Shown piece after piece: positions 1 through 64,000 of a stretch of 64,000 nt of DNA. Every line of letters starts with the position of its first letter. Position 1 is the first letter of the stretch. The DNA is from Pseudomonas sp. BN411 (GTDB lineage Bacteria; Pseudomonadota; Gammaproteobacteria; Pseudomonadales; Pseudomonadaceae). The notes under the pieces are model-generated. The model was not told where the DNA came from, did no database searches, and saw nothing but the letters and a program-made list of their open reading frames with translations. The translations under genes were made by a program, and so were the position numbers. Where the stretch lies: contig NZ_SSOM01000067.1 in assembly GCF_029871235.1 (NCBI RefSeq), positions 124,001-188,000 on the forward strand. The letters run 5' to 3'.

Positions 1-19
1 CATGGGCGGCATGATGTAA
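1..19 (+). CDS. groEL: GroEL chaperonin, 3' end only (partial)
   Basis: Only the last five codons are in the window, reading Met-Gly-Gly-Met-Met-stop. A Gly-Gly-Met-rich tail ending in Met-Met is typical of bacterial GroEL, and groESL lies next to colRS in P. aeruginosa as I recall. The assignment rests on this tail, the following terminator and the neighbouring colR. The fragment is too short for independent confirmation. Confidence 0.6.
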
Positions 20-43
20 GCCACCCGGCCATCCGGTCTGAAG

Positions 44-71
44 AAGCCCCGCCTTGTGCGGGGCTTTTTCT
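44..71 (+). terminator. Rho-independent terminator after groEL
   Basis: Stem agccccgc / gcggggct with a short loop, followed by a run of five T. It lies 25 bases after the upstream stop codon and separates the chaperonin gene from colRS. Confidence 0.85.
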
Positions 72-211
72 TGTCCGCGAGAATGCGCGGGAGCACGCAG
101 CGTGGTTATGATCGGTGACTGGGCGCCGATGGGGGCTTCCACGGGAAACCCAATTGAAGGTGCGTTGGCCGGCAAGCGGCTATCACTGGGCTGTTGAATG
201 GAGTTGAGCCG

Positions 212-895
212 ATGCGGATCCTGCTAGTCGAAGACAACAACGACATCCTCGCCAACATGGTCGACTTCCTTGAACTCAAGGGCTACAGCGTCGACTGTGC
301 GCGGGACGGGCTCTCCGGCCTGCACCTGGCCAGCAACGAGCACTACGACCTGATCGTGCTCGACATCATGTTGCCGGGGCTGGATGGCTACAACCTCTGC
401 CGTCGCCTGCGCGAAGAAGCCCGGCGCGATACGCCGGTGATCATGCTCACCGCCCGCGATGGTTTGGACGACCGGCTCCAGGGCTTCAAGTCCGGTGCTG
501 ACGACTACCTGCTCAAACCTTTCGCATTGTCCGAGCTGGCCGCCCGCATCGAGGCGGTGCTGCGTCGTTCCCAGGGCGGCGGCAAGCGCAGCCTGAAGGT
601 GTCCGATCTCAGCTATGACCTGGACACGCTGGAGGTCATCCGCGCGGGCAAGACGCTCAAGCTCAATCCCATCGGTCTCAAGCTGCTCGCCGTGCTGATG
701 CAGAAGAGCCCGCACCTGGTGCGCCGCGAAGCGCTGGAAGAGGCGTTGTGGGGAGACGACTGTCCCGACAGCGACAGCCTGCGCAGCCACATCCACCAAC
801 TGCGCCAGGTGATCGACAAGCCCTTCGGCAAGCCGCTGCTGCACACCATGCATGGGCTGGGCTACCGTCTGGCGGAGTCGGCCGATGGAGTTTAA
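212..895 (+). CDS. colR: ColR, OmpR/PhoB-type response regulator
   Basis: DNA-binding response regulator of the ColRS system, which in pseudomonads controls outer-membrane integrity genes in response to excess zinc or ferric iron. The 227-residue product has a receiver domain (acidic pocket E7-D8, phospho-acceptor D51, T80, K102 in LKPF) and a C-terminal winged-helix DNA-binding domain (about 130-225). I chose ATG 212 (MRILLVEDN) over an in-frame TTG at 194 because it matches the usual receiver start. The 3' end overlaps colS by 11 bases, so the two are probably translated together. Confidence 0.95.
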   Translation: MRILLVEDNNDILANMVDFLELKGYSVDCARDGLSGLHLASNEHYDLIVLDIMLPGLDGYNLCRRLREEARRDTPVIMLTARDGLDDRLQGFKSGADDYLLKPFALSELAARIEAVLRRSQGGGKRSLKVSDLSYDLDTLEVIRAGKTLKLNPIGLKLLAVLMQKSPHLVRREALEEALWGDDCPDSDSLRSHIHQLRQVIDKPFGKPLLHTMHGLGYRLAESADGV

Positions 896-2174
896 GCAGA
901 GCCTCGCTCGACGGATTCTCATCGCCTTCGTACTGATGACCGCACTCGTGGGCGGCACCTTCGCGGTGGGGATCATCGAGGTGGTGCACGTGATCGAGGA
1001 GCAGTTGATCTCCCGCGACCTGAACAACGAGCTCACGCGGGTCCTGACCCAGAACATCGCCCAGGGCCGGACGCCCAGCCTGGACAGCGACACCCGTTTC
1101 TACAGCAGCGATGGACGTGGCCCCTACGCGCTGCCAGAAGACCTCGCCGGTCTGAAGCTCGGGTTCCACGAAGTATTTGAGGGGGAGAACTCCTATCACG
1201 CGCTGGTGCGCGAGATCGATGGCCGGCGCTATGTGATGCTGCAGGACCAGAGCGATTTCGAAGCTCGTGAGCAGGTGCTCTACCGCGTGGTGATGGTCGG
1301 CTTCGGAATCAGCGTGGTGCTGGCCCTGCTGCTGGGCTGGTTGCTGGCGCGCAAGGTCATCGAGCCCGTGGTTCGCCTGGCCGGCCAGGTCCGCCATCGC
1401 GACCAGTTGCTGGGTATGGCGCCGCCGCTGGCGCCGGATTACGCCTCCGACGAGGTGGGCCAGTTGGCCCAGGCTTTCGACGACACCCTGGGCCGGTTGC
1501 ATGACGTTCTGAACCGCGAGCGCCTCTTCACCAGTGACGTCAGCCACGAGTTGCGTACGCCGCTGATGGTGTTGGCCACATCCTGCGAGCTGTTGGCGGA
1601 AAACCCCAGCCTCGATGCCCGGGGCCGCACCCAGGTGGAGCGTATCGCCCGTGCCACCGAGGAAATGCGCGACCTGGTGCAGACCTTCCTGATGCTGGCG
1701 CGCTCCCAGCGCGACGAGGCCAGTGTGGCGCCCCAGGCGAGCTTGAGCAGCGTGGCCGATGACCTCGCCAGCCAATGGCGCGGCGCTATTGAGCACAAGG
1801 GGCTGCGCTTTGAATATCAGCCGGGGCAGCCCCAGGAGCGTCGCTACAACGCCTCTTTCCTGCGCTCGGTGCTGGGCAACCTGCTGCGCAACGCCCTGCA
1901 CTACACCGACAGCGGCAGCATCCGCCTGGTATTGAAGGACGATGGATTCGTCGTGGAGGACAGCGGCGTCGGCATCCCCGAGGAGGATCGCGAGGCGATG
2001 TTCCGCCCCTTCGTCCGGGGGCCTGCCAGGCGTGGCGACGGGCTTGGGCTGGGCCTTTCACTGGTACAGCGGATCTGCGACAACCAGGGCTGGACCGTCA
2101 GCCTGAGTGCCTCCCAACCTACGGGTTGCCGTTTCGAGGTGGACCTCAAGGGAAACGCCAATCCCGCTTCTTGA
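885..2174 (+). CDS. colS: ColS, sensor histidine kinase for zinc/ferric iron
   Basis: Membrane sensor kinase partner of ColR, 429 residues. Transmembrane segments lie near residues 10-31 and 133-155 and flank a periplasmic loop. A HAMP region follows, then the H-box SHELRTP with phospho-acceptor H221, the N-box (GNLLRNALHYT) and the G-box (DGLGLGLSL). The loop carries H35, E38, E96, H105 and an ExxE motif E126-A-R-E129. ExxE is the element reported to sense Zn2+ and Fe3+ in P. putida ColS. ATG 885 lies inside the colR 3' end. Confidence 0.95.
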   Translation: MEFKQSLARRILIAFVLMTALVGGTFAVGIIEVVHVIEEQLISRDLNNELTRVLTQNIAQGRTPSLDSDTRFYSSDGRGPYALPEDLAGLKLGFHEVFEGENSYHALVREIDGRRYVMLQDQSDFEAREQVLYRVVMVGFGISVVLALLLGWLLARKVIEPVVRLAGQVRHRDQLLGMAPPLAPDYASDEVGQLAQAFDDTLGRLHDVLNRERLFTSDVSHELRTPLMVLATSCELLAENPSLDARGRTQVERIARATEEMRDLVQTFLMLARSQRDEASVAPQASLSSVADDLASQWRGAIEHKGLRFEYQPGQPQERRYNASFLRSVLGNLLRNALHYTDSGSIRLVLKDDGFVVEDSGVGIPEEDREAMFRPFVRGPARRGDGLGLGLSLVQRICDNQGWTVSLSASQPTGCRFEVDLKGNANPAS

Positions 2175-2465
2175 CGATTTTTTCACCAGTTGCGGGCTAC
2201 ATTGGCCAGCCAGCATTCCCCGGCCCGCCCTGAAGTTCCCGTTCACTCGAACTGCAACAATCGGCTGCTAGCCTCGACCGCCTGAACCAGGGCGGCAGTC
2301 TTTCGGCTGGCCAGATGGAGCCGGAGAAGGCCCGGCAGTGGGCCACGCGCCTGCGAACGGCCTGGGGAGGTAAAGGCACCATTCGTCGCTGCATTGGGCA
2401 CACGGGTTGTTGCTGATCTACGGTTATGAAACAGCGTTTGGCAGCGCTATCAAGGGGTTGCGATC

Positions 2466-2690
2466 ATGAAGTTAGAAGTCACGCGAGCTTTGTTTCTCGT
2501 CGGCGCCTTGGGATTGGCCTCCCTGGCGGTGGCTGCCTGGCATGAGCCTTCGCCCTCCGTGGTGAGCGTCAATGGCCTGGGTTACTGCCCGCTACCGCCC
2601 AATGCGCGGTTGAAGGCGCAAGTGCAGCCGGACCAGAACCTGCTGCTGTTCATGTTCGGCCTGGCGCAGGGGCTACGCGGCCAGGAGTGA
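2466..2690 (+). CDS. Small exported protein of unknown function
   Basis: A 74-residue product that I do not recognise. Residues 1-24 look like a Sec signal peptide: a short charged start, a hydrophobic core LFLVGALGLASLAVA, and a possible cleavage site before AWHEP. The mature part would be only about 50 residues, with one cysteine and no recognisable domain. A purine-rich AAGGGG lies upstream of the ATG. It stands alone between colS and the convergent efflux genes. Codon use is like its neighbours. Confidence 0.6.
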   Translation: MKLEVTRALFLVGALGLASLAVAAWHEPSPSVVSVNGLGYCPLPPNARLKAQVQPDQNLLLFMFGLAQGLRGQE

Positions 2691-2719
2691 CGGACGGATT
2701 CTCCGAAGACTCCACTCGG

Positions 2720-2804
2720 GTAGGGTGCGCCGCGGGCCAACGGCGGTGCCGGTTTCCTTCAATCCCCATTCAGGCTCAGAGGCGGTGCGCACGGCGCACC
2801 CTAC
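2720..2804. repeat. Intergenic inverted repeat with gtagggtgcgccg arms
   Basis: The arm gtagggtgcgccg (2720-2732) is perfectly repeated in inverse at 2792-2804, with an internal echo (ggcggtgc) near the arms. This gtaggGTGCGCC...GGCGCACCCTAC form is a familiar type of pseudomonad intergenic palindrome. It sits between two convergent genes, next to a terminator. Confidence 0.8.
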
Positions 2805-2811
2805 GATGAAG

Positions 2812-2840
2812 AAAAAAGCCCCGCAATTGCGGGGCTTTTT
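2812..2840 (-). terminator. Terminator of the mexVW-like operon (probably bidirectional)
   Basis: Stem gccccgc-aatt-gcggggc with six A on the left and five T on the right, 17 bases beyond the stop of the RND transporter gene read on the minus strand. The A/T tracts on both sides allow termination from either direction. Confidence 0.85.
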
Positions 2841-2857
2841 CGTTATCGCGTCCGGGC

Positions 2858-5800
2858 TTAGTGGCTGGTCGCCGGCTGGCCTTCGGGCTGCAGGTCCTTC
2901 TTCGCCAGCAGCGTATACACGCAAGGCAGCACGAAGAGGGTGAACAGCGTACCGATGGACATGCCGGTGGCGATCACCAGGCCGATGTCGAAGCGGCTGA
3001 CCGCGCCGGCGCCGGTGGCGATGATCAGCGGCACCATGCCGAACACCATGGCCGCGGTGGTCATCAGTACCGGCCGCAGACGGATGGCGGCGGCTTCCTC
3101 CACCGCTTCGCGGGCCGACAGGCCCTTCTCGCGGCGCAGCTGGTTGGCGAACTCCACGATCAGGATGCCGTGCTTGCTGATCAGGCCGATCAGCGTCACC
3201 AGGCCCACCTGGGTGTAGATGTTCATGCTCGACCAGCCGAGGAACAGCGGGATCAGCGCACCGCAGATGGACAGCGGCACCGTCACCAGGATCACCAGCG
3301 GGTCGCGGAAGCTCTCGAACTGCGCAGCCAGCACCAGGAAGATGATCGCCAGCGCCAACGCAAAGGTGACGTAGAGCGCGCTGCCTTCCTGCACGTACTG
3401 GCGCGAGGCGCCGGCGTAGTCGAAGCCATAACCGCGTGGCGCTTCTTCGCGAGCGATCTGTGCCACGGTGTCGATGGCTTCGCCCATGCTCACCGTCGGG
3501 AAGCCTTCGATGATCGCCGAGTTCAGCTGCTGGAACTGCTTCAGGCGGGTCGGTCGGGCGCTGTCGTGCACGCTGATCAGGGTCGACAGGGGCACCATGG
3601 CGCCGCTGTCGCTCTTCACGTAGTAGTTGCTCAGCCAGCCCGGATTGTCGCGATAGGCGCGCTCCACCTGGGCGATGACCTTGTAGCTGCGGCCGTCGAT
3701 GGTGAAACGGTTGATTTCACCTTCGCCCAGCAGGATCGCCAGGGTCGACCCCAGGTCCTCCATGGACACGCCCATCTGCGCGGCCTTGGCCCGGTCGATG
3801 TCCACCACTACTTCCGGTTTGTCGAACGCCAGGTCGACGTTGAGGAAGGCGAACTTGCCCGACTCCACGGCACGGGCCTTGATCCGCTCGGTCACCTGCA
3901 GCAGCGACTCGTAGTCATTGGGGGTGTTGACCACGAACTGGAACGGCAGGCCTTCACCCGTCCCCGGCAGTGACGGCAGGTTGAAGCCGAAGATCTGCAG
4001 GCCCGGGATCTCGTTGAGCTTGCCCTGCACCTCATGGAGCAGTTCCATCTGGGTGCGCTCGCGCTCATCCCAGGGTTTGAGCAGGAAGCCGCCGATGCCC
4101 GACTGCACCCCGTCGAACCCGTTGATCTGGAACGAGGAGTAGTACTCGGGGAACTCCTTGAAGATCTTCACGAACTTCTCGGTGTAGGCGTTCAGGTAGT
4201 TCAGGTTGGTCGGCTGCGGGGCCTTGGCCATGATGAAGACGATGCCCTGGTCTTCGTCGGGGGCCAGTTCGCTCTTGGTGAACTTCAGCAGTACAGGGAT
4301 CAGGCACAGCACGATAACCGCGAACACCACCACCACAGGACGGGTGTTGAGGGTGCCGTGCAGGGCGTGCTGGTAACGACGCTTGAGGCGGTCGAAGATC
4401 ATGTCCAGTCGGTGCGCGAGGCCCGTGGGGTTCTCGTCGTGGCGCAGCAGCTTGGAGCACATCATCGGCGACAGGGTCAGGGCGACGATGCCGGAGATGA
4501 TCACCGCCCCCGCAAGCGTCAGGGCGAACTCACGGAACAGCGCACCGGTCAGGCCCTCGAGGAATCCGATGGGCGCGTACACCGCCGCCAGGGTGATGGT
4601 CATCGAGATGACCGGCACGGCGATCTCGCGGGCGCCCTCGATCGCGGCATCGAAGGGCGTCTTGCCCTCTTCGATGTGCCGGTGGATGTTCTCCACCACC
4701 ACGATGGCGTCGTCCACCACCAGGCCGATGGCGAGCACCATGGCGAGCAGCGTCAGCAGGTTGATGGAGTAGCCCATCAGTTGCATGAAGAAGAGCACGC
4801 CGATCATCGACAGCGGGATGGTGATCACCGGGATCAGCACCGAGCGGAAGGCGCCGAGGAACAGGAACACGACCACGATCACGATCAGCACCGCTTCGCC
4901 GAGGGTTTTCACCACTTCGTCGATGGAGGCCTGGATGAAGCGGGTGGCGTCGTAGGCGATGGATACCTTGAGGTTCGGCGGCAGCTGGGATTCCAGCTCC
5001 GGCATGATCGCGCGCACGTGCTTGATCACGTCCAGCGGGTTGGCGCTGGGTGTGCCCTTGATACCGATGTAGACCGAGGGAATGCCGTCGAACGAGCTGA
5101 TGGAGTCGTAGTTCTCCGCGCCCATTTCCACCCGTGCCACGTCGCGCACCAGCACACGGCTGTCACCCACGGTCTTCACCGGGATGGCGCCGAAGGCGTC
5201 GGGGGACTTGAGGTCGGTGGTGGCATTGATGCTGGTGACCACGTACTGGCCCTTCACCTCGCCGGCGGCGGAGAGGAAGTTGTACTTGCGCACCGCGTCG
5301 TTGATGTCGTTGGCGGTGATGCCGTAGGCCGCCATCCGCACCGGGTCCAGCCACAGGCGCATGGCGAAGACCTGATTACCGAGGATCTCCGCTTCGGCCA
5401 TGCCCGGCAAGGTGGCCAGCTTGGGCTGGATCACCCGCGACAGATAGTCCGTGATCTGCGGGTTGGACAGCTCATCGCTGTAGAAGCTGATGTACATCAG
5501 CGCCGTGGAGTCCGCCGCTTCCTTGGAGAGCACCGGGTCTTCGGCGTCCTGCGGCAGCTGGTTCTTCACCTCGTTGGCCTTGGCCAGCAGCTCGGTGAAG
5601 AGGCGGTCCGAGTTGGCGCCGATGCGTGCATAAATCTGGATGACCGACATGTTCTGCTGGCTCGACGACGTCATGTAGTCGATGCCTTCGGCACTGGCCA
5701 GGCTCTGTTGCAACGGCTGGGTAATGTAGCCCTGGATGGTCTCGGCATTGGCGCCGGGGTAGGCGGTGGTCACCGTGATCAGGGCGTTTTCCATCTGCGG

Positions 5801-5911
5801 GTACTGGCGGATCACCAGCTTGCTGAAGGCCTGGAAGCCCAGCAGCACGATCAGCAGGCTGACCACGGTCGCCAGTACCGGGCGACGGATGAAAGGATCT
5901 GTGAAAGCCAT
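2858..5911 (-). CDS. mexW: RND multidrug efflux transporter, MexW-like
   Basis: Inner-membrane proton-driven drug exporter of the HAE1 resistance-nodulation-division family, 1017 residues, the usual length. It has the N-terminal membrane helix followed by large periplasmic loops, the proton-relay aspartate pair in GLVVDDAIVVVENI, and the C-terminal lysine motif KHGILIVEFANQLR. It lies 26 bases downstream of its periplasmic adaptor gene. No outer-membrane channel gene is present, which fits MexVW, reported to use OprM encoded elsewhere. The MexW identity rests on family resemblance and position next to colRS/icmP; the family assignment itself is certain. Confidence 0.88.
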   Translation of the reverse strand: MAFTDPFIRRPVLATVVSLLIVLLGFQAFSKLVIRQYPQMENALITVTTAYPGANAETIQGYITQPLQQSLASAEGIDYMTSSSQQNMSVIQIYARIGANSDRLFTELLAKANEVKNQLPQDAEDPVLSKEAADSTALMYISFYSDELSNPQITDYLSRVIQPKLATLPGMAEAEILGNQVFAMRLWLDPVRMAAYGITANDINDAVRKYNFLSAAGEVKGQYVVTSINATTDLKSPDAFGAIPVKTVGDSRVLVRDVARVEMGAENYDSISSFDGIPSVYIGIKGTPSANPLDVIKHVRAIMPELESQLPPNLKVSIAYDATRFIQASIDEVVKTLGEAVLIVIVVVFLFLGAFRSVLIPVITIPLSMIGVLFFMQLMGYSINLLTLLAMVLAIGLVVDDAIVVVENIHRHIEEGKTPFDAAIEGAREIAVPVISMTITLAAVYAPIGFLEGLTGALFREFALTLAGAVIISGIVALTLSPMMCSKLLRHDENPTGLAHRLDMIFDRLKRRYQHALHGTLNTRPVVVVFAVIVLCLIPVLLKFTKSELAPDEDQGIVFIMAKAPQPTNLNYLNAYTEKFVKIFKEFPEYYSSFQINGFDGVQSGIGGFLLKPWDERERTQMELLHEVQGKLNEIPGLQIFGFNLPSLPGTGEGLPFQFVVNTPNDYESLLQVTERIKARAVESGKFAFLNVDLAFDKPEVVVDIDRAKAAQMGVSMEDLGSTLAILLGEGEINRFTIDGRSYKVIAQVERAYRDNPGWLSNYYVKSDSGAMVPLSTLISVHDSARPTRLKQFQQLNSAIIEGFPTVSMGEAIDTVAQIAREEAPRGYGFDYAGASRQYVQEGSALYVTFALALAIIFLVLAAQFESFRDPLVILVTVPLSICGALIPLFLGWSSMNIYTQVGLVTLIGLISKHGILIVEFANQLRREKGLSAREAVEEAAAIRLRPVLMTTAAMVFGMVPLIIATGAGAVSRFDIGLVIATGMSIGTLFTLFVLPCVYTLLAKKDLQPEGQPATSH

Positions 5912-5937
5912 GTTCCGTTCCTTCGCGCGTCTGTCGC

Positions 5938-7089
5938 TTATTGGGCGCGGGCTTGTTTGTCCGGATTATTGGACAGGGTCTGGTCGGGCGCGATGGCGAC
6001 GTGGGAGCCGTTATCCAGCTTGAGCTGGCCGGAAGTCACGACTTCTTCGCCAGCCTGGAGGCCCTTGAGGACCACGACCTTGCCGTCGCGGCGTTCGCCG
6101 GTTTCGACAAAGCGGCGCTCCACCACCAGCTGAGGTTGGCCGTCCTGGCCTTTCTCGGGTTCGCCCTCGGCGTTCTTCTTCTCGTCGATCACATACACCG
6201 AGTTGCCGTAGAGGGTGTAGGTGATGGCGCTTTCCGAAACCACGACGCGCTCCTGGTCGCCCGGCAGCAGTACTTCGAGATTGGCGAACATGCCCGGCAG
6301 CAGCTTGCCATCGGGGTTCGGCAGCACGGCGCGCACCTGCAGGTTGCGGGTGGCTTCCTCGACCTTGGGATTGAGCGCGGCGATGTCGCCCTCGAAGAAT
6401 TCGCCCGGGAACGCGGCAACGCTGATGCGCACCTTCTGGCCAACCTTCAGCAGCGGCGCGGATTGCTCCGGCAGGAAGAAGTCGACGAACAGGGTGTTGA
6501 GGTCCTGCAGCGTGGCGATGATGGTGCCCGAGGAAAGGAAATCACCTACGTCCACCTGGCGGATGCCGATGGTGCCGGCGAAGGGCGCGACGATGCGTTT
6601 CTTGTCCATCAGGGCCTTGAGCTGGGCAACCTTGCCAGTGGCGGCCTGGAGTTCCGAGGACAGGCGGTCGAACTCGCTCTTGGAGATGTTCTGCCGGCTG
6701 ACCAGGCTGCGGCCCCGCTCGAACTCGACGCGGGCCAGGGACAGTTCGGCCTCGGCGGTAGCCAGGCTGGCGCGTTCGACGTCGCTGTCCATCTGGATCA
6801 GCGGCTGGCCGACCTTGATCTTCTCGCCGGAAAGGAACAGCACGTCCTGGACAGTACCGCTGGCTTCCACGGTGAGGTCGACGCCCTGGAAGGCTTTCAG
6901 CGAACCGATGGCCGGTAGGCGGCTTTGCCAGGGCAGCTCGACGGCTTTCTCGGCGGAGACGCTGATGGGAGGCTGGGGCGCAGAGAATTGCTGGATCTGC
7001 TGGTAGATCGAGAGAAATTTATAGGCGGCAAGGGCGGCCACCACGAGGGCAACCACCCCCAGCATGATGAGCATGCGGCGGAGCAACAT
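5938..7089 (-). CDS. mexV: RND efflux periplasmic adaptor (membrane fusion protein), MexV-like
   Basis: Periplasmic adaptor linking the RND pump to an outer-membrane channel, 383 residues. An N-terminal membrane anchor (about residues 5-27, LIMLGVVALVVAALAAY) is followed by a lipoyl/barrel-sandwich half, an alpha-hairpin (about 100-165, rich in E, A, L), the second lipoyl half (APFAGTIGIRQVDVGDFLSSG) and beta-barrel and membrane-proximal domains. There is no lipobox cysteine, so it is held by a transmembrane helix. It is the first gene of the operon with the transporter. Confidence 0.88.
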   Translation of the reverse strand: MLLRRMLIMLGVVALVVAALAAYKFLSIYQQIQQFSAPQPPISVSAEKAVELPWQSRLPAIGSLKAFQGVDLTVEASGTVQDVLFLSGEKIKVGQPLIQMDSDVERASLATAEAELSLARVEFERGRSLVSRQNISKSEFDRLSSELQAATGKVAQLKALMDKKRIVAPFAGTIGIRQVDVGDFLSSGTIIATLQDLNTLFVDFFLPEQSAPLLKVGQKVRISVAAFPGEFFEGDIAALNPKVEEATRNLQVRAVLPNPDGKLLPGMFANLEVLLPGDQERVVVSESAITYTLYGNSVYVIDEKKNAEGEPEKGQDGQPQLVVERRFVETGERRDGKVVVLKGLQAGEEVVTSGQLKLDNGSHVAIAPDQTLSNNPDKQARAQ

Positions 7090-7330
7090 ATTCCGGTTCC
7101 TTGGCAGGGGAAAAGAGGCCTGGGAATAGGCGAGGCAAGCACCTTAGTACCAGAGTTAGACCAAGTCAAAGGCAAGAAATTGCAGAAGATTGCCTTCAGC
7201 GGAATAGTCGTTTTGAGGTGGGGGAAATCGACGGAGATCGCGCTTTTTTAGAGCTTTTGATCAGGTGCACACCTGGCAGTTACTGATCGGTGGTCCAGAA
7301 GTGGGTGGCACGTCCCTGTGCCAGCTGCGA

Positions 7331-8962
7331 TCAGGCGTGGAGGCGGGCGGTGAGCTGGTTGAGGTCGCCGGAAAGGCCATGCAGGTGCTGGCTGGCGCCC
7401 TGGGTGCGCTGCACGTTGCCCTCGTTGGTGGTGGCGATGGCGGTGATCTCGGTGAGGTTGCGCGAGATGTCCTCGGCCACGGAGGTCTGCTCCTCCGCCG
7501 CCGTGGCGATCTGCCGGTTCATGTCGCGGATCGCTTCCACCGCATCGGTGATGCGCTGAAGCATGGCGCCGGCCTCGGTGACCTGGGCGACGCTTTCCTC
7601 GCTGCGGGTCTGGCCGCTCTCGATGGCGCGCACGGCGTTGAGGGCGCCGGTCTGCACGGTGTCGATGATCTGGTGGATCTCGGCGGTGGATTCGGCGGTG
7701 CGCTGGGCCAGGGTGCGGACTTCGTCGGCGACCACGGCGAAGCCGCGGCCCTGATCGCCCGCGCGGGCGGCTTCGATGGCGGCGTTCAGGGCCAGCAGGT
7801 TGGTCTGCTCGGCGATGCCGCGAATCACTTCCAGCACCTTGCCGATGCGGCCGCTGTCGCTTTCCAGGCGGCGGATCACTTCGGCGGTGTTGGCGATCTC
7901 GCCGCGCATGCCGGTGATGCTGTGGATGGTCGCCTGCATCACCGCGCCACCCTGCTGCGCCGAATGATCGGCCTGGTCTGCGGCGCCGGCGGCTTCGGCG
8001 GCATGGCGCGCGACTTCCTGGGCGGTGGCCGACATCTCGTGCATGGCGGTCGCTACCTGGTCGGTGCGGGAGAACTGCTCGCGGGTGCCCTCGGCCATCA
8101 GGCTGGCGATGGCGTGGAGTTCGCCGCTCGCGTTGTCCAGTTGGTCGGTGCTCTGCTTGAGGCGGTTGAAGGTGTCGGCGAGGAAGTCCCGCAGGGTGTT
8201 GGCGGCACGGGCCAGGCGGCCGAGCTCGTCTTCGCGGGTGGCTTCCACGCGCTGCCCGAAGTTGCCCTGGCTGAGCTGGGCGATGTAGTCGATCAGCGAG
8301 GTGATGGGCGCAATCAGGTTGCGATTGATCAGCCACAAACTGAACAGGCCGATGCCGAGGCTCGACAGCAGCATGACCACGATGCCGAGGTTGACGGTGC
8401 TGTCGGCGCTGGTGCTGATGGCGTCGGACTGCTGGTTGCCACGGGCGTGCAGCTCGGCCACCAGGGCGCTCATCTGCTCGCTGGCGGCACGGTCGATACC
8501 CTTGACCGCGTTGTCCCCGCCCACCGGGTCGGCGCCCGCGGCGATGAACACGTCACGGCCCTTGCGGTAGGCGACGCCGAGGTTGCGGTGTTCGCTGCGC
8601 AGGCTCTCCACCTTGCTCCTGAGGACGCTGTCGCCCATGCCCTGGGCCTTGTCCACCAGCTTGCCGAGCACGGCCTGGACCTTGGCTTCCTGGCCTTCGA
8701 ACTGGCTCCAGTACTTGTTCAGGTGCTCCTGGTCCTTGCCACGCAGGAGCACGTTCTTCCACTCCTGGACCTGCACCTTGAATTCGAGGTTGGCCTCATC
8801 CACAAGGCTTGATGCTTCCAGCGTGCCGTCCACCAGCCCGCGATAGGACTGGATGCCGCCGGAAAGGAAGTGGAAACAGGCCAGGGCGGTCAGTAGCAGC
8901 AAAAGCAGGCTGCCGCCCAGCAGGGTGAGGATCTGGCCACGCAGGGAGCGTCGCAGAGACAT
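7331..8962 (-). CDS. Methyl-accepting chemotaxis protein
   Basis: Transmembrane chemoreceptor of 543 residues signalling to CheA/CheW. It has a first membrane segment ([20 protein letters not shown]), a periplasmic helical ligand domain, a second membrane segment near residue 190, a HAMP domain, and a long cytoplasmic coiled coil whose tip contains the highly conserved hairpin [19 protein letters not shown] chose ATG 8962 ([10 protein letters not shown]) because AAGAGG lies a suitable distance upstream; an upstream in-frame start would add 37 unlikely residues. The ligand cannot be told from sequence. It is probably transcribed alone. Confidence 0.93.
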
Positions 8963-9177
8963 GGTGTTGCGCCTCTTGGAATAGGAAAGGAGATGTGGGC
9001 TCTTTACCAGACGAATGTTGCAGTTGTGCGATCGCCGGAAGGGCGCGTTGGGGCACGTCGGGCAGGCATTCACTTAGTCGGCACGGAGAGGTGCCGCTGA
9101 AGGGCGCAAACAGGGAATATGTGGGGTACGAAAGTGCCAGGAGACCAGGTGTGGCGGGGCTTTCACGTGGGGACTCT

Positions 9178-9240
9178 GTAGGAGCGAGCTTGCTCGCGAA
9201 GACTGTGCTCGGACTGTTCGCGAGCAAGCTCGCTCCTACA
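9178..9240. repeat. Pseudomonad REP-type palindrome (gtaggagcgagcttgctcgc family)
   Basis: Near-perfect inverted repeat with arms tgtaggagcgagcttgctcg and its complement ending cgctcctaca, plus a short central spacer. This is a well-known Pseudomonas extragenic palindrome. It lies between the chemoreceptor start and the DUF1513 gene stop. The rest of 8963-9254 shows nothing else recognisable. Confidence 0.9.
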
Positions 9241-9254
9241 AGTACAACGGTGAG

Positions 9255-10349
9255 TCAGGCCAGGTGCAGGTGGTTGTCCCAGAAGCTGGCCGGCAGTTGC
9301 AGCGGCGTGGCGCTGAACTGTTCGCCACGGCAGTCGTACAGGCGGCAGCGGCCTTGGCCGGAGGTGACGACGAAGCCGTCCTTCACCGCGCCAACGCCGG
9401 CGCAGTCCGGCAGGGGCGCGTCCAGGCGCACGGCGCCGCTGTCCAGGTCCCAGATGAAGAAACGGTTGCCCCGTGGCGCGGTCAGGGCCACCAGGCGCAG
9501 TTCGTCATGGATGGCGACGCTGGCGGTGTACTGGACCATCGCCAGGCGTTGCTCGTCCTCCAGCGGGAAGGGCTGGAAGGGCTGGCCGGGACGCTTGATG
9601 GCGAGCAGGTCGGCGTGGTCGGTGGCATCACCCATGTATTGCTGGCCGGCGACGATGGTGCCGTTGGCGCCGATGGCCAGGTGGCGGATGCTGTTCATCT
9701 GTTGCGGCAGGGTTTCCTTCGATAGCAGGCTGCCGTCGCGGCGCATCAGCACCAGGCTTGGCTCCATGGCATCGAGGTTCATCTCCACCCGGCTTTCCGC
9801 TTCGGTGCGGATACCGCCGTTGGCCACCACCAGGGTTTCGCCGTCGGGCATCCAGGACACCTGGTGCGGGCCCAGGCCGTGGGTGGAAAGCTCGCCGTCG
9901 TGGATCAGCTGGCCGCCTTCGAAGCGATAGCGGCCGAGCATGCCCCGGCCCGGATCGGTGGTGTCGTTCTCGGTGGCGTAGAGCCATTCGCCGCCGCGAT
10001 GCCAGACGCCATGGCCGTAGAAGTGGCGATCCTTCTGCGAAACCAGCGTCTGCAGCAGGCGGCCGTCGCGCAGGTCCACCAGGTAGCTCTCGGTACCCGG
10101 ACGGCGGGCGACGAAGAGCGCTACCGGCTCGCTGGGGTGTTCGACGATGTCATGGCAGCGCTGGGCGACGCGGGTGGCGAACACCTGCGTGCCGTCCAGG
10201 CGGTAGCCGACCGCGTAATGGTGGCCGTCGGCGTCGTCGCGGGCGGAGAGCAGCAGGGGCGAATCGCCCTTGCGGCTCAGGGTCCAGCCGCCCAGGCCGA
10301 CGGCACCGAGCAGCAGGCTGGCGAGGGTGAGTACCTGGCGCCGGAGCAT
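9255..10349 (-). CDS. DUF1513 family exported protein of the imelysin cluster
   Basis: A 364-residue protein, last in a three-gene run (di-heme protein, imelysin, this gene). It starts one base after the imelysin stop (tga-g-atg), so translation is likely coupled. The N-terminus MLRRQVLTLASLLLGAVG has a twin-arginine-like pair followed by a hydrophobic stretch, suggesting export by Tat or Sec. The body looks like repeated beta-propeller blades (for example LFVARRPGTESYLVDLRDG, FFIWDLDSGAVRLDAPLPD). Function is unproven; the setting suggests iron or haem-related periplasmic work. Confidence 0.8.
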   Translation of the reverse strand: MLRRQVLTLASLLLGAVGLGGWTLSRKGDSPLLLSARDDADGHHYAVGYRLDGTQVFATRVAQRCHDIVEHPSEPVALFVARRPGTESYLVDLRDGRLLQTLVSQKDRHFYGHGVWHRGGEWLYATENDTTDPGRGMLGRYRFEGGQLIHDGELSTHGLGPHQVSWMPDGETLVVANGGIRTEAESRVEMNLDAMEPSLVLMRRDGSLLSKETLPQQMNSIRHLAIGANGTIVAGQQYMGDATDHADLLAIKRPGQPFQPFPLEDEQRLAMVQYTASVAIHDELRLVALTAPRGNRFFIWDLDSGAVRLDAPLPDCAGVGAVKDGFVVTSGQGRCRLYDCRGEQFSATPLQLPASFWDNHLHLA

Positions 10350-10350
10350 C

Positions 10351-11415
10351 TCAGTCACCGTCGTTGGCGTTGAAGCCGAGCTGCACGCCCAGGGCCTTGG
10401 CCAGTTCGCCGGAGTGCAGGCGCTGGACGCGATCCAGGCTGTCGTAGAAGTCGTTGACCTGCTTGCGGCCTTCTTCGCGGGCCAGCAGCTCGCCCAGGGG
10501 CTGCTTGAGGGCGTCGAGCTTGCCACGGGCCTCGCTGTAACCGGCGTCGATCTTCTCCGCCAGGGCCTTCTGGTCATCGCCCAGCAGGCTGCGGATGCCG
10601 TGCTTGTCGACGCCCAGCCAGAGGGACTCGGCGCTGGCCAGGGAGGCGGAGATGTTGGAAAGAGAGGTTTCGCTGCGCCAGGCTTCGGCCTGCATCGGCT
10701 GGGGCAGGCCCTTGGTCTGGCGGCCCAGCGGGGTGCCGAGCTTCTTCTTCAGGGTATCCAGGGCGGTGACCTGGACGCGCAGCAGCTCGGAGATGGCTTC
10801 GTGGGAGTCGGCGTAGCGCTGGTTGGGGAACTTGCTCAGCTGGTCGAGCATGCCGTCCTTGCTGTTCCAGCGTGCAAGGATTTCCTCGGCGAGGGTCTTC
10901 TGGCGTTCACCGATGGCCTGCAGCAGCGGGCAGTAGCGCTCCTTCTGGGCGTTGTCGGCCATGTCCAGGTTGCTGTCGAAGAGGATGTACTCGTAAGCGG
11001 ACAGGCCCTGCACGACCACACTGGCCTTGGCCAGGGCGGTGGCGTCGATGCTCGGCTGCGCCTTGACCAGCTGCTCTACCTGACGACCGACCAGGTTCTT
11101 CTTGTCCGGCCAGAACTGCACCTGCCACGCGCGGTTGCCTTCGGCCAGCGGGCCCACCATCAGCGGCTGCAGCTCGGCCCAGGCTTTCTGTGCAACCAGG
11201 AAGTCGGCACGTGCCTTGGCCAGGTCTTCCTTGCCGGAGCAGAAGGCGAGGGCACTGGCGGCGAGCTGGCGGTCTGCTTCGACCCAACGGCTGTAGGTGG
11301 GCAGAATCACTTCCTTGGCTAGGGCGGCCGCGGTCTGCGCCTGCTGGTCCTGCGGGGCGCAGGCGCCGAGGGCCAGTGCGGCGAGGCTGGTGAACAGCAG
11401 TTTGGGGCGGAACAT
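10351..11415 (-). CDS. Imelysin-family lipoprotein lacking the GxHxxE histidine
   Basis: Predicted lipoprotein of 354 residues: signal peptide LLFTSLAALALGAC with lipobox LGAC, then an imelysin (peptidase M75-like) helical fold. Imelysin proteins are usually iron-regulated and periplasm-facing. The hallmark GxHxxE is here GLSAYEY: the glycine and glutamate stay but the metal-type histidine is replaced. It is 10 bases from the di-heme gene and 1 base from the DUF1513 gene. A metal-binding or accessory role is possible; protease activity is not supported. Confidence 0.85.
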   Translation of the reverse strand: MFRPKLLFTSLAALALGACAPQDQQAQTAAALAKEVILPTYSRWVEADRQLAASALAFCSGKEDLAKARADFLVAQKAWAELQPLMVGPLAEGNRAWQVQFWPDKKNLVGRQVEQLVKAQPSIDATALAKASVVVQGLSAYEYILFDSNLDMADNAQKERYCPLLQAIGERQKTLAEEILARWNSKDGMLDQLSKFPNQRYADSHEAISELLRVQVTALDTLKKKLGTPLGRQTKGLPQPMQAEAWRSETSLSNISASLASAESLWLGVDKHGIRSLLGDDQKALAEKIDAGYSEARGKLDALKQPLGELLAREEGRKQVNDFYDSLDRVQRLHSGELAKALGVQLGFNANDGD

Positions 11416-11425
11416 GCGTGGCTCC

Positions 11426-12853
11426 TTATAGGGAATTCAGGAAAGCCAGCAGCGCAGCACGCTGCTCGGCGTTGTAATTCAAGACTTTCTGCTTCGCCGC
11501 TTCGGCTTCACCGCCGTGCCAGAGAATGGCTTCCAGCAGGTTGCGCGCACGGCCATCGTGCAGGAACTGGGTGTGTCCGCTCACCGCTTCGGTCAGGCCG
11601 ATGCCCCACAGCGGCGGGGTGCGCCAGTCGCGGCCGCCGGCCTGGAACTCGGCGCGGCCATCGGCCAGGCCTTCTCCCATGTCGTGGAGCAGCAGGTCGC
11701 TGTAGGGACGGATCACCTGGTTGGCCAGCTCGGGTTCGGCGGCACTGGCCGCGGTGGTGAAACTCGGGGTATGGCAGGACTGGCAACCGGCCTGGCGGAA
11801 CAGGCCCTTGCCATCCAGCACCTGTGCGGCGCCCACCTCGCGTCGGGCCGGCACGGCCAGGTTGCGGGTGTAGAACAGCACGAGGGACAGGATGTTGTCG
11901 CTGACTTCCGGCTCGCCACCATTCACCGCAGCCTTGCAAGCGGTCTGCGCCGCCGTGCAGTCATCCTTCGGCAGGGAAGTGGTGGTCAGGCCCATATCAC
12001 CAGAGAAGGCGTGAAAATTCTGTTGGTTCAGGTTCGGCTGTCCGGCCTTCCAGCCGAAGCGGCCGAGCACCGTCTTGCCGGCTACGTCGTCCCAGACCTG
12101 GTTGGCGCGGCCGCGGATACCGTCGCCATCGCGGTCGTCCGGGTCGGCATTGGCGAGGATCGCGGATTCCGGAATCGCCTCCAGCAGGCCGAGCCCGATC
12201 ATCGGCGGGGCGACCCGTGCGGAAAACAGGGTGTCAGGGTGCATCGGGCCGTAGCCGAGCCGGGTGATTTCCAGGCGCGGTTTGCGCAGCTCGACGGTGG
12301 TGCCGTCGGCGAAGGTCACCGGCACGCTGTCGTAGCTGACCCGCACCTTGCCCTCGGGCTCGACACCGGGAATCGAAACGTCCTGCAACTGGCCGCCGTA
12401 CACCGGCTCCGGCACCACACCCAGGCGTTCCAGCTGCTGCGTGTGGGCCACCGAGGCGTCGGCGGGGATCGACAGGCGCACCAGCATGGACACCGAATTG
12501 TTCGCACCCGGAGCCGGAGGATGGCCACGGCCGTCCTTCACGTGGCAGTTCTGGCAGGCGTTGGTGTTGAACAGGGGGCCCAGGCCGTCGCGCGCCGTGG
12601 TGGTGGCCGGGGCAATCACCCAGGGGTTACGGAAGAAGCTGTTGCCCACGCTGAAATCCAGCCGGCGCGAAGGCGTCAGGTTGGCCGAGGGCATGGAGAA
12701 GGCGTTGTGGTCGAACTGGCGCACCGTCGCGGCGCCGCCGGAGAGCTGTTCGCCGGGCGCGGCCTGGGTAAACCGCGGAGCGTCGTCACATGCACTGAGA
12801 CTGAGGGCCAGCAGCAGGGGCGACAGGCGGCGAAGGGCCGGTGGAGCGAGCAT
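11426..12853 (-). CDS. Di-heme c-type cytochrome oxidoreductase lipoprotein
   Basis: Exported di-heme protein of 475 residues in the di-heme oxidoreductase (so-called thiol oxidoreductase) family. The signal peptide ends in lipobox LSAC. Two CxxCH haem sites are visible: CQNCH near residue 100 and CQSCH near residue 360. The spacing resembles MauG/cytochrome c peroxidase-type enzymes. It is the first gene of the run with the second imelysin and DUF1513. Its substrate is unknown; I infer a redox step linked to iron handling from the company it keeps. Confidence 0.88.
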   Translation of the reverse strand: MLAPPALRRLSPLLLALSLSACDDAPRFTQAAPGEQLSGGAATVRQFDHNAFSMPSANLTPSRRLDFSVGNSFFRNPWVIAPATTTARDGLGPLFNTNACQNCHVKDGRGHPPAPGANNSVSMLVRLSIPADASVAHTQQLERLGVVPEPVYGGQLQDVSIPGVEPEGKVRVSYDSVPVTFADGTTVELRKPRLEITRLGYGPMHPDTLFSARVAPPMIGLGLLEAIPESAILANADPDDRDGDGIRGRANQVWDDVAGKTVLGRFGWKAGQPNLNQQNFHAFSGDMGLTTTSLPKDDCTAAQTACKAAVNGGEPEVSDNILSLVLFYTRNLAVPARREVGAAQVLDGKGLFRQAGCQSCHTPSFTTAASAAEPELANQVIRPYSDLLLHDMGEGLADGRAEFQAGGRDWRTPPLWGIGLTEAVSGHTQFLHDGRARNLLEAILWHGGEAEAAKQKVLNYNAEQRAALLAFLNSL

Positions 12854-12968
12854 TGGCGGGGTCCGGTCGGCGAGAAACAGGCGGGCAAGCTTATCAGGAC
12901 TGGGGGCTCTGAATAAGAGGGATTTGCGTTTGGCTTACACGCTGAAGCCAAGGCCTATGGGGGATTAT

Positions 12969-13065
12969 TGTGGGGGCGAATTCATTCGCTATGCAGGCCG
13001 CAGGCCTGCTCAGAAGCCCTATTGGGGGCGCTGCGCGCCCCTTAGCGAATGAATTCGCCCCCACA
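12969..13065. repeat. Inverted repeat, gcgaattcattcgc family, copy 1
   Basis: Arms of 22 bases (12969-12990 and 13044-13065), perfectly complementary, with core ggggcgaattcattcgc, around a central part with its own small hairpins. Two further copies lie at 34802-34902 and 45404-45501. It occupies the gap between icmP and the di-heme gene. Confidence 0.9.
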
Positions 13066-13090
13066 GGAAAGCGGCCCACCAGCTGGAAAC

Positions 13091-13129
13091 AAAAAAGCGG
13101 ATGCGGCACTGGGCCGCATCCGCTTCTTG
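13091..13129 (-). terminator. Terminator of icmP
   Basis: Stem aagcggatgcggc / gccgcatccgctt with a short loop, preceded by an A tract that reads as T on the minus strand. It lies just beyond the icmP stop, so icmP probably ends here and the di-heme/imelysin/DUF1513 genes have a separate promoter. Confidence 0.8.
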
Positions 13130-13145
13130 CTTGCTAACGCGTCGA

Positions 13146-14486
13146 TCAGAACTGGTGATCGGCGTTGTCCGGCTTCAGGTCGGTGATGCCGAGCTTGCCG
13201 GCGGCTTCTTCGATGGCGCCGGTCTGCTTGACCAGGGAGGCGATGGCGTCACGTACCAGTTGCTGGCCGGCGGTGTTGTCGGCGGCGATCAGCTGGTCGA
13301 AGTGCACGCCCTTGTTGGCGCTGTCCACCAGGGCTTGCAGCTTGCCTTCGGTGGCTTCCAGGTCGGCCTTCACGGTGGTGTCGGTCTGGGCGTCGACCTT
13401 GGCGACCAGGGAGGACAGGCTTGGGCCGGTCAGGGTGGTGCCGTCGACCTTCTTGTACTCGCCCAGGTAGACGTTGCGGATGCCCTTGCCGTTGTAGAAG
13501 TGCGAGTTGTGGGTGTTGTCGCTGAAGCAGTCGTGCTCGTCTTCGGTGGAGTTGGCTTCCAGGGCGACCTTCATGCGTTCGCCGGCCAGTTCGCCGAGGG
13601 ACAGGCTGCCCATGCCGAAGAGCATCTTGCGCAGGCCGGACTCGGCCGGTTCGGCTTCCAGCTTGGCGCGGTAGTTGTCGGCAACGCCCGCTTTCCACTG
13701 GCCGACCATGTATTCCAGGTCGGAAACCAGCAGGTCGGTCGCGGCCTTCAGGTACGCGCGACGACGCTCGGTATTGCCGCCGGTGGCGCCTTCGCCGACC
13801 ACGTAGTCGGTGGCGGGACGGTTGCCGGCGCCCGGGCCGGTGCCGTTCAGGTCCTGGCCCCAGAGGAGGAATTCGATGGCGTGGTAGCCGGTGGCGACGT
13901 TGGCTTCGGAACCGCCCAGCTCGTTCAGGCTGGCCAGCTTCTCACCGGTGATCTCGGTGACGTCGATCTTGTCTTCGCCAACCTGGATGGTGGTGTTGGC
14001 GATGATGTTGGCGGTGGCGCCGGGGTTGCCCAGGGCGTGCTGGTAGTCAGTGGCGACGTAGTCGATCAGGCCTTCGTCCAGCGGCCAGGCGTTCAGTTGG
14101 CCTTCCCAGTCGTCGACCACCGGGTTGCCGAAGCGGAACACTTCGGTCTGCATGTAGGGCACGCGGGCGGCCAGCCAGGCTTCGCGGGCGGCTTTCAGGG
14201 TGTCGGCATCGGGCTTGGCGAGGAAGGCGTCAACGGCCTTCTGCAGGTTCACACCGGTGGTGTGGGCGTCGGTGAATACGGCCAGGGCGAGGTCGGCGTA
14301 GTGGGCAACGACCTTCTTGGCTTCGGCCTCGTCGACCTTGGCGGTTGCAGCCGGGGCTGCGGCAGTGCTGGTGGCGGCCGGGGCGGCGGCTTGCGGTGCT
14401 GCAGCTTCTTTCTTGTCTTCACCGCAACCGGCGAGGGCGATAGCGATGGCGAGCAGGCTGGCGGCTGCCAGGGGCTTACGAATCAT
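13146..14486 (-). CDS. icmP: IcmP-like imelysin lipoprotein
   Basis: Imelysin-family lipoprotein of 446 residues, the length of P. aeruginosa IcmP (insulin-cleaving metalloproteinase) as I recall. The signal peptide ends in lipobox LAGC, followed by an Ala/Pro-rich linker of about 35 residues and the imelysin domain with the intact motif G-Y-H-A-I-E (GxHxxE) around residue 205. ATG 14486 (MIRKPLAAASLL) gives a proper signal peptide; earlier in-frame starts do not. A candidate Fur site lies upstream. IcmP homologues are iron-regulated; whether the natural role is proteolysis or iron binding is unsettled. Confidence 0.9.
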   Translation of the reverse strand: MIRKPLAAASLLAIAIALAGCGEDKKEAAAPQAAAPAATSTAAAPAATAKVDEAEAKKVVAHYADLALAVFTDAHTTGVNLQKAVDAFLAKPDADTLKAAREAWLAARVPYMQTEVFRFGNPVVDDWEGQLNAWPLDEGLIDYVATDYQHALGNPGATANIIANTTIQVGEDKIDVTEITGEKLASLNELGGSEANVATGYHAIEFLLWGQDLNGTGPGAGNRPATDYVVGEGATGGNTERRRAYLKAATDLLVSDLEYMVGQWKAGVADNYRAKLEAEPAESGLRKMLFGMGSLSLGELAGERMKVALEANSTEDEHDCFSDNTHNSHFYNGKGIRNVYLGEYKKVDGTTLTGPSLSSLVAKVDAQTDTTVKADLEATEGKLQALVDSANKGVHFDQLIAADNTAGQQLVRDAIASLVKQTGAIEEAAGKLGITDLKPDNADHQF

Positions 14487-14551
14487 GGGCGAGGTCCTTT
14501 GCTTCTGGGTGATGGCAATGTGAAGTTGCGCAAATGAAAACCGCAACATAA

Positions 14552-14566
14552 TGCGAAAGATTTTCA
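14552..14566 (-). promoter_or_regulatory. Candidate Fur box upstream of icmP
   Basis: Read on the minus strand, tgaaaatctttcgca matches 10 of 14 positions of the 7-1-7 Fur palindrome tGAtAAT-n-ATTaTCa. It lies about 65 bases upstream of the icmP start in an AT-rich patch. The match is moderate; the call leans on the known iron control of imelysin genes. Confidence 0.4.
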
Positions 14567-14688
14567 TTTTTGGAAAGGCTGTTGTCGGGCGTTTTGCAAC
14601 AGCTGAGTACGGGGTCTCCGCATCCTTGGCCAAACACCATTAGAATCGCTGCAGCCCCCATGACCCGCAGCCTGAAGGAGAAGCCTGC

Positions 14689-15261
14689 ATGAGTCTGACC
14701 AGCGTCGCCCTGATCGTGGTTCTGCTACTCGTCGCCGCCTATGCGGTGATCCTCTACAACGCGCTGGTGCGTCTCAAGCACGGTGTCGGCAAGGCCTGGT
14801 CGAACATCGAGGTGCTGCTCAAGCAGCGCCATGACGAGCTGCCCAAGCTGGTGGAGACCTGCAAGCAGTACATGCAGCACGAGCGCACCACCCTGGAGCG
14901 GGTGATCGCTGCGCGCAATGCGGTAGCCAGCGCCCGCGAGAAGGGCGATATCGGTGCCCTTGGCCAGGCCGAAAGCGGCCTGCGCGCCGGCCTTGGGCAA
15001 CTCTTCGCCCTGGCGGAGAACTACCCGCAGTTGAAGGCCAACGAAAGCTTCCAGTTCCTCCAGCAGCGCATCAGTGGCCTGGAGAACGGCATCGCCGACC
15101 GCCGCGAGCTGTACAACGAGGCGGTGAACCTCAACAACGTGCGCATCGAGCAGTTCCCGGACGTGATCATCGCCGGCCTGTTCGGCTTCAAGGCCGCCGA
15201 GTTGCTGGAGTTCAGCGAGGCTGAAAAGGCCGACGTCGACCTCAAGAGCCTGTTCGGCTGA
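14689..15261 (+). CDS. LemA family protein
   Basis: A 190-residue membrane-anchored helical protein. One N-terminal transmembrane helix (about residues 5-24, LIVVLLLVAAYAVILYNAL) is followed by a long antiparallel helical domain with the family sequence LKHGVGKAWSNIEVLLKQR and NLNNVRIEQFPD. LemA proteins are widespread and lack an agreed biochemical function. A strong ribosome site (aaggag) lies 6-10 bases before the ATG. The next gene starts 1 base after the stop, so the pair is an operon. Confidence 0.93.
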   Translation: MSLTSVALIVVLLLVAAYAVILYNALVRLKHGVGKAWSNIEVLLKQRHDELPKLVETCKQYMQHERTTLERVIAARNAVASAREKGDIGALGQAESGLRAGLGQLFALAENYPQLKANESFQFLQQRISGLENGIADRRELYNEAVNLNNVRIEQFPDVIIAGLFGFKAAELLEFSEAEKADVDLKSLFG

Positions 15262-15262
15262 C

Positions 15263-16165
15263 ATGGCGGTGGATGTCGCCGGGCTGGCCATCAGCCTGGG
15301 GTTCAGCCTTGGCGCTTTCGCCGGTGGCGGCTGGTGGTGCCTGCGCCGCCTGTCGCAGGCGCGAATGCTGCTGGATACCCCGACTTCGAAGATCCGCTCC
15401 GCCGCCCAGGGCTACGTGGAGCTGTACGGCGTCCTGCACGAGCAGGGGGACGGCCAGCTCAGCGCACCGCTGACGGGCAAGCCTTGCCTGTGGTGGCGCT
15501 ATCGGATCGAGGAATACAGCGAGAGCGGCAAGAGCAAGACCTGGCGGGTGGTGGACAGCGGTGTCAGCGATGCCTGGCTGCGCCTGGCCGATGCCACCGG
15601 CGAATGCCTGATCGATCCACGCGGCGCCGAGGTGCGTCCTTCCTCCCGCGAGGTCTGGAAGGGGACTTCACGTCATCCTCGTGGGCTGGTCAGGAGCGGG
15701 CTGGGCTCGTGGATCGGTAGCGGCGAATACCGCTACACCGAAGAACGCCTGCACACCGGGGAGCCGCTCTATGCCATTGGTGACTTCCACACCAGCGGTG
15801 GAGGCCGTCAGGGGCTGGATCTGAACGCCGCCCAGGGCGCCGTGATTCGCGAATGGAAGGGCGACTTCACCGGCCTGCTGACGCGCTTCGACAGCAATGG
15901 CGATGGGCAGCTGGACGAGGCGGAATGGGGCCGCGTGCGCCTGGCCGCACAGCTGGAGGCCGAAGACCGGCATCGCCGTACCAGTGCGGCGCCGGCGATG
16001 AACCACATGCGCCGTCCCAAGGAATCCCAGCCCTTCCTGCTCTCCAGTCATGGCGAAGACGTGCTGGCGCGGCAGTTCCGCTGGCAGGCGCTGTTTGGCG
16101 CGGTGTTTTGCGTGGCCGGGGCGGTGGCGACGGTCTATGTGCTGAGAGTGACTGGGCTCATGTGA
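15263..16165 (+). CDS. Membrane GIDE-like (E3-ubiquitin-ligase-like) protein with EF-hand loop
   Basis: A 300-residue protein with an N-terminal membrane segment (about 7-30) and a C-terminal one (about 272-295), a layout seen in the bacterial GIDE-domain family often encoded beside LemA. The central beta-rich part contains LTGKPCLWWRYRIEEY, typical of this family. Residues 210-221, D-S-N-G-D-G-Q-L-D-E-A-E, form a canonical EF-hand calcium-binding loop with ligands at positions 1, 3, 5, 9 and 12. The biochemical role is unknown; despite the family name there is no ubiquitin system here. Confidence 0.8.
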   Translation: MAVDVAGLAISLGFSLGAFAGGGWWCLRRLSQARMLLDTPTSKIRSAAQGYVELYGVLHEQGDGQLSAPLTGKPCLWWRYRIEEYSESGKSKTWRVVDSGVSDAWLRLADATGECLIDPRGAEVRPSSREVWKGTSRHPRGLVRSGLGSWIGSGEYRYTEERLHTGEPLYAIGDFHTSGGGRQGLDLNAAQGAVIREWKGDFTGLLTRFDSNGDGQLDEAEWGRVRLAAQLEAEDRHRRTSAAPAMNHMRRPKESQPFLLSSHGEDVLARQFRWQALFGAVFCVAGAVATVYVLRVTGLM

Positions 16166-16179
16166 GCCGCTGTCCACTC

Positions 16180-16214
16180 GATGGGTTTCGCTTCGCTCTA
16201 CCGCATCCTACGAA
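16180..16214. repeat. Half copy of the gatgggt...catcctacg repeat
   Basis: gatgggtttcgcttcgctct followed by accgcatcctacg resembles the right half of the repeat at 40591-40686. A similar gtaggctgggtagagcc follows at about 16235. It lies between convergent genes. Confidence 0.5.
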
Positions 16215-16253
16215 AGCCATAAAGGCGCCGTCCGGTAGGCTGGGTAGAGCCCG

Positions 16254-18320
16254 CTAGAGCGTCGCCGGGTTGGAGGCCGCGTTGGTCAGGCGCCGGGCCT
16301 GCTTGAGGTAGAGGGTGAGTTCGCGGGCGGGCAGGGGCTTGCTGTAGAGGTAGCCCTGACCCTCGTTGCAGCCCTGGGCGATGATGTAGGCCTCCTGCTC
16401 GGCGGTTTCCACACCTTCCGCGATTACCTGCATGCCCAGGTTGCGCGCCAACTGGATGATGGCGCGGACGATGGTGGCGTCGTCCTCGTCTTCCAGCACG
16501 TCCTGCACGAAGCTCTTGTCGATCTTGATCTTGTCCAGCGGCAGGCTCTTCAGGTAGCTCAGCGACGAATAGCCGGTACCGAAGTCGTCGATCGCGATCA
16601 GCGCGCCGGAGCGGCGCAGGCTGAGCAGGTGCTGGGCGGCGGTGGAAATGTCTTCCATCAGGCCCGTTTCGGTGACTTCCATCTCCAGACTGCGTTGCGG
16701 CAGGCGGTAGACCTGCAGCAGGTTGTTCACCACCCGCGGCAGTTCGGCGTGGTGCAGCTGCACGGTGGACAGGTTGATGGCCATGCGCAGTTCGGAGAAA
16801 CCCTGGTCGTGCCATTCGCGCAGTTGGCGGCAGGCCTGGTCCAGCACCCATTCGCCGATGGGAATGATCGAACCGTTCTGCTCGGCCAGCGGGATGAACA
16901 GGTCCGGCGGCACGAAACCGTGCTGCGGATGCTGCCAGCGCAGCAGGGCTTCGACGCCCACGACGCGGTGGTCGCGGTAGTCCACCTGGGGTTGGTAGAC
17001 CAGGTGCATCTCGCCACGGTTGAGGGCTTCGCGCAGGTCCTTTTCCAGTTCGCGGCGGCGGCGCATCTCGCTGTCGACGCTGGCGATGTAGAACTGGTAG
17101 CGGTTGCGCGAGCGGCTCTTGGCCAGGGTCATGGTCTGCTCGGCTTTCTGCAACAGCTTCTCGGTGCTGTCGCCATCCTCGGGGAAGAGGGTGATGCCGA
17201 TGGTGGCGCGCAGGCGTACTTCCTGCTGCTCCAGGGAGAAGGGCACTTCGAGATCGTCCAGCACGCTCTGGGCCAGTTCGGCGGCCTCGTACGGCTGCTC
17301 GATATCGGCCTGGACCAGGGCGAACTGGTCGCCACCCAGGCGCGCCAGGGCGCCGAGACGGCCGCTGTGGCCGCGCAGGCGGTCGGCCAGGGCGATCAGC
17401 AGTTGGTCGCCGGTCTGGTAGCTGAACTGTTCGTTGACGCCCTTGAAGTCATCCAGGCCCACGCAGAGTACGGCCACGCGCCGCTGCAGGCGGCCGGCGT
17501 CTTCGAGGATCTGGTCGAGCTGCTGCTGCAGTTGCTGGCGGTTGGGCAGGCCGGTGAGGAAGTCGTACTGGGCCATGCGCAGCAGGCTGTTCTCGGCTTC
17601 GCGGCGCAGGTGGGTGTTGCGTTCGATGGAGGCCAGCAGGTCGTTGGCGGTATTTATCCACAGGCCCAGTTCGTTTCTTTCGTTGCCCTTGAGCATGGGC
17701 AGCTTGTGTTCGCTAGGGCGGTCGGGATTGATGCTGGAGAGGTGCTCGATGATCTTCGACAGCGGCTTGGTCAGCAGCCAGTGGTACACGAGGTAGAGCA
17801 CCAGGCCCATGGCCAGGGCGCGCAGTACGCCGGAGATGAAGATGATCACCGAGCTGGTGACGAAGTCTTCGCCGTAGGGGGCGGTGTCGAGGGTGATGCT
17901 GAGGTCGCCGTAGTACTCGCTGTAGGGGCTGCGGCCGACCAGTTGGGTGGTGAAGGTCTGTTCCTTGCCGAGGATGGGGTCGGTCAGCCAGCGGGTCGAC
18001 AGCTCCATCAGCGGCCGGTCCTTCTCCGCCAGCATGGGTTCGTTGGGGTGGCCGATGGAGGCGTGGCGGACCGATTCGTGCTGGAACAGGCCCTCGATCA
18101 CCTGCATGCCCATCTCGCGATCCAGGCTGTAGACCGCCTGGGTGGAAGGGTCGCGGAACATGCCAAGGATCCGGTTGGCGTCATTGGAAACCGCCTGCCG
18201 CGTCTTGTAGACATCGAACACGATCTGCGCGCAGCTCAGCACCACACCGACTACCAGTGCGGACAGCAGCACCACGCGCAGCAGCTTCAGTGACAAGCTG
18301 TGTTTGAGATCCAGCTTCAA
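16254..18320 (-). CDS. bifA: BifA, membrane c-di-GMP phosphodiesterase (GGDEF-EAL)
   Basis: A 688-residue inner-membrane enzyme degrading cyclic di-GMP; in pseudomonads BifA represses biofilm formation and supports swarming. Transmembrane segments lie near residues 12-35 and 155-180, flanking a periplasmic sensor region, followed by a HAMP-like linker. The GGDEF domain is degenerate (GGDQF), as in BifA. The EAL domain keeps the EALLRW signature, the DDFGTGYSSL loop, and the later catalytic lysine and glutamate regions (KIDKSFV, AEGVE). It is convergent with the LemA/GIDE pair. Confidence 0.94.
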   Translation of the reverse strand: MKLDLKHSLSLKLLRVVLLSALVVGVVLSCAQIVFDVYKTRQAVSNDANRILGMFRDPSTQAVYSLDREMGMQVIEGLFQHESVRHASIGHPNEPMLAEKDRPLMELSTRWLTDPILGKEQTFTTQLVGRSPYSEYYGDLSITLDTAPYGEDFVTSSVIIFISGVLRALAMGLVLYLVYHWLLTKPLSKIIEHLSSINPDRPSEHKLPMLKGNERNELGLWINTANDLLASIERNTHLRREAENSLLRMAQYDFLTGLPNRQQLQQQLDQILEDAGRLQRRVAVLCVGLDDFKGVNEQFSYQTGDQLLIALADRLRGHSGRLGALARLGGDQFALVQADIEQPYEAAELAQSVLDDLEVPFSLEQQEVRLRATIGITLFPEDGDSTEKLLQKAEQTMTLAKSRSRNRYQFYIASVDSEMRRRRELEKDLREALNRGEMHLVYQPQVDYRDHRVVGVEALLRWQHPQHGFVPPDLFIPLAEQNGSIIPIGEWVLDQACRQLREWHDQGFSELRMAINLSTVQLHHAELPRVVNNLLQVYRLPQRSLEMEVTETGLMEDISTAAQHLLSLRRSGALIAIDDFGTGYSSLSYLKSLPLDKIKIDKSFVQDVLEDEDDATIVRAIIQLARNLGMQVIAEGVETAEQEAYIIAQGCNEGQGYLYSKPLPARELTLYLKQARRLTNAASNPATL

Positions 18321-18560
18321 ATGAAAATTCCTTGTTCGATGCCGCCAGGCGTCAGACGGGTGTGAGTATTGGCAAACAGGCCCTGGCCGTCAAAGGGCCA
18401 GTACGCGAATGCCACTATTCAATACGCCGACCCACTGACGCGGTCGCCGCATTCAATTCCCCCTCGTCTTTATGTCGGTGCGAACAGGTCCGAGCTTGAG
18501 GGGGTGTCCGACAATTTTTCCCTTGTACCGCAACAAGACGACGAATGACGCACAAAAATG

Positions 18561-18591
18561 AAGAAACCCGGCGAATGGCCGGGTTTCTCTT
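18561..18591 (-). terminator. Terminator of sodB
   Basis: Stem agaaacccggc / gccgggtttct around a short loop, 17 bases past the sodB stop. The 18321-18607 gap otherwise shows no gene. Confidence 0.8.
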
Positions 18592-18607
18592 ACCGCTGGA
18601 GCGGGTC

Positions 18608-19189
18608 TCAGGCAGCGTAGTTCTTGGCTACGAAGTCCCAGTTGACCAGGTTCCAGAAGGCCTCTACGTACTTCGGACGCAGGTTGCGGTAGTCGATGTA
18701 GTAGGCGTGTTCCCATACGTCGCAGGTCAGCAGCGGGGTGTCGCCGCTGGTCAGCGGGCAACCGGCGCCGATGGTGCTGGCCAGGGCCAGGGAGCCGTCA
18801 GCCTTCTTCACCAGCCAGCCCCAGCCGGAACCGAAGGTGCCGATGGAGGTCTTGCTGAACTCTTCCTTGAACTTGTCGAAGGAACCGAAAGCGGCGTTGA
18901 TGGCGTCAGCCAGGGCGCCGGTGGGCTGACCACCGCCGTTCGGGCTCAGGCAGTTCCAGTAGAAGGTGTGGTTCCAGATCTGGGCTGCGTTGTTGAAGAT
19001 GCCGCCGGAAGAGGTCTTGATGATGTCTTCCAGGCTCTTGCCTTCGTACTCGGTGCCCGGAACCAGGTTGTTCAGGTTTACCACGTAGGCGTTGTGGTGC
19101 TTGCCGTGGTGGAATTCCAGGGTCTCGGCGGACAGGTGCGGCTCGAGGGCGTTTTTCTCGTAGGGCAGCGGCGGCAATTCGAAAGCCAT
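18608..19189 (-). CDS. sodB: Iron superoxide dismutase SodB
   Basis: Cytoplasmic Fe-superoxide dismutase, 193 residues, converting superoxide to peroxide and oxygen. All metal ligands are at standard positions: H27, H74, D157 and H161. Gln70 in AAQIWNH together with GGGQPTG marks the iron rather than manganese type. ATG 19189 ([10 protein letters not shown]) is the conserved family start; a longer reading upstream is not expected. It has its own terminator and appears monocistronic. Confidence 0.97.
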
Positions 19190-19394
19190 GTCTATCTCCT
19201 TCATCAGGTCGGGATTTTTGCGCAAGGCGCGGGGCCGTTCACGGTCGGCCGAGAATGCGGCTGCGAGTTCGTACTCATTCTTGCCGCGAAGTCCGGATCA
19301 TAGCACCGGGCATAGGGCTTAACCACGCAGCAAGTGTGTGGTTAAGCCGTGGCCGGCGGCTCTGGCACGCCTATCCCATCTGGACCTTCCAGGC

Positions 19395-19997
19395 TCAGAT
19401 ACCGTTCACCAATTGTGCGGCCATGCCGAACATCATCATCGCCACCGCCAGGTCGAGCAGGCGCCAGGTGGCCGGCCTTGCCAGCCAGGGTGCGAGCCAG
19501 GCGGCGCCGAGGGCCAGGGCGAAGAACCACACCAGCGAGGCACTGGCCGCGCCCAGGGCATAGGCACCGGGCGCCGTTTGCTGCGCACCGAGGGAGCCGA
19601 TCAGCAGCACGGTGTCGAGGTAGACGTGGGGGTTTAGCAGGGTTACCGCCAGGGCCGCCAGCAGCACGGCGCGGCGCGAGCGAGGGCCGGCCTCGCTGGA
19701 TTGGTCGAGGACGCTGGGGCTGATGGCGCGGCGCAGCGCCTGTACGCCGTACCAGAGCAGGAAAGCCACGCCGCCCCAGCGTGCAATGGCGAGCAACAGG
19801 GGATTCTGCGCCAGCAGGGTCGCCAGGCCGAAGACACCGGCGCTGACCAGCAGCGCATCACACAGTACGCACAGGGCGGCCACGGGCAGGTGGTGCTCGC
19901 GGCGCAGGCTCTGGGCCAGGACGAAGGCGTTCTGGGCACCGATGGCGATGATCAGGCCAGCGGCCACCAACAGGCCGTTCAGATAGCTCTGCCACAT
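19395..19997 (-). CDS. argO: ArgO/LysE-type amino-acid exporter
   Basis: Inner-membrane exporter of basic amino acids, 200 residues with about six hydrophobic segments and the family N-terminus GLIIAIGAQNAFVLAQSLRR. I chose ATG 19997 because GGAG lies 8 bases upstream; a GTG at 20006 would have no room for a ribosome site. It follows an ACT-domain gene and lies near divergent argP, whose product activates argO in E. coli. Substrate (arginine or lysine) is inferred from family. Confidence 0.9.
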   Translation of the reverse strand: MWQSYLNGLLVAAGLIIAIGAQNAFVLAQSLRREHHLPVAALCVLCDALLVSAGVFGLATLLAQNPLLLAIARWGGVAFLLWYGVQALRRAISPSVLDQSSEAGPRSRRAVLLAALAVTLLNPHVYLDTVLLIGSLGAQQTAPGAYALGAASASLVWFFALALGAAWLAPWLARPATWRLLDLAVAMMMFGMAAQLVNGI

Positions 19998-20002
19998 GGC
20001 GT

Positions 20003-20410
20003 TCACTCCGGCTGGGCGTTGGCCGCAAGGGCCCGCAGGGTGGATACGGCGCGCTCGGCGTCTTCGCTGGCGACGAACAGGTGATCGTGGAAATAACCGG
20101 CCACCACGTTGCAGCTCACGCCGGCCTGGGCCAGCGCGGCGGCGAAGGCGGCGGTCAGGCCGACGGCGCTGAGGGACGAATGCACCTGGAGGGTGATCCA
20201 GGCGGCGGTGTAGTCGTAGGAGAGATTCAGGCGATCGGCCTCGTCGCGTTCGAGGATCACCGTCAGCCCTTCCTGTTCGCGGAAGCTGCCCAGCGGCACG
20301 CTGCCTTGCAGGCGGGCGGCGTCGTCCAGGGTGCAGAACACGAACTGGCCGGGGTTCAGTTGCGGCGACATGTTGCGGATCAGGGTGGAGAGAGCGGTTT
20401 CGCCGGCCAT
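20003..20410 (-). CDS. ACT-domain protein
   Basis: A 135-residue soluble protein made of ACT-like modules, small ligand-binding folds that usually sense amino acids. Features include FVFCTLDDAARLQGSVPLGSFREQEGLTVILE and LQVHSSLSAVGLTAAFAAALAQAGVSCNVVAGYFHDHLFV, the latter typical of ACT pairs. Its stop lies five bases from the argO start, so they form an operon. An amino-acid-sensing role alongside the exporter is reasonable inference. Confidence 0.85.
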   Translation of the reverse strand: MAGETALSTLIRNMSPQLNPGQFVFCTLDDAARLQGSVPLGSFREQEGLTVILERDEADRLNLSYDYTAAWITLQVHSSLSAVGLTAAFAAALAQAGVSCNVVAGYFHDHLFVASEDAERAVSTLRALAANAQPE

Positions 20411-20468
20411 GGTGCTTCCTTCAATACGACGGTTGGGATGTGGCGAGTCTGGGGCGCGGCAATGTATA

Positions 20469-20505
20469 AGGAAAACGAATCTTGCTGATCTCTCATTAGG
20501 AAAAC
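20469..20505. promoter_or_regulatory. Direct repeat aggaaaac in the argP/ACT-argO divergent region
   Basis: Exact 8-base repeats aggaaaac at 20469-20476 and 20498-20505, 29 bases apart, lie in the AT-richer part of the intergenic region between argP and the divergent operon. They could be part of an ArgP binding region, but the second copy also overlaps the argP ribosome site. Confidence 0.25.
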
Positions 20506-20509
20506 TGAT

Positions 20510-21409
20510 TTGTTCGACTACAAGTTGCTATCCGCCTTGGCGGCCGTGGTGGAGCAGGGTGGTTTCGAGCGCGCGGCCCAGTTGCTGGGGCTGTCGCAGT
20601 CCGCGGTGTCGCAGCGCATCAAATTGCTGGAGGCGCGGGTTGGCCAGCCGGTATTGGTGCGTGCCGCGCCGCCGGCTCCCACCGAGGTGGGCACCCGTCT
20701 GCTCAACCACGTGCAGCAGGTCCGCCTGCTGGAGCGCGACCTGCAACGCCAGGTACCAGCCCTGGAAGAAGGCGGCTTGCCGGAACGTCTGCGCATCGCC
20801 CTCAATGCTGACAGCCTGGCCACCTGGTGGGCTGTCGCCGTGGGGGACTTCTGCGCCGAGCAACGGGTGCTGATGGAATTGGTGATGGAAGACCAGGAGG
20901 TGGGACTCAAGCGCATGCGCGCCGGCGAGGTCGCGGCCTGTGTCTGCGCCGCCGAGCGCCCGGTGGCCGGGGCACGCAGCCTGCCGTTGGGCGCCATGCG
21001 CTATCGCGCGCTGGCCAGCCCGGCCTTCATCGAACGGCATTTCCCCAAGGGGGTGACGCCCCAGGCTCTGGCCCGCTCACCGGCCATCGTCTTCGGCCCG
21101 GATGACTTGCTGCAGCATCGCTACCTGGCGGCGCTGGGTGTGGAGGGTGGTTTCGTCCATCACCTGTGCCCCTCTTCCGAGGGCTTCGTGCGCCTGGCCG
21201 AAGGTGGATTGGGTTGGGGACTGGTGCCCGAGCAGCAAGTGGGAGCGCAATTGGCACGGGGCGAGTTGCAGGAACTGATTCCTGACCGCCCCATCGATGT
21301 GCCCCTCTATTGGCACCACTGGCGCCACGGCGGCGAGCTGCTCGGCCTGCTCACCGACCATCTGGCGGCCGCAGCGAGCCGTTGGCTGGTGCCCTTGTCC
21401 TCGCAATGA
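20510..21409 (+). CDS. argP: ArgP (IciA), LysR-family regulator
   Basis: LysR-type transcriptional regulator, 299 residues. The N-terminal winged helix-turn-helix FERAAQLLGLSQSAVSQRIK is followed by a substrate-binding domain. ArgP senses lysine and arginine and activates argO. Translation appears to begin at TTG 20510 (reading fMet-Phe-Asp-Tyr), because AGGA lies 9 bases upstream and MFDYKLLSALAAVVEQGGF is the family start; no ATG is available there. It is divergent from the ACT-argO operon. Confidence 0.93.
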   Translation: MFDYKLLSALAAVVEQGGFERAAQLLGLSQSAVSQRIKLLEARVGQPVLVRAAPPAPTEVGTRLLNHVQQVRLLERDLQRQVPALEEGGLPERLRIALNADSLATWWAVAVGDFCAEQRVLMELVMEDQEVGLKRMRAGEVAACVCAAERPVAGARSLPLGAMRYRALASPAFIERHFPKGVTPQALARSPAIVFGPDDLLQHRYLAALGVEGGFVHHLCPSSEGFVRLAEGGLGWGLVPEQQVGAQLARGELQELIPDRPIDVPLYWHHWRHGGELLGLLTDHLAAAASRWLVPLSSQ

Positions 21410-21433
21410 CAGCGGTGCGTGCGCCCTGGATGT

Positions 21434-22492
21434 TCAGCTAATGCGGATGGAGCCGGAACCCGGCAACTGCTCCACGCAGCGCTCCCCCATCAGCCGCGAA
21501 GGCGTGAAATAGCCGCCTTCGCCCTGGTAATCCAGCAGATGGCGCACCGTATGGAGAACGCCATGCACCGTCACCTGGTAGCCGTTGGCGGTTTCCAGGT
21601 GCGCGACGCGGCGCTCCCCGGCGGCGTTGCGCACCTCGCCCCAGACCCAGGTGGGACGACGCAGGCGGGTGGTTTCGTCCGGCCCCGCGACGTTCCGGGT
21701 CACCAGCCCCTTCAACCTGGCCTGCAGCCAGTCGCCGGCCAGCAGGCCGCGCAGCGGGTCGATCAGGCGCATGCCCAATGCCACGGCGGCCGGGGCCGGC
21801 AGGTAGACCTCAATATTTGGAATGCTGGTGGAATAGAAGGCTGTGGCCACGTCGCCCCAGGGAATGGTCACGGCAGATTTCGCGCCACGGCCGAAGTCGA
21901 TTTCGCGGCGACGGTGCCCCAGCGGTACCGGACGCAACCGGCCGTTCTCCCGTACCTGGCCGCCCAGGGCCAGCCCCTCGATGCTGGTCTTGGCGGTGCC
22001 AGGGGACAACCCGCTGTCGGAGTCGAAGCCGAGCGCCAGGTGCGTGGCGTCGGGCAGGGCGGTCTTGAGGCAGGCCGCCACACAGTCGGTGGGAATGACG
22101 TCGAAGCCTGCGCCCGGGCAGATCACGATGCCGGCTTTGCGCGCCGCCGCGTCCTGGGCATGGGCGAGGGCGAACACCGTGATTTCGCCGGTGATGTCCA
22201 GGTAATGCGCGCCGCTGGCGAGGCAGGCCTGGATCATCGGCGTGCTGGTGGCGGAGAAGGGGCCGGCGCAGTGGGCGACCACAGAGACGCCTTCCAGGCG
22301 CTCGGCGGCGTGGGCCGGGTCGTCCAGGTCGAAAACCCGGGTCGGCAGGCCGAGGCGGCTGCCCAGGGCTTCCAGCCGGGCCGGGTCGCGACCGGCGAGG
22401 ATTGGCGTCAGGCCTTGTTGCAGGGCGTGCTCGGCCACCAGTTGGCCGGTGTAGCCGTAGGCGCCATAGATCATCCAGGTCTTCGTGTTCAC
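21434..22492 (-). CDS. Saccharopine dehydrogenase-like / trans-acting enoyl reductase family oxidoreductase
   Basis: A 352-residue NAD(P)-binding protein. The Rossmann motif YGAYGYTGQLVAEHA is at the N-terminus. The later sequence VVAHCAGPFS and ACLASGAHYLDITGE is characteristic of the saccharopine dehydrogenase-like / trans-acting enoyl reductase group. I chose GTG 22492 (MNTKTWMIYG) because AAGGA lies about 10 bases upstream and the Rossmann fold then starts properly. The substrate is unknown. It is transcribed away from the epimerase-like gene. Confidence 0.85.
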   Translation of the reverse strand: MNTKTWMIYGAYGYTGQLVAEHALQQGLTPILAGRDPARLEALGSRLGLPTRVFDLDDPAHAAERLEGVSVVAHCAGPFSATSTPMIQACLASGAHYLDITGEITVFALAHAQDAAARKAGIVICPGAGFDVIPTDCVAACLKTALPDATHLALGFDSDSGLSPGTAKTSIEGLALGGQVRENGRLRPVPLGHRRREIDFGRGAKSAVTIPWGDVATAFYSTSIPNIEVYLPAPAAVALGMRLIDPLRGLLAGDWLQARLKGLVTRNVAGPDETTRLRRPTWVWGEVRNAAGERRVAHLETANGYQVTVHGVLHTVRHLLDYQGEGGYFTPSRLMGERCVEQLPGSGSIRIS

Positions 22493-22668
22493 TGCGCGGT
22501 TCCTTGGCGGTGGATTCGCAGACAAAGGTAGCCCATGGCGTTCGTTCGGGCGGGAACGATGGAAGGGGATTGCGTTCAGAGTCGTTCTATTGGCTCGCGA
22601 CGCCACACCTGGCTGGTGCCCGGGCTGCTAGAGTCGCGGGCATCACGACGCATGGCAGGGGACCATAG

Positions 22669-23658
22669 ATGAAGATTCTGGTGACGGGGGCGAGTGGGTT
22701 CATCGGCGGACGCTTCGCGCGTTTCGCCCTGGAGCAGGGACTCGACGTGCGGGTGAACGGCCGCCGTCCGGAAGGCGTGGAGCATCTGGTCAAGCGCGGT
22801 GCCGAATTCATCCAGGGCGACCTGTCGGACCCGGAGCTGGTGCTGGGCCTGTGCGATGACGTCGATGCAGTGGTGCATTGCGCCGGAGCCGTGGGCGTGT
22901 GGGGCAAGTACGAGCACTTCCACCAGGCCAACGTCCAGGTCACCGAGAACGTGGTGGAAGCCTGCCTGAAGCAGCGGGTGCGGCGCCTGGTGCACCTGTC
23001 GTCCCCCTCGGTCTACTTCGACGGCCGCTCCCATGTGGGCATTCGCGAAGAGCAGGTACCCAAGCGCTTCTCCGACCACTACGGCGCCACCAAGTACCTG
23101 GCCGAGCAGAAGGTCTTCGCCGCCGAAGAGTTCGGTCTGGAAGTCATCGCCTTCCGCCCGCGCTTCGTCACCGGCGCCGGTGACACCAGCATCTTCCCCC
23201 GGCTGATCTCCATGCAGCGCAAGGGCCGCCTGAAGATCATCGGCAACGGCCTGAACAAGGTCGATTTCACCAGCGTGCAGAACCTCAACGACGCCCTGCT
23301 CAGCGGCCTGCTGGCCACCGGCCCGGCGCTGGGACAGGTCTACAACATCAGCAATGGCCAGCCGGTGCCGATCTGGGATGTGATCAACTATGTGTTTCGC
23401 AAGCTGGGTGTGCAGCAGGTGAATCGCCACGTTCCCTATGGGCTGGCCTACAGCGCCGCGCTGCTCAACGAGTCCGTCTGCCGGATTTTGCCGGGCCGGC
23501 CAGAGCCGTCGCTCTATCGGCTGGCCGTGGCGGTGATGGCCAAGGACTTCTCCCTGGACATCAGCCGTGCCCGGCAATACCTGGAGTACGAGCCGCGGGT
23601 GAATGTGTGGACGGCGCTGGACGAGTTCTGCGCCTGGTGGGGCGCCCAGCAGCCTTAG
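22669..23658 (+). CDS. NAD-dependent epimerase/dehydratase (extended SDR, 3-beta-HSD-like)
   Basis: A 329-residue extended short-chain dehydrogenase. The cofactor motif TGASGFIGG starts at residue 7, the serine is in HLSSPSVY, and the catalytic YxxxK is YGATKYLAEQ near residue 140. The overall layout resembles 3-beta-hydroxysteroid dehydrogenase/isomerase-like proteins. The true substrate cannot be told. Its stop overlaps by four bases the stop region of the convergent small gene that follows. Confidence 0.88.
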   Translation: MKILVTGASGFIGGRFARFALEQGLDVRVNGRRPEGVEHLVKRGAEFIQGDLSDPELVLGLCDDVDAVVHCAGAVGVWGKYEHFHQANVQVTENVVEACLKQRVRRLVHLSSPSVYFDGRSHVGIREEQVPKRFSDHYGATKYLAEQKVFAAEEFGLEVIAFRPRFVTGAGDTSIFPRLISMQRKGRLKIIGNGLNKVDFTSVQNLNDALLSGLLATGPALGQVYNISNGQPVPIWDVINYVFRKLGVQQVNRHVPYGLAYSAALLNESVCRILPGRPEPSLYRLAVAVMAKDFSLDISRARQYLEYEPRVNVWTALDEFCAWWGAQQP

Positions 23659-23918
23659 CCACGCAGCGGGCCGGCGTACTGGGTGTATTTGCGCACCAGT
23701 TCTTCCTCACTGAGGACCGCCGGCTTCAGGCGCACGCCGGTAAGGGTGCTGAGATGTTCACCGAGCTCACGGGTGGCGTCGCGATGGGATTCGGCGCACG
23801 CATTGAGCATGGACAGGATGGCGTCGGGCTGGCTGAGGCGGATATCCACAGCCTGTTCTTCACGCAGCTGGCGCCGCAGGGTCTGCATGCAATCCAGCAC
23901 AGCCTTGGTCAATTCCAT
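23655..23918 (-). CDS. Small conserved-type hypothetical protein
   Basis: An 87-residue helical, charged soluble protein of unknown function (MELTKAVLDCMQTLRRQLREEQ...). There is no signal peptide or membrane segment. Two starts are possible: ATG 23918, with ggggga about 8 bases upstream, or ATG 23933, which would add five residues and has a poorer ribosome site. Codon use is normal for the region. The function is not recognisable. Confidence 0.65.
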   Translation of the reverse strand: MELTKAVLDCMQTLRRQLREEQAVDIRLSQPDAILSMLNACAESHRDATRELGEHLSTLTGVRLKPAVLSEEELVRKYTQYAGPLRG

Positions 23919-24150
23919 TCCTTCTTCCCCCATGGTCGAAGAGTGCTCCGTCCTTTCCTGGCGAAAAGTCCGGAGCCGGTCGGAGCGGTCGGCTCCGGAT
24001 GGTGATTTCCTGGCATGGCCCCATGCGGGGCTGGCATCTGGCTAGCAAGCCCCGTACCAGGCCGGAAGGCCAGGAACTGCGGGGTTCTGGCGTGGTCAAT
24101 CGAGGGGCGGCGCCCCCGTGCGGTGCAACCCGCACCGCCATGGCGCGACG

Positions 24151-24179
24151 CTGAAGACCGCCGTGCGAACCGGTATACT
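24151..24179 (+). promoter_or_regulatory. Probable sigma-70 promoter for the coiled-coil membrane protein
   Basis: A good -10 box tatact (24174-24179, 5 of 6) with a weak -35 ctgaag (24151-24156) at 17 bases. It lies about 45 bases upstream of the ATG. The rest of 23934-24150 is a GC-rich spacer with short hairpins and no gene. Confidence 0.45.
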
Positions 24180-24222
24180 TCCGGCCATTCGCGGTTCTGC
24201 GTTTCTCTCCAAAGGTCCCCCC

Positions 24223-25071
24223 ATGCGCAATGACGCTCTTGATGAAGTGGATGATGTTCCCAGCCTGACCACCGATGCCCGTGATCGCGACGAGTTCGGC
24301 CATCACCCGGCGGCCGAGCCGCTGCACCGTCACACCAATGGCTATACCACGCCCGCCCCGGCGCCCAAGGCCGCCAGCACCGGTCCGCTCTGGGCCCTGG
24401 TGGTTGCCCTGGTCGTCGCCCTCTGCGGCCTGGGCTGGTGGAGCTTCCAGCAGATCAGCCTGATGGAGCAGCAATTGGTCGCCACCCAGGAAAGTTTCGC
24501 CCGTATCAGCGAAGAGGCCGCCGGCCGAATCCAGGACATTTCCGGCAAGGTGGTCGCCACCGAATCCAACATCACCACCGGCAACGAGTCCGTGAAGCTG
24601 CAGCTCAAGCAGCTTCAGGCCAAGGTGATCGAGCTGTCCAAGCAGCAGCAGGCCGCCAATGCCCAGCTGGGCACCCAGGGCAAGCGCGTCGATCAGCTGT
24701 CCGCTGACGTCAAGACCGCCCAGGGCGCCGCAGCCCAGTTGGGCAGCCAGTTGAATGGCAAGGTCGATGGTCTGGCTGCCGAGCAGGTCAAGCTGAAGGC
24801 CGCCCAGGGCGACATGGCTCAACTCGACAGCCGTCTGAAGGGTTTGGGCAGCGATGTGGAAGCGCTGAAGAAACAAGGCAACCCGAACCAGGCGATCAAG
24901 AGCCTGGAGCAGGACCTGCTGGTACTGCGTAGCGAGCTGGACAACCGCCCGGCACCCTCCCAGGGCGCCAGCACCGCCGAGTTTGATGCCTTCCGTGCAC
25001 AGATGACCCGCAACATCAGCACCCTGCAGAGCCAGGTGCAGAACCTGCAGCAGCAGATCAATACGCGCTGA
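24223..25071 (+). CDS. Single-pass membrane protein with long coiled coil
   Basis: A 282-residue protein. It has a cytoplasmic acidic N-terminus (about 1-45), one transmembrane helix (about 49-72, LWALVVALVVALCGLGWW) and a long heptad-rich periplasmic region with repeated LKQLQAKVIELSKQQQ and LQSQVQNLQQQI patterns. PAO1 annotates the likely counterpart as a probable chromosome segregation protein, apparently from coiled-coil similarity only. The topology argues against a DNA-segregation role and suggests an envelope scaffold. A terminator follows directly. Confidence 0.8.
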   Translation: MRNDALDEVDDVPSLTTDARDRDEFGHHPAAEPLHRHTNGYTTPAPAPKAASTGPLWALVVALVVALCGLGWWSFQQISLMEQQLVATQESFARISEEAAGRIQDISGKVVATESNITTGNESVKLQLKQLQAKVIELSKQQQAANAQLGTQGKRVDQLSADVKTAQGAAAQLGSQLNGKVDGLAAEQVKLKAAQGDMAQLDSRLKGLGSDVEALKKQGNPNQAIKSLEQDLLVLRSELDNRPAPSQGASTAEFDAFRAQMTRNISTLQSQVQNLQQQINTR

Positions 25072-25083
25072 GGTCCGTGCTTC

Positions 25084-25119
25084 AACAAAAAAGCCCCCGG
25101 ATTCGGGGGCTTTTCTTTT
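25084..25119 (+). terminator. Terminator after the coiled-coil membrane protein
   Basis: Stem aagcccccg / cgggggctt around a short loop with flanking A and T tracts. It may also serve the convergent small gene ending at 25133. Confidence 0.85.
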
Positions 25120-25132
25120 ATGGGTGACAGCC

Positions 25133-25465
25133 TCAGAGCGTGCTGTCCGCCTCGGGCATCAACCGGCAGCCCTGGTGCGGGCCGACCCACGCCGCCGTGT
25201 TGCTGCGGCCCAGGCCGCTGGCGGTTACGCGCTTGTGCTCGGCGTCGTCGAGGAAAGCGCTGGTGGGTACGTACTGCTTCACGTAGCCCTGACAGTAGTC
25301 GGCCGGGTTGCCCATCACGTAGCGGCAGGAGCAGTACTCCTTGGCGGTGTAGGCGCTGATGATGCCGGGGAAGGCGGCCAGGTGCTGGCGGTTCTGCCAG
25401 GCCGTGGCGGACAACAGGATGAGCGCCAGCACGAGAAGGCTGAGCACGGGGCGACGGGCGATCAC
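25133..25465 (-). CDS. Cysteine-containing exported or membrane-anchored small protein
   Basis: A 110-residue protein with an N-terminal hydrophobic helix (about 6-22, PVLSLLVLALILLSATAW) and a short outer domain with several cysteines (K-E-Y-C-S-C, D-Y-C, Q-G-C). Its start overlaps the stop of the serine hydrolase gene by four bases (ATGA), so both are translated together. Function is unknown; pairing with the hydrolase suggests an accessory role. Confidence 0.7.
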   Translation of the reverse strand: MIARRPVLSLLVLALILLSATAWQNRQHLAAFPGIISAYTAKEYCSCRYVMGNPADYCQGYVKQYVPTSAFLDDAEHKRVTASGLGRSNTAAWVGPHQGCRLMPEADSTL

Positions 25466-26574
25466 GGCTGCACCTCCAGAGCGAATGCGGACAGGGCCAG
25501 TTTGAGGAAGTCGTTGTGGCGGTAGCTGTCGTCGCGGTCATCGGCGTAGCGCACGATCACCAGCTTCTGGCTGGGCAGCACGTAGAGTGCCTGGCCCCAG
25601 TGGCCGAGGGCGGCAAAGGCGTCTTCCGGGGCGTCCGGCCAGGGCTTGGTGGCGCCCTGCACCTGGGTGTTCAACCACCAGTGGCCACCCGGCACGGCTT
25701 CGCCCGGCTTGGCCGGGTCGGGTCGGTAATTGGCGAAGGGCTTGCGATTGAAGGCGACCCAGTCCGATGGCAGCAACTGGCGCTCGTTCCAGCGGCCATC
25801 GCGCTGCATCAGCAGGCCGACGCGGGCCAGGTCACGGGCGGTGAGGTAGGTGTAGGAAGAGCCGACGTAGGTGCCGGCGGCATCGGTTTCCCACACTGCT
25901 GACCGGATGCCCAGAGGCTCGAACAGGGCGGTCCAGGGATATTCCGCGTAGGCCTGCTCGCCCACCATTCCGCGCAGGGCCGCGGACAGCACATTGGAGT
26001 CTCCGCTGGAGTAGCGGAAGCGTTTGCCGGGCACGGCATCCAGCGGGTGCTCGGCGGCGAAGGCGGCCATGTCGCCGCGACCACGGGTGTAGAGCATGGC
26101 CACCACCGAGGATTTCAGCGGCGCGTACTCGTAGTCCTCCTGCCAGGCGAGGCCGGAAGCCCAGTGCAGGATGTCATCGAGGCGGACACTGGCGTGGCTG
26201 GTGAAGGCCGGGTAGTAGCGCGCCACCGGCTCGTCCAGCTTGAAGCGTCCTTCGCCATAGGCGACGCCGAGCACGGAGGCCAGCAAGCTCTTGCTCACCG
26301 ACCAGGTGAGGTGCGGCGTCTCGGCCCTGGTGGGGCCGGCGTAATGCTCGTAGATAAGCTCGCCGTCGCGGATCACCACCACGGCGTCGGAGCGCACGCC
26401 CTTGCGTTCATTGTCATCGCGCTGGGGAAAGGCGTAGCGCTCGAAGGCCTGGACTGCGGCACCGCTGGGTGCGGGGCCTTGTTGCCAGTCCGTGGCGGGC
26501 CAGGTTTCAGCCTGGGCCATGCCGGCCACAAGACCGAGCGCCAAGGCCAGCGGGCGAAGGAGGGGGAGGGGCAT
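25462..26574 (-). CDS. Exported serine hydrolase of the beta-lactamase/NylB family
   Basis: A 370-residue enzyme with a signal peptide (MPLPLLRPLALALGLVAGMAQ, likely cut after AQA). Active-site motifs of the penicillin-binding serine hydrolase superfamily are visible: S-x-x-K as SVSKSLL, Y-x-N-like YSSGDSN, and a late HWG-type region. It resembles 6-aminohexanoate-dimer hydrolase (NylB-like) and carboxylesterase homologues, not a clinical beta-lactamase. I chose ATG 26574 because it gives a proper signal peptide. It is translationally coupled to the small cysteine protein. Confidence 0.88.
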   Translation of the reverse strand: MPLPLLRPLALALGLVAGMAQAETWPATDWQQGPAPSGAAVQAFERYAFPQRDDNERKGVRSDAVVVIRDGELIYEHYAGPTRAETPHLTWSVSKSLLASVLGVAYGEGRFKLDEPVARYYPAFTSHASVRLDDILHWASGLAWQEDYEYAPLKSSVVAMLYTRGRGDMAAFAAEHPLDAVPGKRFRYSSGDSNVLSAALRGMVGEQAYAEYPWTALFEPLGIRSAVWETDAAGTYVGSSYTYLTARDLARVGLLMQRDGRWNERQLLPSDWVAFNRKPFANYRPDPAKPGEAVPGGHWWLNTQVQGATKPWPDAPEDAFAALGHWGQALYVLPSQKLVIVRYADDRDDSYRHNDFLKLALSAFALEVQP

Positions 26575-26682
26575 TGGTCGGCCTCTTCTGCTTATCGAAG
26601 GGCGCAACCTAGCACGGCCCGCGTGACGGTAAATAGCGCCGAACGTGCCGGCTGGTGGGGCTATTCGGCGCGTTACGTCAGT

Positions 26683-27468
26683 TCAGCGTGGCAGCCGGTA
26701 ATCGTCCGGCCCGAGGAGGTCGATGCCGCACTCCAGGTTCTCGATCCAGTAGAGGAAGGCGCTGATCATTTCCTTGCCGACGAAGGGCCGGCCGTGCTGC
26801 GGGACGATCATCTCCACGTCCATGCCGCGCACCATGGCGGCCCAGAGTCGGCAGACCTTGTTGCTGGCCATGTAGCGGCGATGGAAGCCTTCCATGTTCG
26901 GCACATGGTTGACGAAGTCGCGCACCGGCGTGGCGTCTTCCACCAGCGATGCACCCATGTCGCCGGAAAAGAGGATGCGGCTGGTCGGGTCATACACCTG
27001 GAAATTGCCCACCGAGTGGAGGAAGTGCGCAGGCACCGCCTTCAGCTGGCAGCGGCCCAGGGTGATGGACTGGCCGCGGTCGGGCAGGGCGATGATGCGG
27101 TCGTAGGTGGAGATGCCGTGGCTGATGGCCAGGTAGTTGGCGGTCAGGTGCGGCAGGAAGCGCGCCCAGAGCTTGGAGCAGATCACCTTCGCGCGGGTGT
27201 GCAGCAGCCATTTGTCCAGGGAGGCGATGATGTCCGGGTCCTGGTGGGAGGCGAAGATGTAGGTCAGGTCCTGCACCGGAATGTGCTTGGACAGTTCCAG
27301 CGACAGCGGTGTGTAGGTCAGGTCGCCGCCCGGGTCCAGCAGCAGGTACTGCTCGTTGTCGGTAATCAGGAACTGGTTGGACTGCACGCCGTCGCCGCTG
27401 ACCAGATCGTCGAACATCAGGCATTGGTGGGTGCCGTTGTCGAACAGCACGATGGGTTCGCGACGCAT
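26683..27468 (-). CDS. Diiron-type metallo-beta-lactamase-fold protein (flavodiiron/ODP-like)
   Basis: A 261-residue MBL-fold protein resembling the oxygen-binding diiron (ODP) domain of flavodiiron proteins but without a flavodoxin domain. A full ligand set is visible: H75-x-D77-x-D79 (variant of HxExD), H148, D170 in SGDMG, and H225 in PQHG. Such proteins bind or reduce O2 or NO, or sense oxygen. I chose ATG 27468 (MRREPIVLFDNG). An Anr-like box lies about 60 bases upstream, which fits an oxygen-related role. Confidence 0.85.
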   Translation of the reverse strand: MRREPIVLFDNGTHQCLMFDDLVSGDGVQSNQFLITDNEQYLLLDPGGDLTYTPLSLELSKHIPVQDLTYIFASHQDPDIIASLDKWLLHTRAKVICSKLWARFLPHLTANYLAISHGISTYDRIIALPDRGQSITLGRCQLKAVPAHFLHSVGNFQVYDPTSRILFSGDMGASLVEDATPVRDFVNHVPNMEGFHRRYMASNKVCRLWAAMVRGMDVEMIVPQHGRPFVGKEMISAFLYWIENLECGIDLLGPDDYRLPR

Positions 27469-27525
27469 GGAAACCTCTGTAGGAAAAGCGACGCGCAGAT
27501 GTAAGGCATTTCTGAAGGACGAGTG

Positions 27526-27539
27526 CTGACCTGGATCAA
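27526..27539 (-). promoter_or_regulatory. Anr/FNR-like box upstream of the ODP-like gene
   Basis: On the minus strand TTGAT-ccag-GTCAG matches 8 of 10 positions of TTGAT-N4-ATCAA. It is centred about 65 bases from the ATG, similar to the spacing at the universal stress protein gene, with a weak -10-like tacatc where expected. Confidence 0.45.
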
Positions 27540-27563
27540 GCCAGATAGGTGACTGCTTAAACC

Positions 27564-27926
27564 GTAGGTTGGTCTGAGCTATGCGAAGCCCAACTCGAAA
27601 GGTCCGCATGGCTGCTTGTTGGGCTTCGCTGCGCTCTGCCACAACCTACGGGGAGTCAGGTCATGCCAGCGCCGCCAGCTTCAATCGCGAACTGGCTTTT
27701 GTAGGTTGGGCTGAGCTATGCGAAGCCCAACTTGAAAGGTCCGCGTGGCTGCTTGTTGGGCTTCGCTGCGCTCTGCCACAACCTACGGGAAGTCAGGCCA
27801 TACCAAGCGCCGCCAGCTTCAATCGCGAATTGGCTTTTGTAGGTTGGTCTGAGCTATGCGAAGCCCAACTTGAAAGGCCCGCGCGGTTGCTTGTTGGGCT
27901 TCGCTGCGCTCTGCCACAACCTACGG
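27564..27926. repeat. Three tandem gtaggttgg...cgaagcccaac repeat units
   Basis: Three direct copies start at 27564, 27701 and 27839 (periods 137 and 138). Each unit has an inverted pair, gtaggttgg...cgaagcccaac and gttgggcttcgctgcgctct...caacctac. The first two units also carry a 35-45-base spacer that reads, on the minus strand, like the 3' end of the next gene including its stop codon. A single related copy is at 38193-38266. The whole 27469-27930 gap consists of this block plus the Anr-like box; no gene is present. Confidence 0.92.
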
Positions 27927-27930
27927 GAAG

Positions 27931-28818
27931 TCAGGCTATGCCCAGTGTGGCCAGGGCCTTTTCCAGCCGTTTGACCCTCGGTCCGCTGGCGATCTCCAGC
28001 ACGCCCTGGTCGCGTTTCCAGAGATTCGCCCATTCCTCCGGTCCGCCAGCGAAGGCGGCGTCCAGTTCCGGCTTGATCGCCTTGAACTGGGCGAAGAGGG
28101 CGGCTAGCAGGAGGTGCATGGCCGGTGCCGTGGCGCATTGGCGGGAGACGTCCGCCGCGCCGCTGAGCAACGCCAGCAGGCGCAATTGCAGGTCCTGGGG
28201 CCAGGCGTTGTCGCGGCCCACGCCGTACAGCCAGGCCACCAGTGCGGCGAGGACGTGGAGGTCTTCGATACTGCGGAACGGCTTTACGTAGGCGTCCCAG
28301 CCATCGCCGGCCAGACGCTCGCAATGGGCGCCTTCCAGATGCAGGCGTGCATGGGGGACGTCGGGCATCAGCGGCAGCGGTTTGAGCTGCTCGACGCGCA
28401 CACCCGGGGCGCCGTTGCGCACCACGGTCAGGGCCAGGCGCGGCGATTCTCCGTCGGCTTCTTCGCGGGCCGCCACCAGCAGCCAGTCGGCGGCATTTCC
28501 GGCGGTGACGAAGTCCTTGCGTCCGGCGAGGCTGAGGCCGGTCAGGCGGGTCTGCATGTCGGCCGGGCGTACGCTGCGGTTCTCGGTCACGCACAGCGCG
28601 CCCAGGCTCTGCGGCGCGGAAGGCCAGAGCAGGCGCAGGGCGCCCTGGTAACCGGCGAGGAACGCCAGCCCGGGTGTGGCGGACAGCTTGCCGCCGAGCA
28701 CTGCCAGTTCGAAGGGCGTCACCTCACCCAGGCGGTCGAGCAGGGCGCCGTACCAGTCATCCAGCGGCTGGCTGGAAGGCAGGCGGGCAGTGGCTTCGAA
28801 CAGGCGTTGCCAGGGCAT
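27931..28818 (-). CDS. Acyl-CoA dehydrogenase-like protein, short form
   Basis: A 295-residue product resembling acyl-CoA dehydrogenases in its middle region (LTGLSLAGRKDFVTAGNAADWLLVAARE) but shorter than the usual 380 residues, with a reduced N-terminal helical domain and no recognisable catalytic glutamate segment. I chose ATG 28818 (MPWQRLFEATARLP). It may be a non-catalytic or divergent family member. The stop codon abuts the tandem repeat block. It is divergent from olsB. Confidence 0.75.
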   Translation of the reverse strand: MPWQRLFEATARLPSSQPLDDWYGALLDRLGEVTPFELAVLGGKLSATPGLAFLAGYQGALRLLWPSAPQSLGALCVTENRSVRPADMQTRLTGLSLAGRKDFVTAGNAADWLLVAAREEADGESPRLALTVVRNGAPGVRVEQLKPLPLMPDVPHARLHLEGAHCERLAGDGWDAYVKPFRSIEDLHVLAALVAWLYGVGRDNAWPQDLQLRLLALLSGAADVSRQCATAPAMHLLLAALFAQFKAIKPELDAAFAGGPEEWANLWKRDQGVLEIASGPRVKRLEKALATLGIA

Positions 28819-28870
28819 TGAAGGCTCCTCAAGGGGGATGGGGGCGTGGCTGCGGGATGTCAGCGGACCC

Positions 28871-28899
28871 ATGTCATACAAGCATCATCGGATCGTCAT
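28871..28899 (+). promoter_or_regulatory. PhoB box (three direct repeats) upstream of olsBA
   Basis: Three 7-mers at exact 11-base steps resemble the CTGTCAT half-site: atgtcat (28871, 6/7), gcatcat (28882, 4/7), tcgtcat (28893, 5/7), with 4-base spacers. They lie about 90 bases before the olsB start. Ornithine lipid synthesis is induced by phosphate starvation in P. aeruginosa, which supports the call. Confidence 0.65.
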
Positions 28900-28989
28900 G
28901 GGGGTGACACCGGGTCTACCTAGCCTGAGCTTGCACAACAAGATCGTCCGGCTGCAACCGGGATCTAGCCGGCCAACGGAGGCTTATTC

Positions 28990-29760
28990 ATGACTCAGAT
29001 CGCCATGACCCGCGACAGCGTCGCACCCAACGGGAAAAGCCCTCGCCGTCTCCAGGCCGAGCGCCTGGAAGGCATTGCTGCGTTGCGTGAGGCGCAGGCC
29101 CTGCGTTTTCGAGTGTTCAGCGCCGAGTTCGACGCCAAGCTGCAGGGCGCCGAGTTCGGTCTCGATATGGATGACTACGATCCGCACTGCCAGCACATCG
29201 GCGTGCGCGACCTGGACAGCGGTGAGCTGGTCGCCACCACCCGCCTGCTCGATCATCACGCCGCCCGTGACCTTGGCCGCTTCTACAGCGAAGAGGAATT
29301 CAGCCTCCACGGCCTCGGCGAGCTGCAAGGCCCGGTGCTGGAAATCGGCCGTACCTGCGTCGACCCGGCCTACCGCAATGGCGCCACCATCGCCGTGCTC
29401 TGGGGGGAACTGGCTGAAGTGCTGAACCAGGGCGGCTACCGCTACCTGATGGGCTGCGCCAGCATCCCGATGCAGGACGGCGGCATCCAGGCACAGGCCA
29501 TCATGCAGCGCCTGCGCGAGCGTCATCTGTGCACCGAATACCTGCGCGCGGAGCCGAAGAACCCGCTGCCGGTGCTGGAGCTGCCGGGCAACGTGATCGC
29601 CGAGATGCCGCCGCTGCTCAAGGCCTACATGCGCCTGGGCGCGAAGATCTGTGGCGAGCCGTGCTGGGACCCGGACTTCCAGGTGGCCGACGTGTTCATC
29701 CTGCTCAAGCGTGACGAGCTTTGCCCACGCTACGCCCGTCACTTCAAGGCTGCGGTCTGA
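28990..29760 (+). CDS. olsB: OlsB, L-ornithine N-alpha-acyltransferase
   Basis: A 256-residue GNAT-fold acyltransferase that attaches a 3-hydroxy acyl chain from ACP to ornithine, the first step in ornithine lipid synthesis. Family features include [29 protein letters not shown] and [16 protein letters not shown] strong ribosome site ggagg precedes ATG 28990. It is followed by olsA with a 9-base gap, giving the olsBA operon. Ornithine lipids replace phospholipids when phosphate is scarce, and a Pho-type box lies upstream. Confidence 0.93.
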
Positions 29761-29768
29761 GGCTGGGC

Positions 29769-30542
29769 ATGCTGAAGTCCGTACGTTTCTACGCCCGCGT
29801 CGCCCGCCTGCTGGCAGTGATCGGCCTCGGCTTGTCGCTGGCGTTGTGGGTTGGCGTGCTGGAACGCCTGGGGCGTCGTGATCTGATGGCCACCCGGCAG
29901 CGCCTGACCCGCTGGTTCCTCGCCCGCCTGGCGGGCGCGCTGCCGTTTCGCGTGCGGGTCATTGGCCGGGTGCCGGAGCAGCCCATGCTCTGGGTGAGCA
30001 ACCACGTGTCCTGGACCGATATCCCGCTGCTCGGCGCCGTGGCGCCGCTGTCCTTCCTGTCCAAGGCCGAGGTGCGTGCCTGGCCGGTGGCCGGTTGGCT
30101 GGCACACAAGGCCGGCACCCTGTTCATCCGTCGTGGTTCGGGGGATAGCGGCCTGGTCGGCCAGCAACTCGCCCGCCACCTCGGGGATGGGCGCCACCTG
30201 CTGATCTTCCCGGAAGGCACCACCACCGATGGCAGCCTGCTGAAGACTTTCCACAGCCGCCTGCTCACCAGCGCCGTGGAAACCCAGGTACCGGTGCAGC
30301 CGGTGGCGATCCGTTATCTGCGCGATGGCCAGCGCGACGAAATCGCGCCCTTCATCGGTGAGGACGACCTGCTCTCGCACCTGGTACGCCTGTTGCGCAG
30401 CGATCCGGCTGACGTGGAAATCCAGCTGCTCGAGCCGGTTGCCAGCCAGGGGCTGACCCGTACCGTGCTGAGCCAGAAAGCAAAGAGCGCCGTGCAACTG
30501 GCGCTCTTCGGTGAGGTGGAAGACGAGGCTCTGGCCGCCTGA
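29769..30542 (+). CDS. olsA: OlsA, lyso-ornithine lipid O-acyltransferase
   Basis: A 257-residue PlsC-type 1-acyl-glycerol-phosphate-acyltransferase-like enzyme that O-acylates lyso-ornithine lipid at the inner membrane. An N-terminal hydrophobic segment (about 10-27) precedes the NHxxxxD box, here N-H-V-S-W-T-D, and the FPEGTTTDG motif. I chose ATG 29769 (MLKSVRFYARV). It ends six bases from the convergent universal stress protein gene, with no clear terminator in between. Confidence 0.93.
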   Translation: MLKSVRFYARVARLLAVIGLGLSLALWVGVLERLGRRDLMATRQRLTRWFLARLAGALPFRVRVIGRVPEQPMLWVSNHVSWTDIPLLGAVAPLSFLSKAEVRAWPVAGWLAHKAGTLFIRRGSGDSGLVGQQLARHLGDGRHLLIFPEGTTTDGSLLKTFHSRLLTSAVETQVPVQPVAIRYLRDGQRDEIAPFIGEDDLLSHLVRLLRSDPADVEIQLLEPVASQGLTRTVLSQKAKSAVQLALFGEVEDEALAA

Positions 30543-30548
30543 GGGTGG

Positions 30549-31430
30549 TCAGGCCTTGTTCGTTTCCGGCCAGTGGATCGGCGGCACCGTGAGGATGTCG
30601 CAGTCCAGTTCGCGCATGGCGGCATCCGCCACGCTGCCGATCAGCACCCGTTTCATCCCCGTCAGTCCGCGCGTGCCCATCACCAGCAGGTCGACAGGTT
30701 CGCGGTCCAGCACTCGCCGCAATGCGGTCATTGGCTGGCCTTCCTCGATCAGGCGCTGGTCGATGAGGGCGCCCAGTTCTTCCTTGAGCAGGAACTCATC
30801 CAGCGCGGCGGTCGCCCGGCGGCGCTCATCGGCGGCGTAGTCGCCCGGAATCGTCCCGGCCCCTGCGCCAGCCGCCAGCAGCATGGCGCCACCCAGCGGG
30901 TCGAAAGCGTGCAGCGCCTTGGCGCCGGATTTCGGGATCAGACCCAGCTCGTGGGCGGCGCGCGCGGCCTGGGCGGAAGCCGGAGAGCAATCCAGGGCCA
31001 GCAGCGGCATCAGGTAGTCGTCTTCGGCGGCCTTGTTCACCAGCAGGATCGGCACGTGACTGGTGCGGACCAGGCGCTCCAGGGTGGTCCCGACGAAGAT
31101 GTCGCGCAGCGGGTTCTTGCGATGGCTGCCAACCACCAGCAGGTCGATGTTGGCCCAGCGGGTGCAGTCGGCGATGTGCTTGGCCGGGTCGCCCACCTCC
31201 ACCCAGATTTCCGGCGTGCGGCCAGCGAGTTCGGTGAAGAAGTCCACCTGCTCATTGAGGTAGCGGCGGACCTGCTCGACTTCCAGTTCGATCCGCAGCT
31301 GCGGCTGGTCTTCGTCGACCACATGGAGGATGAACCAGGGACAGTCGAACTGCCGGGCCAGGCGCGCCGCGCGTCGCAAGGCGCGGTCGGAGCGGTTGGA
31401 AAGGTCGGTCGCCAGCATCAGCGCGTTCAT
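30549..31430 (-). CDS. Tandem-domain universal stress protein
   Basis: A 293-residue cytoplasmic protein with two UspA folds in tandem. The N-terminal copy starts MLATDLSNRSDRALRRAARLA and carries VVGSHRKNPLRDIFVGTTLERLV. The C-terminal copy ends with VMGTRGLTGMKRVLIGSVADAAM, where the G-x2-G-x9-G-S/T ATP-binding pattern is visible. Its PAO1 counterpart is in the anaerobic Anr regulon, as I recall. A strong Anr box (9 of 10) lies upstream with a suitably placed -10. ATG 31430 is the conserved start. Confidence 0.92.
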   Translation of the reverse strand: MNALMLATDLSNRSDRALRRAARLARQFDCPWFILHVVDEDQPQLRIELEVEQVRRYLNEQVDFFTELAGRTPEIWVEVGDPAKHIADCTRWANIDLLVVGSHRKNPLRDIFVGTTLERLVRTSHVPILLVNKAAEDDYLMPLLALDCSPASAQAARAAHELGLIPKSGAKALHAFDPLGGAMLLAAGAGAGTIPGDYAADERRRATAALDEFLLKEELGALIDQRLIEEGQPMTALRRVLDREPVDLLVMGTRGLTGMKRVLIGSVADAAMRELDCDILTVPPIHWPETNKA

Positions 31431-31462
31431 CGGGCACCTCCAGTGTGTGTGGTTCTGACTCC

Positions 31463-31504
31463 ATTCCACTGCAGGTGTAGGAAATTTCCCTTGATACAGG
31501 TCAA
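31463..31504 (-). promoter_or_regulatory. Anr-dependent promoter of the universal stress protein gene
   Basis: On the minus strand TTGAC-ctgt-ATCAA (31504-31491) matches 9 of 10 positions of the FNR/Anr consensus. A -10-like TGGAAT (31468-31463) follows after 22 bases, the geometry of a class II site centred near -41.5. The box overlaps the stop codon of the upstream acpH-like gene. Confidence 0.7.
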
Positions 31505-32082
31505 CCGATATTGGGCTGGGTTCCCGCGAATTGCTGGAGCTGTGGATAGAACTGACGGAAGTCATCGAACAGGGGCTGATACAGCGCCTCCAGCTCGGCC
31601 ATCGCTCCGTCCAGCGCTTCCGGCCGCGAGATGCGCCGCGCCATGCCGGCGATGACCAGTTCCAGGGTCTCGAACTCCCGGTAGCTGCCGAGCCAGTCCT
31701 GCTCGGCCATGCGCGGGGCGATCAGCGCCAGGCGGCCGGGCAGTGCGGGTTCGTTGACCAGCACGTCGTAGACATGGCGGGTGAAGGCATCCAGCGGTTC
31801 GGCGGAATAGAGCGCCCAATCGCGGGCCAGGCAGTGGTCGAAGAAGACGTCCAGCAGGATGCCGGCGAAGCGCCGCCGCTCGCTGGGGAAACGCAGCTTG
31901 GCCTGGGTGATCAGCGGGTGGCTGTCGGTGAAGGCGTCAATGCGCCTGTGCAGGCGGATACCGGCTTCGATATCCGCCGGCCAGCGCCCGGCCAGCGGCC
32001 CTTTGACGAAGTCGCCATAGAGGCTGCCGAGCAGTTGCGCCGGCTGCGAGCCGCCGAGATGGAGGTGAGCGAGGTAGTTCAT
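31501..32082 (-). CDS. AcpH-family acyl-carrier-protein phosphodiesterase
   Basis: A 193-residue protein of the ACP phosphodiesterase family, which removes the 4'-phosphopantetheine arm from acyl carrier protein. The N-terminus MNYLAHLHLGG and the GDFVKGPL, HRRIDAFTDSHP and FFDHCLARDW segments fit the HD-like metal-dependent family; several histidine-aspartate pairs could bind metal. In-vivo importance is debated in other bacteria. The 3' end overlaps the Anr box of the next gene. Confidence 0.85.
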   Translation of the reverse strand: MNYLAHLHLGGSQPAQLLGSLYGDFVKGPLAGRWPADIEAGIRLHRRIDAFTDSHPLITQAKLRFPSERRRFAGILLDVFFDHCLARDWALYSAEPLDAFTRHVYDVLVNEPALPGRLALIAPRMAEQDWLGSYREFETLELVIAGMARRISRPEALDGAMAELEALYQPLFDDFRQFYPQLQQFAGTQPNIG

Positions 32083-32161
32083 TGGGCGAGCTTAACCCAG
32101 AGTCGGTTTTATCATGGCGGTCGATGATGACTATCGGCACAAACGATCCTGTATCGCTCTT

Positions 32162-32193
32162 TCTCGATATAAAGTTCGTTCCATCTCGATATA
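32162..32193 (+). promoter_or_regulatory. Candidate PyeR operator (direct repeat tctcgatata)
   Basis: Exact 10-base repeats tctcgatata at 32162-32171 and 32184-32193, 22 bases apart (about two helical turns), just upstream of pyeR. PyeR homologues repress their own operon, so a double operator here is plausible. Confidence 0.5.
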
Positions 32194-32206
32194 CGAATCC
32201 ACGGCC

Positions 32207-32515
32207 ATGAGCACATCCATCGACCTCGACGAAATCATCAAGGCACTGGCCAATCCCGTCCGGCGGGAGATGCTGCAGTGGCTCAAGGACCCGGAGAAGT
32301 ACTTCGTCGAGCAGGACCACCCATTCGAAATCGGCGTCTGCGCCGGCAAGTTCGACCAGCGCTGCGGGCTGTCCCAGTCCACCGTCTCGGCGCACCTGGC
32401 GACCTTGCAGCGCGCTGGCCTGGTAACGAGCCGCAAGGTGGGCCAATGGAACTTCTTCAAACGCAATGAAGCCGTCATCGCTGAATTCCTTCGCCAGATG
32501 AGCGACGAGCTGTAA
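32207..32515 (+). CDS. pyeR: PyeR, ArsR-type repressor
   Basis: A 102-residue winged-helix ArsR-family DNA-binding protein (KALANPVRREMLQWLKDPE; recognition helix in GLSQSTVSAHLATLQRAGLV). It lacks the classical ELCVCDL metal site, consistent with a non-classical ArsR protein. The gene order pyeR - MFS - OYE matches the pyeR-pyeM-xenB operon described in P. aeruginosa, where PyeR represses the operon and affects biofilm formation. ATG 32207 (MSTSIDLDE) was chosen. Confidence 0.9.
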   Translation: MSTSIDLDEIIKALANPVRREMLQWLKDPEKYFVEQDHPFEIGVCAGKFDQRCGLSQSTVSAHLATLQRAGLVTSRKVGQWNFFKRNEAVIAEFLRQMSDEL

Positions 32516-32560
32516 CTGCAGCACCTGCCACAACCCGAAAATCTTCCCAGGAGCAGGCCA

Positions 32561-33724
32561 ATGCCTACTGCGCTTCTCGTCCTCGCCTTGTCCGCGTTTG
32601 CGATAGGCACCACTGAATTCGTCATCATGGGCCTGCTGCCCGAGGTGGCCACCGATCTCGGCGTATCCATTCCCGGCGCCGGCTGGCTGGTCACCGGCTA
32701 CGCCCTGGGTGTGGCCATCGGTGCGCCGTTCATGGCGATGCTCACCTCGAAGCTTCCGCGAAAACGCGCCCTGCTGGCGCTGATGGGGGTGTTCATCATC
32801 GGCAACCTGCTCTGCGCCATCGCCGCCAACTACGGCCTGCTGATGCTGGCGCGGGTCGTTACCGCGCTCTGCCACGGCGCCTTCTTCGGTATCGGCTCGG
32901 TGGTTGCCGCCAGCCTGGTGCCGGCCAACCGCAAGGCTTCTGCCGTCGCCCTGATGTTCACCGGCCTGACCCTGGCCAACGTGCTCGGCGTGCCCCTGGG
33001 CACCGCCCTGGGCCAGGTCGCTGGCTGGCGTTCAACCTTCTGGGCGGTGACCCTGATCGGCATCGCTGCGCTGATCGGCCTCTGGCGGGTACTGCCGCGC
33101 CAGGATGACGAAGAGGCCACCGACATCCGCGCCGAGTTCGCCGCCCTGCGGGGTGCCGCGCTTTGGCTGGCGCTGTCCACCACCGTGCTGTTCTCCGCCG
33201 CTGTGTTCTGCATCTTCACCTACGTCGCGCCGCTGCTCGGCGAAGTGACCGGCGTTTCGCCCCGTGGCGTGACCTGGAGCCTGCTGCTGATCGGCCTGGG
33301 CCTGACCCTGGGCAACGTGATCGGTGGCCGCCTGGCGGACTGGAAGCTGGCGCAGACCCTGATGGGCGTGTTCGTCGCCCTGGCCGTCGCCTCCAGCGTC
33401 CTGACCTGGACCAGCGCAAGCCTGATTCCCACGGAAATCACCCTGTTCCTCTGGGCCACGGCCGCCTTCGCCGCGGTGCCGGCCCTGCAGGTCAACGTGG
33501 TGAATTTCGGCAGCGACGCCCCAAACCTGGTTTCCACCCTGAACATCGGCGCCTTCAACGTGGGCAATGCCCTCGGCGCCTGGGTCGGCGGCCTGGTCAT
33601 CGGCCACGGATTCGGCCTCACCAGCGTTGCACTGGCCGCTGCAGTACTGGCGATCCTCGCCCTGCTAGCGACCCTGCTCACCTTCAGCAACCGTAATCCC
33701 GAGCTGCAAGCGGCTCTCGACTGA
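32561..33724 (+). CDS. pyeM: PyeM, major facilitator exporter
   Basis: A 387-residue MFS transporter with about twelve hydrophobic segments, of the AraJ/arabinose-efflux-like branch (LVLALSAFAIGTTEFVIMGLLPE at the N-terminus; MLTSKLPRKRALLALMG in the A-motif position). Substrate unknown. It sits between pyeR and xenB with short gaps (45 and 15 bases), so it belongs to the same operon. Confidence 0.9.
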   Translation: MPTALLVLALSAFAIGTTEFVIMGLLPEVATDLGVSIPGAGWLVTGYALGVAIGAPFMAMLTSKLPRKRALLALMGVFIIGNLLCAIAANYGLLMLARVVTALCHGAFFGIGSVVAASLVPANRKASAVALMFTGLTLANVLGVPLGTALGQVAGWRSTFWAVTLIGIAALIGLWRVLPRQDDEEATDIRAEFAALRGAALWLALSTTVLFSAAVFCIFTYVAPLLGEVTGVSPRGVTWSLLLIGLGLTLGNVIGGRLADWKLAQTLMGVFVALAVASSVLTWTSASLIPTEITLFLWATAAFAAVPALQVNVVNFGSDAPNLVSTLNIGAFNVGNALGAWVGGLVIGHGFGLTSVALAAAVLAILALLATLLTFSNRNPELQAALD

Positions 33725-33739
33725 CCCGAGGTAAATGAC

Positions 33740-34789
33740 ATGCCCACGCTCTTCGACCCGATCAAGATCGGCGACCTGGAACTCGCCAACCGCATCATCA
33801 TGGCTCCGCTTACCCGCTGCCGCGCAGACGAGGGCCGTGTGCCCAACGCGCTGATGGCCGAGTACTACACCCAGCGCGCGTCTGCCGGGCTGATCATCAG
33901 TGAAGCCACTTCCGTCACGCCTCTGGGCGTCGGCTACCCGGATACCCCCGGCATCTGGTCCGACGAGCAGGTGAAGGGCTGGAGCAATATCACCAAGGCA
34001 GTTCACGCCAACGGCGGCAAGATCGTCCTGCAGCTGTGGCACGTAGGCCGTATTTCCGACCCGAGCTACCTGGATGGCGAAGCCCCGGTAGCGCCCAGCG
34101 CCATCGCCGCCAAAGGCCACGTCAGCCTGCTGCGTCCGCTGCGTGACTATCAGGTGCCGCGTGCCCTGGAAACCGAAGAGATCGCCGACATAGTCGAGGC
34201 CTACCGCATCGGTGCCGAGAACGCCCAGGCCGCCGGTTTCGACGGTGTGGAAATCCACGCTGCCAACGGCTACCTGCTGGATCAGTTCCTTCAGGACGGC
34301 ACCAACAAGCGCACCGACCAGTACGGCGGTTCCATCGAAAACCGTGCCCGCCTGCTGCTGGAAGTCACCGATGCCGCGATCAAGGTATGGGGCGCTGGCC
34401 GCGTAGGCGTGCACCTGTCGCCGCGTGCCGATCTGCATGACATGGGCGATTCCGACCTGGCCGGCACCTTCGGCTATGTCGCCCGTGAACTGGGCAAGCG
34501 TGGGGTGGCCTTCCTCTGCGCCCGTGAGAAGGAAGGCGAGGACAGCCTGACGCCCGCGCTGAAGGAAGCCTTCGGTGGTGTGTTCATCGCCAACGAGCGT
34601 TTTACCCGGGACAGCGCCGCTGCCTGGCTGGAAAGCGGCAAGGCCGATGCCGTGGCCTTCGGTGTTCCCTTCATCGCCAACCCCGACCTGCCCGAGCGCC
34701 TGCGCCTGGACGCCCCGCTGAACGAGCCGCGCCCGGAACTCTTCTACGCCAAGGGCCCGGTGGGCTACATCGACTACCCGCGCCTGTAA
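33740..34789 (+). CDS. xenB: XenB-like old yellow enzyme (xenobiotic/ene reductase)
   Basis: A 349-residue FMN-dependent alkene reductase of the old yellow enzyme family. Seen: LANRIIMAPLTRCRA (FMN site), LQLWHVGR, and HAANGYLLDQFLQDGTNKR with the active-site histidine/asparagine region and YGGSIENR. XenB reduces electrophilic alkenes and nitro compounds such as nitroglycerin and TNT in P. fluorescens/putida. It is the last gene of the pyeR operon, followed by a palindromic repeat. Confidence 0.93.
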   Translation: MPTLFDPIKIGDLELANRIIMAPLTRCRADEGRVPNALMAEYYTQRASAGLIISEATSVTPLGVGYPDTPGIWSDEQVKGWSNITKAVHANGGKIVLQLWHVGRISDPSYLDGEAPVAPSAIAAKGHVSLLRPLRDYQVPRALETEEIADIVEAYRIGAENAQAAGFDGVEIHAANGYLLDQFLQDGTNKRTDQYGGSIENRARLLLEVTDAAIKVWGAGRVGVHLSPRADLHDMGDSDLAGTFGYVARELGKRGVAFLCAREKEGEDSLTPALKEAFGGVFIANERFTRDSAAAWLESGKADAVAFGVPFIANPDLPERLRLDAPLNEPRPELFYAKGPVGYIDYPRL

Positions 34790-34801
34790 TGCGACCGGCC
34801 T

Positions 34802-34902
34802 TGTAGGGGCGAATTCATTCGCCAAGGACCGCGTAGCGGTCCCGAGAGGGTTTGCCAGCGCGCAGACCTTCGGCCTGCCTGGCGAATGAATTCGCCCCTA
34901 CA
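34802..34902. repeat. Inverted repeat, gcgaattcattcgc family, copy 2
   Basis: Perfect 22-base arms at 34802-34823 and 34881-34902 (core ggggcgaattcattcgcc). The centre holds two smaller hairpins, ggaccgc-gta-gcggtcc and gcag-accttcggc-ctgc. The copy at 45404 shares the second internal hairpin. Confidence 0.9.
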
Positions 34903-35061
34903 GGTGTCTTGCCGAGCCCCAAAATTCGTTTCCTCTGGTAGCTTTGCATCCATTGTCCGTCCGTCGGGTTTGCTCCACGCGGAACCCGGCGGCGATTCGT
35001 GTGACCAATGGAGTCCGGCCGAAGTCTTCCGGCCGTCAGCGACATGCCAAAGGAAGCCCGC

Positions 35062-35643
35062 ATGCACAAATCGATACGCCCATTCGTTGCCCTGCTCGCC
35101 GCCTTGGCGCTGCCCGTCCACGCAAGCTGGTACCTGGACAACGAGTCGTCGCGCATTTCCTTCATCTCCACCAAGGCCGGCAGCATTTCCGAGGTGCACC
35201 GCTTCCTCACCCTGCACGGCAAGATCGGCAAGGAGGGCAAGGCGCACTTGCGCGTCGAACTGGAGTCGGTGAGCACCGGGGTCCCGCTGCGTGACCAGCG
35301 CCTGCGTGACCAGTTCTTCGAAATCACCAAGTACCCCGAAGCGGAGATCACCGCCCAGCTCGACCTGCGTCCCATCACCGACCTGGCTCCCGGCGCCCAG
35401 CTGGAGCTGGGCCTGCCGCTGACGGTGAAGCTGCACGACAAGTCCCAGCAATACCGCGCCGAACTCCTGGCCACGCGCCTGGACGACCATCGCTTCCAGG
35501 TGGTGACCCTGGCGCCGCTGGTGCTGCAGGTGGAGGACTTCGGCCTGACCACGGCACTGGACGGCCTGCGCAAGGTGGCCGGCCTGCCCGGCATCAGTCT
35601 GTCGGTGCCGGTGGGCGCCGTGCTGATCTTCACGGAGCGCTGA
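35062..35643 (+). CDS. YceI-family exported protein
   Basis: A 193-residue periplasmic protein: signal peptide MHKSIRPFVALLAALALPVHA, then a YceI lipocalin-like beta barrel starting SWYLDNESSRISFISTKAG. YceI proteins bind isoprenoid-type lipids and are common near cytochrome or membrane-lipid genes. A ribosome site aaaggaag lies upstream of ATG 35062. Its stop overlaps by one base the start of the cardiolipin-synthase-like gene, indicating coupling. Confidence 0.9.
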   Translation: MHKSIRPFVALLAALALPVHASWYLDNESSRISFISTKAGSISEVHRFLTLHGKIGKEGKAHLRVELESVSTGVPLRDQRLRDQFFEITKYPEAEITAQLDLRPITDLAPGAQLELGLPLTVKLHDKSQQYRAELLATRLDDHRFQVVTLAPLVLQVEDFGLTTALDGLRKVAGLPGISLSVPVGAVLIFTER

Positions 35644-36797
35644 TGGGGCAGATCTTCCCCTGGAAGTCCGGCAACCGCTTCGAGCTGTTGATCGACGGCC
35701 CGCAGTTCTTTCCGACCATGCTCACGGCCATTGCCCGGGCCGAGCATCAGGTCGCGCTGGAGCTTTACCTGGTGGAAGACGGCCGCTGCAGCCAGGCCCT
35801 GGTGGACGCCCTGTGCGTGGCCGCGGTGCGTGGCGTGCGGGTGCGCTGCCTGTTCGATGATTTCGGTTGCCTGAAGCTGGGCGCGGCCTTGCGCGAGCGG
35901 CTGGTCGAGGCCGGGGTGATGCTGCAGTTCTACAACCCGCTGCGCTGGCGGCACGGCTTCAGCAACCTGTACCGCGACCACCGCAAGATCCTGGTGGTGG
36001 ATGATCGCCAGGCGTTCATTGGCGGCACCGGTGCCACCAACGAGTTCTGGGACCCCAACCAGGAGACCAGCCGCTGGCACGAAGTGATGGTGGCCATCGA
36101 GGGGCCGCTGGTGGCGCACTGGCAACTCATCTTCGACTACCAGTGGCTGGCCAACCTCGGCCGCCGCCCCTGGAAACCGGGCGAGGCCCCGGGGCTGGCC
36201 CACCTGCCGCCCTATCCGGCGGTGGGGGAGGGGCTCGGAAGGCTGGCCTACGCCGATGCGAACCAGCACCGCGACATCGTTCAGTCGCTGGTGCGCAGCA
36301 TTCGCACGGCGCGCAATCGTGTGTGGCTGGCGACGCCCTATTTCCTGCCGAGCTGGAAGGTGCGCCGGGCCCTGATCAAGGCCGCGCGGCGTGGCGTCGA
36401 GGTGCGCCTGCTGCTCACCAGCCGGCACACCGACCACCCGCCGGTGCGCTTCGCCGGCCAGCGCTACTACCCGCGCCTGCTGCGTGCCGGAGTGCGGATA
36501 TTCGAGTACCAGCAGCGCTTCCTGCACCTGAAGATGGCGCTGGCCGATGACTGGGTCAGTGTGGGCTCCTGCAACTTCGACCACTGGAACCTGCGCTTCA
36601 ACCTGGAAGCCAACCTGGAAGCGCTGGACCCGAACTTCACCCTGGCGGTGGACGCCTGCATGCGCCAGGACTTCTCCGACAGCCGCGAGATCACCATGGA
36701 CGACTGGCACGCGCGCCCGCTGGTGAAACGCCTGCGCCAGCGCCTGTGGGGCTGGCTGGATCGGCTGGTGGTGAACCTCCTCGATCGTCGCCGTTAG
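35643..36797 (+). CDS. ClsB-like phospholipase D-family enzyme (cardiolipin synthase type)
   Basis: A 384-residue enzyme with the two HKD motifs of the phospholipase D superfamily: HRKILVVDDRQAF near residue 112 and HLKMALADDWVSVGSCNFD near residue 295. ClsB-type enzymes make cardiolipin from phosphatidylglycerol or related lipids at the membrane. No N-terminal membrane helices are obvious, unlike ClsA. It is coupled to the YceI gene by a one-base overlap. Confidence 0.88.
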   Translation: MGQIFPWKSGNRFELLIDGPQFFPTMLTAIARAEHQVALELYLVEDGRCSQALVDALCVAAVRGVRVRCLFDDFGCLKLGAALRERLVEAGVMLQFYNPLRWRHGFSNLYRDHRKILVVDDRQAFIGGTGATNEFWDPNQETSRWHEVMVAIEGPLVAHWQLIFDYQWLANLGRRPWKPGEAPGLAHLPPYPAVGEGLGRLAYADANQHRDIVQSLVRSIRTARNRVWLATPYFLPSWKVRRALIKAARRGVEVRLLLTSRHTDHPPVRFAGQRYYPRLLRAGVRIFEYQQRFLHLKMALADDWVSVGSCNFDHWNLRFNLEANLEALDPNFTLAVDACMRQDFSDSREITMDDWHARPLVKRLRQRLWGWLDRLVVNLLDRRR

Positions 36798-36888
36798 CGG
36801 CACGCAACCAGTCGCCGCACTTTCGTCGGGTGCCTGCGGATCAAGGCGGGGCTAGGCTTGCTCCACAACAACAAGAGGGAGTGGCTGC

Positions 36889-37500
36889 ATGGGCTGCCGA
36901 TACCTGCCGATCCTGCTGCTGTGCGCTGTGCTGGGCGGCTGTTCCACCCCGGGCGCCTTTTTCGGCGCGACCGAAGGGCCTGAATTCCAGCCGTCCGCGC
37001 CGAGTGATGGCGAGCACGCACTCGTCTACCTCTATCGCCCGCAAAGCGAATGGGCGGACCAGGAACTGGAAGCTCCCGGCATCTTCCTCAACAACGAACT
37101 GATCGGCAGTCTGCCGAGCAACGGCCACCTGGCCCTGGAGTTCGACGCGGCCAGCTACAAGCTGGAAATGCGTCGGCCGCTGTTCGGCAGCTACTGGACG
37201 CTGTTCGCCGATGGCCCGCTGGATTTCACCCTCATCAGCTCCTTTGCCCTGGAAGCCTCCGCCGGACGCACCTATTACCTGCGTTACGACGAACTGGACC
37301 CGCCGCCGAGGAACAGCGAGCAACCCGGTGCCGGCAATGGCCCGCTGCAACTGGTGGAGGAGTCCCTGGGCAGCCAGGAAATCGCCGCCACCCGCCAGGT
37401 CCAGCCTAGCCAGCGCGTTGCCGCCAACGGTGAAGTGGTTCGGCCCCAGGTTGGGTTCTGGCGCGGAGTGGGGCGGGCGCTGGACAAGATCGGCATCTGA
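36889..37500 (+). CDS. DUF2846 lipoprotein
   Basis: A 203-residue predicted lipoprotein: signal peptide with lipobox L-G-G-C at about residue 18. The beta-rich domain with ALVYLYRPQSEW, IFLNNELIGSLPSNGHLALEF and YYLRYDELD is typical of DUF2846 proteins, whose role is unknown. It is monocistronic in appearance and ends with a Q/R-rich tail. Confidence 0.82.
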   Translation: MGCRYLPILLLCAVLGGCSTPGAFFGATEGPEFQPSAPSDGEHALVYLYRPQSEWADQELEAPGIFLNNELIGSLPSNGHLALEFDAASYKLEMRRPLFGSYWTLFADGPLDFTLISSFALEASAGRTYYLRYDELDPPPRNSEQPGAGNGPLQLVEESLGSQEIAATRQVQPSQRVAANGEVVRPQVGFWRGVGRALDKIGI

Positions 37501-37608
37501 CCCCGCCATCCATCCTGTAGTAGGGGCCTATTACCCGGGCTCGAAGGCTGCCGGGGATAATTGGCTAACCTTTGAAGCCCCGAGGCTTCCAATCCTGGAG
37601 GATGAGCA

Positions 37609-38190
37609 ATGGCCGCGAAGAAGATTCTGATGCTGGTCGGCGACTACGCCGAAGACTACGAAACCATGGTGCCTTTCCAGGCCCTGCTCATGGTCGGTCA
37701 CACGGTACACGCCGTGTGCCCGGACAAGGTCGCCGGACAGACCGTGCGCACCGCCATCCATGATTTCGAGGGCGACCAGACCTACAGCGAGAAGCCGGGC
37801 CACAACTTCGCCCTCAACTTCGATTTCGCCAAGGTCCGGGCGGAGGACTACGACGCCCTGTTGATCCCCGGCGGACGCGCCCCTGAATACCTGCGCCTCA
37901 ACGCCAGGGTGCTGGAGCTGGTGAAGGCCTTCGACCAGGCCGGCAAGCCCATCGCCGCTGTCTGCCATGGCGCCCAGTTGCTGGCCGCCGCCGGCGTGCT
38001 GGAAGGCCGCGAATGCAGCGCATACCCGGCCTGCGGCCCGGAAGTGAAACTTGCCGGTGGTCAGTATGTGGATATCCCGGTGGACGCCGCCCATACCCAG
38101 GGCAATCTGGTGACCGCTCCGGCCTGGCCGGCTCATCCCGCCTGGCTGGCAGGTTTCCTCAAGCTGCTCGGGACGAAGATCGAGCTGTGA
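37609..38190 (+). CDS. DJ-1/PfpI family protein
   Basis: A 193-residue member of the DJ-1/PfpI superfamily (glyoxalase III/deglycase-like or chaperone-like). The nucleophile elbow [13 protein letters not shown] carries the cysteine and histidine, and [11 protein letters not shown] carries the oxyanion/acid residues. The 40-residue segment with [17 protein letters not shown] matches the PfpI-type catalytic-domain-only layout. A clear ggagg site precedes ATG 37609. Confidence 0.9.
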
Positions 38191-38192
38191 TC

Positions 38193-38266
38193 GTAGGGTG
38201 TGGCTCAATTGCGCGAAGCCCAGCAATCGAGTGTGTTGGGCTTCGCTGCGCTCTGCGCCAACCTAC
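38193..38266. repeat. Single copy of the gtaggttgg/gcgaagccca repeat
   Basis: gtagggtgtgg...gcgaagccca pairs in inverse with tgttgggcttcgctgcgctc...ccaacctac. It is the same family as the three tandem units at 27564-27926 and lies between two co-directional genes. Confidence 0.8.
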
Positions 38267-38309
38267 CTGGCTCAATTGAACCCGCATCGCCAAAAACAGG
38301 AGGCGCGCC

Positions 38310-38612
38310 ATGTGCGAGCTGTACGTCAAGGCTGACCCCATCCTCTACGAGTCCCGCTCGCGCTCGCTGCGTATCCGTGGCGTGGTCACCACGCTGCGCC
38401 TGGAAAACCAGTTCTGGGACATCCTGCGGGAGATCGCCGAGGTGGATGGCATGACCACCAACCAGCTCATCACCAAGCTCTACGACGAGGTGATGGAGTA
38501 CCGAGGCGAGGTGGTCAACTTCGCGTCCTTCCTGCGGGTGAGCTGCACCCGCTACTTGGCCCAGCGCCGCGCCACGGTGGTCGAACTGCCGAAGGCGCGA
38601 GTGCAGGCTTGA
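38310..38612 (+). CDS. Ribbon-helix-helix domain protein
   Basis: A 100-residue protein with a ribbon-helix-helix-type DNA-binding fold (RIRGVVTTLRLENQFWDILREIAEVDGMTTNQLITKLYDEV). It resembles the RHH_4 family, whose members are often small regulators. The target is unknown. It is alone between the repeat and a convergent NTF2-like gene. Confidence 0.8.
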   Translation: MCELYVKADPILYESRSRSLRIRGVVTTLRLENQFWDILREIAEVDGMTTNQLITKLYDEVMEYRGEVVNFASFLRVSCTRYLAQRRATVVELPKARVQA

Positions 38613-38616
38613 AGCC

Positions 38617-39015
38617 TCAAACCACCTGTTCGAGCCAGTCGTTCAGGTTGTAGTAGTTGGTCACGCGGGCGACTTTGCCGCAGTGGATATGGAAGAAGGC
38701 GCCGGCCGGCAGTACGTAGGTCTGGCCCTTGGCTGGCGGCAGGCCTTCATCGTCGGCCAGGTACTGGCCGTGCACCACGAACTCGGCGGCGGCACGGCTG
38801 CCGTCGGCGCTCTGCATGACCACGATGTCAGAGAGGCGCTCCTTGTAGCAGCGGTTCATCTTGTCCATGAAGGCGGCGAAGGCGGCCTTGCCCTGCTGGC
38901 GTTCACCCTGGTTGATGTCGTGCACCACGTCCTCGCTGAGCAGGGCGAGGAAGGCTGGCATGTCGCCGGCGTTGAAGGCGTCGTAATAGGCTTGCACCAG
39001 TTCGATAGCGGTCAT
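38617..39015 (-). CDS. NTF2-like (SnoaL/ketosteroid-isomerase-type) protein
   Basis: A 132-residue protein of the nuclear transport factor 2-like cone fold (LVQAYYDAFNAGDMPAFLALLSEDVVHDINQGER; final FFHIHCGKVARVTNYYNLNDW). Such proteins can be isomerases or binders; no function can be assigned. It is transcribed against the RHH gene and divergent from the GNAT gene. Confidence 0.85.
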   Translation of the reverse strand: MTAIELVQAYYDAFNAGDMPAFLALLSEDVVHDINQGERQQGKAAFAAFMDKMNRCYKERLSDIVVMQSADGSRAAAEFVVHGQYLADDEGLPPAKGQTYVLPAGAFFHIHCGKVARVTNYYNLNDWLEQVV

Positions 39016-39128
39016 GGCTGGGTTCCTGTCGCAATGGGGTCAGTCGGTTCGTGACCGGCATGATAGGTTCTTGACCCAGGCCCGGCTTAGCCAGGGGCGT
39101 CATCCACTTCCCCAGAACGACCGCTCCC

Positions 39129-39719
39129 ATGCAGATCCGACTTCTTCACGGCGGCGCCATCGCGCCCCATATCGATGACCTCGCGCGCCTGCGCCTGACG
39201 GTGTTTCGCGAGTTTCCCTACCTGTATGACGGCACGCTCGAGTACGAAGCGCGCTACCTCGCAACCTACGCCGAGTCGAAGGAAAGCCTGTTCGTGCTAG
39301 CGCTGGACGGCGAGCGGGTGGTGGGGGCCTCCACGGGCCTGCCGATGGCGGACGAAACCGAGGAATTCCAGCGGCCTTTCCGCGAACAGGGCTGGGCGCC
39401 GGAACGCATCTTTTATTTTGGCGAGTCGGTGTTGCTGCCCGAGTACCGGGGCAGCGGCCTGGGCGTGCGTTTCTTCGCCGAGCGCGAAGGCTATGCGCGG
39501 CGCCTGGCGCGCTTCGACCACTGCGCCTTCTGCGCGGTGGAGCGTCCGGCCGATCATCCGCGCCGCCCGCCCGGCTACCAGCCACTGAACGAGTTCTGGG
39601 CGCGGCGTGGTTATCGCCACCACCCGGAACTGCGCACCGAATACCACTGGCGTGACCTGGATGAAGACACCGAGTCGGCCAAGCCCATGTCCTTCTGGCT
39701 CAAGGAGCTCACCCGATGA
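39129..39719 (+). CDS. GNAT-family N-acetyltransferase
   Basis: A 196-residue acetyltransferase with GNAT features: FYFGESVLLPEYRGSGLGVRFFAEREGYAR gives the acetyl-CoA pyrophosphate loop (R-G-S-G-L-G). The acceptor substrate is unknown. Its stop overlaps the next gene start by four bases (ATGA), so it is coupled with the nitrilase-family gene. Confidence 0.87.
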   Translation: MQIRLLHGGAIAPHIDDLARLRLTVFREFPYLYDGTLEYEARYLATYAESKESLFVLALDGERVVGASTGLPMADETEEFQRPFREQGWAPERIFYFGESVLLPEYRGSGLGVRFFAEREGYARRLARFDHCAFCAVERPADHPRRPPGYQPLNEFWARRGYRHHPELRTEYHWRDLDEDTESAKPMSFWLKELTR

Positions 39720-40594
39720 TCAGGATCGCCGCCTGCCAGTACGCCATCGAGCTGCATGAAAGCTGGGATGCCTACGCCAGTCATCTGGAGAGGCTCTGCT
39801 CCGAAGCCGCCGCGAGTGGTGCGAAGCTGCTGGTGCTGCCGGAATACGCCGGTCTGGTTCTGGCCGGTCAGTTGCCGCCGGATGAGCGAGGGGACCTGCA
39901 GGCGTCCATCGTCGGCATCCAGCCCCTGCTTCAGGATTGGCGGGCGCTTTGCGCCAGTATCGCGGTGAAGCTTGGCGTCTACCTGCAACCCGGCAGCCTG
40001 CCCGTGCGCGATGCTGACGGGCGATTTCGCAACCGCGCCTGGCTGTTCGGTCCGGGTGGTGAACTGGGCTTTCAGGACAAACTGATCATGACCCGCTTCG
40101 AGCGCGAGCAATGGGGCATCGCGGCAGGGGAGGGGCTCAAGGTGTTCGACACGGCCCTGGGTCGGCTGGGCATCCTGATCTGCTACGACAACGAATTCCC
40201 CATGCTCGCCCGCACCCTGGCCGAAGGCGGCGCCGACCTGATCCTCGCTCCCAGTTGCACCGACACGGAGGCGGGCTACAACCGAGTGCGCATCGGTGCC
40301 CAGGCCCGCGCGCTGGAAAACCAGATCGCCGTTCTGCAATCGCCTACCGTAGGGCTCGCCCCCTGGTCACCTGCGCTGGATGAAAACATCGGCCGCGCCG
40401 GCCTCTACGTGCCGCCGGACTACGGAATGCCGAGCAACGGCGTGATCGCCGAAAGCCCCGAACTCTGTCCTTCGACCAGCCAGTGGCTGATCTGCGACCT
40501 CGATCTGAGCGAAGTACGCCGGGTACGCGCGCAGGGACAGGTATTCACCCGGCGCGACTGGCCGGAGCAGTTCGGCCAGGCACAGCTTCTGTAG
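39716..40594 (+). CDS. Carbon-nitrogen hydrolase (nitrilase superfamily)
   Basis: A 292-residue amidase-like enzyme with the Glu-Lys-Cys catalytic triad: E in LVLPEYAG, K in FQDKLIMTRFE, and C in ILICYDNEFPM. Substrate unknown (amide or nitrile). It is translationally coupled to the GNAT gene upstream, a pairing that may mean modification and hydrolysis of the same compound, though this is inference. Confidence 0.9.
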   Translation: MIRIAACQYAIELHESWDAYASHLERLCSEAAASGAKLLVLPEYAGLVLAGQLPPDERGDLQASIVGIQPLLQDWRALCASIAVKLGVYLQPGSLPVRDADGRFRNRAWLFGPGGELGFQDKLIMTRFEREQWGIAAGEGLKVFDTALGRLGILICYDNEFPMLARTLAEGGADLILAPSCTDTEAGYNRVRIGAQARALENQIAVLQSPTVGLAPWSPALDENIGRAGLYVPPDYGMPSNGVIAESPELCPSTSQWLICDLDLSEVRRVRAQGQVFTRRDWPEQFGQAQLL

Positions 40595-40686
40595 GATGGG
40601 TGGAGCTTGCGATACCCATCAACCATGTCCCAGGCAGACTCGATGGGTATCGCTCCGCTCGCGGAACGCCGCCCGACCCATCCTAC
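40591..40686. repeat. Inverted repeat with gtaggatggg arms
   Basis: gtaggatggg (40591-40600) and cccatcctac (40677-40686) flank two internal copies of gcgatacccatc-like sequence (gatacccatcaa and gatgggtatcgc). A related half copy is at 16180-16214. It overlaps the last four bases of the hydrolase gene. Confidence 0.8.
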
Positions 40687-40714
40687 ATACGGCACCAGCG
40701 CAAAGGCGCGATAC

Positions 40715-40748
40715 GAAAAAAGCCCGGCACATGGCCGGGCTTTTTCAT
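40715..40748 (-). terminator. Terminator of fumarase gene
   Basis: Stem aaaagcccggc / gccgggctttt around a short loop, flanked by A and T tracts, 18 bases from the fumarase stop. Probably bidirectional. Confidence 0.85.
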
Positions 40749-40765
40749 TCAGCGAAGGTGAACGC

Positions 40766-42289
40766 TTACTTCACTTCCACCGCCAGGTTCTCGGCGATCT
40801 TCTGTTGCCAGATCGCCGGGCCGGTGATGTGTACCGATTCACCGTTGGTGTCGACGGCGACGGTGACCGGCATGTCCTTCACGTCGAACTCGTAGATGGC
40901 TTCCATACCGAGTTCGGCGAAGGCCAGGACCTTGGACTTCTTGATCGCCTGGGCCACCAGGTAGGCGGCGCCGCCGACGGCCATCAGGTACACGGCCTTG
41001 TTGTCCTTGATCGCTTCGATGGCGATCGGGCCACGCTCGGACTTGCCGATCATGCCCAGCAGGCCAGTGCTTTCCAGGATCTGGCGGGTGAACTTGTCCA
41101 TGCGGGTCGCGGTGGTCGGGCCAGCCGGGCCAACCACTTCGTCACGTACCGGATCGACCGGGCCGACGTAGTAGATGAAGCGACCTTTCAGGTCCACCGG
41201 CAGCTCTTCGCCCTTGTTCAGCATATCGACGATGCGCTTGTGCGCGGCGTCGCGGCCGGTGAGCATCTTGCCGTTGAGCAGCAGGGTCTCGCCCGGCTTC
41301 CAGCTCTGCACTTCTTCCGGGGTGATCGTGTCCAGGTCGACGCGGCGCGCGGACGGGCCGGCTTCCCAGACGATTTCCGGGTAGGCGTCCAGCGACGGCG
41401 CTTCCAGCTCGGCCGGGCCGGAGCCGTCGAGCACGAAGTGGGCGTGACGGGTGGCGGCGCAGTTGGGGATCATGCAGACCGGCAGCGAGGCGGCGTGGGT
41501 CGGGTAGTCCATGATCTTCACGTCGAGCACGGTGGTCAGGCCGCCCAGGCCCTGGGCGCCGATGCCCAGCTGGTTGACCTTCTCGAACAGCTCGAGGCGC
41601 ATTTCCTCGATCTTGTTCTGCGGACCGCGGGCCTTCAGCTCGTGGATGTCGATTTCGTCCATCAGGACTTCCTTCGCCATCACCGCGGCCTTCTCGGCGG
41701 TACCGCCGATGCCGATGCCGAGCATGCCCGGCGGGCACCAGCCGGCACCCATGGTCGGGACGGTCTTCAGTACCCAGTCGACGATGGAGTCGGACGGGTT
41801 GAGCATGGCCATCTTCGACTTGTTCTCGGAGCCGCCGCCCTTGGCCGCCACGTCCACTTCCACGGTGTTGCCGGGAACGATGGAGTAGTGGATGACCGCC
41901 GGGGTGTTGTCCTTGGTGTTCTTACGGGCGCCCGCCGGGTCGGCCAGGATGGAGGCGCGCAGGACGTTCTCCGGCAGGTTGTAGGCGCGACGCACACCCT
42001 CGTTGATCATGTCGTCCACGCTCATGGTGGCGCCATCCCAGCGCACGTCCATGCCGACGCGGACGAACACGGTGACGATACCGGTGTCCTGGCAGATCGG
42101 GCGGTGGCCGGTGGCGCACATGCGCGAGTTGATCAGGATCTGCGCCATGGAATCGCGCGCGGCGGGCGACTCTTCGCGCAGATAGGCCTCATGCATGGCC
42201 TGGATGAAATCCACGGGATGGTAGTAGGAGATGAACTGCAGGGCGTCGGCGACACTCTGGATCAGATCGTCTTGCTTGATCACGGTCAT
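40766..42289 (-). CDS. Class I fumarate hydratase (iron-sulfur type)
   Basis: A 507-residue oxygen-sensitive [4Fe-4S] fumarase converting fumarate and malate in the TCA cycle. Cysteines suited to the cluster are C66 (PICQDTG), C185 (GAGWCPPG) and C272/C277 (VCMIPNCAATRH). The two-part alpha/beta layout with the C-terminal domain starting near GPSARRVDLDTITPEE is typical. ATG 42289 (MTVIKQDDLI) is chosen; upstream in-frame codons run antisense to the next gene and are not real. It is divergent from the GGDEF gene. Confidence 0.95.
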   Translation of the reverse strand: MTVIKQDDLIQSVADALQFISYYHPVDFIQAMHEAYLREESPAARDSMAQILINSRMCATGHRPICQDTGIVTVFVRVGMDVRWDGATMSVDDMINEGVRRAYNLPENVLRASILADPAGARKNTKDNTPAVIHYSIVPGNTVEVDVAAKGGGSENKSKMAMLNPSDSIVDWVLKTVPTMGAGWCPPGMLGIGIGGTAEKAAVMAKEVLMDEIDIHELKARGPQNKIEEMRLELFEKVNQLGIGAQGLGGLTTVLDVKIMDYPTHAASLPVCMIPNCAATRHAHFVLDGSGPAELEAPSLDAYPEIVWEAGPSARRVDLDTITPEEVQSWKPGETLLLNGKMLTGRDAAHKRIVDMLNKGEELPVDLKGRFIYYVGPVDPVRDEVVGPAGPTTATRMDKFTRQILESTGLLGMIGKSERGPIAIEAIKDNKAVYLMAVGGAAYLVAQAIKKSKVLAFAELGMEAIYEFDVKDMPVTVAVDTNGESVHITGPAIWQQKIAENLAVEVK

Positions 42290-42502
42290 GTGGGCGCTCC
42301 TCTTGGAGGGAACATCAGGGAAGCGCCGGACCACGACCCGGCGCGCGAGGCTAAAAAAGGCGCGGCAGTATAGCGCGTGGGGCCCGTCGGGCACAGTCGC
42401 CGGTAGTCGACCTTGGTCGGTTGTCGGACGTTTCCTACGTACTAGGCAATCTGTGATCACAGGCGTACATTGAAGGCATGGTGCCATTACGGGAAGGAGC
42501 CC

Positions 42503-43630
42503 ATGAGCCCATCCAGCCAACGGGTCAGCCATAGAGCCTTGCAAAGTCTGCTGCTGAAGCGCTTCGGTATGGCCGTGGCTACCTACTCGATGGTACTGCT
42601 GCTGTGCTGGATCGCCATGTTGGGCGGGTTGTTCCGGGTTACGGCGAGCACCGCCCTGATCGGTACCGGCCTCGTTGCCCTGTCCCAGCTCGTGCTGTTC
42701 TGGCTGTTCGTCAGCGGACACAACCTGCGTTTCTCCGACCCCAGCCTGACGGAACCCCAGGTGCTGCTTGCCCTGGTCTGGAACACCTGGCTGATGTCCA
42801 TGGTCGACGACGCGCGGGGCACCCTGCTCGCGGTCTATGTGCTGATCATGATGTTCGGTGTGTTCCAGCTGAAACCCAGGGTCTTCGCCCGATGTGCCGC
42901 GATCGGCTTCTTCGCCTTCGCCGGTCTCAACCTGTACGAGGCGTACCAGATGCAGTTGGCCGACCCGGCCCTGGCGCTGCTGCAGGTCTGCGTGCTCTTC
43001 GTGCTGATGGTCTGGCTGAGCCTGTTCGGGAGCTACGTTCAGGCGCTGCGTCAGCGGATGCGCCAACGCCGCTTCGCCCTGCAGGCGCACCAGGACACCC
43101 TGCGCGGCATGATGCGCCAGCTGGAAGACCTGGTCGCCACGGACGAGCTGACCGGGCTGTTCAATCGCCGCCATTTCCTGCGCCTTGCCAGCCGCGAGCT
43201 GGACAGCCTGGCGCCGAATCGCCAGCACGGTCTGGCGCTGATCGATCTCGACCATTTCAAGCGAATCAACGACGTTCACGGCCATGCCGCCGGCGATCGG
43301 GTGCTGCAGACCTTCGCCGCGGTGGCGCGTGCCTGCCTGCGCGACGGTGATGTGCTGGCGCGCTACGGCGGCGAGGAGTTCGTCCTGCTGCTGCCGGGCT
43401 GTGATGCGGATCGCCTCACCGCGTGCTGCGAGCGCCTGCGCGAAGCCTTCACCAGCGCAGAGCCGGTGGGGGTACAGGTGGAGCGGCTGAGCCTCTCGGC
43501 CGGCATGACCCTGCTGTCTGCCGGGGACGACCTGGATGATGCGTTGCAGCGTGCGGATCAGGCACTCTATCGGGCGAAGCGCGGCGGACGTAACCGTTGC
43601 GATGCCGCCTGGGAGGGCCAGGGTGCCTGA
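42503..43630 (+). CDS. Membrane diguanylate cyclase (GGDEF), at the sadC position
   Basis: A 375-residue membrane protein: about five to six N-terminal hydrophobic segments (residues 20-185), then a GGDEF domain making c-di-GMP. The active motif is GGEEF in RYGGEEFVLLLPG, preceded by an intact inhibitory RxxD (R-D-G-D) five residues upstream. A strong ggaaggag precedes ATG 42503. In PAO1 the gene next to fumarase is sadC, but that protein is longer (about 487 residues), so identity is not certain. The 3' end overlaps the next gene by eight bases. Confidence 0.9.
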   Translation: MSPSSQRVSHRALQSLLLKRFGMAVATYSMVLLLCWIAMLGGLFRVTASTALIGTGLVALSQLVLFWLFVSGHNLRFSDPSLTEPQVLLALVWNTWLMSMVDDARGTLLAVYVLIMMFGVFQLKPRVFARCAAIGFFAFAGLNLYEAYQMQLADPALALLQVCVLFVLMVWLSLFGSYVQALRQRMRQRRFALQAHQDTLRGMMRQLEDLVATDELTGLFNRRHFLRLASRELDSLAPNRQHGLALIDLDHFKRINDVHGHAAGDRVLQTFAAVARACLRDGDVLARYGGEEFVLLLPGCDADRLTACCERLREAFTSAEPVGVQVERLSLSAGMTLLSAGDDLDDALQRADQALYRAKRGGRNRCDAAWEGQGA

Positions 43631-44564
43631 ACTCGAAGTCGCTGGAAAACGCTGGACCGTAGCACCCGCAAGCAACCTGCTGGATGCCCTGAACGCCGGG
43701 GGCTACAAGGTCCCCTACAGCTGTCGGGCCGGTAGCTGCCATGCCTGCCTGGTGCGTTGCCTGTCGGGCGAGCCGGCAGATGCCAGGCCGGAAGCGCTGG
43801 ACAGTTTCCAGCGTGCCGAGGGCTGGCGGCTGTCCTGCCAGTGCCTGGTGGTGCAGGACCTGGTGGTGGAGGTGTTCGACCCGGCACGCGATGGCGTGGA
43901 CGCCGAAGTCGTCGGCGTCGACTGGCCGGCCCCGGATGTCCTGCGCCTGCGACTCGTGCCTTCGCGGCCGCTGCGTTACAGCGCCGGCCAGCATCTCCTG
44001 CTGTGGAATGACGAGGGCGTCGCCCGGCCCTATTCCCTGGCGAGCCTGCCTGGTTTTGACGACTTCCTCGAATTCCACCTGGATTGCCGCAACCCCGGAA
44101 TGTTCAGCGACAGGGCCCGGCGCCTGGTGCCGGGAGACAAGCTGCGCCTGGGTGAACTGCACTGCGGTGCGCTGCACTACGATCCTTCCTGGGACGCCCG
44201 GCCGCTGCTGTTCCTTGCTGCAGGCACTGGACTGGCGCCGCTCTGGGGGCTGCTGCGGGAAGCGCTGCGGAATCATCATCAGGGCCCCATCCGCATCATT
44301 CATCTGGCCCATGACGACTGCGGACATTATCTGGCCAAATCCCTCACCGAGCTGGCTGCAGCGCATTCCGGGCTTGTCGTCGAACTGATCACGCCGGCCG
44401 AGCTGCCAGAGGTTTTGGCGCAATTCCGCCTTGTTTCGCGGCAAACCATCGCCTTACTCTGCGGCCACCCCGCCAGCGTCGAAGAGTTCGCACGCCGGCT
44501 ATATCTGGCCGGCTTGCCCCGTAATCAGCTGCTGGCCGATACCTTCCTGACCCGCGAAGCCTGA
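43623..44564 (+). CDS. 2Fe-2S ferredoxin-type flavin reductase (electron-transfer oxidoreductase)
   Basis: A 313-residue reductase of the CDP-6-deoxyhexose/phenol-hydroxylase reductase type. The N-terminal ferredoxin domain has C-x4-C-x2-C as YSCRAGSCHAC and a fourth cysteine in LSCQC. An FAD domain (ARPYSLAS) and an NAD domain (LLFLAAGTGLAPLWGLL) follow. I chose GTG 43623, which overlaps the GGDEF gene by eight bases and has gggagg 7-8 bases upstream. The redox partner is unknown. Confidence 0.88.
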   Translation: MPELEVAGKRWTVAPASNLLDALNAGGYKVPYSCRAGSCHACLVRCLSGEPADARPEALDSFQRAEGWRLSCQCLVVQDLVVEVFDPARDGVDAEVVGVDWPAPDVLRLRLVPSRPLRYSAGQHLLLWNDEGVARPYSLASLPGFDDFLEFHLDCRNPGMFSDRARRLVPGDKLRLGELHCGALHYDPSWDARPLLFLAAGTGLAPLWGLLREALRNHHQGPIRIIHLAHDDCGHYLAKSLTELAAAHSGLVVELITPAELPEVLAQFRLVSRQTIALLCGHPASVEEFARRLYLAGLPRNQLLADTFLTREA

Positions 44565-44596
44565 CGCCGCGGGCCAACACCAATCGAGGAGTTGCC

Positions 44597-45370
44597 ATGA
44601 GCGAGCACATTCTGGTCGAGCGCGAGCAGGGCCTGCTGACGCTGCGCATGAACCGCCCGGACAAGATGAATGCCCTGACCCGTGCCATGTACAGCCGCAT
44701 GGCCGAAGTGCTGGACGCGGCGCGGGACGATCGCGAAGTGCGCGCCGTGCTGATCACCGGCACCGAGGAGTGCTTCACCAGCGGCAACGATATCGTCGAC
44801 TTCCTGCAGGAACCGCCGAGCGGGATGGACAGCCCGGTGTTCCAGTTCATGCGCGCGCTGTTCGAATTCCCCAAACCGGTCGTGGCGGCCGTGAGTGGTC
44901 CGGCGGTGGGCATCGGCACCACCCTGCTGCTGCATTGCGACCTGGTCTATGTCAGCTGCAACGCCAAGCTGAAGATGCCGTTCGTCAACCTGGGCCTCTG
45001 CCCCGAATTCGGTTCCAGCCTGATCCTGCCGCGCCTGCTCGGCCACGCGAAGGCCGCGGAGCTGTTGCTGCTGGGCGAAGGCTTCACCGGTGAGCAGGCC
45101 GCCAACTGGGGCATTGCCAACGCAGCCCTGGAAAACGGCGCCGTAACGCTGGCCCGTGCCCGTGAGGCGGCAATGCGCTTCCTCGACCTGGCACCCTCGG
45201 CCCTGGCGGTGAGCAAGCGCCTGATGCAGGCGCCGGGCCGTGAGGAACTGCGCCGGGTGATCGCGGAGGAGGGCGAGCTATTCACCCAGCGCCTGCGTTC
45301 TCCGGAGGCGGTGGAAGCGCTGTCGGCCTTCACCCAGCGTCGCAAGCCGGATTTCTCGAAGTTTGTTTGA
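44597..45370 (+). CDS. Enoyl-CoA hydratase/isomerase family protein
   Basis: A 257-residue crotonase-fold enzyme: LRMNRPDKMNALTRAMY, the oxyanion-hole segment SGNDIVDFL, and AAVSGPAVGIGTTLLLHCDLVYVS. The second catalytic region LGLCPEFGSSLILPRLLG has E in EFGSS but only one of the two glutamates of classical hydratases, so isomerase activity is possible. It lies 32 bases after the reductase gene and may be in the same operon. Confidence 0.9.
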   Translation: MSEHILVEREQGLLTLRMNRPDKMNALTRAMYSRMAEVLDAARDDREVRAVLITGTEECFTSGNDIVDFLQEPPSGMDSPVFQFMRALFEFPKPVVAAVSGPAVGIGTTLLLHCDLVYVSCNAKLKMPFVNLGLCPEFGSSLILPRLLGHAKAAELLLLGEGFTGEQAANWGIANAALENGAVTLARAREAAMRFLDLAPSALAVSKRLMQAPGREELRRVIAEEGELFTQRLRSPEAVEALSAFTQRRKPDFSKFV

Positions 45371-45403
45371 CGCTGCGCGAACAACTGTTGGGGGAATAGA
45401 TGC

Positions 45404-45501
45404 TGTAGGGGCGAATTCATTCGCCAAGGGCAGCTCGGCTGCCCCCTTCGACATCTCAGGGCAGACCTTCGGCCTGCATGGCGAATGAATTCGCCCCTAC
45501 A
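45404..45501. repeat. Inverted repeat, gcgaattcattcgc family, copy 3
   Basis: Perfect 22-base arms 45404-45425 and 45480-45501. The internal accttcggcctgc hairpin is shared with copy 2. It lies between two convergent genes next to the pyruvate kinase terminator. Confidence 0.9.
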
Positions 45502-45526
45502 AGCAATCAGCTGATTTACGACCATG

Positions 45527-45556
45527 AAAAAGCCGCCCCGAAGGGCGGCTTTTTCG
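45527..45556 (-). terminator. Terminator of pyruvate kinase gene
   Basis: Stem aagccgccc / gggcggctt with flanking A and T tracts, 14 bases from the pykA stop. Bidirectional form is likely. Confidence 0.87.
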
Positions 45557-45569
45557 TTTCCAGGTCAGG

Positions 45570-47021
45570 TCAGACCAGCAGGTCGCCGACGTGGAGGATC
45601 TTCATGGTGTTGGTGCCGCCCTGGGTGGTGTAGCTGTCACCCTTGGTCAGGATCACCCAGTCGCCCTTGGTTACCACGCCACGTTGCAGCAGTTCGTCCA
45701 CGGCCATCTGGCTGACCTTCTCCGGCGGCAGCGCGGCGGCGTCGAACGGGATGGTCTCCACGCCACGGAACAGCGCCACGCGGGCCTGGGTTTCGCGGTG
45801 CGGCGAGTAGGCGAAGATCGGCACCGAGGAACGGATGCGCGACATGATCAGCGGGGTGTAGCCGCTTTCGGTCAGGCAGATGATGGCCTTGATGCCCGGG
45901 AAGTGGTTGGCGGTGTACATCGACGCGAGAGCGATGCTTTCGTCGCAGCGGTCGAAGGTCTGGCCAACACGGTGGTGCGAGCGGCGGCTGTCCGGGTGCT
46001 TCTCGGCGCCCTGGCAGATACGCGCCATGGCCTGCACCGCTTCCACCGGGTACTCGCCCGCGGCGCTTTCGGCGGAAAGCATCACGGCGTCGGTGTAGTC
46101 GAGCACGGCGTTGGCTACGTCCGAAACCTCGGCGCGGGTCGGCATCGGGCTGTGGATCATCGACTCCATCATCTGGGTCGCGGTGATCACGGCTTTGTTG
46201 TAGCGGCGGGCGTGCAGGATGATCTTCTTCTGGATGCCCACCAGTTCGGCGTCACCGATTTCCACGCCCAGGTCGCCACGGGCCACCATGACGGCGTCGC
46301 TGGCACGGATCAGGCCGTCGAGGGCTTCGTCGTCGGCCACCGCTTCGGCGCGTTCGATCTTGGCCACCAGCCAGGCCTTGCCACCGGCTTCGTCGCGCAG
46401 GCGGCGGGCCAGTTCCATGTCGGCGGCGTCACGGGGGAAGGACACCGCCAGGTAATCCAGTTCCATTTCCGCGGCCAGCTTGATGTCGGCCTTGTCCTTG
46501 GCGGTCAGGGCCGGTGCGGTCAGGCCACCGCCACGGCGGTTGATGCCCTTGTGGTCCGACAGCGGGCCGCCGATCAGCACGGTGCAGTGCAGCTCGTCAG
46601 CGGTGGAGGCGACGACGCGCATCACCACGCGACCGTCGTCCAGCAGCAGCTCGTCGCCGACGCCGCAATCCTTGATCAGGTCCGGGTAGTCGATGCCCAC
46701 CACTTCCTGGGTGCCGGCGTCACGGGGATGGGTGACGGAGAAGCGGAAGCTGTCGCCTTCTTTCAGTTCGATGCGCTTGTTGGCGAACTTGGCGATGCGG
46801 ATCTTCGGGCCTTGCAGGTCGCCGAGCAGGGCGACGAAGCGGCCATGCTTGGCGGCCAGTTCGCGGACCAGGCGGGCGCGTGCCTTGTGTTCTTCGGGGC
46901 TGCCGTGGGAGAAGTTCAGGCGGGCGACGTTCAAGCCCGCGATGATCAGTTGCTCCAGGACCTCCGGGGAGTTGCTGGCCGGGCCGAGGGTGGCGACGAT
47001 TTTGGTGCGGCGGAAAGGCAT
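45570..47021 (-). CDS. pykA: Pyruvate kinase
   Basis: A 483-residue cytoplasmic enzyme making pyruvate and ATP from phosphoenolpyruvate. Seen: the N-terminal RRTKIVATLGPASNSPEVL, VMVARGDLGVEIG, and the signature AVITATQMMESMI. The C-terminal regulatory domain ends the protein. The length matches P. aeruginosa PykA. Its neighbour enoyl-CoA hydratase is convergent. Confidence 0.96.
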   Translation of the reverse strand: MPFRRTKIVATLGPASNSPEVLEQLIIAGLNVARLNFSHGSPEEHKARARLVRELAAKHGRFVALLGDLQGPKIRIAKFANKRIELKEGDSFRFSVTHPRDAGTQEVVGIDYPDLIKDCGVGDELLLDDGRVVMRVVASTADELHCTVLIGGPLSDHKGINRRGGGLTAPALTAKDKADIKLAAEMELDYLAVSFPRDAADMELARRLRDEAGGKAWLVAKIERAEAVADDEALDGLIRASDAVMVARGDLGVEIGDAELVGIQKKIILHARRYNKAVITATQMMESMIHSPMPTRAEVSDVANAVLDYTDAVMLSAESAAGEYPVEAVQAMARICQGAEKHPDSRRSHHRVGQTFDRCDESIALASMYTANHFPGIKAIICLTESGYTPLIMSRIRSSVPIFAYSPHRETQARVALFRGVETIPFDAAALPPEKVSQMAVDELLQRGVVTKGDWVILTKGDSYTTQGGTNTMKILHVGDLLV

Positions 47022-47131
47022 GCGAAGACTCCATTTTTCAAGCAGAGCCCGAGGCTACTACGCAGAAAAACTGTAGTCATTGTTCCTTTTCACTACCCGC
47101 TGAATTGTTTCAGGTGGCCCGCCGGGCGGTG

Positions 47132-47935
47132 TCACGGGCGATCCGAATTCAGTGCCTGGTCCAGGTGGCGCGAGGCCTTGGTGGCCAGGTCGCTGTCGGG
47201 GAATTGCACCAGCAGCCGGCGGAAATAGCCGATGGCCTTGTCGCGGTTGGCGTGGGGATTGTCCGGCGCCAGGTACATCAGGCCCAGCTGGTAGAGCGCC
47301 TTCTGTTTGATGTCCGGCTGCACATGGGGGTCGGACAGCGCCAGCATATAGAGCTCCTCGGCTTCGGCGACGCGGTCCTTGAGCACGGCACGACGCGAGA
47401 GCAGGGTCATGTCTGGGTCCAGCCCTGGTTTGTACAGGTCGAGATTGTTGCTTGGCTGCCAGGTGGCCAGGAGCTCGCGAGAGGTCTTTTGTACCGGGTC
47501 CTTCGCCCGCTGGCGGATCACCAGGATGCGCGCTTCGGCACGTTCGGCCGCACGGCTGCTGGGGAATTCGTTCAGCACACGCTCCAGGTAGGTCAGTGCC
47601 TTGGCGTCATCACGCTGCTCGTTGAAGCGGCTCATGTAGATCAGGCCGATCTGGTACAGGGCGATGGCGCGCACGTCGTCGCTGAACTTGTCGTCGCGGT
47701 AGCCGACCAGGTAAAGCTCTTCCGCTTCGGGGCTCTTGGCATCGCGGATGGCCATGGCGCTGTAGGTGAGCAGGTCGCCTTCCTCTTCCACCGCGGCGGC
47801 CATGCGCTTGCTCTTCATGGTCTTGTATTCCACCACTTCGTTGGTGGTGACCTGCGCGATGAACAACGGGGTAGTGGGCGAGCAGGCGCCCAGCAGCAGG
47901 CAGACGGCGAGCAGGGCGGGAAGGCTGGGATGCAT
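47132..47935 (-). CDS. TPR-type outer-membrane lipoprotein
   Basis: A 267-residue predicted lipoprotein: signal peptide ending L-G-A-C (about residue 18). Two TPR/Sel1-like helical repeats are seen (ALYQIGLIYMSRFNEQRDDAKALTYLERV and ALYQLGLMYLAPDNPHANRDKAIGYFRRL). The function is unknown; such proteins often scaffold envelope complexes. It is divergent from another TPR-like lipoprotein gene at 48103. Confidence 0.85.
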   Translation of the reverse strand: MHPSLPALLAVCLLLGACSPTTPLFIAQVTTNEVVEYKTMKSKRMAAAVEEEGDLLTYSAMAIRDAKSPEAEELYLVGYRDDKFSDDVRAIALYQIGLIYMSRFNEQRDDAKALTYLERVLNEFPSSRAAERAEARILVIRQRAKDPVQKTSRELLATWQPSNNLDLYKPGLDPDMTLLSRRAVLKDRVAEAEELYMLALSDPHVQPDIKQKALYQLGLMYLAPDNPHANRDKAIGYFRRLLVQFPDSDLATKASRHLDQALNSDRP

Positions 47936-48102
47936 GGCGGAACCGGGTCCTTGGGCGACCTCCGCAGTCTAGCAGTGGCCGCGTGCTATCCGTGGCAGGC
48001 GCCGGCAGGACCAATCGGAGGTTATGCTTCGCATCCTGATCGCCCGGTGGCCTGAAGAAGCGACGCGCCCGGCCGATATCCCGGTGGACGGAGGAACCAA
48101 CC

Positions 48103-48474
48103 ATGCGAACCCTGATCATCCTGACCCTGCTGGCGGCCGTGAGCGGCTGCACGCGCTGGTCCCTCGACCATCACCTGAACAATGCCTACCGCTCCTACGA
48201 GGACGGCGACTGCGAAGACGTGATGCTCGAACTGTCCAAGGCTGAGCGCAAGAGCCGCTCCCGCCAGTACCTGCAGCCGGAAATCTCTCTGCTGCGCGGC
48301 CAGTGCCTGGAGCGCCAGAACCTGTTCGTCGATGCGGCGCAGACCTATCAGTTCATCATTGCCCGCTACCCCTCCAGCGAGTACGCCTACCGTGCCAAGG
48401 CGCGCCTGGAGACGCTCCAGCAGCTCGGCCGCGTGGGCAGCAGTACCACCAAGGCCAACGCGGCGCCGCTCTGA
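48103..48474 (+). CDS. Small TPR-like lipoprotein
   Basis: A 123-residue predicted lipoprotein: signal peptide MRTLIILTLLAAVSGC with the lipobox V-S-G-C, then short helical repeats (LNNAYRSYEDGDCEDVMLELSKAER and FVDAAQTYQFIIARYPSSEYAYRAKARLETL). It resembles a BamD-like TPR fragment in style. It is divergent from the larger TPR lipoprotein gene and precedes a DUF4124 gene. Confidence 0.82.
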   Translation: MRTLIILTLLAAVSGCTRWSLDHHLNNAYRSYEDGDCEDVMLELSKAERKSRSRQYLQPEISLLRGQCLERQNLFVDAAQTYQFIIARYPSSEYAYRAKARLETLQQLGRVGSSTTKANAAPL

Positions 48475-48557
48475 CCCGTAAGCCGGCCGTCGGTCGTTGG
48501 CCGCTTGAGCTGCGACGGGCCGGGACTAAGCTGAGCCTCTATCCGAGGGACCCAGGA

Positions 48558-48980
48558 ATGCGCCACCTGCTGTGCTGCCTGTTGCTGATACCGGCCATCG
48601 CCGGCGCGGAGATATATCGCTGGACCGATGCGCAGGGCCAAGTGCATTTCAGCGAGACGCCACGGGAGGGAGCCGAGGTGGTATCGGTGAAACCCCAGGT
48701 AGTGGAGCGGGATCAGGCGACCCGAGAGCGTGAGGCTCGCACCGAGAAAATCCACGACGCGCGTCGCCAGGAACAGGCAGCCGCCGTCGAGAAGGCCGAG
48801 GTAGCACGCGAACAGCGGCAGAAGCTGTGCGGCGAGTGGCGCGATCAGCAAGGACAGCTGAGTCACGGCGGACCGTACTACCGTCTCGACGAGCGTGGCG
48901 AGCGACAGTACTACACTGATCAACAGATCGACTCCTTCCGTCGCAAATTGGCCGAGAGCCTGGCCCGAGATTGCAATTGA
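48558..48980 (+). CDS. DUF4124 domain exported protein
   Basis: A 140-residue exported protein: signal peptide MRHLLCCLLLIPAIAGA followed by the DUF4124 module EIYRWTDAQGQVHFSETP. It then has a charged helical stretch (EREARTEKIHDARRQEQAAAV) and a short C-terminal part with two cysteines. DUF4124 proteins are common in gammaproteobacteria and lack a known role. ATG 48558 was chosen because it starts the signal peptide. Confidence 0.85.
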   Translation: MRHLLCCLLLIPAIAGAEIYRWTDAQGQVHFSETPREGAEVVSVKPQVVERDQATREREARTEKIHDARRQEQAAAVEKAEVAREQRQKLCGEWRDQQGQLSHGGPYYRLDERGERQYYTDQQIDSFRRKLAESLARDCN

Positions 48981-49040
48981 AGGTTGGTCTGGGGCGGCAA
49001 CGAGTCCATACTGAAATGCCATCAATAGCGATTTGATATC

Positions 49041-49400
49041 ATGCCGACAAAGCGCCGTATCGAACGCCATCAGTTGCCTTACTACCTGAAGGTGTTCAAT
49101 CGCATCACCGACAAGCCCATGGGTTACCTGGGCAACGTCTCCATGGACGGCCTGATGCTGATCAGCCAGCTGCCCATGCTGGTGGGCGCGCGCTTCGACA
49201 TGCGCTTGAAGATTCCGGGCAAGGATGGGCAGCTGCACTTCATCGACTTCTACGCCACCTGCCAGTGGTGCCATGAGGACGTGACCCCGGCGAACTACGA
49301 TTCCGGCTTTTCACTGGTGGCACCGCCCGCTGAATACGCGGACCTCATCGATGCCCTGCGTTTCTATTTCAGCTTTCGCCCTTTGGCCGCCTCGGCCTGA
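49041..49400 (+). CDS. PilZ-domain c-di-GMP effector
   Basis: A 119-residue stand-alone PilZ protein. The c-di-GMP-binding motifs are both present: R-x-x-x-R (R5 and R9 in KRRIERH) and N-x-S-x-x-G (NVSMDG). The beta-barrel body and C-terminal helix (DLIDALRFYF) follow. It should bind c-di-GMP and act on a partner, not visible here. The ribosome site before ATG 49041 is weak. Confidence 0.92.
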   Translation: MPTKRRIERHQLPYYLKVFNRITDKPMGYLGNVSMDGLMLISQLPMLVGARFDMRLKIPGKDGQLHFIDFYATCQWCHEDVTPANYDSGFSLVAPPAEYADLIDALRFYFSFRPLAASA

Positions 49401-49462
49401 ATCTGCCTGAAGGATGGTCGTCGGCTGGTCGACTTTTTCCCGAAAATCTCCGAAGAACCAAT

Positions 49463-49491
49463 GAAAAAGGCGCCAGATGGCGCCTTTTTCA
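49463..49491 (-). terminator. Terminator of L,D-transpeptidase gene
   Basis: Stem aaaaaggcgcc / ggcgccttttt around a short loop, 13 bases beyond the stop. It may also serve the PilZ gene from the other side. Confidence 0.85.
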
Positions 49492-49503
49492 TTGCAGGTG
49501 GGG

Positions 49504-50013
49504 TCAGGGGCGGATCTCGATCAGGGTGCCGTCCTTCACCAGGCTCCAGATCTCTTGCATGTCCGCGTTCTTCATGGCGATGCAACCCTCGGTCCAGTCC
49601 AGGGTGTGGAAGTACCACTCCGGGTATTCCTCATCCAGCGGGGTGCCATGGATCATGATCATGCCGCCCGGTGGCACGCCCTTGTCCCGTGCCTTGGCGG
49701 CATCGCGGGCATTGGGGTAGGAGATGTGCAGGGCCAGGTTGAACTTGTCGCTGGTCTTGCGCCAGTCGATCCAGTAGAAGCCTTCCGGGGTGCGCTGGTC
49801 GCCTTCACGCAGCTTGGGGCCGGTGGGGACTTTGCCAAGGGAAATGCGGTACGTCTTGAGGATGTCGCCGCGATTCATCAGCAACAGCTTGCGTTCCGAC
49901 TTCACTACCAGAACCTTGTCGATGGATTTGCCACCCAGCGTCGGCGTAGTGCTTGCCTGGGCGAGAGCGGCAAGGCTCATGGAAAGTACGACTAGCAACC
50001 AGCGCATCGGCAC
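49504..50013 (-). CDS. L,D-transpeptidase (YkuD) family protein
   Basis: A 169-residue periplasmic enzyme with an N-terminal signal peptide (LLVVLSMSLAALAQA). The YkuD domain has the catalytic histidine in MIMIHGTP and the active-site cysteine in WTEGCIAMKNADM. L,D-transpeptidases crosslink peptidoglycan or attach outer-membrane lipoprotein. It sits alone, with a terminator. Confidence 0.93.
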   Translation of the reverse strand: MPMRWLLVVLSMSLAALAQASTTPTLGGKSIDKVLVVKSERKLLLMNRGDILKTYRISLGKVPTGPKLREGDQRTPEGFYWIDWRKTSDKFNLALHISYPNARDAAKARDKGVPPGGMIMIHGTPLDEEYPEWYFHTLDWTEGCIAMKNADMQEIWSLVKDGTLIEIRP

Positions 50014-50052
50014 GACATCCCCACAGTGTTCACATATTAAGCAGAATAGCGG

Positions 50053-50607
50053 TCAGGCTTTCTTGTAATAGGCCAGCAACGGCGCGAGTGGCTCGTTGCG
50101 CACCGGGAAGACCTGCCCGGCGCGATCGGCGAAGTAGCATTCTAAGGTACGGCCCACGGTCGGAAAAGCCAGCTCCGACCAGGGAATATCCCGCTCGTGA
50201 AACAGGCGTACTTCCAGGCTTTCTTCGCCGGCAGCGAAGTCCAGATCCACCAGTTCGGCGCGGAAGAAGGTGTAGACCTGGCTGATGTGCGGCAGGTCGA
50301 ACAGGGTGTAGAGGCTGAGGTTGCGTACCCGCGCGCAGGCTTCTTCGAGGGTTTCGCGCGTGGCGGCCTGCTCCATGGTCTCGCCGTTCTCCATGAAGCC
50401 GGCGGGGAGCGTCCAGTAACCCTTGCGCGGGTCGATGGCGCGACGGCAGAGCAGCACCTGCTCACCCCACACCGGCAGGCAACCGGCGACGATACGTGGG
50501 TTCTGGTAGTGGATCGTGTGGCAGCTTTCGCACACGTAGCGCAGGCGGTTGTCGCCGTCGGGGATGCGCTGGACGACCGGGCCGCCACACTGGCTGCAGT
50601 ATTTCAT
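50053..50607 (-). CDS. NUDIX hydrolase with N-terminal zinc ribbon
   Basis: A 184-residue protein. The N-terminal zinc ribbon is C-x2-C...C-x2-C (YCSQCGG, VCESCHT), followed by a Nudix box G-x5-E-x7-R-E-x2-E-E-A-x. The last glycine of the consensus is alanine here. This layout resembles NADH pyrophosphatase-like and ADP-ribose-type nudix proteins. The substrate is not known. It is divergent from the CoA pyrophosphatase gene. Confidence 0.87.
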
Positions 50608-50776
50608 CGTGGTTCCTCAGGGGCAGGCGCCCATCTTGGCGCGGCACGGTGTCGCACGGCAAGCGGCGTGCCGGGCAAACCAGAGGTGGTGAATGCTGCG
50701 ACCTGTCGGCGTAGGACTTGGGCGGTCCCAAGGTTCATGCCATGATGCCCGGCAGTCGAGAACAACGAGAAAATCC

Positions 50777-51379
50777 ATGCTGGATGACCTGCTCCGTCGC
50801 GTGCAGAGCTACTCCCCGAGAACCCTGGAAACCGATCACGACTTCCCCGAAGCCGCGGTGCTGGTGCCCATCACCCGCAGCGACGAGCCGGAACTGGTGC
50901 TGACCCTGCGCGCCAGCGGCTTGTCCACCCACGGTGGTGAGGTGGCCTTTCCCGGTGGCCGCCGCGATCCCGAGGATCAGGACCTGATTCGCACGGCTCT
51001 GCGCGAAGCGGAGGAAGAGGTCGGACTGCCTCCGGGTCTGGTGGAAGTCATCGGCCCGCTCAGCCCCCTGGTCTCCCGTCATGGCATCAAGGTCACGCCC
51101 TATGTCGGTCTGGTTCCGGACTTCGTCCAGTACAAGGCCAACGATGGCGAGATCGACTCGGTGTTCAGCGTCCCGCTGGAGTTCTTTCGCGATGATCCGC
51201 GCCAGATGACCCACCGCATCGACTACCTCGGCCGCAGCTGGTACGTCCCCAGCTATCAGTACGGCGAATACAAGATCTGGGGCCTGACCGCCATCATGGT
51301 CGTCGAGCTGGTCAACCTGGTGTACGACGCCGGGATCGACATGACTCGCGCCCCCGAGACCTTCATAAGACTCAAATAA
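50777..51379 (+). CDS. CoA pyrophosphatase (NUDIX)
   Basis: A 200-residue nudix enzyme of the NudL/CoA-diphosphatase type. The canonical Nudix box is intact in FPGGRRDPEDQDLIRTALRE followed by AEEEVGL, and the upstream CoA-family signature is LVLTLRASGLSTHGGEVAFP. ATG 50777 gives MLDDLLRRVQSYSP. It heads a chain with the gamma carbonic anhydrase, DUF1289, purT and SGNH hydrolase genes. Confidence 0.9.
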   Translation: MLDDLLRRVQSYSPRTLETDHDFPEAAVLVPITRSDEPELVLTLRASGLSTHGGEVAFPGGRRDPEDQDLIRTALREAEEEVGLPPGLVEVIGPLSPLVSRHGIKVTPYVGLVPDFVQYKANDGEIDSVFSVPLEFFRDDPRQMTHRIDYLGRSWYVPSYQYGEYKIWGLTAIMVVELVNLVYDAGIDMTRAPETFIRLK

Positions 51380-51400
51380 GCCCCGTTCGAGGAGCGCCTG

Positions 51401-51925
51401 ATGAAATACCGCCTTGGAACCGCCCAGGTCGAAGCCCATGCCGACAGCTGGACCGCCCCCACTGCCACCCTGGTGGGCAACGTGCGCCTGGACGCCGGCG
51501 CCAGTGTCTGGTTCGGCGCCGTACTGCGCGGCGACAACGAGCTGATCCACATTGGTGAGAACAGCAACGTCCAGGATGGCACCGTGATGCATACCGACAT
51601 GGGCTTCCCGCTGAACATCGGCCGCTCCGTCACCATCGGCCACAACGCCATGCTGCACGGCTGTTCGGTGGGCGACTTCAGCCTGATCGGCATCAATGCC
51701 GTGGTGCTCAACGGCGCGAAGATCGGCAAGTACTGCATCATCGGCGCCAACGCGCTGATTCCCGAAGGCAAGGAAATTCCCGACGGTTCGCTGGTCATGG
51801 GCTCCCCCGGCAAGGTGGTGCGGGAGCTGACCGAGCAACAGAAGAAAATGCTCGAAGCCAGCGCCGCCCACTACGTGCACAACGCCCAGCGCTACGCCCG
51901 CGACCTGGCGGAGCAGGACGACTGA
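51401..51925 (+). CDS. Gamma-class carbonic anhydrase family protein
   Basis: A 174-residue left-handed beta-helix protein with hexapeptide repeats ([34 protein letters not shown]). Metal-site histidines are likely the one in VMHTD and the two in GHNAMLHGC. It belongs to the YrdA/PaaY-like group; carbonic anhydrase activity has been shown for some. Its stop overlaps the next start by one base. Confidence 0.92.
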
Positions 51926-52134
51926 TGGACTCCGAACGCCCCGTCCGTTCGCCCTGCGTGCAGGTCTGCGTGCTGGACGACCACGACATCTGCAGCGGCT
52001 GCCAGCGCACCGCCGATGAAATCACCCGTTGGGGCCGCATGGACAATGCCGAGCGCCGCGAGGTCCTGGCCCGTTGCTTCGAACGCGCCAAGGCCAGCGG
52101 CCTGTTCATCATTCCCCCGACCCAGGCTTCTTGA
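51925..52134 (+). CDS. DUF1289 small cysteine-rich protein
   Basis: A 69-residue protein with the DUF1289 cysteine pattern [21 protein letters not shown] (four cysteines), probably zinc or iron-sulfur binding. Function unknown. It overlaps the carbonic anhydrase stop by one base (tgATG) and is followed by purT after 17 bases. Confidence 0.9.
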
Positions 52135-52151
52135 CTCCCCGAGGAAACGAC

Positions 52152-53333
52152 ATGCCCCGTATTGGAACCCCCTTGTCGCCCAGCGCGACCCGTGTACTGC
52201 TGTGCGGCTCTGGTGAGCTCGGCAAGGAGGTGGCGATCGAACTGCAGCGCCTGGGCTGCGAAGTCATCGCCGTCGATCGTTACGTCGATGCCCCGGCCAT
52301 GCAGGTGGCCCATCGCAGCCACGTGATCAGCATGCTGGACGGTGCCGCCCTGCGCGCCGTGATCGAGCAGGAGAAGCCGCACTTCATCGTGCCGGAGATC
52401 GAGGCCATCGCCACCGCCACGCTGGTGGAACTGGAAGCTGAAGGCTTCACCGTGGTGCCCACCGCCCGCGCCGCCCAGCTGACCATGAACCGCGAAGGCA
52501 TTCGTCGCCTCGCTGCCGAGGAGCTGGGCCTGCCCACCTCGCCGTACCACTTCTCCGACAATTTCGAGGATTACTGTGCCGCCGTGGCCAGCGTGGGTTA
52601 TCCCTGCGTGGTCAAGCCGATCATGAGTTCCTCCGGCAAGGGCCAGTCCGTACTGAAGTCGGACGCCGACCTCAAGACCGCCTGGGACTACGCCCAGGAA
52701 GGCGGCCGCGCGGGCAAGGGCCGGGTAATCGTCGAAGGCTTCATCGATTTCGACTACGAGATCACCCTGCTCACCGTGCGCCACATCGGTGGCACCAGCT
52801 TCTGCGCCCCTATCGGCCACCGCCAGGTGAAGGGTGATTACCACGAATCCTGGCAACCCCAGGCCATGAGCCCGAAGGCGCTGGCCGAGTCCGAACGCAT
52901 CGCCCAGGCGGTGACCGAGGCCCTGGGTGGTCGTGGCCTGTTCGGCGTGGAGCTGTTCATCAAGGGCGACCAGGTGTGGTTCAGCGAAGTCTCGCCGCGT
53001 CCCCATGACACCGGCCTGGTCACGCTGATCTCCCAGGACCTTTCCGAATTCGCCCTGCACGCGCGGGCCATCCTCGGCCTGCCGATCCCGGCCATCCGCC
53101 AGGTAGGGCCTTCCGCGTCGGCAGTGATCCTGGTCGAAGGCAAGTCCAGCCAGGTCAGCTTCGGCAACCTGGGCGCCGCCCTCAGCGAGCCGGATACCGC
53201 CCTGCGGCTGTTCGGCAAGCCTGAAGTGGATGGCCAGCGCCGCATGGGCGTAGCCCTGGCGCGGGATGAGTCCACCGACCTCGCGCGGGCCAAGGCGACC
53301 CGTTCGGCCCAGGCGGTCGACGTGCAGCTGTGA
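52152..53333 (+). CDS. purT: PurT, formate-dependent GAR transformylase
   Basis: A 393-residue ATP-grasp enzyme that makes formylglycinamide ribonucleotide from formate and ATP in purine synthesis. Seen: [22 protein letters not shown] (N-terminal domain), [14 protein letters not shown] (ATP-grasp loop), [20 protein letters not shown] (metal ligands). Its stop overlaps the following SGNH hydrolase start by one base, so the two are coupled. Confidence 0.95.
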
Positions 53334-54103
53334 TGCATCTGGCCGGTCTGTGCTGGTGGGCGGCGGCGCTGCCGCTGCTGCCCCTGGCATTGCCCATGGC
53401 CGTGCATACCCGCCGTACCGCTCTGCGCCTGGCGCCTGCCGCCGGGCCGGAGCGCGGCCTTGCAGGGGGTGAGCTCGACGGCGAGCCCCTGCGTCTTCTT
53501 CTGATTGGCGAGTCCACGGTGGCTGGGGTTGGTGCGTCCTGTCTGGACTTCGCCCTGGCCGGTCAGCTGGCCGCTGCCCTCGCGATGCGCCTGAGGCGCC
53601 CCGTCGCCTGGCGTGCCTGTGGCGAGAATGGCATCACCGCCGGCGAGGCTCTGGAGCGGCTACTGCCGCAGGTGGCGGAGGAGCCCGCCGATCTGGTGCT
53701 GCTCGTGTTTGGTGTAAACGACACCACCCATTTCAGCTCCAGTCACAGTTGGTTGAGTTCGCTCCAGGGGTTGGCCCGACACTTCACCGAACGTGGCGTG
53801 CAGGTTGTCCTGGCCGGCGTGCCGCCGCTGCAGCACTTCAGTGCCTTGCCCTGGCTGTTGCGCCAGTTGCTGGGCTGGCGCGCCAGTTTGCTGGATCGCC
53901 AACTGCGGGCGCTGGCGGAGCGTGAGGGTCTTGCCTGCTGTGCCACCCGCCTGGAGATGCGCCCGGAGTTCCTGGCGCTGGATGGCTACCATCCGTCTCC
54001 ACTCGGCTATTGCGTCTGGGGCGAGTCGCTGGCGGACTGGTTCGTCGCCTCGCTTCAACCGGCCCGGGAGACTGAAGGCCTGGCGCTCGACCTCAGCGTG
54101 TGA
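53333..54103 (+). CDS. SGNH/GDSL-type hydrolase
   Basis: A 256-residue protein with a short N-terminal hydrophobic segment and the SGNH catalytic blocks: G-E-S-T in LIGESTVAGVGAS, the asparagine block VFGVNDTTHF, and D-G-Y-H-P in the last block. It is an esterase or lipase of unknown substrate. It starts in the purT stop (ATG 53333), a linkage also seen in PAO1 as I recall. Confidence 0.88.
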   Translation: MHLAGLCWWAAALPLLPLALPMAVHTRRTALRLAPAAGPERGLAGGELDGEPLRLLLIGESTVAGVGASCLDFALAGQLAAALAMRLRRPVAWRACGENGITAGEALERLLPQVAEEPADLVLLVFGVNDTTHFSSSHSWLSSLQGLARHFTERGVQVVLAGVPPLQHFSALPWLLRQLLGWRASLLDRQLRALAEREGLACCATRLEMRPEFLALDGYHPSPLGYCVWGESLADWFVASLQPARETEGLALDLSV

Positions 54104-54161
54104 GGCTGAGGTCGCTGTCGCGGTTTTCTTCGGGTTTGGAACGGCCGGCGGATGGTAGCGA

Positions 54162-54986
54162 TCAGGCCTTCGGCGTAAGTCCGGCACGCCAGGCGAGCAC
54201 GCGCTGCACGCGGTTTTCGCCGGATTGGAGGATTTCCAGGCGATAGGGACCGACCTTGAGGCAGACGCTGCAGTCGGGAATCTGCTCCAGGGCCTCGGTG
54301 ATCAGCCCGTTGAGGGTCTTCGGGCCATCGCAGGGCAGGTGCCAGCCGAGCACCCGGTTCAGCTCGCGCAGGTGCAAAGCGCCGTCCAGTTCGTAGCGGC
54401 CGTCATCGCGGGACTGGATGCCGGGGTTGGGGGCAAAGTCTTCCAGGCTGCCGAACTCACCCACCAGTTCCTGGAAGATGTCCTCCAGGCTGACCAGACC
54501 CACCACGTCGCCGTATTCGTCGACCACGATACCCAGGCGGCGCTTCTGCTTCTGGAAGTTCACCAACTGGGTCAGCAGCGGCGTACTTTCCGGGACGAAA
54601 TAGGTCTCGCGGCTCACTGCCATCAGCTGCTCGGCGCTGGTCGGGCCTTCGGTCAGCAGGCGCGGCAGCTGGCGCAGGTGGAGGATGCCTTCGATCTGGT
54701 TGATGTCTTCGCGGTAGAGCGGCAGGCGGGTGTGGGTGGCGTTCTGCAGCTGGGCGAGGAGTTCGTCCGGCGAAGTGTCCAGGTCGATGCCCTGGATTTC
54801 GTTACGGGGAATCATGATCGAACTGACGGTGACTTGCTGCAGCGCGTCGCTCACCGCCACTGGCAAGCGCGATTGGGGCTGAATCTCGACGCCGTGGCGG
54901 CGCCGGGTCGCCAGCCAGGCCACTATCGCGCCGGCTACCAGGGAGAGGGTGATTCCTAGGAGGAGGCCGGCGAGCAGTCCGTGCAT
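54162..54986 (-). CDS. CorC/HlyC-type CBS-domain protein lacking the DUF21 domain
   Basis: A 274-residue protein: one N-terminal transmembrane helix (about 5-26), then a CBS-domain pair (VSSIMIPRNEIQGIDLDTSPDELL and RRLGIVVDEYGDVVGLVSLEDIFQELVGEFG) and the C-terminal CorC/HlyC module. Usual relatives have a four-helix DUF21/CNNM membrane domain, absent here. Only seven bases separate its start from the upstream gene stop, so no missing exon-like region can be hidden. Ion-transport-associated function is doubtful without DUF21. Confidence 0.85.
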   Translation of the reverse strand: MHGLLAGLLLGITLSLVAGAIVAWLATRRRHGVEIQPQSRLPVAVSDALQQVTVSSIMIPRNEIQGIDLDTSPDELLAQLQNATHTRLPLYREDINQIEGILHLRQLPRLLTEGPTSAEQLMAVSRETYFVPESTPLLTQLVNFQKQKRRLGIVVDEYGDVVGLVSLEDIFQELVGEFGSLEDFAPNPGIQSRDDGRYELDGALHLRELNRVLGWHLPCDGPKTLNGLITEALEQIPDCSVCLKVGPYRLEILQSGENRVQRVLAWRAGLTPKA

Positions 54987-54993
54987 GGTGTCT

Positions 54994-55794
54994 TCAGACG
55001 TGGAGGATGAATTCGCGGACCAGCTTGCTGCCGAAGTACGCCAGCATCAGCAGGCAGAAGCCCGCCAGGGTCCAGCGGATGGCCTTGTGCCCGCGCCAGC
55101 CCAGTTGGTGGCGGCCCCAGAGCAGCACGCCGAATACCACCCAGGCGATACAGGACAGGATGGTCTTGTGCGCCAGATGCTGGGCGAACAGGTTGTCGAC
55201 GAATACCCAGCCGGAGATCAGCGACAGCGAAAGCAGGCACCAGCCGGCCCAGAGGAAGCCGAACAGCAGGCTTTCCATGGTCTGCAGGGCGGGGAAGTTC
55301 TTGATCAGCCCCGACGGGTGCTTGTGCTTGAGCTGGTGGTCCTGCAGCAGCAGCAGCAGGGCCTGGAACACCGCCATGGTCAGCAGGCCGTAGGCCAGGA
55401 TCGACAGCAGGATGTGGGCGAGAATGCCCGGCTCTTCGTCGATGGCCTGGGAGGTGCCGCCCGGTACCAGCGCTGCCGCCATTACCGTCAGGGCGCCGAG
55501 GGGCAGCAGCAGGAGCAACAGGTTCTCGATGGGGATCCGCGCGATGGCCACGATGGTCAGCAGGATCACCGCCGCAGCGATCAGGCTGGCGGCGTTGAAG
55601 AAGTCCAGGTAGAGACCGGCAGGCGTCAACAGCTCGAGGAACAGTGCGGTGCCATGGGCGAGCAGCGCCAGGCCGCCGCCGATGATCAGCAGGCGCTTGT
55701 CCGGCGTAGTGCGCTGGCCAAGGCGAAGGCCCTGGTAGCCAGTGATGCCCGCATAGAGGAATGCAGCCAAGAGGCTGGGCAGCAGAGGGTGCAT
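54994..55794 (-). CDS. CcsA/YpjD-type cytochrome c assembly family membrane protein
   Basis: A 266-residue polytopic inner-membrane protein with about eight hydrophobic segments. The family features QLKHKHPSGLIKNFPALQTME and LGWRGHKAIRWTLAGF have histidines typical of the CcsA/ResC/YpjD branch that handles haem. I chose ATG 55794 (MHPLLPSLLAAFLYAG) as the family-like start. It is divergent from ffh, and the small gap holds the ffh promoter. Confidence 0.88.
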   Translation of the reverse strand: MHPLLPSLLAAFLYAGITGYQGLRLGQRTTPDKRLLIIGGGLALLAHGTALFLELLTPAGLYLDFFNAASLIAAAVILLTIVAIARIPIENLLLLLLPLGALTVMAAALVPGGTSQAIDEEPGILAHILLSILAYGLLTMAVFQALLLLLQDHQLKHKHPSGLIKNFPALQTMESLLFGFLWAGWCLLSLSLISGWVFVDNLFAQHLAHKTILSCIAWVVFGVLLWGRHQLGWRGHKAIRWTLAGFCLLMLAYFGSKLVREFILHV

Positions 55795-55867
55795 AAGTCC
55801 TTGTAAGGCAAGCCCGAAAGGCAGTGAGTGTGGCATACAAGGCCTGCCGGTGAAAGACCGCTGGCGG

Positions 55868-55896
55868 TGTCGGCAAAGCCGACACTTCGTTATACT
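55868..55896 (+). promoter_or_regulatory. ffh promoter with palindrome at the -35 position
   Basis: A good -10 box tatact (55891-55896) is preceded by a perfect 7-base palindrome tgtcggc-aaa-gccgaca (55868-55884) at the place where the -35 should be. This may be an operator or an overlapping element for the divergent ccsA-type gene. Confidence 0.45.
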
Positions 55897-55950
55897 CCGC
55901 CGCCTGCCGCAAGCTCAGCCGGGGCTCACGAGAGCCCGAAAGGAACGCGC

Positions 55951-57324
55951 ATGTTTGAAAACCTTACCGATCGCCTCTCACAGACGCTGCGCCATGTCAC
56001 CGGCAAGGCCAAGCTGACCGAGGACAATATCAAGGACACCCTGCGCGAGGTGCGCATGGCCCTGCTCGAGGCCGACGTCGCCCTCCCGGTGGTGAAGGAC
56101 TTCGTCGCCAAGATCAAGGATCGAGCGGTCGGTACCGAGGTTTCCAAGAGCCTGACCCCGGGGCAGGCCTTCGTGAAGATTGTCCAGGCCGAACTGGTGG
56201 AGCTGATGGGCGCCGCCAACGAGGACCTGGCGCTGAACGCCGCACCGCCTGCGGTGATTCTGATGGCTGGCCTGCAGGGCGCGGGCAAGACCACCACCGT
56301 GGGCAAGCTGTCGCGCTTCCTCAAGGAGCGCAAGAAAAAGTCGGTACTGGTGGTTTCCGCGGACGTCTACCGTCCGGCGGCCATCAAGCAGCTGGAAACC
56401 CTGGCCAATGACATCGGCGTCACCTTCTTCCCGTCCGATACCAGCCAGAAGCCGGTGGATATCGCCCAGGCGGCGATCCGCGAAGCCAAGCTGAAGTTCA
56501 TCGATGTGGTCATCGTCGACACCGCAGGCCGCCTGCACGTCGACGCCGAGATGATGGACGAGATCAAGCAGGTCCACGCCGTCATCAAACCGGTGGAAAC
56601 CCTGTTCGTGGTCGATGCCATGACCGGCCAGGACGCCGCCAACACCGCCAAGGCCTTCAACGACGCCCTGCCGCTGACCGGTGTGGTGCTGACCAAGGTC
56701 GACGGCGATGCTCGTGGCGGTGCCGCGCTCTCCGTGCGCGCCATCACCGGCAAGCCGATCAAATTCCTCGGCATGGGCGAGAAGACTGAAGCCCTCGATC
56801 CCTTCCACCCGGACCGTGTCGCTTCGCGCATCCTCGGCATGGGTGACGTGCTCAGCCTGATCGAGCAGGCCGAGCAGACCATGGACCGCGAGAAGGCCGA
56901 GAAACTCGCGAAGAAGATCAAGAAGGGCAAGGGCTTCGACCTCGAAGACTTCCGCGACCAACTGCAACAGATGAAGAACATGGGCGGCCTCGGCGGCCTC
57001 ATGGACAAACTGCCGATGCTCGGTGGCGTCAACCTGGCGCAGATGGGCAACGCGCAGAACGCTGCAGAGAAGCAGTTCAAGCAGATGGAGGCGATCATCA
57101 ACTCGATGACGCCCGCCGAGCGCCGTGATCCGGAAGTGATCAGTGGCTCGCGCAAACGCCGAATCGCGCTGGGTTCTGGCACCCAGGTGCAGGACGTCGG
57201 CCGCCTCATCAAACAGCACAAACAGATGCAGAAGATGATGAAAAAGGTCACCGCCAAGGGCGGCATGGCCAAGATGATGCGCGGCATGGGCAGCATGTTC
57301 CCCGGCGGCATGCCGAAGATGTGA
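55951..57324 (+). CDS. ffh: Ffh, signal recognition particle protein
   Basis: A 457-residue GTPase of the signal recognition particle that binds 4.5S RNA and signal peptides for co-translational membrane targeting. The NG domain has the P-loop GLQGAGKTTTVGKL, DTAGR and TKVDGDARGG. The methionine-rich M domain (QLQQMKNMGGLGGLMDKLPM... MRGMGSMFPGGMPKM) closes the protein. ATG 55951 (MFENLTDRL) has aggaac upstream. Confidence 0.97.
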   Translation: MFENLTDRLSQTLRHVTGKAKLTEDNIKDTLREVRMALLEADVALPVVKDFVAKIKDRAVGTEVSKSLTPGQAFVKIVQAELVELMGAANEDLALNAAPPAVILMAGLQGAGKTTTVGKLSRFLKERKKKSVLVVSADVYRPAAIKQLETLANDIGVTFFPSDTSQKPVDIAQAAIREAKLKFIDVVIVDTAGRLHVDAEMMDEIKQVHAVIKPVETLFVVDAMTGQDAANTAKAFNDALPLTGVVLTKVDGDARGGAALSVRAITGKPIKFLGMGEKTEALDPFHPDRVASRILGMGDVLSLIEQAEQTMDREKAEKLAKKIKKGKGFDLEDFRDQLQQMKNMGGLGGLMDKLPMLGGVNLAQMGNAQNAAEKQFKQMEAIINSMTPAERRDPEVISGSRKRRIALGSGTQVQDVGRLIKQHKQMQKMMKKVTAKGGMAKMMRGMGSMFPGGMPKM

Positions 57325-57359
57325 GCCCGGCCGCCGACCGGCGGCCCCTAAAAAGAGAT

Positions 57360-57395
57360 TTGCAATCGGCCGCATAATCCTTAGAATATGCGGCC
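57360..57395 (+). promoter_or_regulatory. Promoter and inverted repeat ahead of rpsP operon
   Basis: -35 ttgcaa (57360-57365, 4/6) and -10 tagaat (57382-57387, 5/6) with a 16-base spacer. A perfect 9-base inverted repeat, ggccgcata (57368-57376) and tatgcggcc (57387-57395), overlaps the -10. It is about 70 bases upstream of rpsP and could be an operator or RNA hairpin. Confidence 0.55.
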
Positions 57396-57459
57396 TTTCG
57401 GGCCCATGGCCCATGTGTGTGCACAGCTTGAAAAGCACCGACTATAGGAACGAAGTTCA

Positions 57460-57711
57460 ATGGTAACCATCCGTCTTGCCCGTGGCGGCTCCAAGAAGCG
57501 CCCCTTCTACCACCTGACCGTGACCAACAGCCGCAATGCGCGCGATGGTCGCTTCGTTGAGCGCGTTGGCTTCTTCAACCCGGTTGCTCAGGGTGCCGAA
57601 GTCAAGCTCTCCGTAAATCAGGAGCGCGTCAGCTACTGGCTGAGCCAGGGCGCCCAGCCGTCTGAGCGCGTTGCTCAGCTGCTGAAGGAAGCTGCCAAGG
57701 CTGCTGCCTAA
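57460..57711 (+). CDS. rpsP: 30S ribosomal protein S16
   Basis: An 83-residue small-subunit protein ([33 protein letters not shown]) of standard length. It is the first gene of the conserved rpsP-rimM-trmD-rplS operon. A promoter-like element lies upstream and rimM follows after eight bases. Confidence 0.97.
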
Positions 57712-57719
57712 GCATCTTT

Positions 57720-58256
57720 ATGAGCACGACGCCGGCCCCCGCCGATGAACTGATCGTTCTCGGCAAGATTTTCTCGGTGCATGGCGTACGTGGCGAGGTG
57801 AAGGTCTACTCCTTCACCGATCCGCTGGATAACGTGCTCGATTACCGCCGTTGGACGCTCAAGCGTGACAACGAGGTAAAGCAGGTCGAAGTCGCCAGCG
57901 GACGTGTGCACGGCAAGGTCCTGGTAGTAAGGCTGAAAGGGTTGGATGACCGCGAGGTTGCCCGGACCTACGCAGGTTTTGAAGTCTGCGTTCCCGTCAG
58001 CGAACTGCCGGAGCTCGACGATGACGAGTTCTACTGGCACCAGTTGGAAGGTCTCAACGTGATCAACCAGGACGGGCACCTGCTCGGCCGTATCGATCAC
58101 CTCCTGGAGACCGGCGCCAACGATGTGATGGTGGTCAAGCCCTGCGCTGGAAGCCTGGATGATCGCGAACGCCTGCTGCCCTACACGGAGCAGTGCGTAC
58201 AGTCGATCGACCTGGAGTCCGGCGAGATGCGGGTGGAATGGGACGCCGATTTCTGA
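57720..58256 (+). CDS. rimM: RimM, 16S rRNA processing/ribosome maturation factor
   Basis: A 178-residue assembly factor binding ribosomal protein S19, needed for 30S maturation. It has the N-terminal RimM barrel with LGKIFSVHGVRGEVKVYSFTD and the C-terminal PRC-type barrel (EFYWHQLEGLNVINQDGHLLG). It lies between rpsP and trmD, in operon order. Confidence 0.96.
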   Translation: MSTTPAPADELIVLGKIFSVHGVRGEVKVYSFTDPLDNVLDYRRWTLKRDNEVKQVEVASGRVHGKVLVVRLKGLDDREVARTYAGFEVCVPVSELPELDDDEFYWHQLEGLNVINQDGHLLGRIDHLLETGANDVMVVKPCAGSLDDRERLLPYTEQCVQSIDLESGEMRVEWDADF

Positions 58257-58265
58257 GGACCTGAC

Positions 58266-59018
58266 ATGAAAGGCATGCAGGTTGAAGTGATCAGCATCTT
58301 TCCCGAGATGTTTGCCGCCATCAGCCAATACGGCATCACCAGCCGCGCGGTGAAGCAGGGGCTGCTCAAGCTCAACTGCTGGAACCCACGGAGCTTCACC
58401 GAAGACCGCCACCAGACGGTGGATGACCGGCCCTTCGGCGGTGGCCCCGGGATGGTGATGAAGATCCAGCCCCTGGAACGGGCCCTGGCGGCAGCCAAGG
58501 CAGCGGCAGGGGAGAAGGCGAAGGTGATCTACCTCTCGCCGCAAGGGCGCCAGCTGAAGCAGGCGGCCGTGCGCGAGCTGGCGAACGAGGAGGCATTGAT
58601 CCTCATCGCCGGGCGCTACGAAGGCATCGACGAACGCTTCATTGAGGAGCACGTCGATGAGGAATGGTCGATCGGCGACTACGTCCTGTCCGGCGGTGAG
58701 CTGCCGGCCATGGTGCTGATCGATGCGGTGACGCGGTTGCTGCCCGGTGCGTTGGGCCACGCGGACTCCGCCGAGGAGGACTCCTTTACGGACGGCCTGC
58801 TCGATTGCCCGCATTACACCCGACCGGAGATGTATGCAGGCAAACGTGTTCCCGAGGTGCTGCTCAGCGGCAACCACGAACACATCCGGCGATGGCGTTT
58901 GCAGCAGGCGCTTGGGCGCACCTGGGAACGTCGGGTCGATCTTCTGGATTGCCGCTCGCTTTCTGGAGAAGAGAAAAAGCTGCTGGAGGAATATATCCGC
59001 CAGCGGAACGATAGTTAA
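58266..59018 (+). CDS. trmD: TrmD, tRNA (guanine37-N1)-methyltransferase
   Basis: A 250-residue SPOUT methyltransferase that methylates G37 next to the anticodon. Seen: [19 protein letters not shown] (SAM/tRNA loop), and the knot region [20 protein letters not shown] followed by [12 protein letters not shown]. It is nine bases after rimM and leads into rplS. Confidence 0.97.
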
Positions 59019-59062
59019 CGTATCGATGGCACGCCCAGAAGGCCTGTCTTAGGAGCATAGAG

Positions 59063-59413
59063 ATGACCAACAAAATCATTCAGCAGATCGAAGCTGAACA
59101 AATGAACAAAGAGATTCCGGCTTTCGCCCCCGGCGACACCGTAATCGTTCAAGTGAAAGTGAAGGAAGGCGACCGTTCCCGTCTGCAGGCCTTCGAAGGT
59201 GTGGTCATCGCCAAGCGTAACCGCGGCCTGAACAGCGCTTTCACCGTGCGTAAGATCTCCAACGGCGTTGGTGTAGAGCGTACCTTCCAGACCTACTCCC
59301 CGCTGGTTGACAGCCTGAGCGTCAAGCGCCGCGGCGACGTACGCAAAGCCAAGCTGTACTACCTCCGCGACCTGTCCGGCAAGGCAGCTCGTATCAAGGA
59401 GAAGCTGGCCTAA
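59063..59413 (+). CDS. rplS: 50S ribosomal protein L19
   Basis: A 116-residue large-subunit protein at the 30S-50S interface ([43 protein letters not shown]). It is the last gene of the operon, with a terminator immediately after. Confidence 0.97.
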
Positions 59414-59430
59414 TCGCCACAGCTTCCCCG

Positions 59431-59467
59431 AAAAACCCGCCCAGGTTCGCCTCGGCGGGTTTTTTCT
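59431..59467 (+). terminator. Terminator of the rpsP-rimM-trmD-rplS operon
   Basis: Stem aacccgcc / ggcgggtt around a 12-base loop, followed by six T. It lies 18 bases past the rplS stop. Confidence 0.85.
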
Positions 59468-59607
59468 TGCCTGCGCGCGGGGGATAATCCGCGCCCCGCC
59501 GGTCTAGACGGACGGGAGTATTCCTGCCCATCCGGCAGCGCATAGAAGAACGACAAGAGTCGCAGCACGAGTGGCAGCCACATGGTTTCGATTCAGGTAG
59601 TAGTGGC

Positions 59608-60036
59608 ATGACCCCGAGAGAGCAAGAGATCGCCCGCCGGACAGAGCTGTCCGAAAGCCGGGTAACCAAAGCGGTATTCCCGCCCAGCACCAACCATCAC
59701 AACACCCTGTTCGGCGGCACTGCCCTGGCCTGGATGGACGAAGTGTCCTTCATCGCTGCCACGCGCTTCTGCCGCCTGCCCCTGGTGACCGTTTCCACCG
59801 ACCGTATCGACTTCAAGCATCCAATCCCGGCCGGCTCCATCGTCGAGCTGGTGGGGCGCGTGGTGAAGGTGGGCAACACCAGCCTCAAGGTCGAGGTTGA
59901 GGTGTTCGTCGAGGACATGTACAGCGCCACCCGTGAGAAGGCCATCACCGGCGTGTTCAGTTTCGTTGCCATCGATGACGAGAAGCGCCCGGTACAGATC
60001 CTGCCAGCGTTTCCCCAGGCGGCTGACGCTGCGTGA
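59608..60036 (+). CDS. Acyl-CoA thioesterase (hot-dog fold, YciA-like)
   Basis: A 142-residue hot-dog-fold thioesterase (FPPSTNHHNTLFGGTALAWMDEVSFIAA, TVSTDRIDFKHPIPAGSIVELVGRVVKVG) that hydrolyses acyl-CoA. The catalytic aspartate is in AWMDEVS. It is preceded by a 190-base gap with no clear promoter and followed by a terminator. Confidence 0.92.
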   Translation: MTPREQEIARRTELSESRVTKAVFPPSTNHHNTLFGGTALAWMDEVSFIAATRFCRLPLVTVSTDRIDFKHPIPAGSIVELVGRVVKVGNTSLKVEVEVFVEDMYSATREKAITGVFSFVAIDDEKRPVQILPAFPQAADAA

Positions 60037-60037
60037 A

Positions 60038-60068
60038 TGAAAAAGGCACCCAATGGGTGCCTTCTTCG
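60038..60068. terminator. Terminator between thioesterase and the MshEN-domain gene
   Basis: Stem aaggcaccca / tgggtgcctt, flanked by A and T-rich runs. It sits between convergent genes and can serve both. Confidence 0.82.
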
Positions 60069-60081
60069 TTATCGGCCAGGA

Positions 60082-60762
60082 TCAGTTGCGCATGCTGATC
60101 TTCAGCGATGCCTGGGACAGGTCGATGTTGTTCAGCGTCAGGCTGCCGAAACTCTGGTTCTGCGGCGCGCCGGCAACGCGGATGTTTTCGAAGCGCAACT
60201 CACCGATGGAACTGGGCAACCGCAGGTTCACCGAACCGTCCGAATTGACCACCGAGGTCATCTTGCTGGTGTCGTAGACCACGTCCTTCATCGAAGTCTC
60301 GGCATCCAGGCTGTCCAGCACCGGCATCACCAGCTTCGCCAGTTGCTTCACCGCGCCCAGCCCGTCGCCCTGTTCGGCTTGCAGGAACAAGCCCTGCAAC
60401 ACATCGTCCAGACCCTGGGCGCTGACATTGCTCATCTCCAGGTCGGTCAGCGGGCGTAGGCCCCGCGGTGTTTCCTGGCGGCTGATGCTGGCGGGCGGCT
60501 GCAAGCGCTGGATATCGGCGCTGGCCATCTGGAAGGGGCTCATTAACGCGGCCACAAGGGTAGCCGCCAGACGCAGGTTGCTCTGTTTCTTCAGGGCCTT
60601 GGTCAGTTGCTTCTGGGTCAGCAGGCCTTGCGCTATCAGTACTTCACCCAGCCGCATCTTGCTGGTGAGCTGCATCTTGATTGCGGCATCCAACTGCTGG
60701 GAGGTGATCAGACCCTTGTTGATGAGGATCTGCCCCAGGCGGGAGTTCATTTGGTTGGCCAT
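60082..60762 (-). CDS. MshEN-domain protein with internal signal-peptide-like segment
   Basis: A 226-residue protein. Residues 8-31 and 37-60 are two full copies of the 24-residue motif RLGxx(L/I/V)2xxG(L/I/V)2x4Lx3(L/I)xxQ, with the exact 5-residue spacer, the known c-di-GMP-binding MshEN layout. A hydrophobic stretch (about 63-82) ends with M-A-S-A, like a Sec cleavage site. The rest holds the LRPLTDLEMSNVSAQG motif (DUF6160/FilF-like exported proteins start this way after their signal peptide) and a beta-rich region. No ATPase domain is present. Predicted: cytoplasmic c-di-GMP binder tied to an exported domain; function unknown. Confidence 0.85.
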   Translation of the reverse strand: MANQMNSRLGQILINKGLITSQQLDAAIKMQLTSKMRLGEVLIAQGLLTQKQLTKALKKQSNLRLAATLVAALMSPFQMASADIQRLQPPASISRQETPRGLRPLTDLEMSNVSAQGLDDVLQGLFLQAEQGDGLGAVKQLAKLVMPVLDSLDAETSMKDVVYDTSKMTSVVNSDGSVNLRLPSSIGELRFENIRVAGAPQNQSFGSLTLNNIDLSQASLKISMRN

Positions 60763-60857
60763 GTTCCGGTACCGGCAATGGGTGATAGCAAGATGAAATC
60801 ATCCACGGCCAGCCCGATCCTGTCACCAGACTAAGGATAGGCTGGCCATGCCGCCTG

Positions 60858-62696
60858 TCAGTGTGTTTGCGCCAGGGTGCGATCAGCGGTAACACCGGGT
60901 TGCTCCTCGGTTTCCATCAGGGACACCAGGGTCCAGTCCTTTTCCGGCGTGAAGTCCAGCGGTTGCCCGGCCAGGTGCACCCAGCCGCGTGGATCGCGGG
61001 CCAGCAGAAGCGTGGCGCGGTTGCCGTGCAGGGCCTGGTATTCGGCCCAGCCGAAGGTCGCGGTCAGGGTAGTGGTGCGCACGTCGGCGCCCTTGGCGAG
61101 ATAGCTGGCGAACTGCGGGAAGGTCAGAGGCTGGCCACCGAGGGGGCGGCCGCGCACGGTCTCGCTGACGCGATGCTTGTCCGAGCGCCGGCTTTCGTTG
61201 CCGGTCGGAAGGGTGAAACGGCGCTGGGCGTTGAAGTCATGGCGGAAGTGCATGCAGGCCAGAGCATTGAGTTCGCTGGAAGGGGAGAGCGCCAGCAGGT
61301 GACCGAGGCCGACCAGGTCGAGGTGCGCTTCGGCGTGCTGCGATGTCGGGTTGCCGAAGTAGGTGGGCAGGTTGTCCATGCGCGCGGCGCGGATGTTCTC
61401 CCAGCTGGAATCGGTGAGCAGTACCCGGCTACCAAGGTTCTGCAGGGCCTTGCCGACTTCGCGGGCCACGGGATTGGCGCCGATGATGAGGAAACCCGAC
61501 GGCGCCGGCTCTGCCACCTTGAGCAGTTGCGCCAGTGGGCGTGCAGTGGCGCTCTGCAGCACCACGGTGCCGATGATCACCAGGAAGGTCAGCGGCACCA
61601 GCAATTCGGCCTGCTCGTTGCCCTCGCCCTGAAGGCGCAAGACGAAGATCGCCGAGACGGCCGCGGCGACGATGCCGCGTGGAGCGATCCAGGCCAGCAA
61701 TGCGCGTTCACGCCAGCTCAGGCTCGACCCCAGGGTGCTGACAGCGACGTTCAATGGCCGAGCGATGAACTGGATCACCGCCAGCAACAGCAGGGTCGCC
61801 GGGCCCATGGCCACCAGCGCGGCGAAATCCAGGCGAGCCGCAAGGAGGATGAACAGCCCGGAGATCAGCAGCACGCTGAGGTTCTCCTTGAAGTGCAGGA
61901 TCTGCCGCACATCCACTCCGCGCATGTTGGCCAGCGCCATGCCCATCACGGTCACCGCCAGCAGGCCGGACTCGTTCACCAACAGGTTGGCGCCGATGAA
62001 CACGCCGAGTACCGCGGCCAGTGCTGCGAGGTTCTGCAGGTACTCCGGCAGCCAGTGGCGGCGTAGCACCACGCCGAACAACCAGCCGCCGGCAGCGCCC
62101 AACAGCGTCCCGCAGGCGATCACCGCGGCGAAGGTCGACAGGCTGGCGCTCCAGCCTCCGTTATCACGGCTGACGATGAAACTGAACACCACCACCGCCA
62201 GCAGCGCACCGATCGGGTCGATGACGATGCCTTCCCAGCGCAGGATGTTGGCGATCGAGGCGCGCGGCCTCACCACACGCAGCATCGGCACGATCACCGT
62301 GGGCCCCGTTACCAGGGTCAGGGTGCCAAACAGAAGTGACAGCTCCCAGGAGAAGCCCAGCAGCCAGTGGGTGGCGATCGCGATCACCGCCCAGGTGATC
62401 AGCGCGCCCACGGTCACCATGCGTCGTACCACGCTGCCGATCTCGCGCCATTCGGAGAAATGCAGCGTCAGGCTGCCCTCGAACAGGATCAGCGCCACCG
62501 ACAGGGAAATCAGTGGAAACAGCAGTGGCCCGAACAGCGCCTGCGGGTCCAGCAGGCCGGTCGCCGGGCCGGCGAGAATGCCGGCCAGCAAGAGGAAGAG
62601 GATGGCCGGCAGGCGCAGGCGCCAGGCCAGCCACTGGCTGAACAGCGCAGCCGCGCCAATGCCGCCCAGACCCAGCAGGATATGGTGTTCGCTCAT
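60858..62696 (-). CDS. CPA1-type cation:proton antiporter with C-terminal Rossmann-like domain
   Basis: A 612-residue inner-membrane protein: about 12 transmembrane segments in residues 5-400 (LPAILFLLLAGILAGPATGLL; the acidic ion pathway is likely in EGIVIDPIGALLAVVVF). A cytoplasmic tail follows with FLIIGANPVAREVGKALQNLG, a TrkA-N-like nucleotide-binding fold. It exchanges Na+ or K+ for H+; ion specificity cannot be read from the sequence. PAO1 has a probable Na+/H+ antiporter at this place. It is divergent from xerD. Confidence 0.92.
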   Translation of the reverse strand: MSEHHILLGLGGIGAAALFSQWLAWRLRLPAILFLLLAGILAGPATGLLDPQALFGPLLFPLISLSVALILFEGSLTLHFSEWREIGSVVRRMVTVGALITWAVIAIATHWLLGFSWELSLLFGTLTLVTGPTVIVPMLRVVRPRASIANILRWEGIVIDPIGALLAVVVFSFIVSRDNGGWSASLSTFAAVIACGTLLGAAGGWLFGVVLRRHWLPEYLQNLAALAAVLGVFIGANLLVNESGLLAVTVMGMALANMRGVDVRQILHFKENLSVLLISGLFILLAARLDFAALVAMGPATLLLLAVIQFIARPLNVAVSTLGSSLSWRERALLAWIAPRGIVAAAVSAIFVLRLQGEGNEQAELLVPLTFLVIIGTVVLQSATARPLAQLLKVAEPAPSGFLIIGANPVAREVGKALQNLGSRVLLTDSSWENIRAARMDNLPTYFGNPTSQHAEAHLDLVGLGHLLALSPSSELNALACMHFRHDFNAQRRFTLPTGNESRRSDKHRVSETVRGRPLGGQPLTFPQFASYLAKGADVRTTTLTATFGWAEYQALHGNRATLLLARDPRGWVHLAGQPLDFTPEKDWTLVSLMETEEQPGVTADRTLAQTH

Positions 62697-62772
62697 CGGA
62701 AGTCCCTATCGGAGATGAATCGGATACAGCGCTATGAAAGACTAGCGCCTTGCACAGTCAAGGCTGCCATTC

Positions 62773-63669
62773 ATGCTCGCGCTAGACCATCTCCTGATTG
62801 ATCGCTTTCTCGACGCCCTCTGGCTGGAGAAGGGCCTGTCCGAACACACTCGCTCCGCATACCGCAGTGACCTTGCCCACTTCAATGGCTGGCTCGATGA
62901 GCGGGGCATGGTCCTGGACAAGGCCGGGCGCGACCTCATCCTCGACCATCTCGCCTGGCGCCTGGAACAGGGCTACAAGGCGCGCTCCACGGCGCGGTTT
63001 CTCTCCGGCCTGCGTGGCTTCTACCGCTTCCTGCTGCGGGAAAACCTGATTCTCGAAGACCCGACCCTGCAGGTGGACCTGCCGCAACTCGGCCGCCCTT
63101 TGCCCAAATCGCTCTCCGAGGCGGATGTGGAAGCGTTGCTGGAGGCTCCGGACCTGGAAGACCCCATCGGCATGCGCGATCGCGCCATGCTCGAAGTGCT
63201 CTATGCCTGCGGCCTGCGGGTCACGGAGCTGGTGAGCCTGACCCTGGAACAGGTCAATCTGCGCCAGGGTGTGCTCAAGGTGTTCGGCAAGGGCAGCAAA
63301 GAGCGTCTGGTGCCCCTGGGCGAAGAAGCCATCGCCTGGATTGAGCGCTACCAGCGCGAGGCGCGGCCCTTCCTGCTGGACGGCAAACCCAGCGACGTGC
63401 TCTTCCCCAGCCTGCGCGGCGAGCAGATGACCCGTCAGACCTTCTGGCACCGCATCAAGCACCAGGCCCAGGTGGCCGGCATCAGCAAGTCCCTGTCGCC
63501 GCACACCTTGCGTCATGCCTTCGCCACGCATTTGCTCAACCACGGCGCAGACCTGCGCGTGGTGCAGATGCTGCTCGGCCATAGCGACTTGTCCACCACC
63601 CAGATCTACACCCACATCGCCCGCGCCCGCCTGCAGGAACTGCACGCCCGCCACCACCCGCGTGGGTGA
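62773..63669 (+). CDS. xerD: XerD, site-specific tyrosine recombinase
   Basis: A 298-residue tyrosine recombinase acting with XerC at dif to resolve chromosome dimers. All catalytic residues are at the E. coli-like positions: R149, K173, H244, R247, H270 and Y279 (GLRVTEL; GKGSKE; HTLRHAFATHLL; GHSDLSTTQIYTH). The N-terminal SAM-like core-binding domain covers residues 1-110. It is followed by dsbC, the standard order. Confidence 0.97.
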   Translation: MLALDHLLIDRFLDALWLEKGLSEHTRSAYRSDLAHFNGWLDERGMVLDKAGRDLILDHLAWRLEQGYKARSTARFLSGLRGFYRFLLRENLILEDPTLQVDLPQLGRPLPKSLSEADVEALLEAPDLEDPIGMRDRAMLEVLYACGLRVTELVSLTLEQVNLRQGVLKVFGKGSKERLVPLGEEAIAWIERYQREARPFLLDGKPSDVLFPSLRGEQMTRQTFWHRIKHQAQVAGISKSLSPHTLRHAFATHLLNHGADLRVVQMLLGHSDLSTTQIYTHIARARLQELHARHHPRG

Positions 63670-63692
63670 GCCGGAAAGGCGACGCATGCGTT

Positions 63693-63824
63693 GCCCCGGC
63701 GAACGACCGGCCATGGATGGCCGGGCCGGGGTCGAACCCGGCACAGGGGCCGCGACAGGGATGTCATGCACGAGTCTCGACCTTCGCGCTGCGTCGCCCC
63801 GGCGAACGACCGGCCATGGATGGC
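63693..63824. repeat. Direct repeat of 29 bases between xerD and dsbC
   Basis: Identical copies of gccccggcgaacgaccggcc followed by atggatggc lie at 63693-63721 and 63796-63824, 103 bases apart. The end, ggccatggatggcc, is nearly palindromic. It fills most of the 63670-63954 gap; nothing else is recognisable. Confidence 0.8.
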
Positions 63825-63954
63825 TGGGCCCTGTTCCTGCAAATACCCGACTGGCCTTCGGCAACGTCCGCCGGGCACCCGAAGTCTGCGCGCCAGAGCT
63901 TCTGTGTTAGGCTTGAACGGTTTCCCGAACGTCCGCCGCTCGACAGGAGTACCC

Positions 63955-64000
63955 ATGCGCGTGACTCGTCTTATCGCTGGCCTGGCTCTCGGCCTCGCCA
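63955..64000 (+). CDS. dsbC: DsbC, thiol:disulfide interchange protein, 5' end only
   Basis: The first 15 codons (MRVTRLIAGLALGLA) form the beginning of a signal peptide. An aggag ribosome site lies six bases upstream. In Pseudomonas xerD is followed by dsbC, and the start resembles the DsbC signal peptide. The domain itself is outside the window. Confidence 0.75.
   Translation, partial: MRVTRLIAGLALGLA

Follow-up and report, generated by a model that had tools for sequence, protein, structure and literature searches.

An MshEN-type c-di-GMP domain placed before an internal signal-like segment and an exported-type tail in the likely ortholog of PA3740 from Pseudomonas sp. BN411

NfrB of E. 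coli combines a glycosyltransferase with an MshEN domain and is described, in the passages available, as a membrane-associated protein that acts on an envelope function (PMC8669469). In the published passages on Pseudomonas aeruginosa, PA3740 appears as an MshEN protein that carries a previously uncharacterized domain and is linked to swarming, and the same source reports that the isolated MshEN_N domain of V. cholerae, 62 residues long, binds c-di-GMP (Wang et al., 2016, PMC5013675). Peptides of PA3740 around LKKALKKQTNLR have also been reported to bind c-di-GMP (Duvel et al., as quoted in PMC8789108). According to further passages, deletion of PA3740 in fleS/fleR mutants that overproduce c-di-GMP gave no drop in biofilm (PMC8335546), while PA3740 was found lowered in a motABmotCD mutant (PMC3174259) and raised in a relA spoT mutant (PMC7122816). 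The labels given to the protein differ between these sources, as it is called a PilZ-domain protein in one passage (PMC8335546) and an MshEN protein in others (PMC5013675, PMC7122816).

The window, i.e. the whole stretch of 64,000 nucleotides from Pseudomonas sp. BN411 that was analysed, contains a gene for a 226-aa protein that is likely the ortholog of PA3740. Since PA3740 is in print as an MshEN protein linked to swarming and its peptides are reported to bind c-di-GMP, the sensor half of this protein is already known, and what is new here is the exported tail, the internal signal and the recurrence of the arrangement. A first-pass annotation of the DNA knew of no description of such a layout, which was incomplete as regards the published sensor half but agrees, as far as the passages of the open-licence literature searched are concerned, with our finding no description of an MshEN domain followed by an internal signal and an exported tail.

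Gene neighbourhood and sensor half

The gene lies between an acyl-CoA thioesterase-like gene (59608-60036, plus strand) and a Na+/H+ exchanger-type antiporter gene (60858-62696, minus strand), with ffh-rpsP-rimM-trmD-rplS upstream of the locus (ffh, rpsP and rplS assigned by eye) and xerD nearby. The order rplS-thioesterase-gene-antiporter-xerD is also found at locus L148 of a close species, whose protein shows 75% identity. Orthology with PA3740 is likely from synteny and sequence, where the basis consists of the gene order, the published assignment of PA3743 as trmD (PMC6448920) and the quoted peptide, PA3740's own sequence lying outside the comparison. Residues 53-64 of the window protein (LTKALKKQSNLR) are identical to the published PA3740 peptide at 10 of the 12 positions, and the motif is numbered 55-62 in print versus 53-60 in the window protein. 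Residues 53-64 lie at the junction of sensor and signal. In one genome (G151), with a TrmD that matches PDB 6jki, taken to be P. aeruginosa TrmD, at 100% identity, the corresponding peptide differs from the published one. The features are as follows:

60082..60762, minus strand: gene of 226 aa (ORF with ATG start), likely ortholog of P. aeruginosa PA3740
60670..60741, minus strand: MshEN motif 1, residues 8-31 (relaxed published motif; the NF053729 match spans residues 8-60)
60583..60654, minus strand: MshEN motif 2, residues 37-60, last residue Gln60 (strict published motif)
60517..60582, minus strand: internal signal-like segment, residues 61-82 (R64, h-region about 65-75, P76, A80-S-A82), from ortholog conservation and a charge-free hydrophobic window
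60463..60516, minus strand: variable Pro/Ser-rich linker, residues 83-100 (highest pN/pS, 0.573, among the six regions compared)
60409..60459, minus strand: DUF6160/FilA-type N-terminal motif LRPLTDLEMSNVSAQGL, residues 102-118, a pattern shared with orthologs and ordinary exported relatives
60085..60408, minus strand: remaining tail, residues 119-226, predicted with low confidence to be helical, then beta (profile of ordinary exported relatives, structure model)
60043..60063, no strand assigned: terminator-like stem of 9 pairs between the convergent thioesterase gene and the MshEN gene (pattern scan, consensus match only)

Residues 8-60 are an MshEN domain by sequence, and binding of c-di-GMP by the window protein is accordingly a prediction. 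The NCBIfam model NF053729 scores 60.6 bits against a curated cut-off of 38 (E=9.3e-17, residues 8-60), and the gene is the only match to this model in the source genome at E 0.01 or better. MshE (PDB 5htl) matches in a sequence search (E=8.9e-7) and also ranks first in a Foldseek search with a low-confidence model, over 58 columns with an rmsd of 2.3 and a probability of 1.00 but an E of only 0.25. The two 24-residue motifs (residues 8-31 and 37-60) and their exact 5-residue spacer are present as first annotated. That they match every fixed position of the published consensus was slightly overstated, as motif 2 has the strict form whereas motif 1 matches only in the relaxed form because Ile28 takes the place of the Leu required by the strict form. 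Searches against Pfam, NCBIfam and the PDB found no ATPase domain in the 226-aa protein, in line with the earlier reading; with its short length and no C-terminal ATPase domain, it does not belong to the MshE-type secretion/pilus ATPases.

The internal signal-like segment

Directly after the second motif, a hydrophobic stretch (LRLAATLVAALMSPFQMASA) ends in AxA at residues 80-82, as the first-pass annotation had described. In the 65 distinct orthologs that remained from 101 coding sequences, R64, P76, Q78 and A82 are invariant, and residue 80 is A in 59, I in 3, S in 2 and V in 1. With R64, the hydrophobic core, Ala82 in 65/65 and Ala or Ser at residue 80 in 61/65 (Ile or Val in the other 4), the segment has the sequence pattern of a candidate Sec signal, although at an internal position. 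Within the orthologs, pN/pS is 0.208 for residues 61-82, as compared with 0.335 for the MshEN domain, and 0.332, 0.357 and 0.392 for the regions remaining besides the linker. The idea that the segment is exceptionally conserved and hence special is weakened by an ordinary paralog (15 sequences), where pN/pS is again lower in the signal peptide (0.394) than in the mature part (0.602); a low value for the segment therefore does not by itself demonstrate a special role.

Downstream of the last MshEN Gln, the 11-residue window of highest hydrophobicity is free of charges in 111 of 114 non-ATPase ORFs versus 0 of 42 ATPase/long ORFs, and it reaches a mean KD of 1.8 in 100 of the former versus none of the latter (best mean 1.65). 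The 114 ORFs are redundant, as 68 come from loci L001-L108, for the most part direct orthologs, and the junction profile described below served to pick many of the remaining ones; three that look like cut or tandem fragments (L187, L193, L164) were counted as failures. A Walker A pattern is found in 41 of the 42 ATPase/long ORFs. The absence of such a segment from all 42 bears on whether the 226-aa protein could be a soluble cytoplasmic MshEN protein with the hydrophobic stretch as a buried core helix. This reading would fit the prediction that the helix continues from MshEN helix 4 and the existence of other apparently soluble non-ATPase MshEN proteins, but the tails found with the layout include Beta-lactamase2 and DUF6160-type domains and one protein carries a lipobox, so that we consider it very improbable. 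As judged from sequence, the earlier view that the stretch is an export signal within the chain and not a soluble core helix is thereby strengthened.

It has also to be asked whether translation might start near residue 60, with the MshEN part left untranslated or made as a separate product. Ordinary relatives of the tail do begin at their signal, but none of the 65 orthologs has a Met at residues 50-65 (a count of Met, with GTG and TTG outside it), the MshEN part evolves as protein-coding sequence and all 55 intact matches in the family lie in frames of at least 228 aa. A start after residue 60, which the first annotation had named as a way to be wrong, is thus hardly credible.

A further alternative is that the segment is never cut and serves as a permanent anchor, making the product a bitopic membrane protein in which c-di-GMP signals inside-out to the tail, as in Alg44 or LapD. 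This would be in keeping with the AlphaFold2 model of the whole protein, in which the ligand helix and the hydrophobic helix are predicted as one continuous helix of residues 50-87, albeit with low confidence (mean pLDDT 55.3), and with the nearly fixed distance between the last Gln and the hydrophobic window, which is +4 in 82 of the 100 ORFs above the hydrophobicity threshold, most of them direct orthologs. The segments look processed, however, because the charge-free core is short and is followed by the invariant Pro and the AxA-like site with invariant Ala82, and because a lipobox (LVAC) replaces the AxA-like site at the signal position of L239. We therefore regard a permanent anchor as possible but would not favour it over an internal Sec signal that is probably processed.

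Exported relatives of the tail and recurrence of the layout

Profiles and a shared motif relate the tail distantly to DUF6160/FilA-type exported proteins. The profile built from close ordinary relatives aligns with the window protein over residues 136-222 (i-E 1e-6, E 2e-7 for the whole sequence), which places the tail in the wider DUF6160 superfamily, and it matches 64/65 orthologs and 14/47 other MshEN-plus-signal ORFs versus 0/560 shuffled sequences. Pfam DUF6160 (PF19657) itself gives 14.1 bits on residues 84-226 against a gathering cut-off of 27, hence the tail falls outside the Pfam family; it likewise stays outside FilA (NF050077, cut-off 220 bits), with no NCBIfam match for these residues. 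The 27 ordinary relatives that were compared are 31 coding sequences minus one duplicate and minus L126, L128 and L138, which are too long or unlike.

In 23 of these 27 proteins the motif stands at residues 21-26, directly after the N-terminal signal. The window protein has LRPLTDLEM at residues 102-110, about 19 residues past Ala82. The first-pass annotation had it begin as it does after ordinary signal peptides, a comparison that is right as such but passes over the Pro/Ser-rich linker (residues 83-100) in between. The motif pattern occurs in 58/65 orthologs and 17/47 other MshEN-plus-signal ORFs and in 0/22400 shuffled tails. As the ordinary-relative profile matches the C-terminal part and, in the orthologs L096 and L103, gives a single alignment from the signal through to the end, the gene looks like an MshEN domain set before a whole preprotein, even though the signal region, taken by itself, gives only a weak alignment with the signal peptides of these relatives (i-E 5.3). 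An ordinary paralog (L089, 150 aa; Pfam DUF6160, E=2.7e-27) starts MKSFKQLALAAAVLAAPFMAQA-DLKAMDDSALSGVTGQDGI, with the cleavage point placed by eye, and the source genome holds a 95% identical copy of it (G000:C54) that has an N-terminal signal peptide and no MshEN domain. Ordinary DUF6160/FilA-type exported proteins of the source genome that lack MshEN were seen at G000:C54:112777-113226 (L109) and G000:C81:11815-12003 (L125). An AlphaFold2 model of residues 99-226 (mean pLDDT 58.5) gave no Foldseek match at E 0.001 or better among 454 (best E 0.63), with probabilities of 0.14 or less among the best 50 of them.

Among 298 genomes of the family, 56 have a match to the tail profile, namely 55 intact genes and one broken copy; the only further matches are three weak ones to a paralog in a 156-aa frame. 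At one locus (L105, G009) a broken copy of the gene stands next to a short remnant of the antiporter gene.

Beyond direct orthologs, the layout recurs with different tails. A profile of the junction was searched in 293 genomes of the window's order, and among the 102 matches listed, 47 reach model position 69 or beyond, in frames of 151-321 aa from 39 genomes, while the other 55 end at position 61 or earlier in frames of 297-802 aa. A search with the MshEN family alone, which is blind to the signal segment, covered 145 genomes of the window's own order and found 35 distinct ORFs in frames below 350 aa, of which 27, from 21 genomes, have the layout; the remaining 8 are cut ATPases, TPR-like, EpsG-like and others. 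The counts of both searches and the sorting of the ORFs were made by eye. Outside the order but within the same class, the layout occurs in at least six loci (L151, L152, L153, L170, L178, L245). In a draw of 398 genomes from the phylum, position 69 is reached, among the matches listed, only in the window's order and in one long ORF without the segment (L246). This ORF (710 aa) and L247 (644 aa) were considered as distant members for reaching that position and were rejected, as neither has a signal segment by eye; a Walker A pattern is absent from them too. The 47 distinct distant members leave out both and include L240, whose frame stops shortly past the segment, without a proper tail.

Two tails are Beta-lactamase2 domains (L170 and L178, E 4.5e-19 and 2.8e-21), and these proteins could possibly be c-di-GMP-linked serine hydrolases of the periplasm. 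Both consist of repeated MshEN-like units, a signal and the Beta-lactamase2 domain. The canonical DUF6160 motif is present in the tail of L150, and that of L236 has a weak fn3 match (E 0.042). Among the 30 MshEN-plus-signal proteins that lack the DUF6160 motif, 14 have short tails with a C-terminal Phe, Phe making up 3.1% of these tails. The Phe-ended tails are those of L151, L152, L222, L226, L228, L231-L235, L237, L238, L242 and L243, several of them with alternating hydrophobic residues. A C-terminal Phe with alternating hydrophobic residues resembles the C-terminal signal of outer-membrane proteins.

In a tree of the 56-aa MshEN part, for which 142 sequences were thinned to 95 (fragments L187, L193 and L164 left out), 57 of 60 signal-type domains and 0 of 35 ATPase/long ones fall in one group (support 0.80), though a domain of this length, in a set biased by the search profile, gives no proof of a single origin. 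A separate group of non-ATPase MshEN proteins was also seen, comprising L280, L281 and L282, which are apparently soluble, about 280-310 aa long and by eye have TPR-like tails.

One could imagine that export through the internal signal is real while c-di-GMP plays no role, MshEN being a leftover that merely delays or shapes translocation. Such a view would accommodate the erosion of the motifs in distant members, of which 35/47 lack at least one relaxed half (both are present in 12/47, at least one in 36/47), and the absence of the gene from some close relatives, as in G005 (locus L143), where it is cleanly missing between its neighbours. Against it, both relaxed motifs are retained in 60/65 direct orthologs, the pN/pS of the domain indicates purifying selection and the PA3740 peptides are reported to bind c-di-GMP (PMC8789108, as far as quoted there). 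From our point of view an idle MshEN domain is rather unlikely, and a working sensor before an export signal is preferred.

A proposed mechanism and comparison with known systems

We propose that the 226-aa protein is probably a c-di-GMP receptor that sits in the membrane and has its output exported, in which MshEN would lie in the cytoplasm and an internal Sec signal would send the tail across the inner membrane, with probable cleavage. The MshEN domain (residues 8-60) would remain cytoplasmic and bind c-di-GMP, and the putative Sec signal (residues 61-82), beginning four residues past Gln60 as the last ligand residue, would take the DUF6160/FilA-related tail (residues 83-226) over the inner membrane. 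A cut by signal peptidase I after Ala82, which is plausible from the site, would leave MshEN and signal together as a stub and set the tail free in the periplasm or outer membrane; if uncut, the segment would persist as an anchor. The helix with the Leu/Gln ligand residues is predicted, with low confidence, to continue without a break into the signal helix (residues 50-87), which would place the bound ligand right at the entrance of the translocon. The ligand would therefore most likely act on export, on processing or on the state of the signal next to the membrane, and it may hold export back, promote it or simply accompany it. The messenger may in this way have a direct effect on a protein located beyond the inner membrane.

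The domain content of the protein, its conservation and its recurrence with different tails are observations, and the topology with the sensor inside and the tail outside is an inference that sequence comparison supports well. The weak alignment of the signal, the Pfam score below cut-off, the poor models, the erosion of the motifs and the unlowered biofilm of the fleS/fleR mutants on deletion of PA3740 count against the proposal. Overall, the first-pass interpretation of a membrane-held c-di-GMP sensor that releases or controls an exported domain is partly supported: the underlying observation holds up, the topological part of the interpretation has gained strength, and its mechanism is not proven.

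Since one sensor-plus-signal module is found in front of various exported tails, it may offer a general link between c-di-GMP and proteins of the envelope that needs neither a transcription step nor an ATPase. A gating of the signal by c-di-GMP, if real, would constitute a new level of control over Sec export, for which we know of no precedent.

With the MshE/PilB/GspE-type ATPases, the window protein shares the same N-terminal c-di-GMP domain, but it lacks the ATPase and instead has a signal-like segment directly after MshEN, which is missing in 42/42 ATPase/long ORFs. Alg44 and LapD are c-di-GMP receptors with periplasmic parts that signal inside-out. They resemble the proposed layout in having a cytoplasmic c-di-GMP domain and an output beyond the inner membrane, but their receptor domains are other than MshEN, and the window protein has a signal-peptide-type junction and a module shared among different tails. 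To our knowledge, neither has a signal-peptidase-type site directly beside the receptor. The ordinary DUF6160/FilA-type exported proteins have the N-terminal motif and the C-terminal beta region in common with the window tail, but possess an N-terminal signal peptide only, while the window protein adds MshEN before the signal and a linker after it. NfrB is, in the passages available, likewise a membrane-associated MshEN protein with an envelope function, but its MshEN domain is C-terminal and controls a glycosyltransferase (PMC8669469). PA3740, finally, is close to the window protein in its gene neighbourhood, which is the same in the close species L148, and in the peptide that resembles residues 53-64; it differs in that the published passages cover the c-di-GMP domain and an uncharacterised rest, without an exported tail or an internal signal. 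Left in those passages with an 'uncharacterized' domain, PA3740 would thus gain a concrete layout, with the sensor inside and the output outside.
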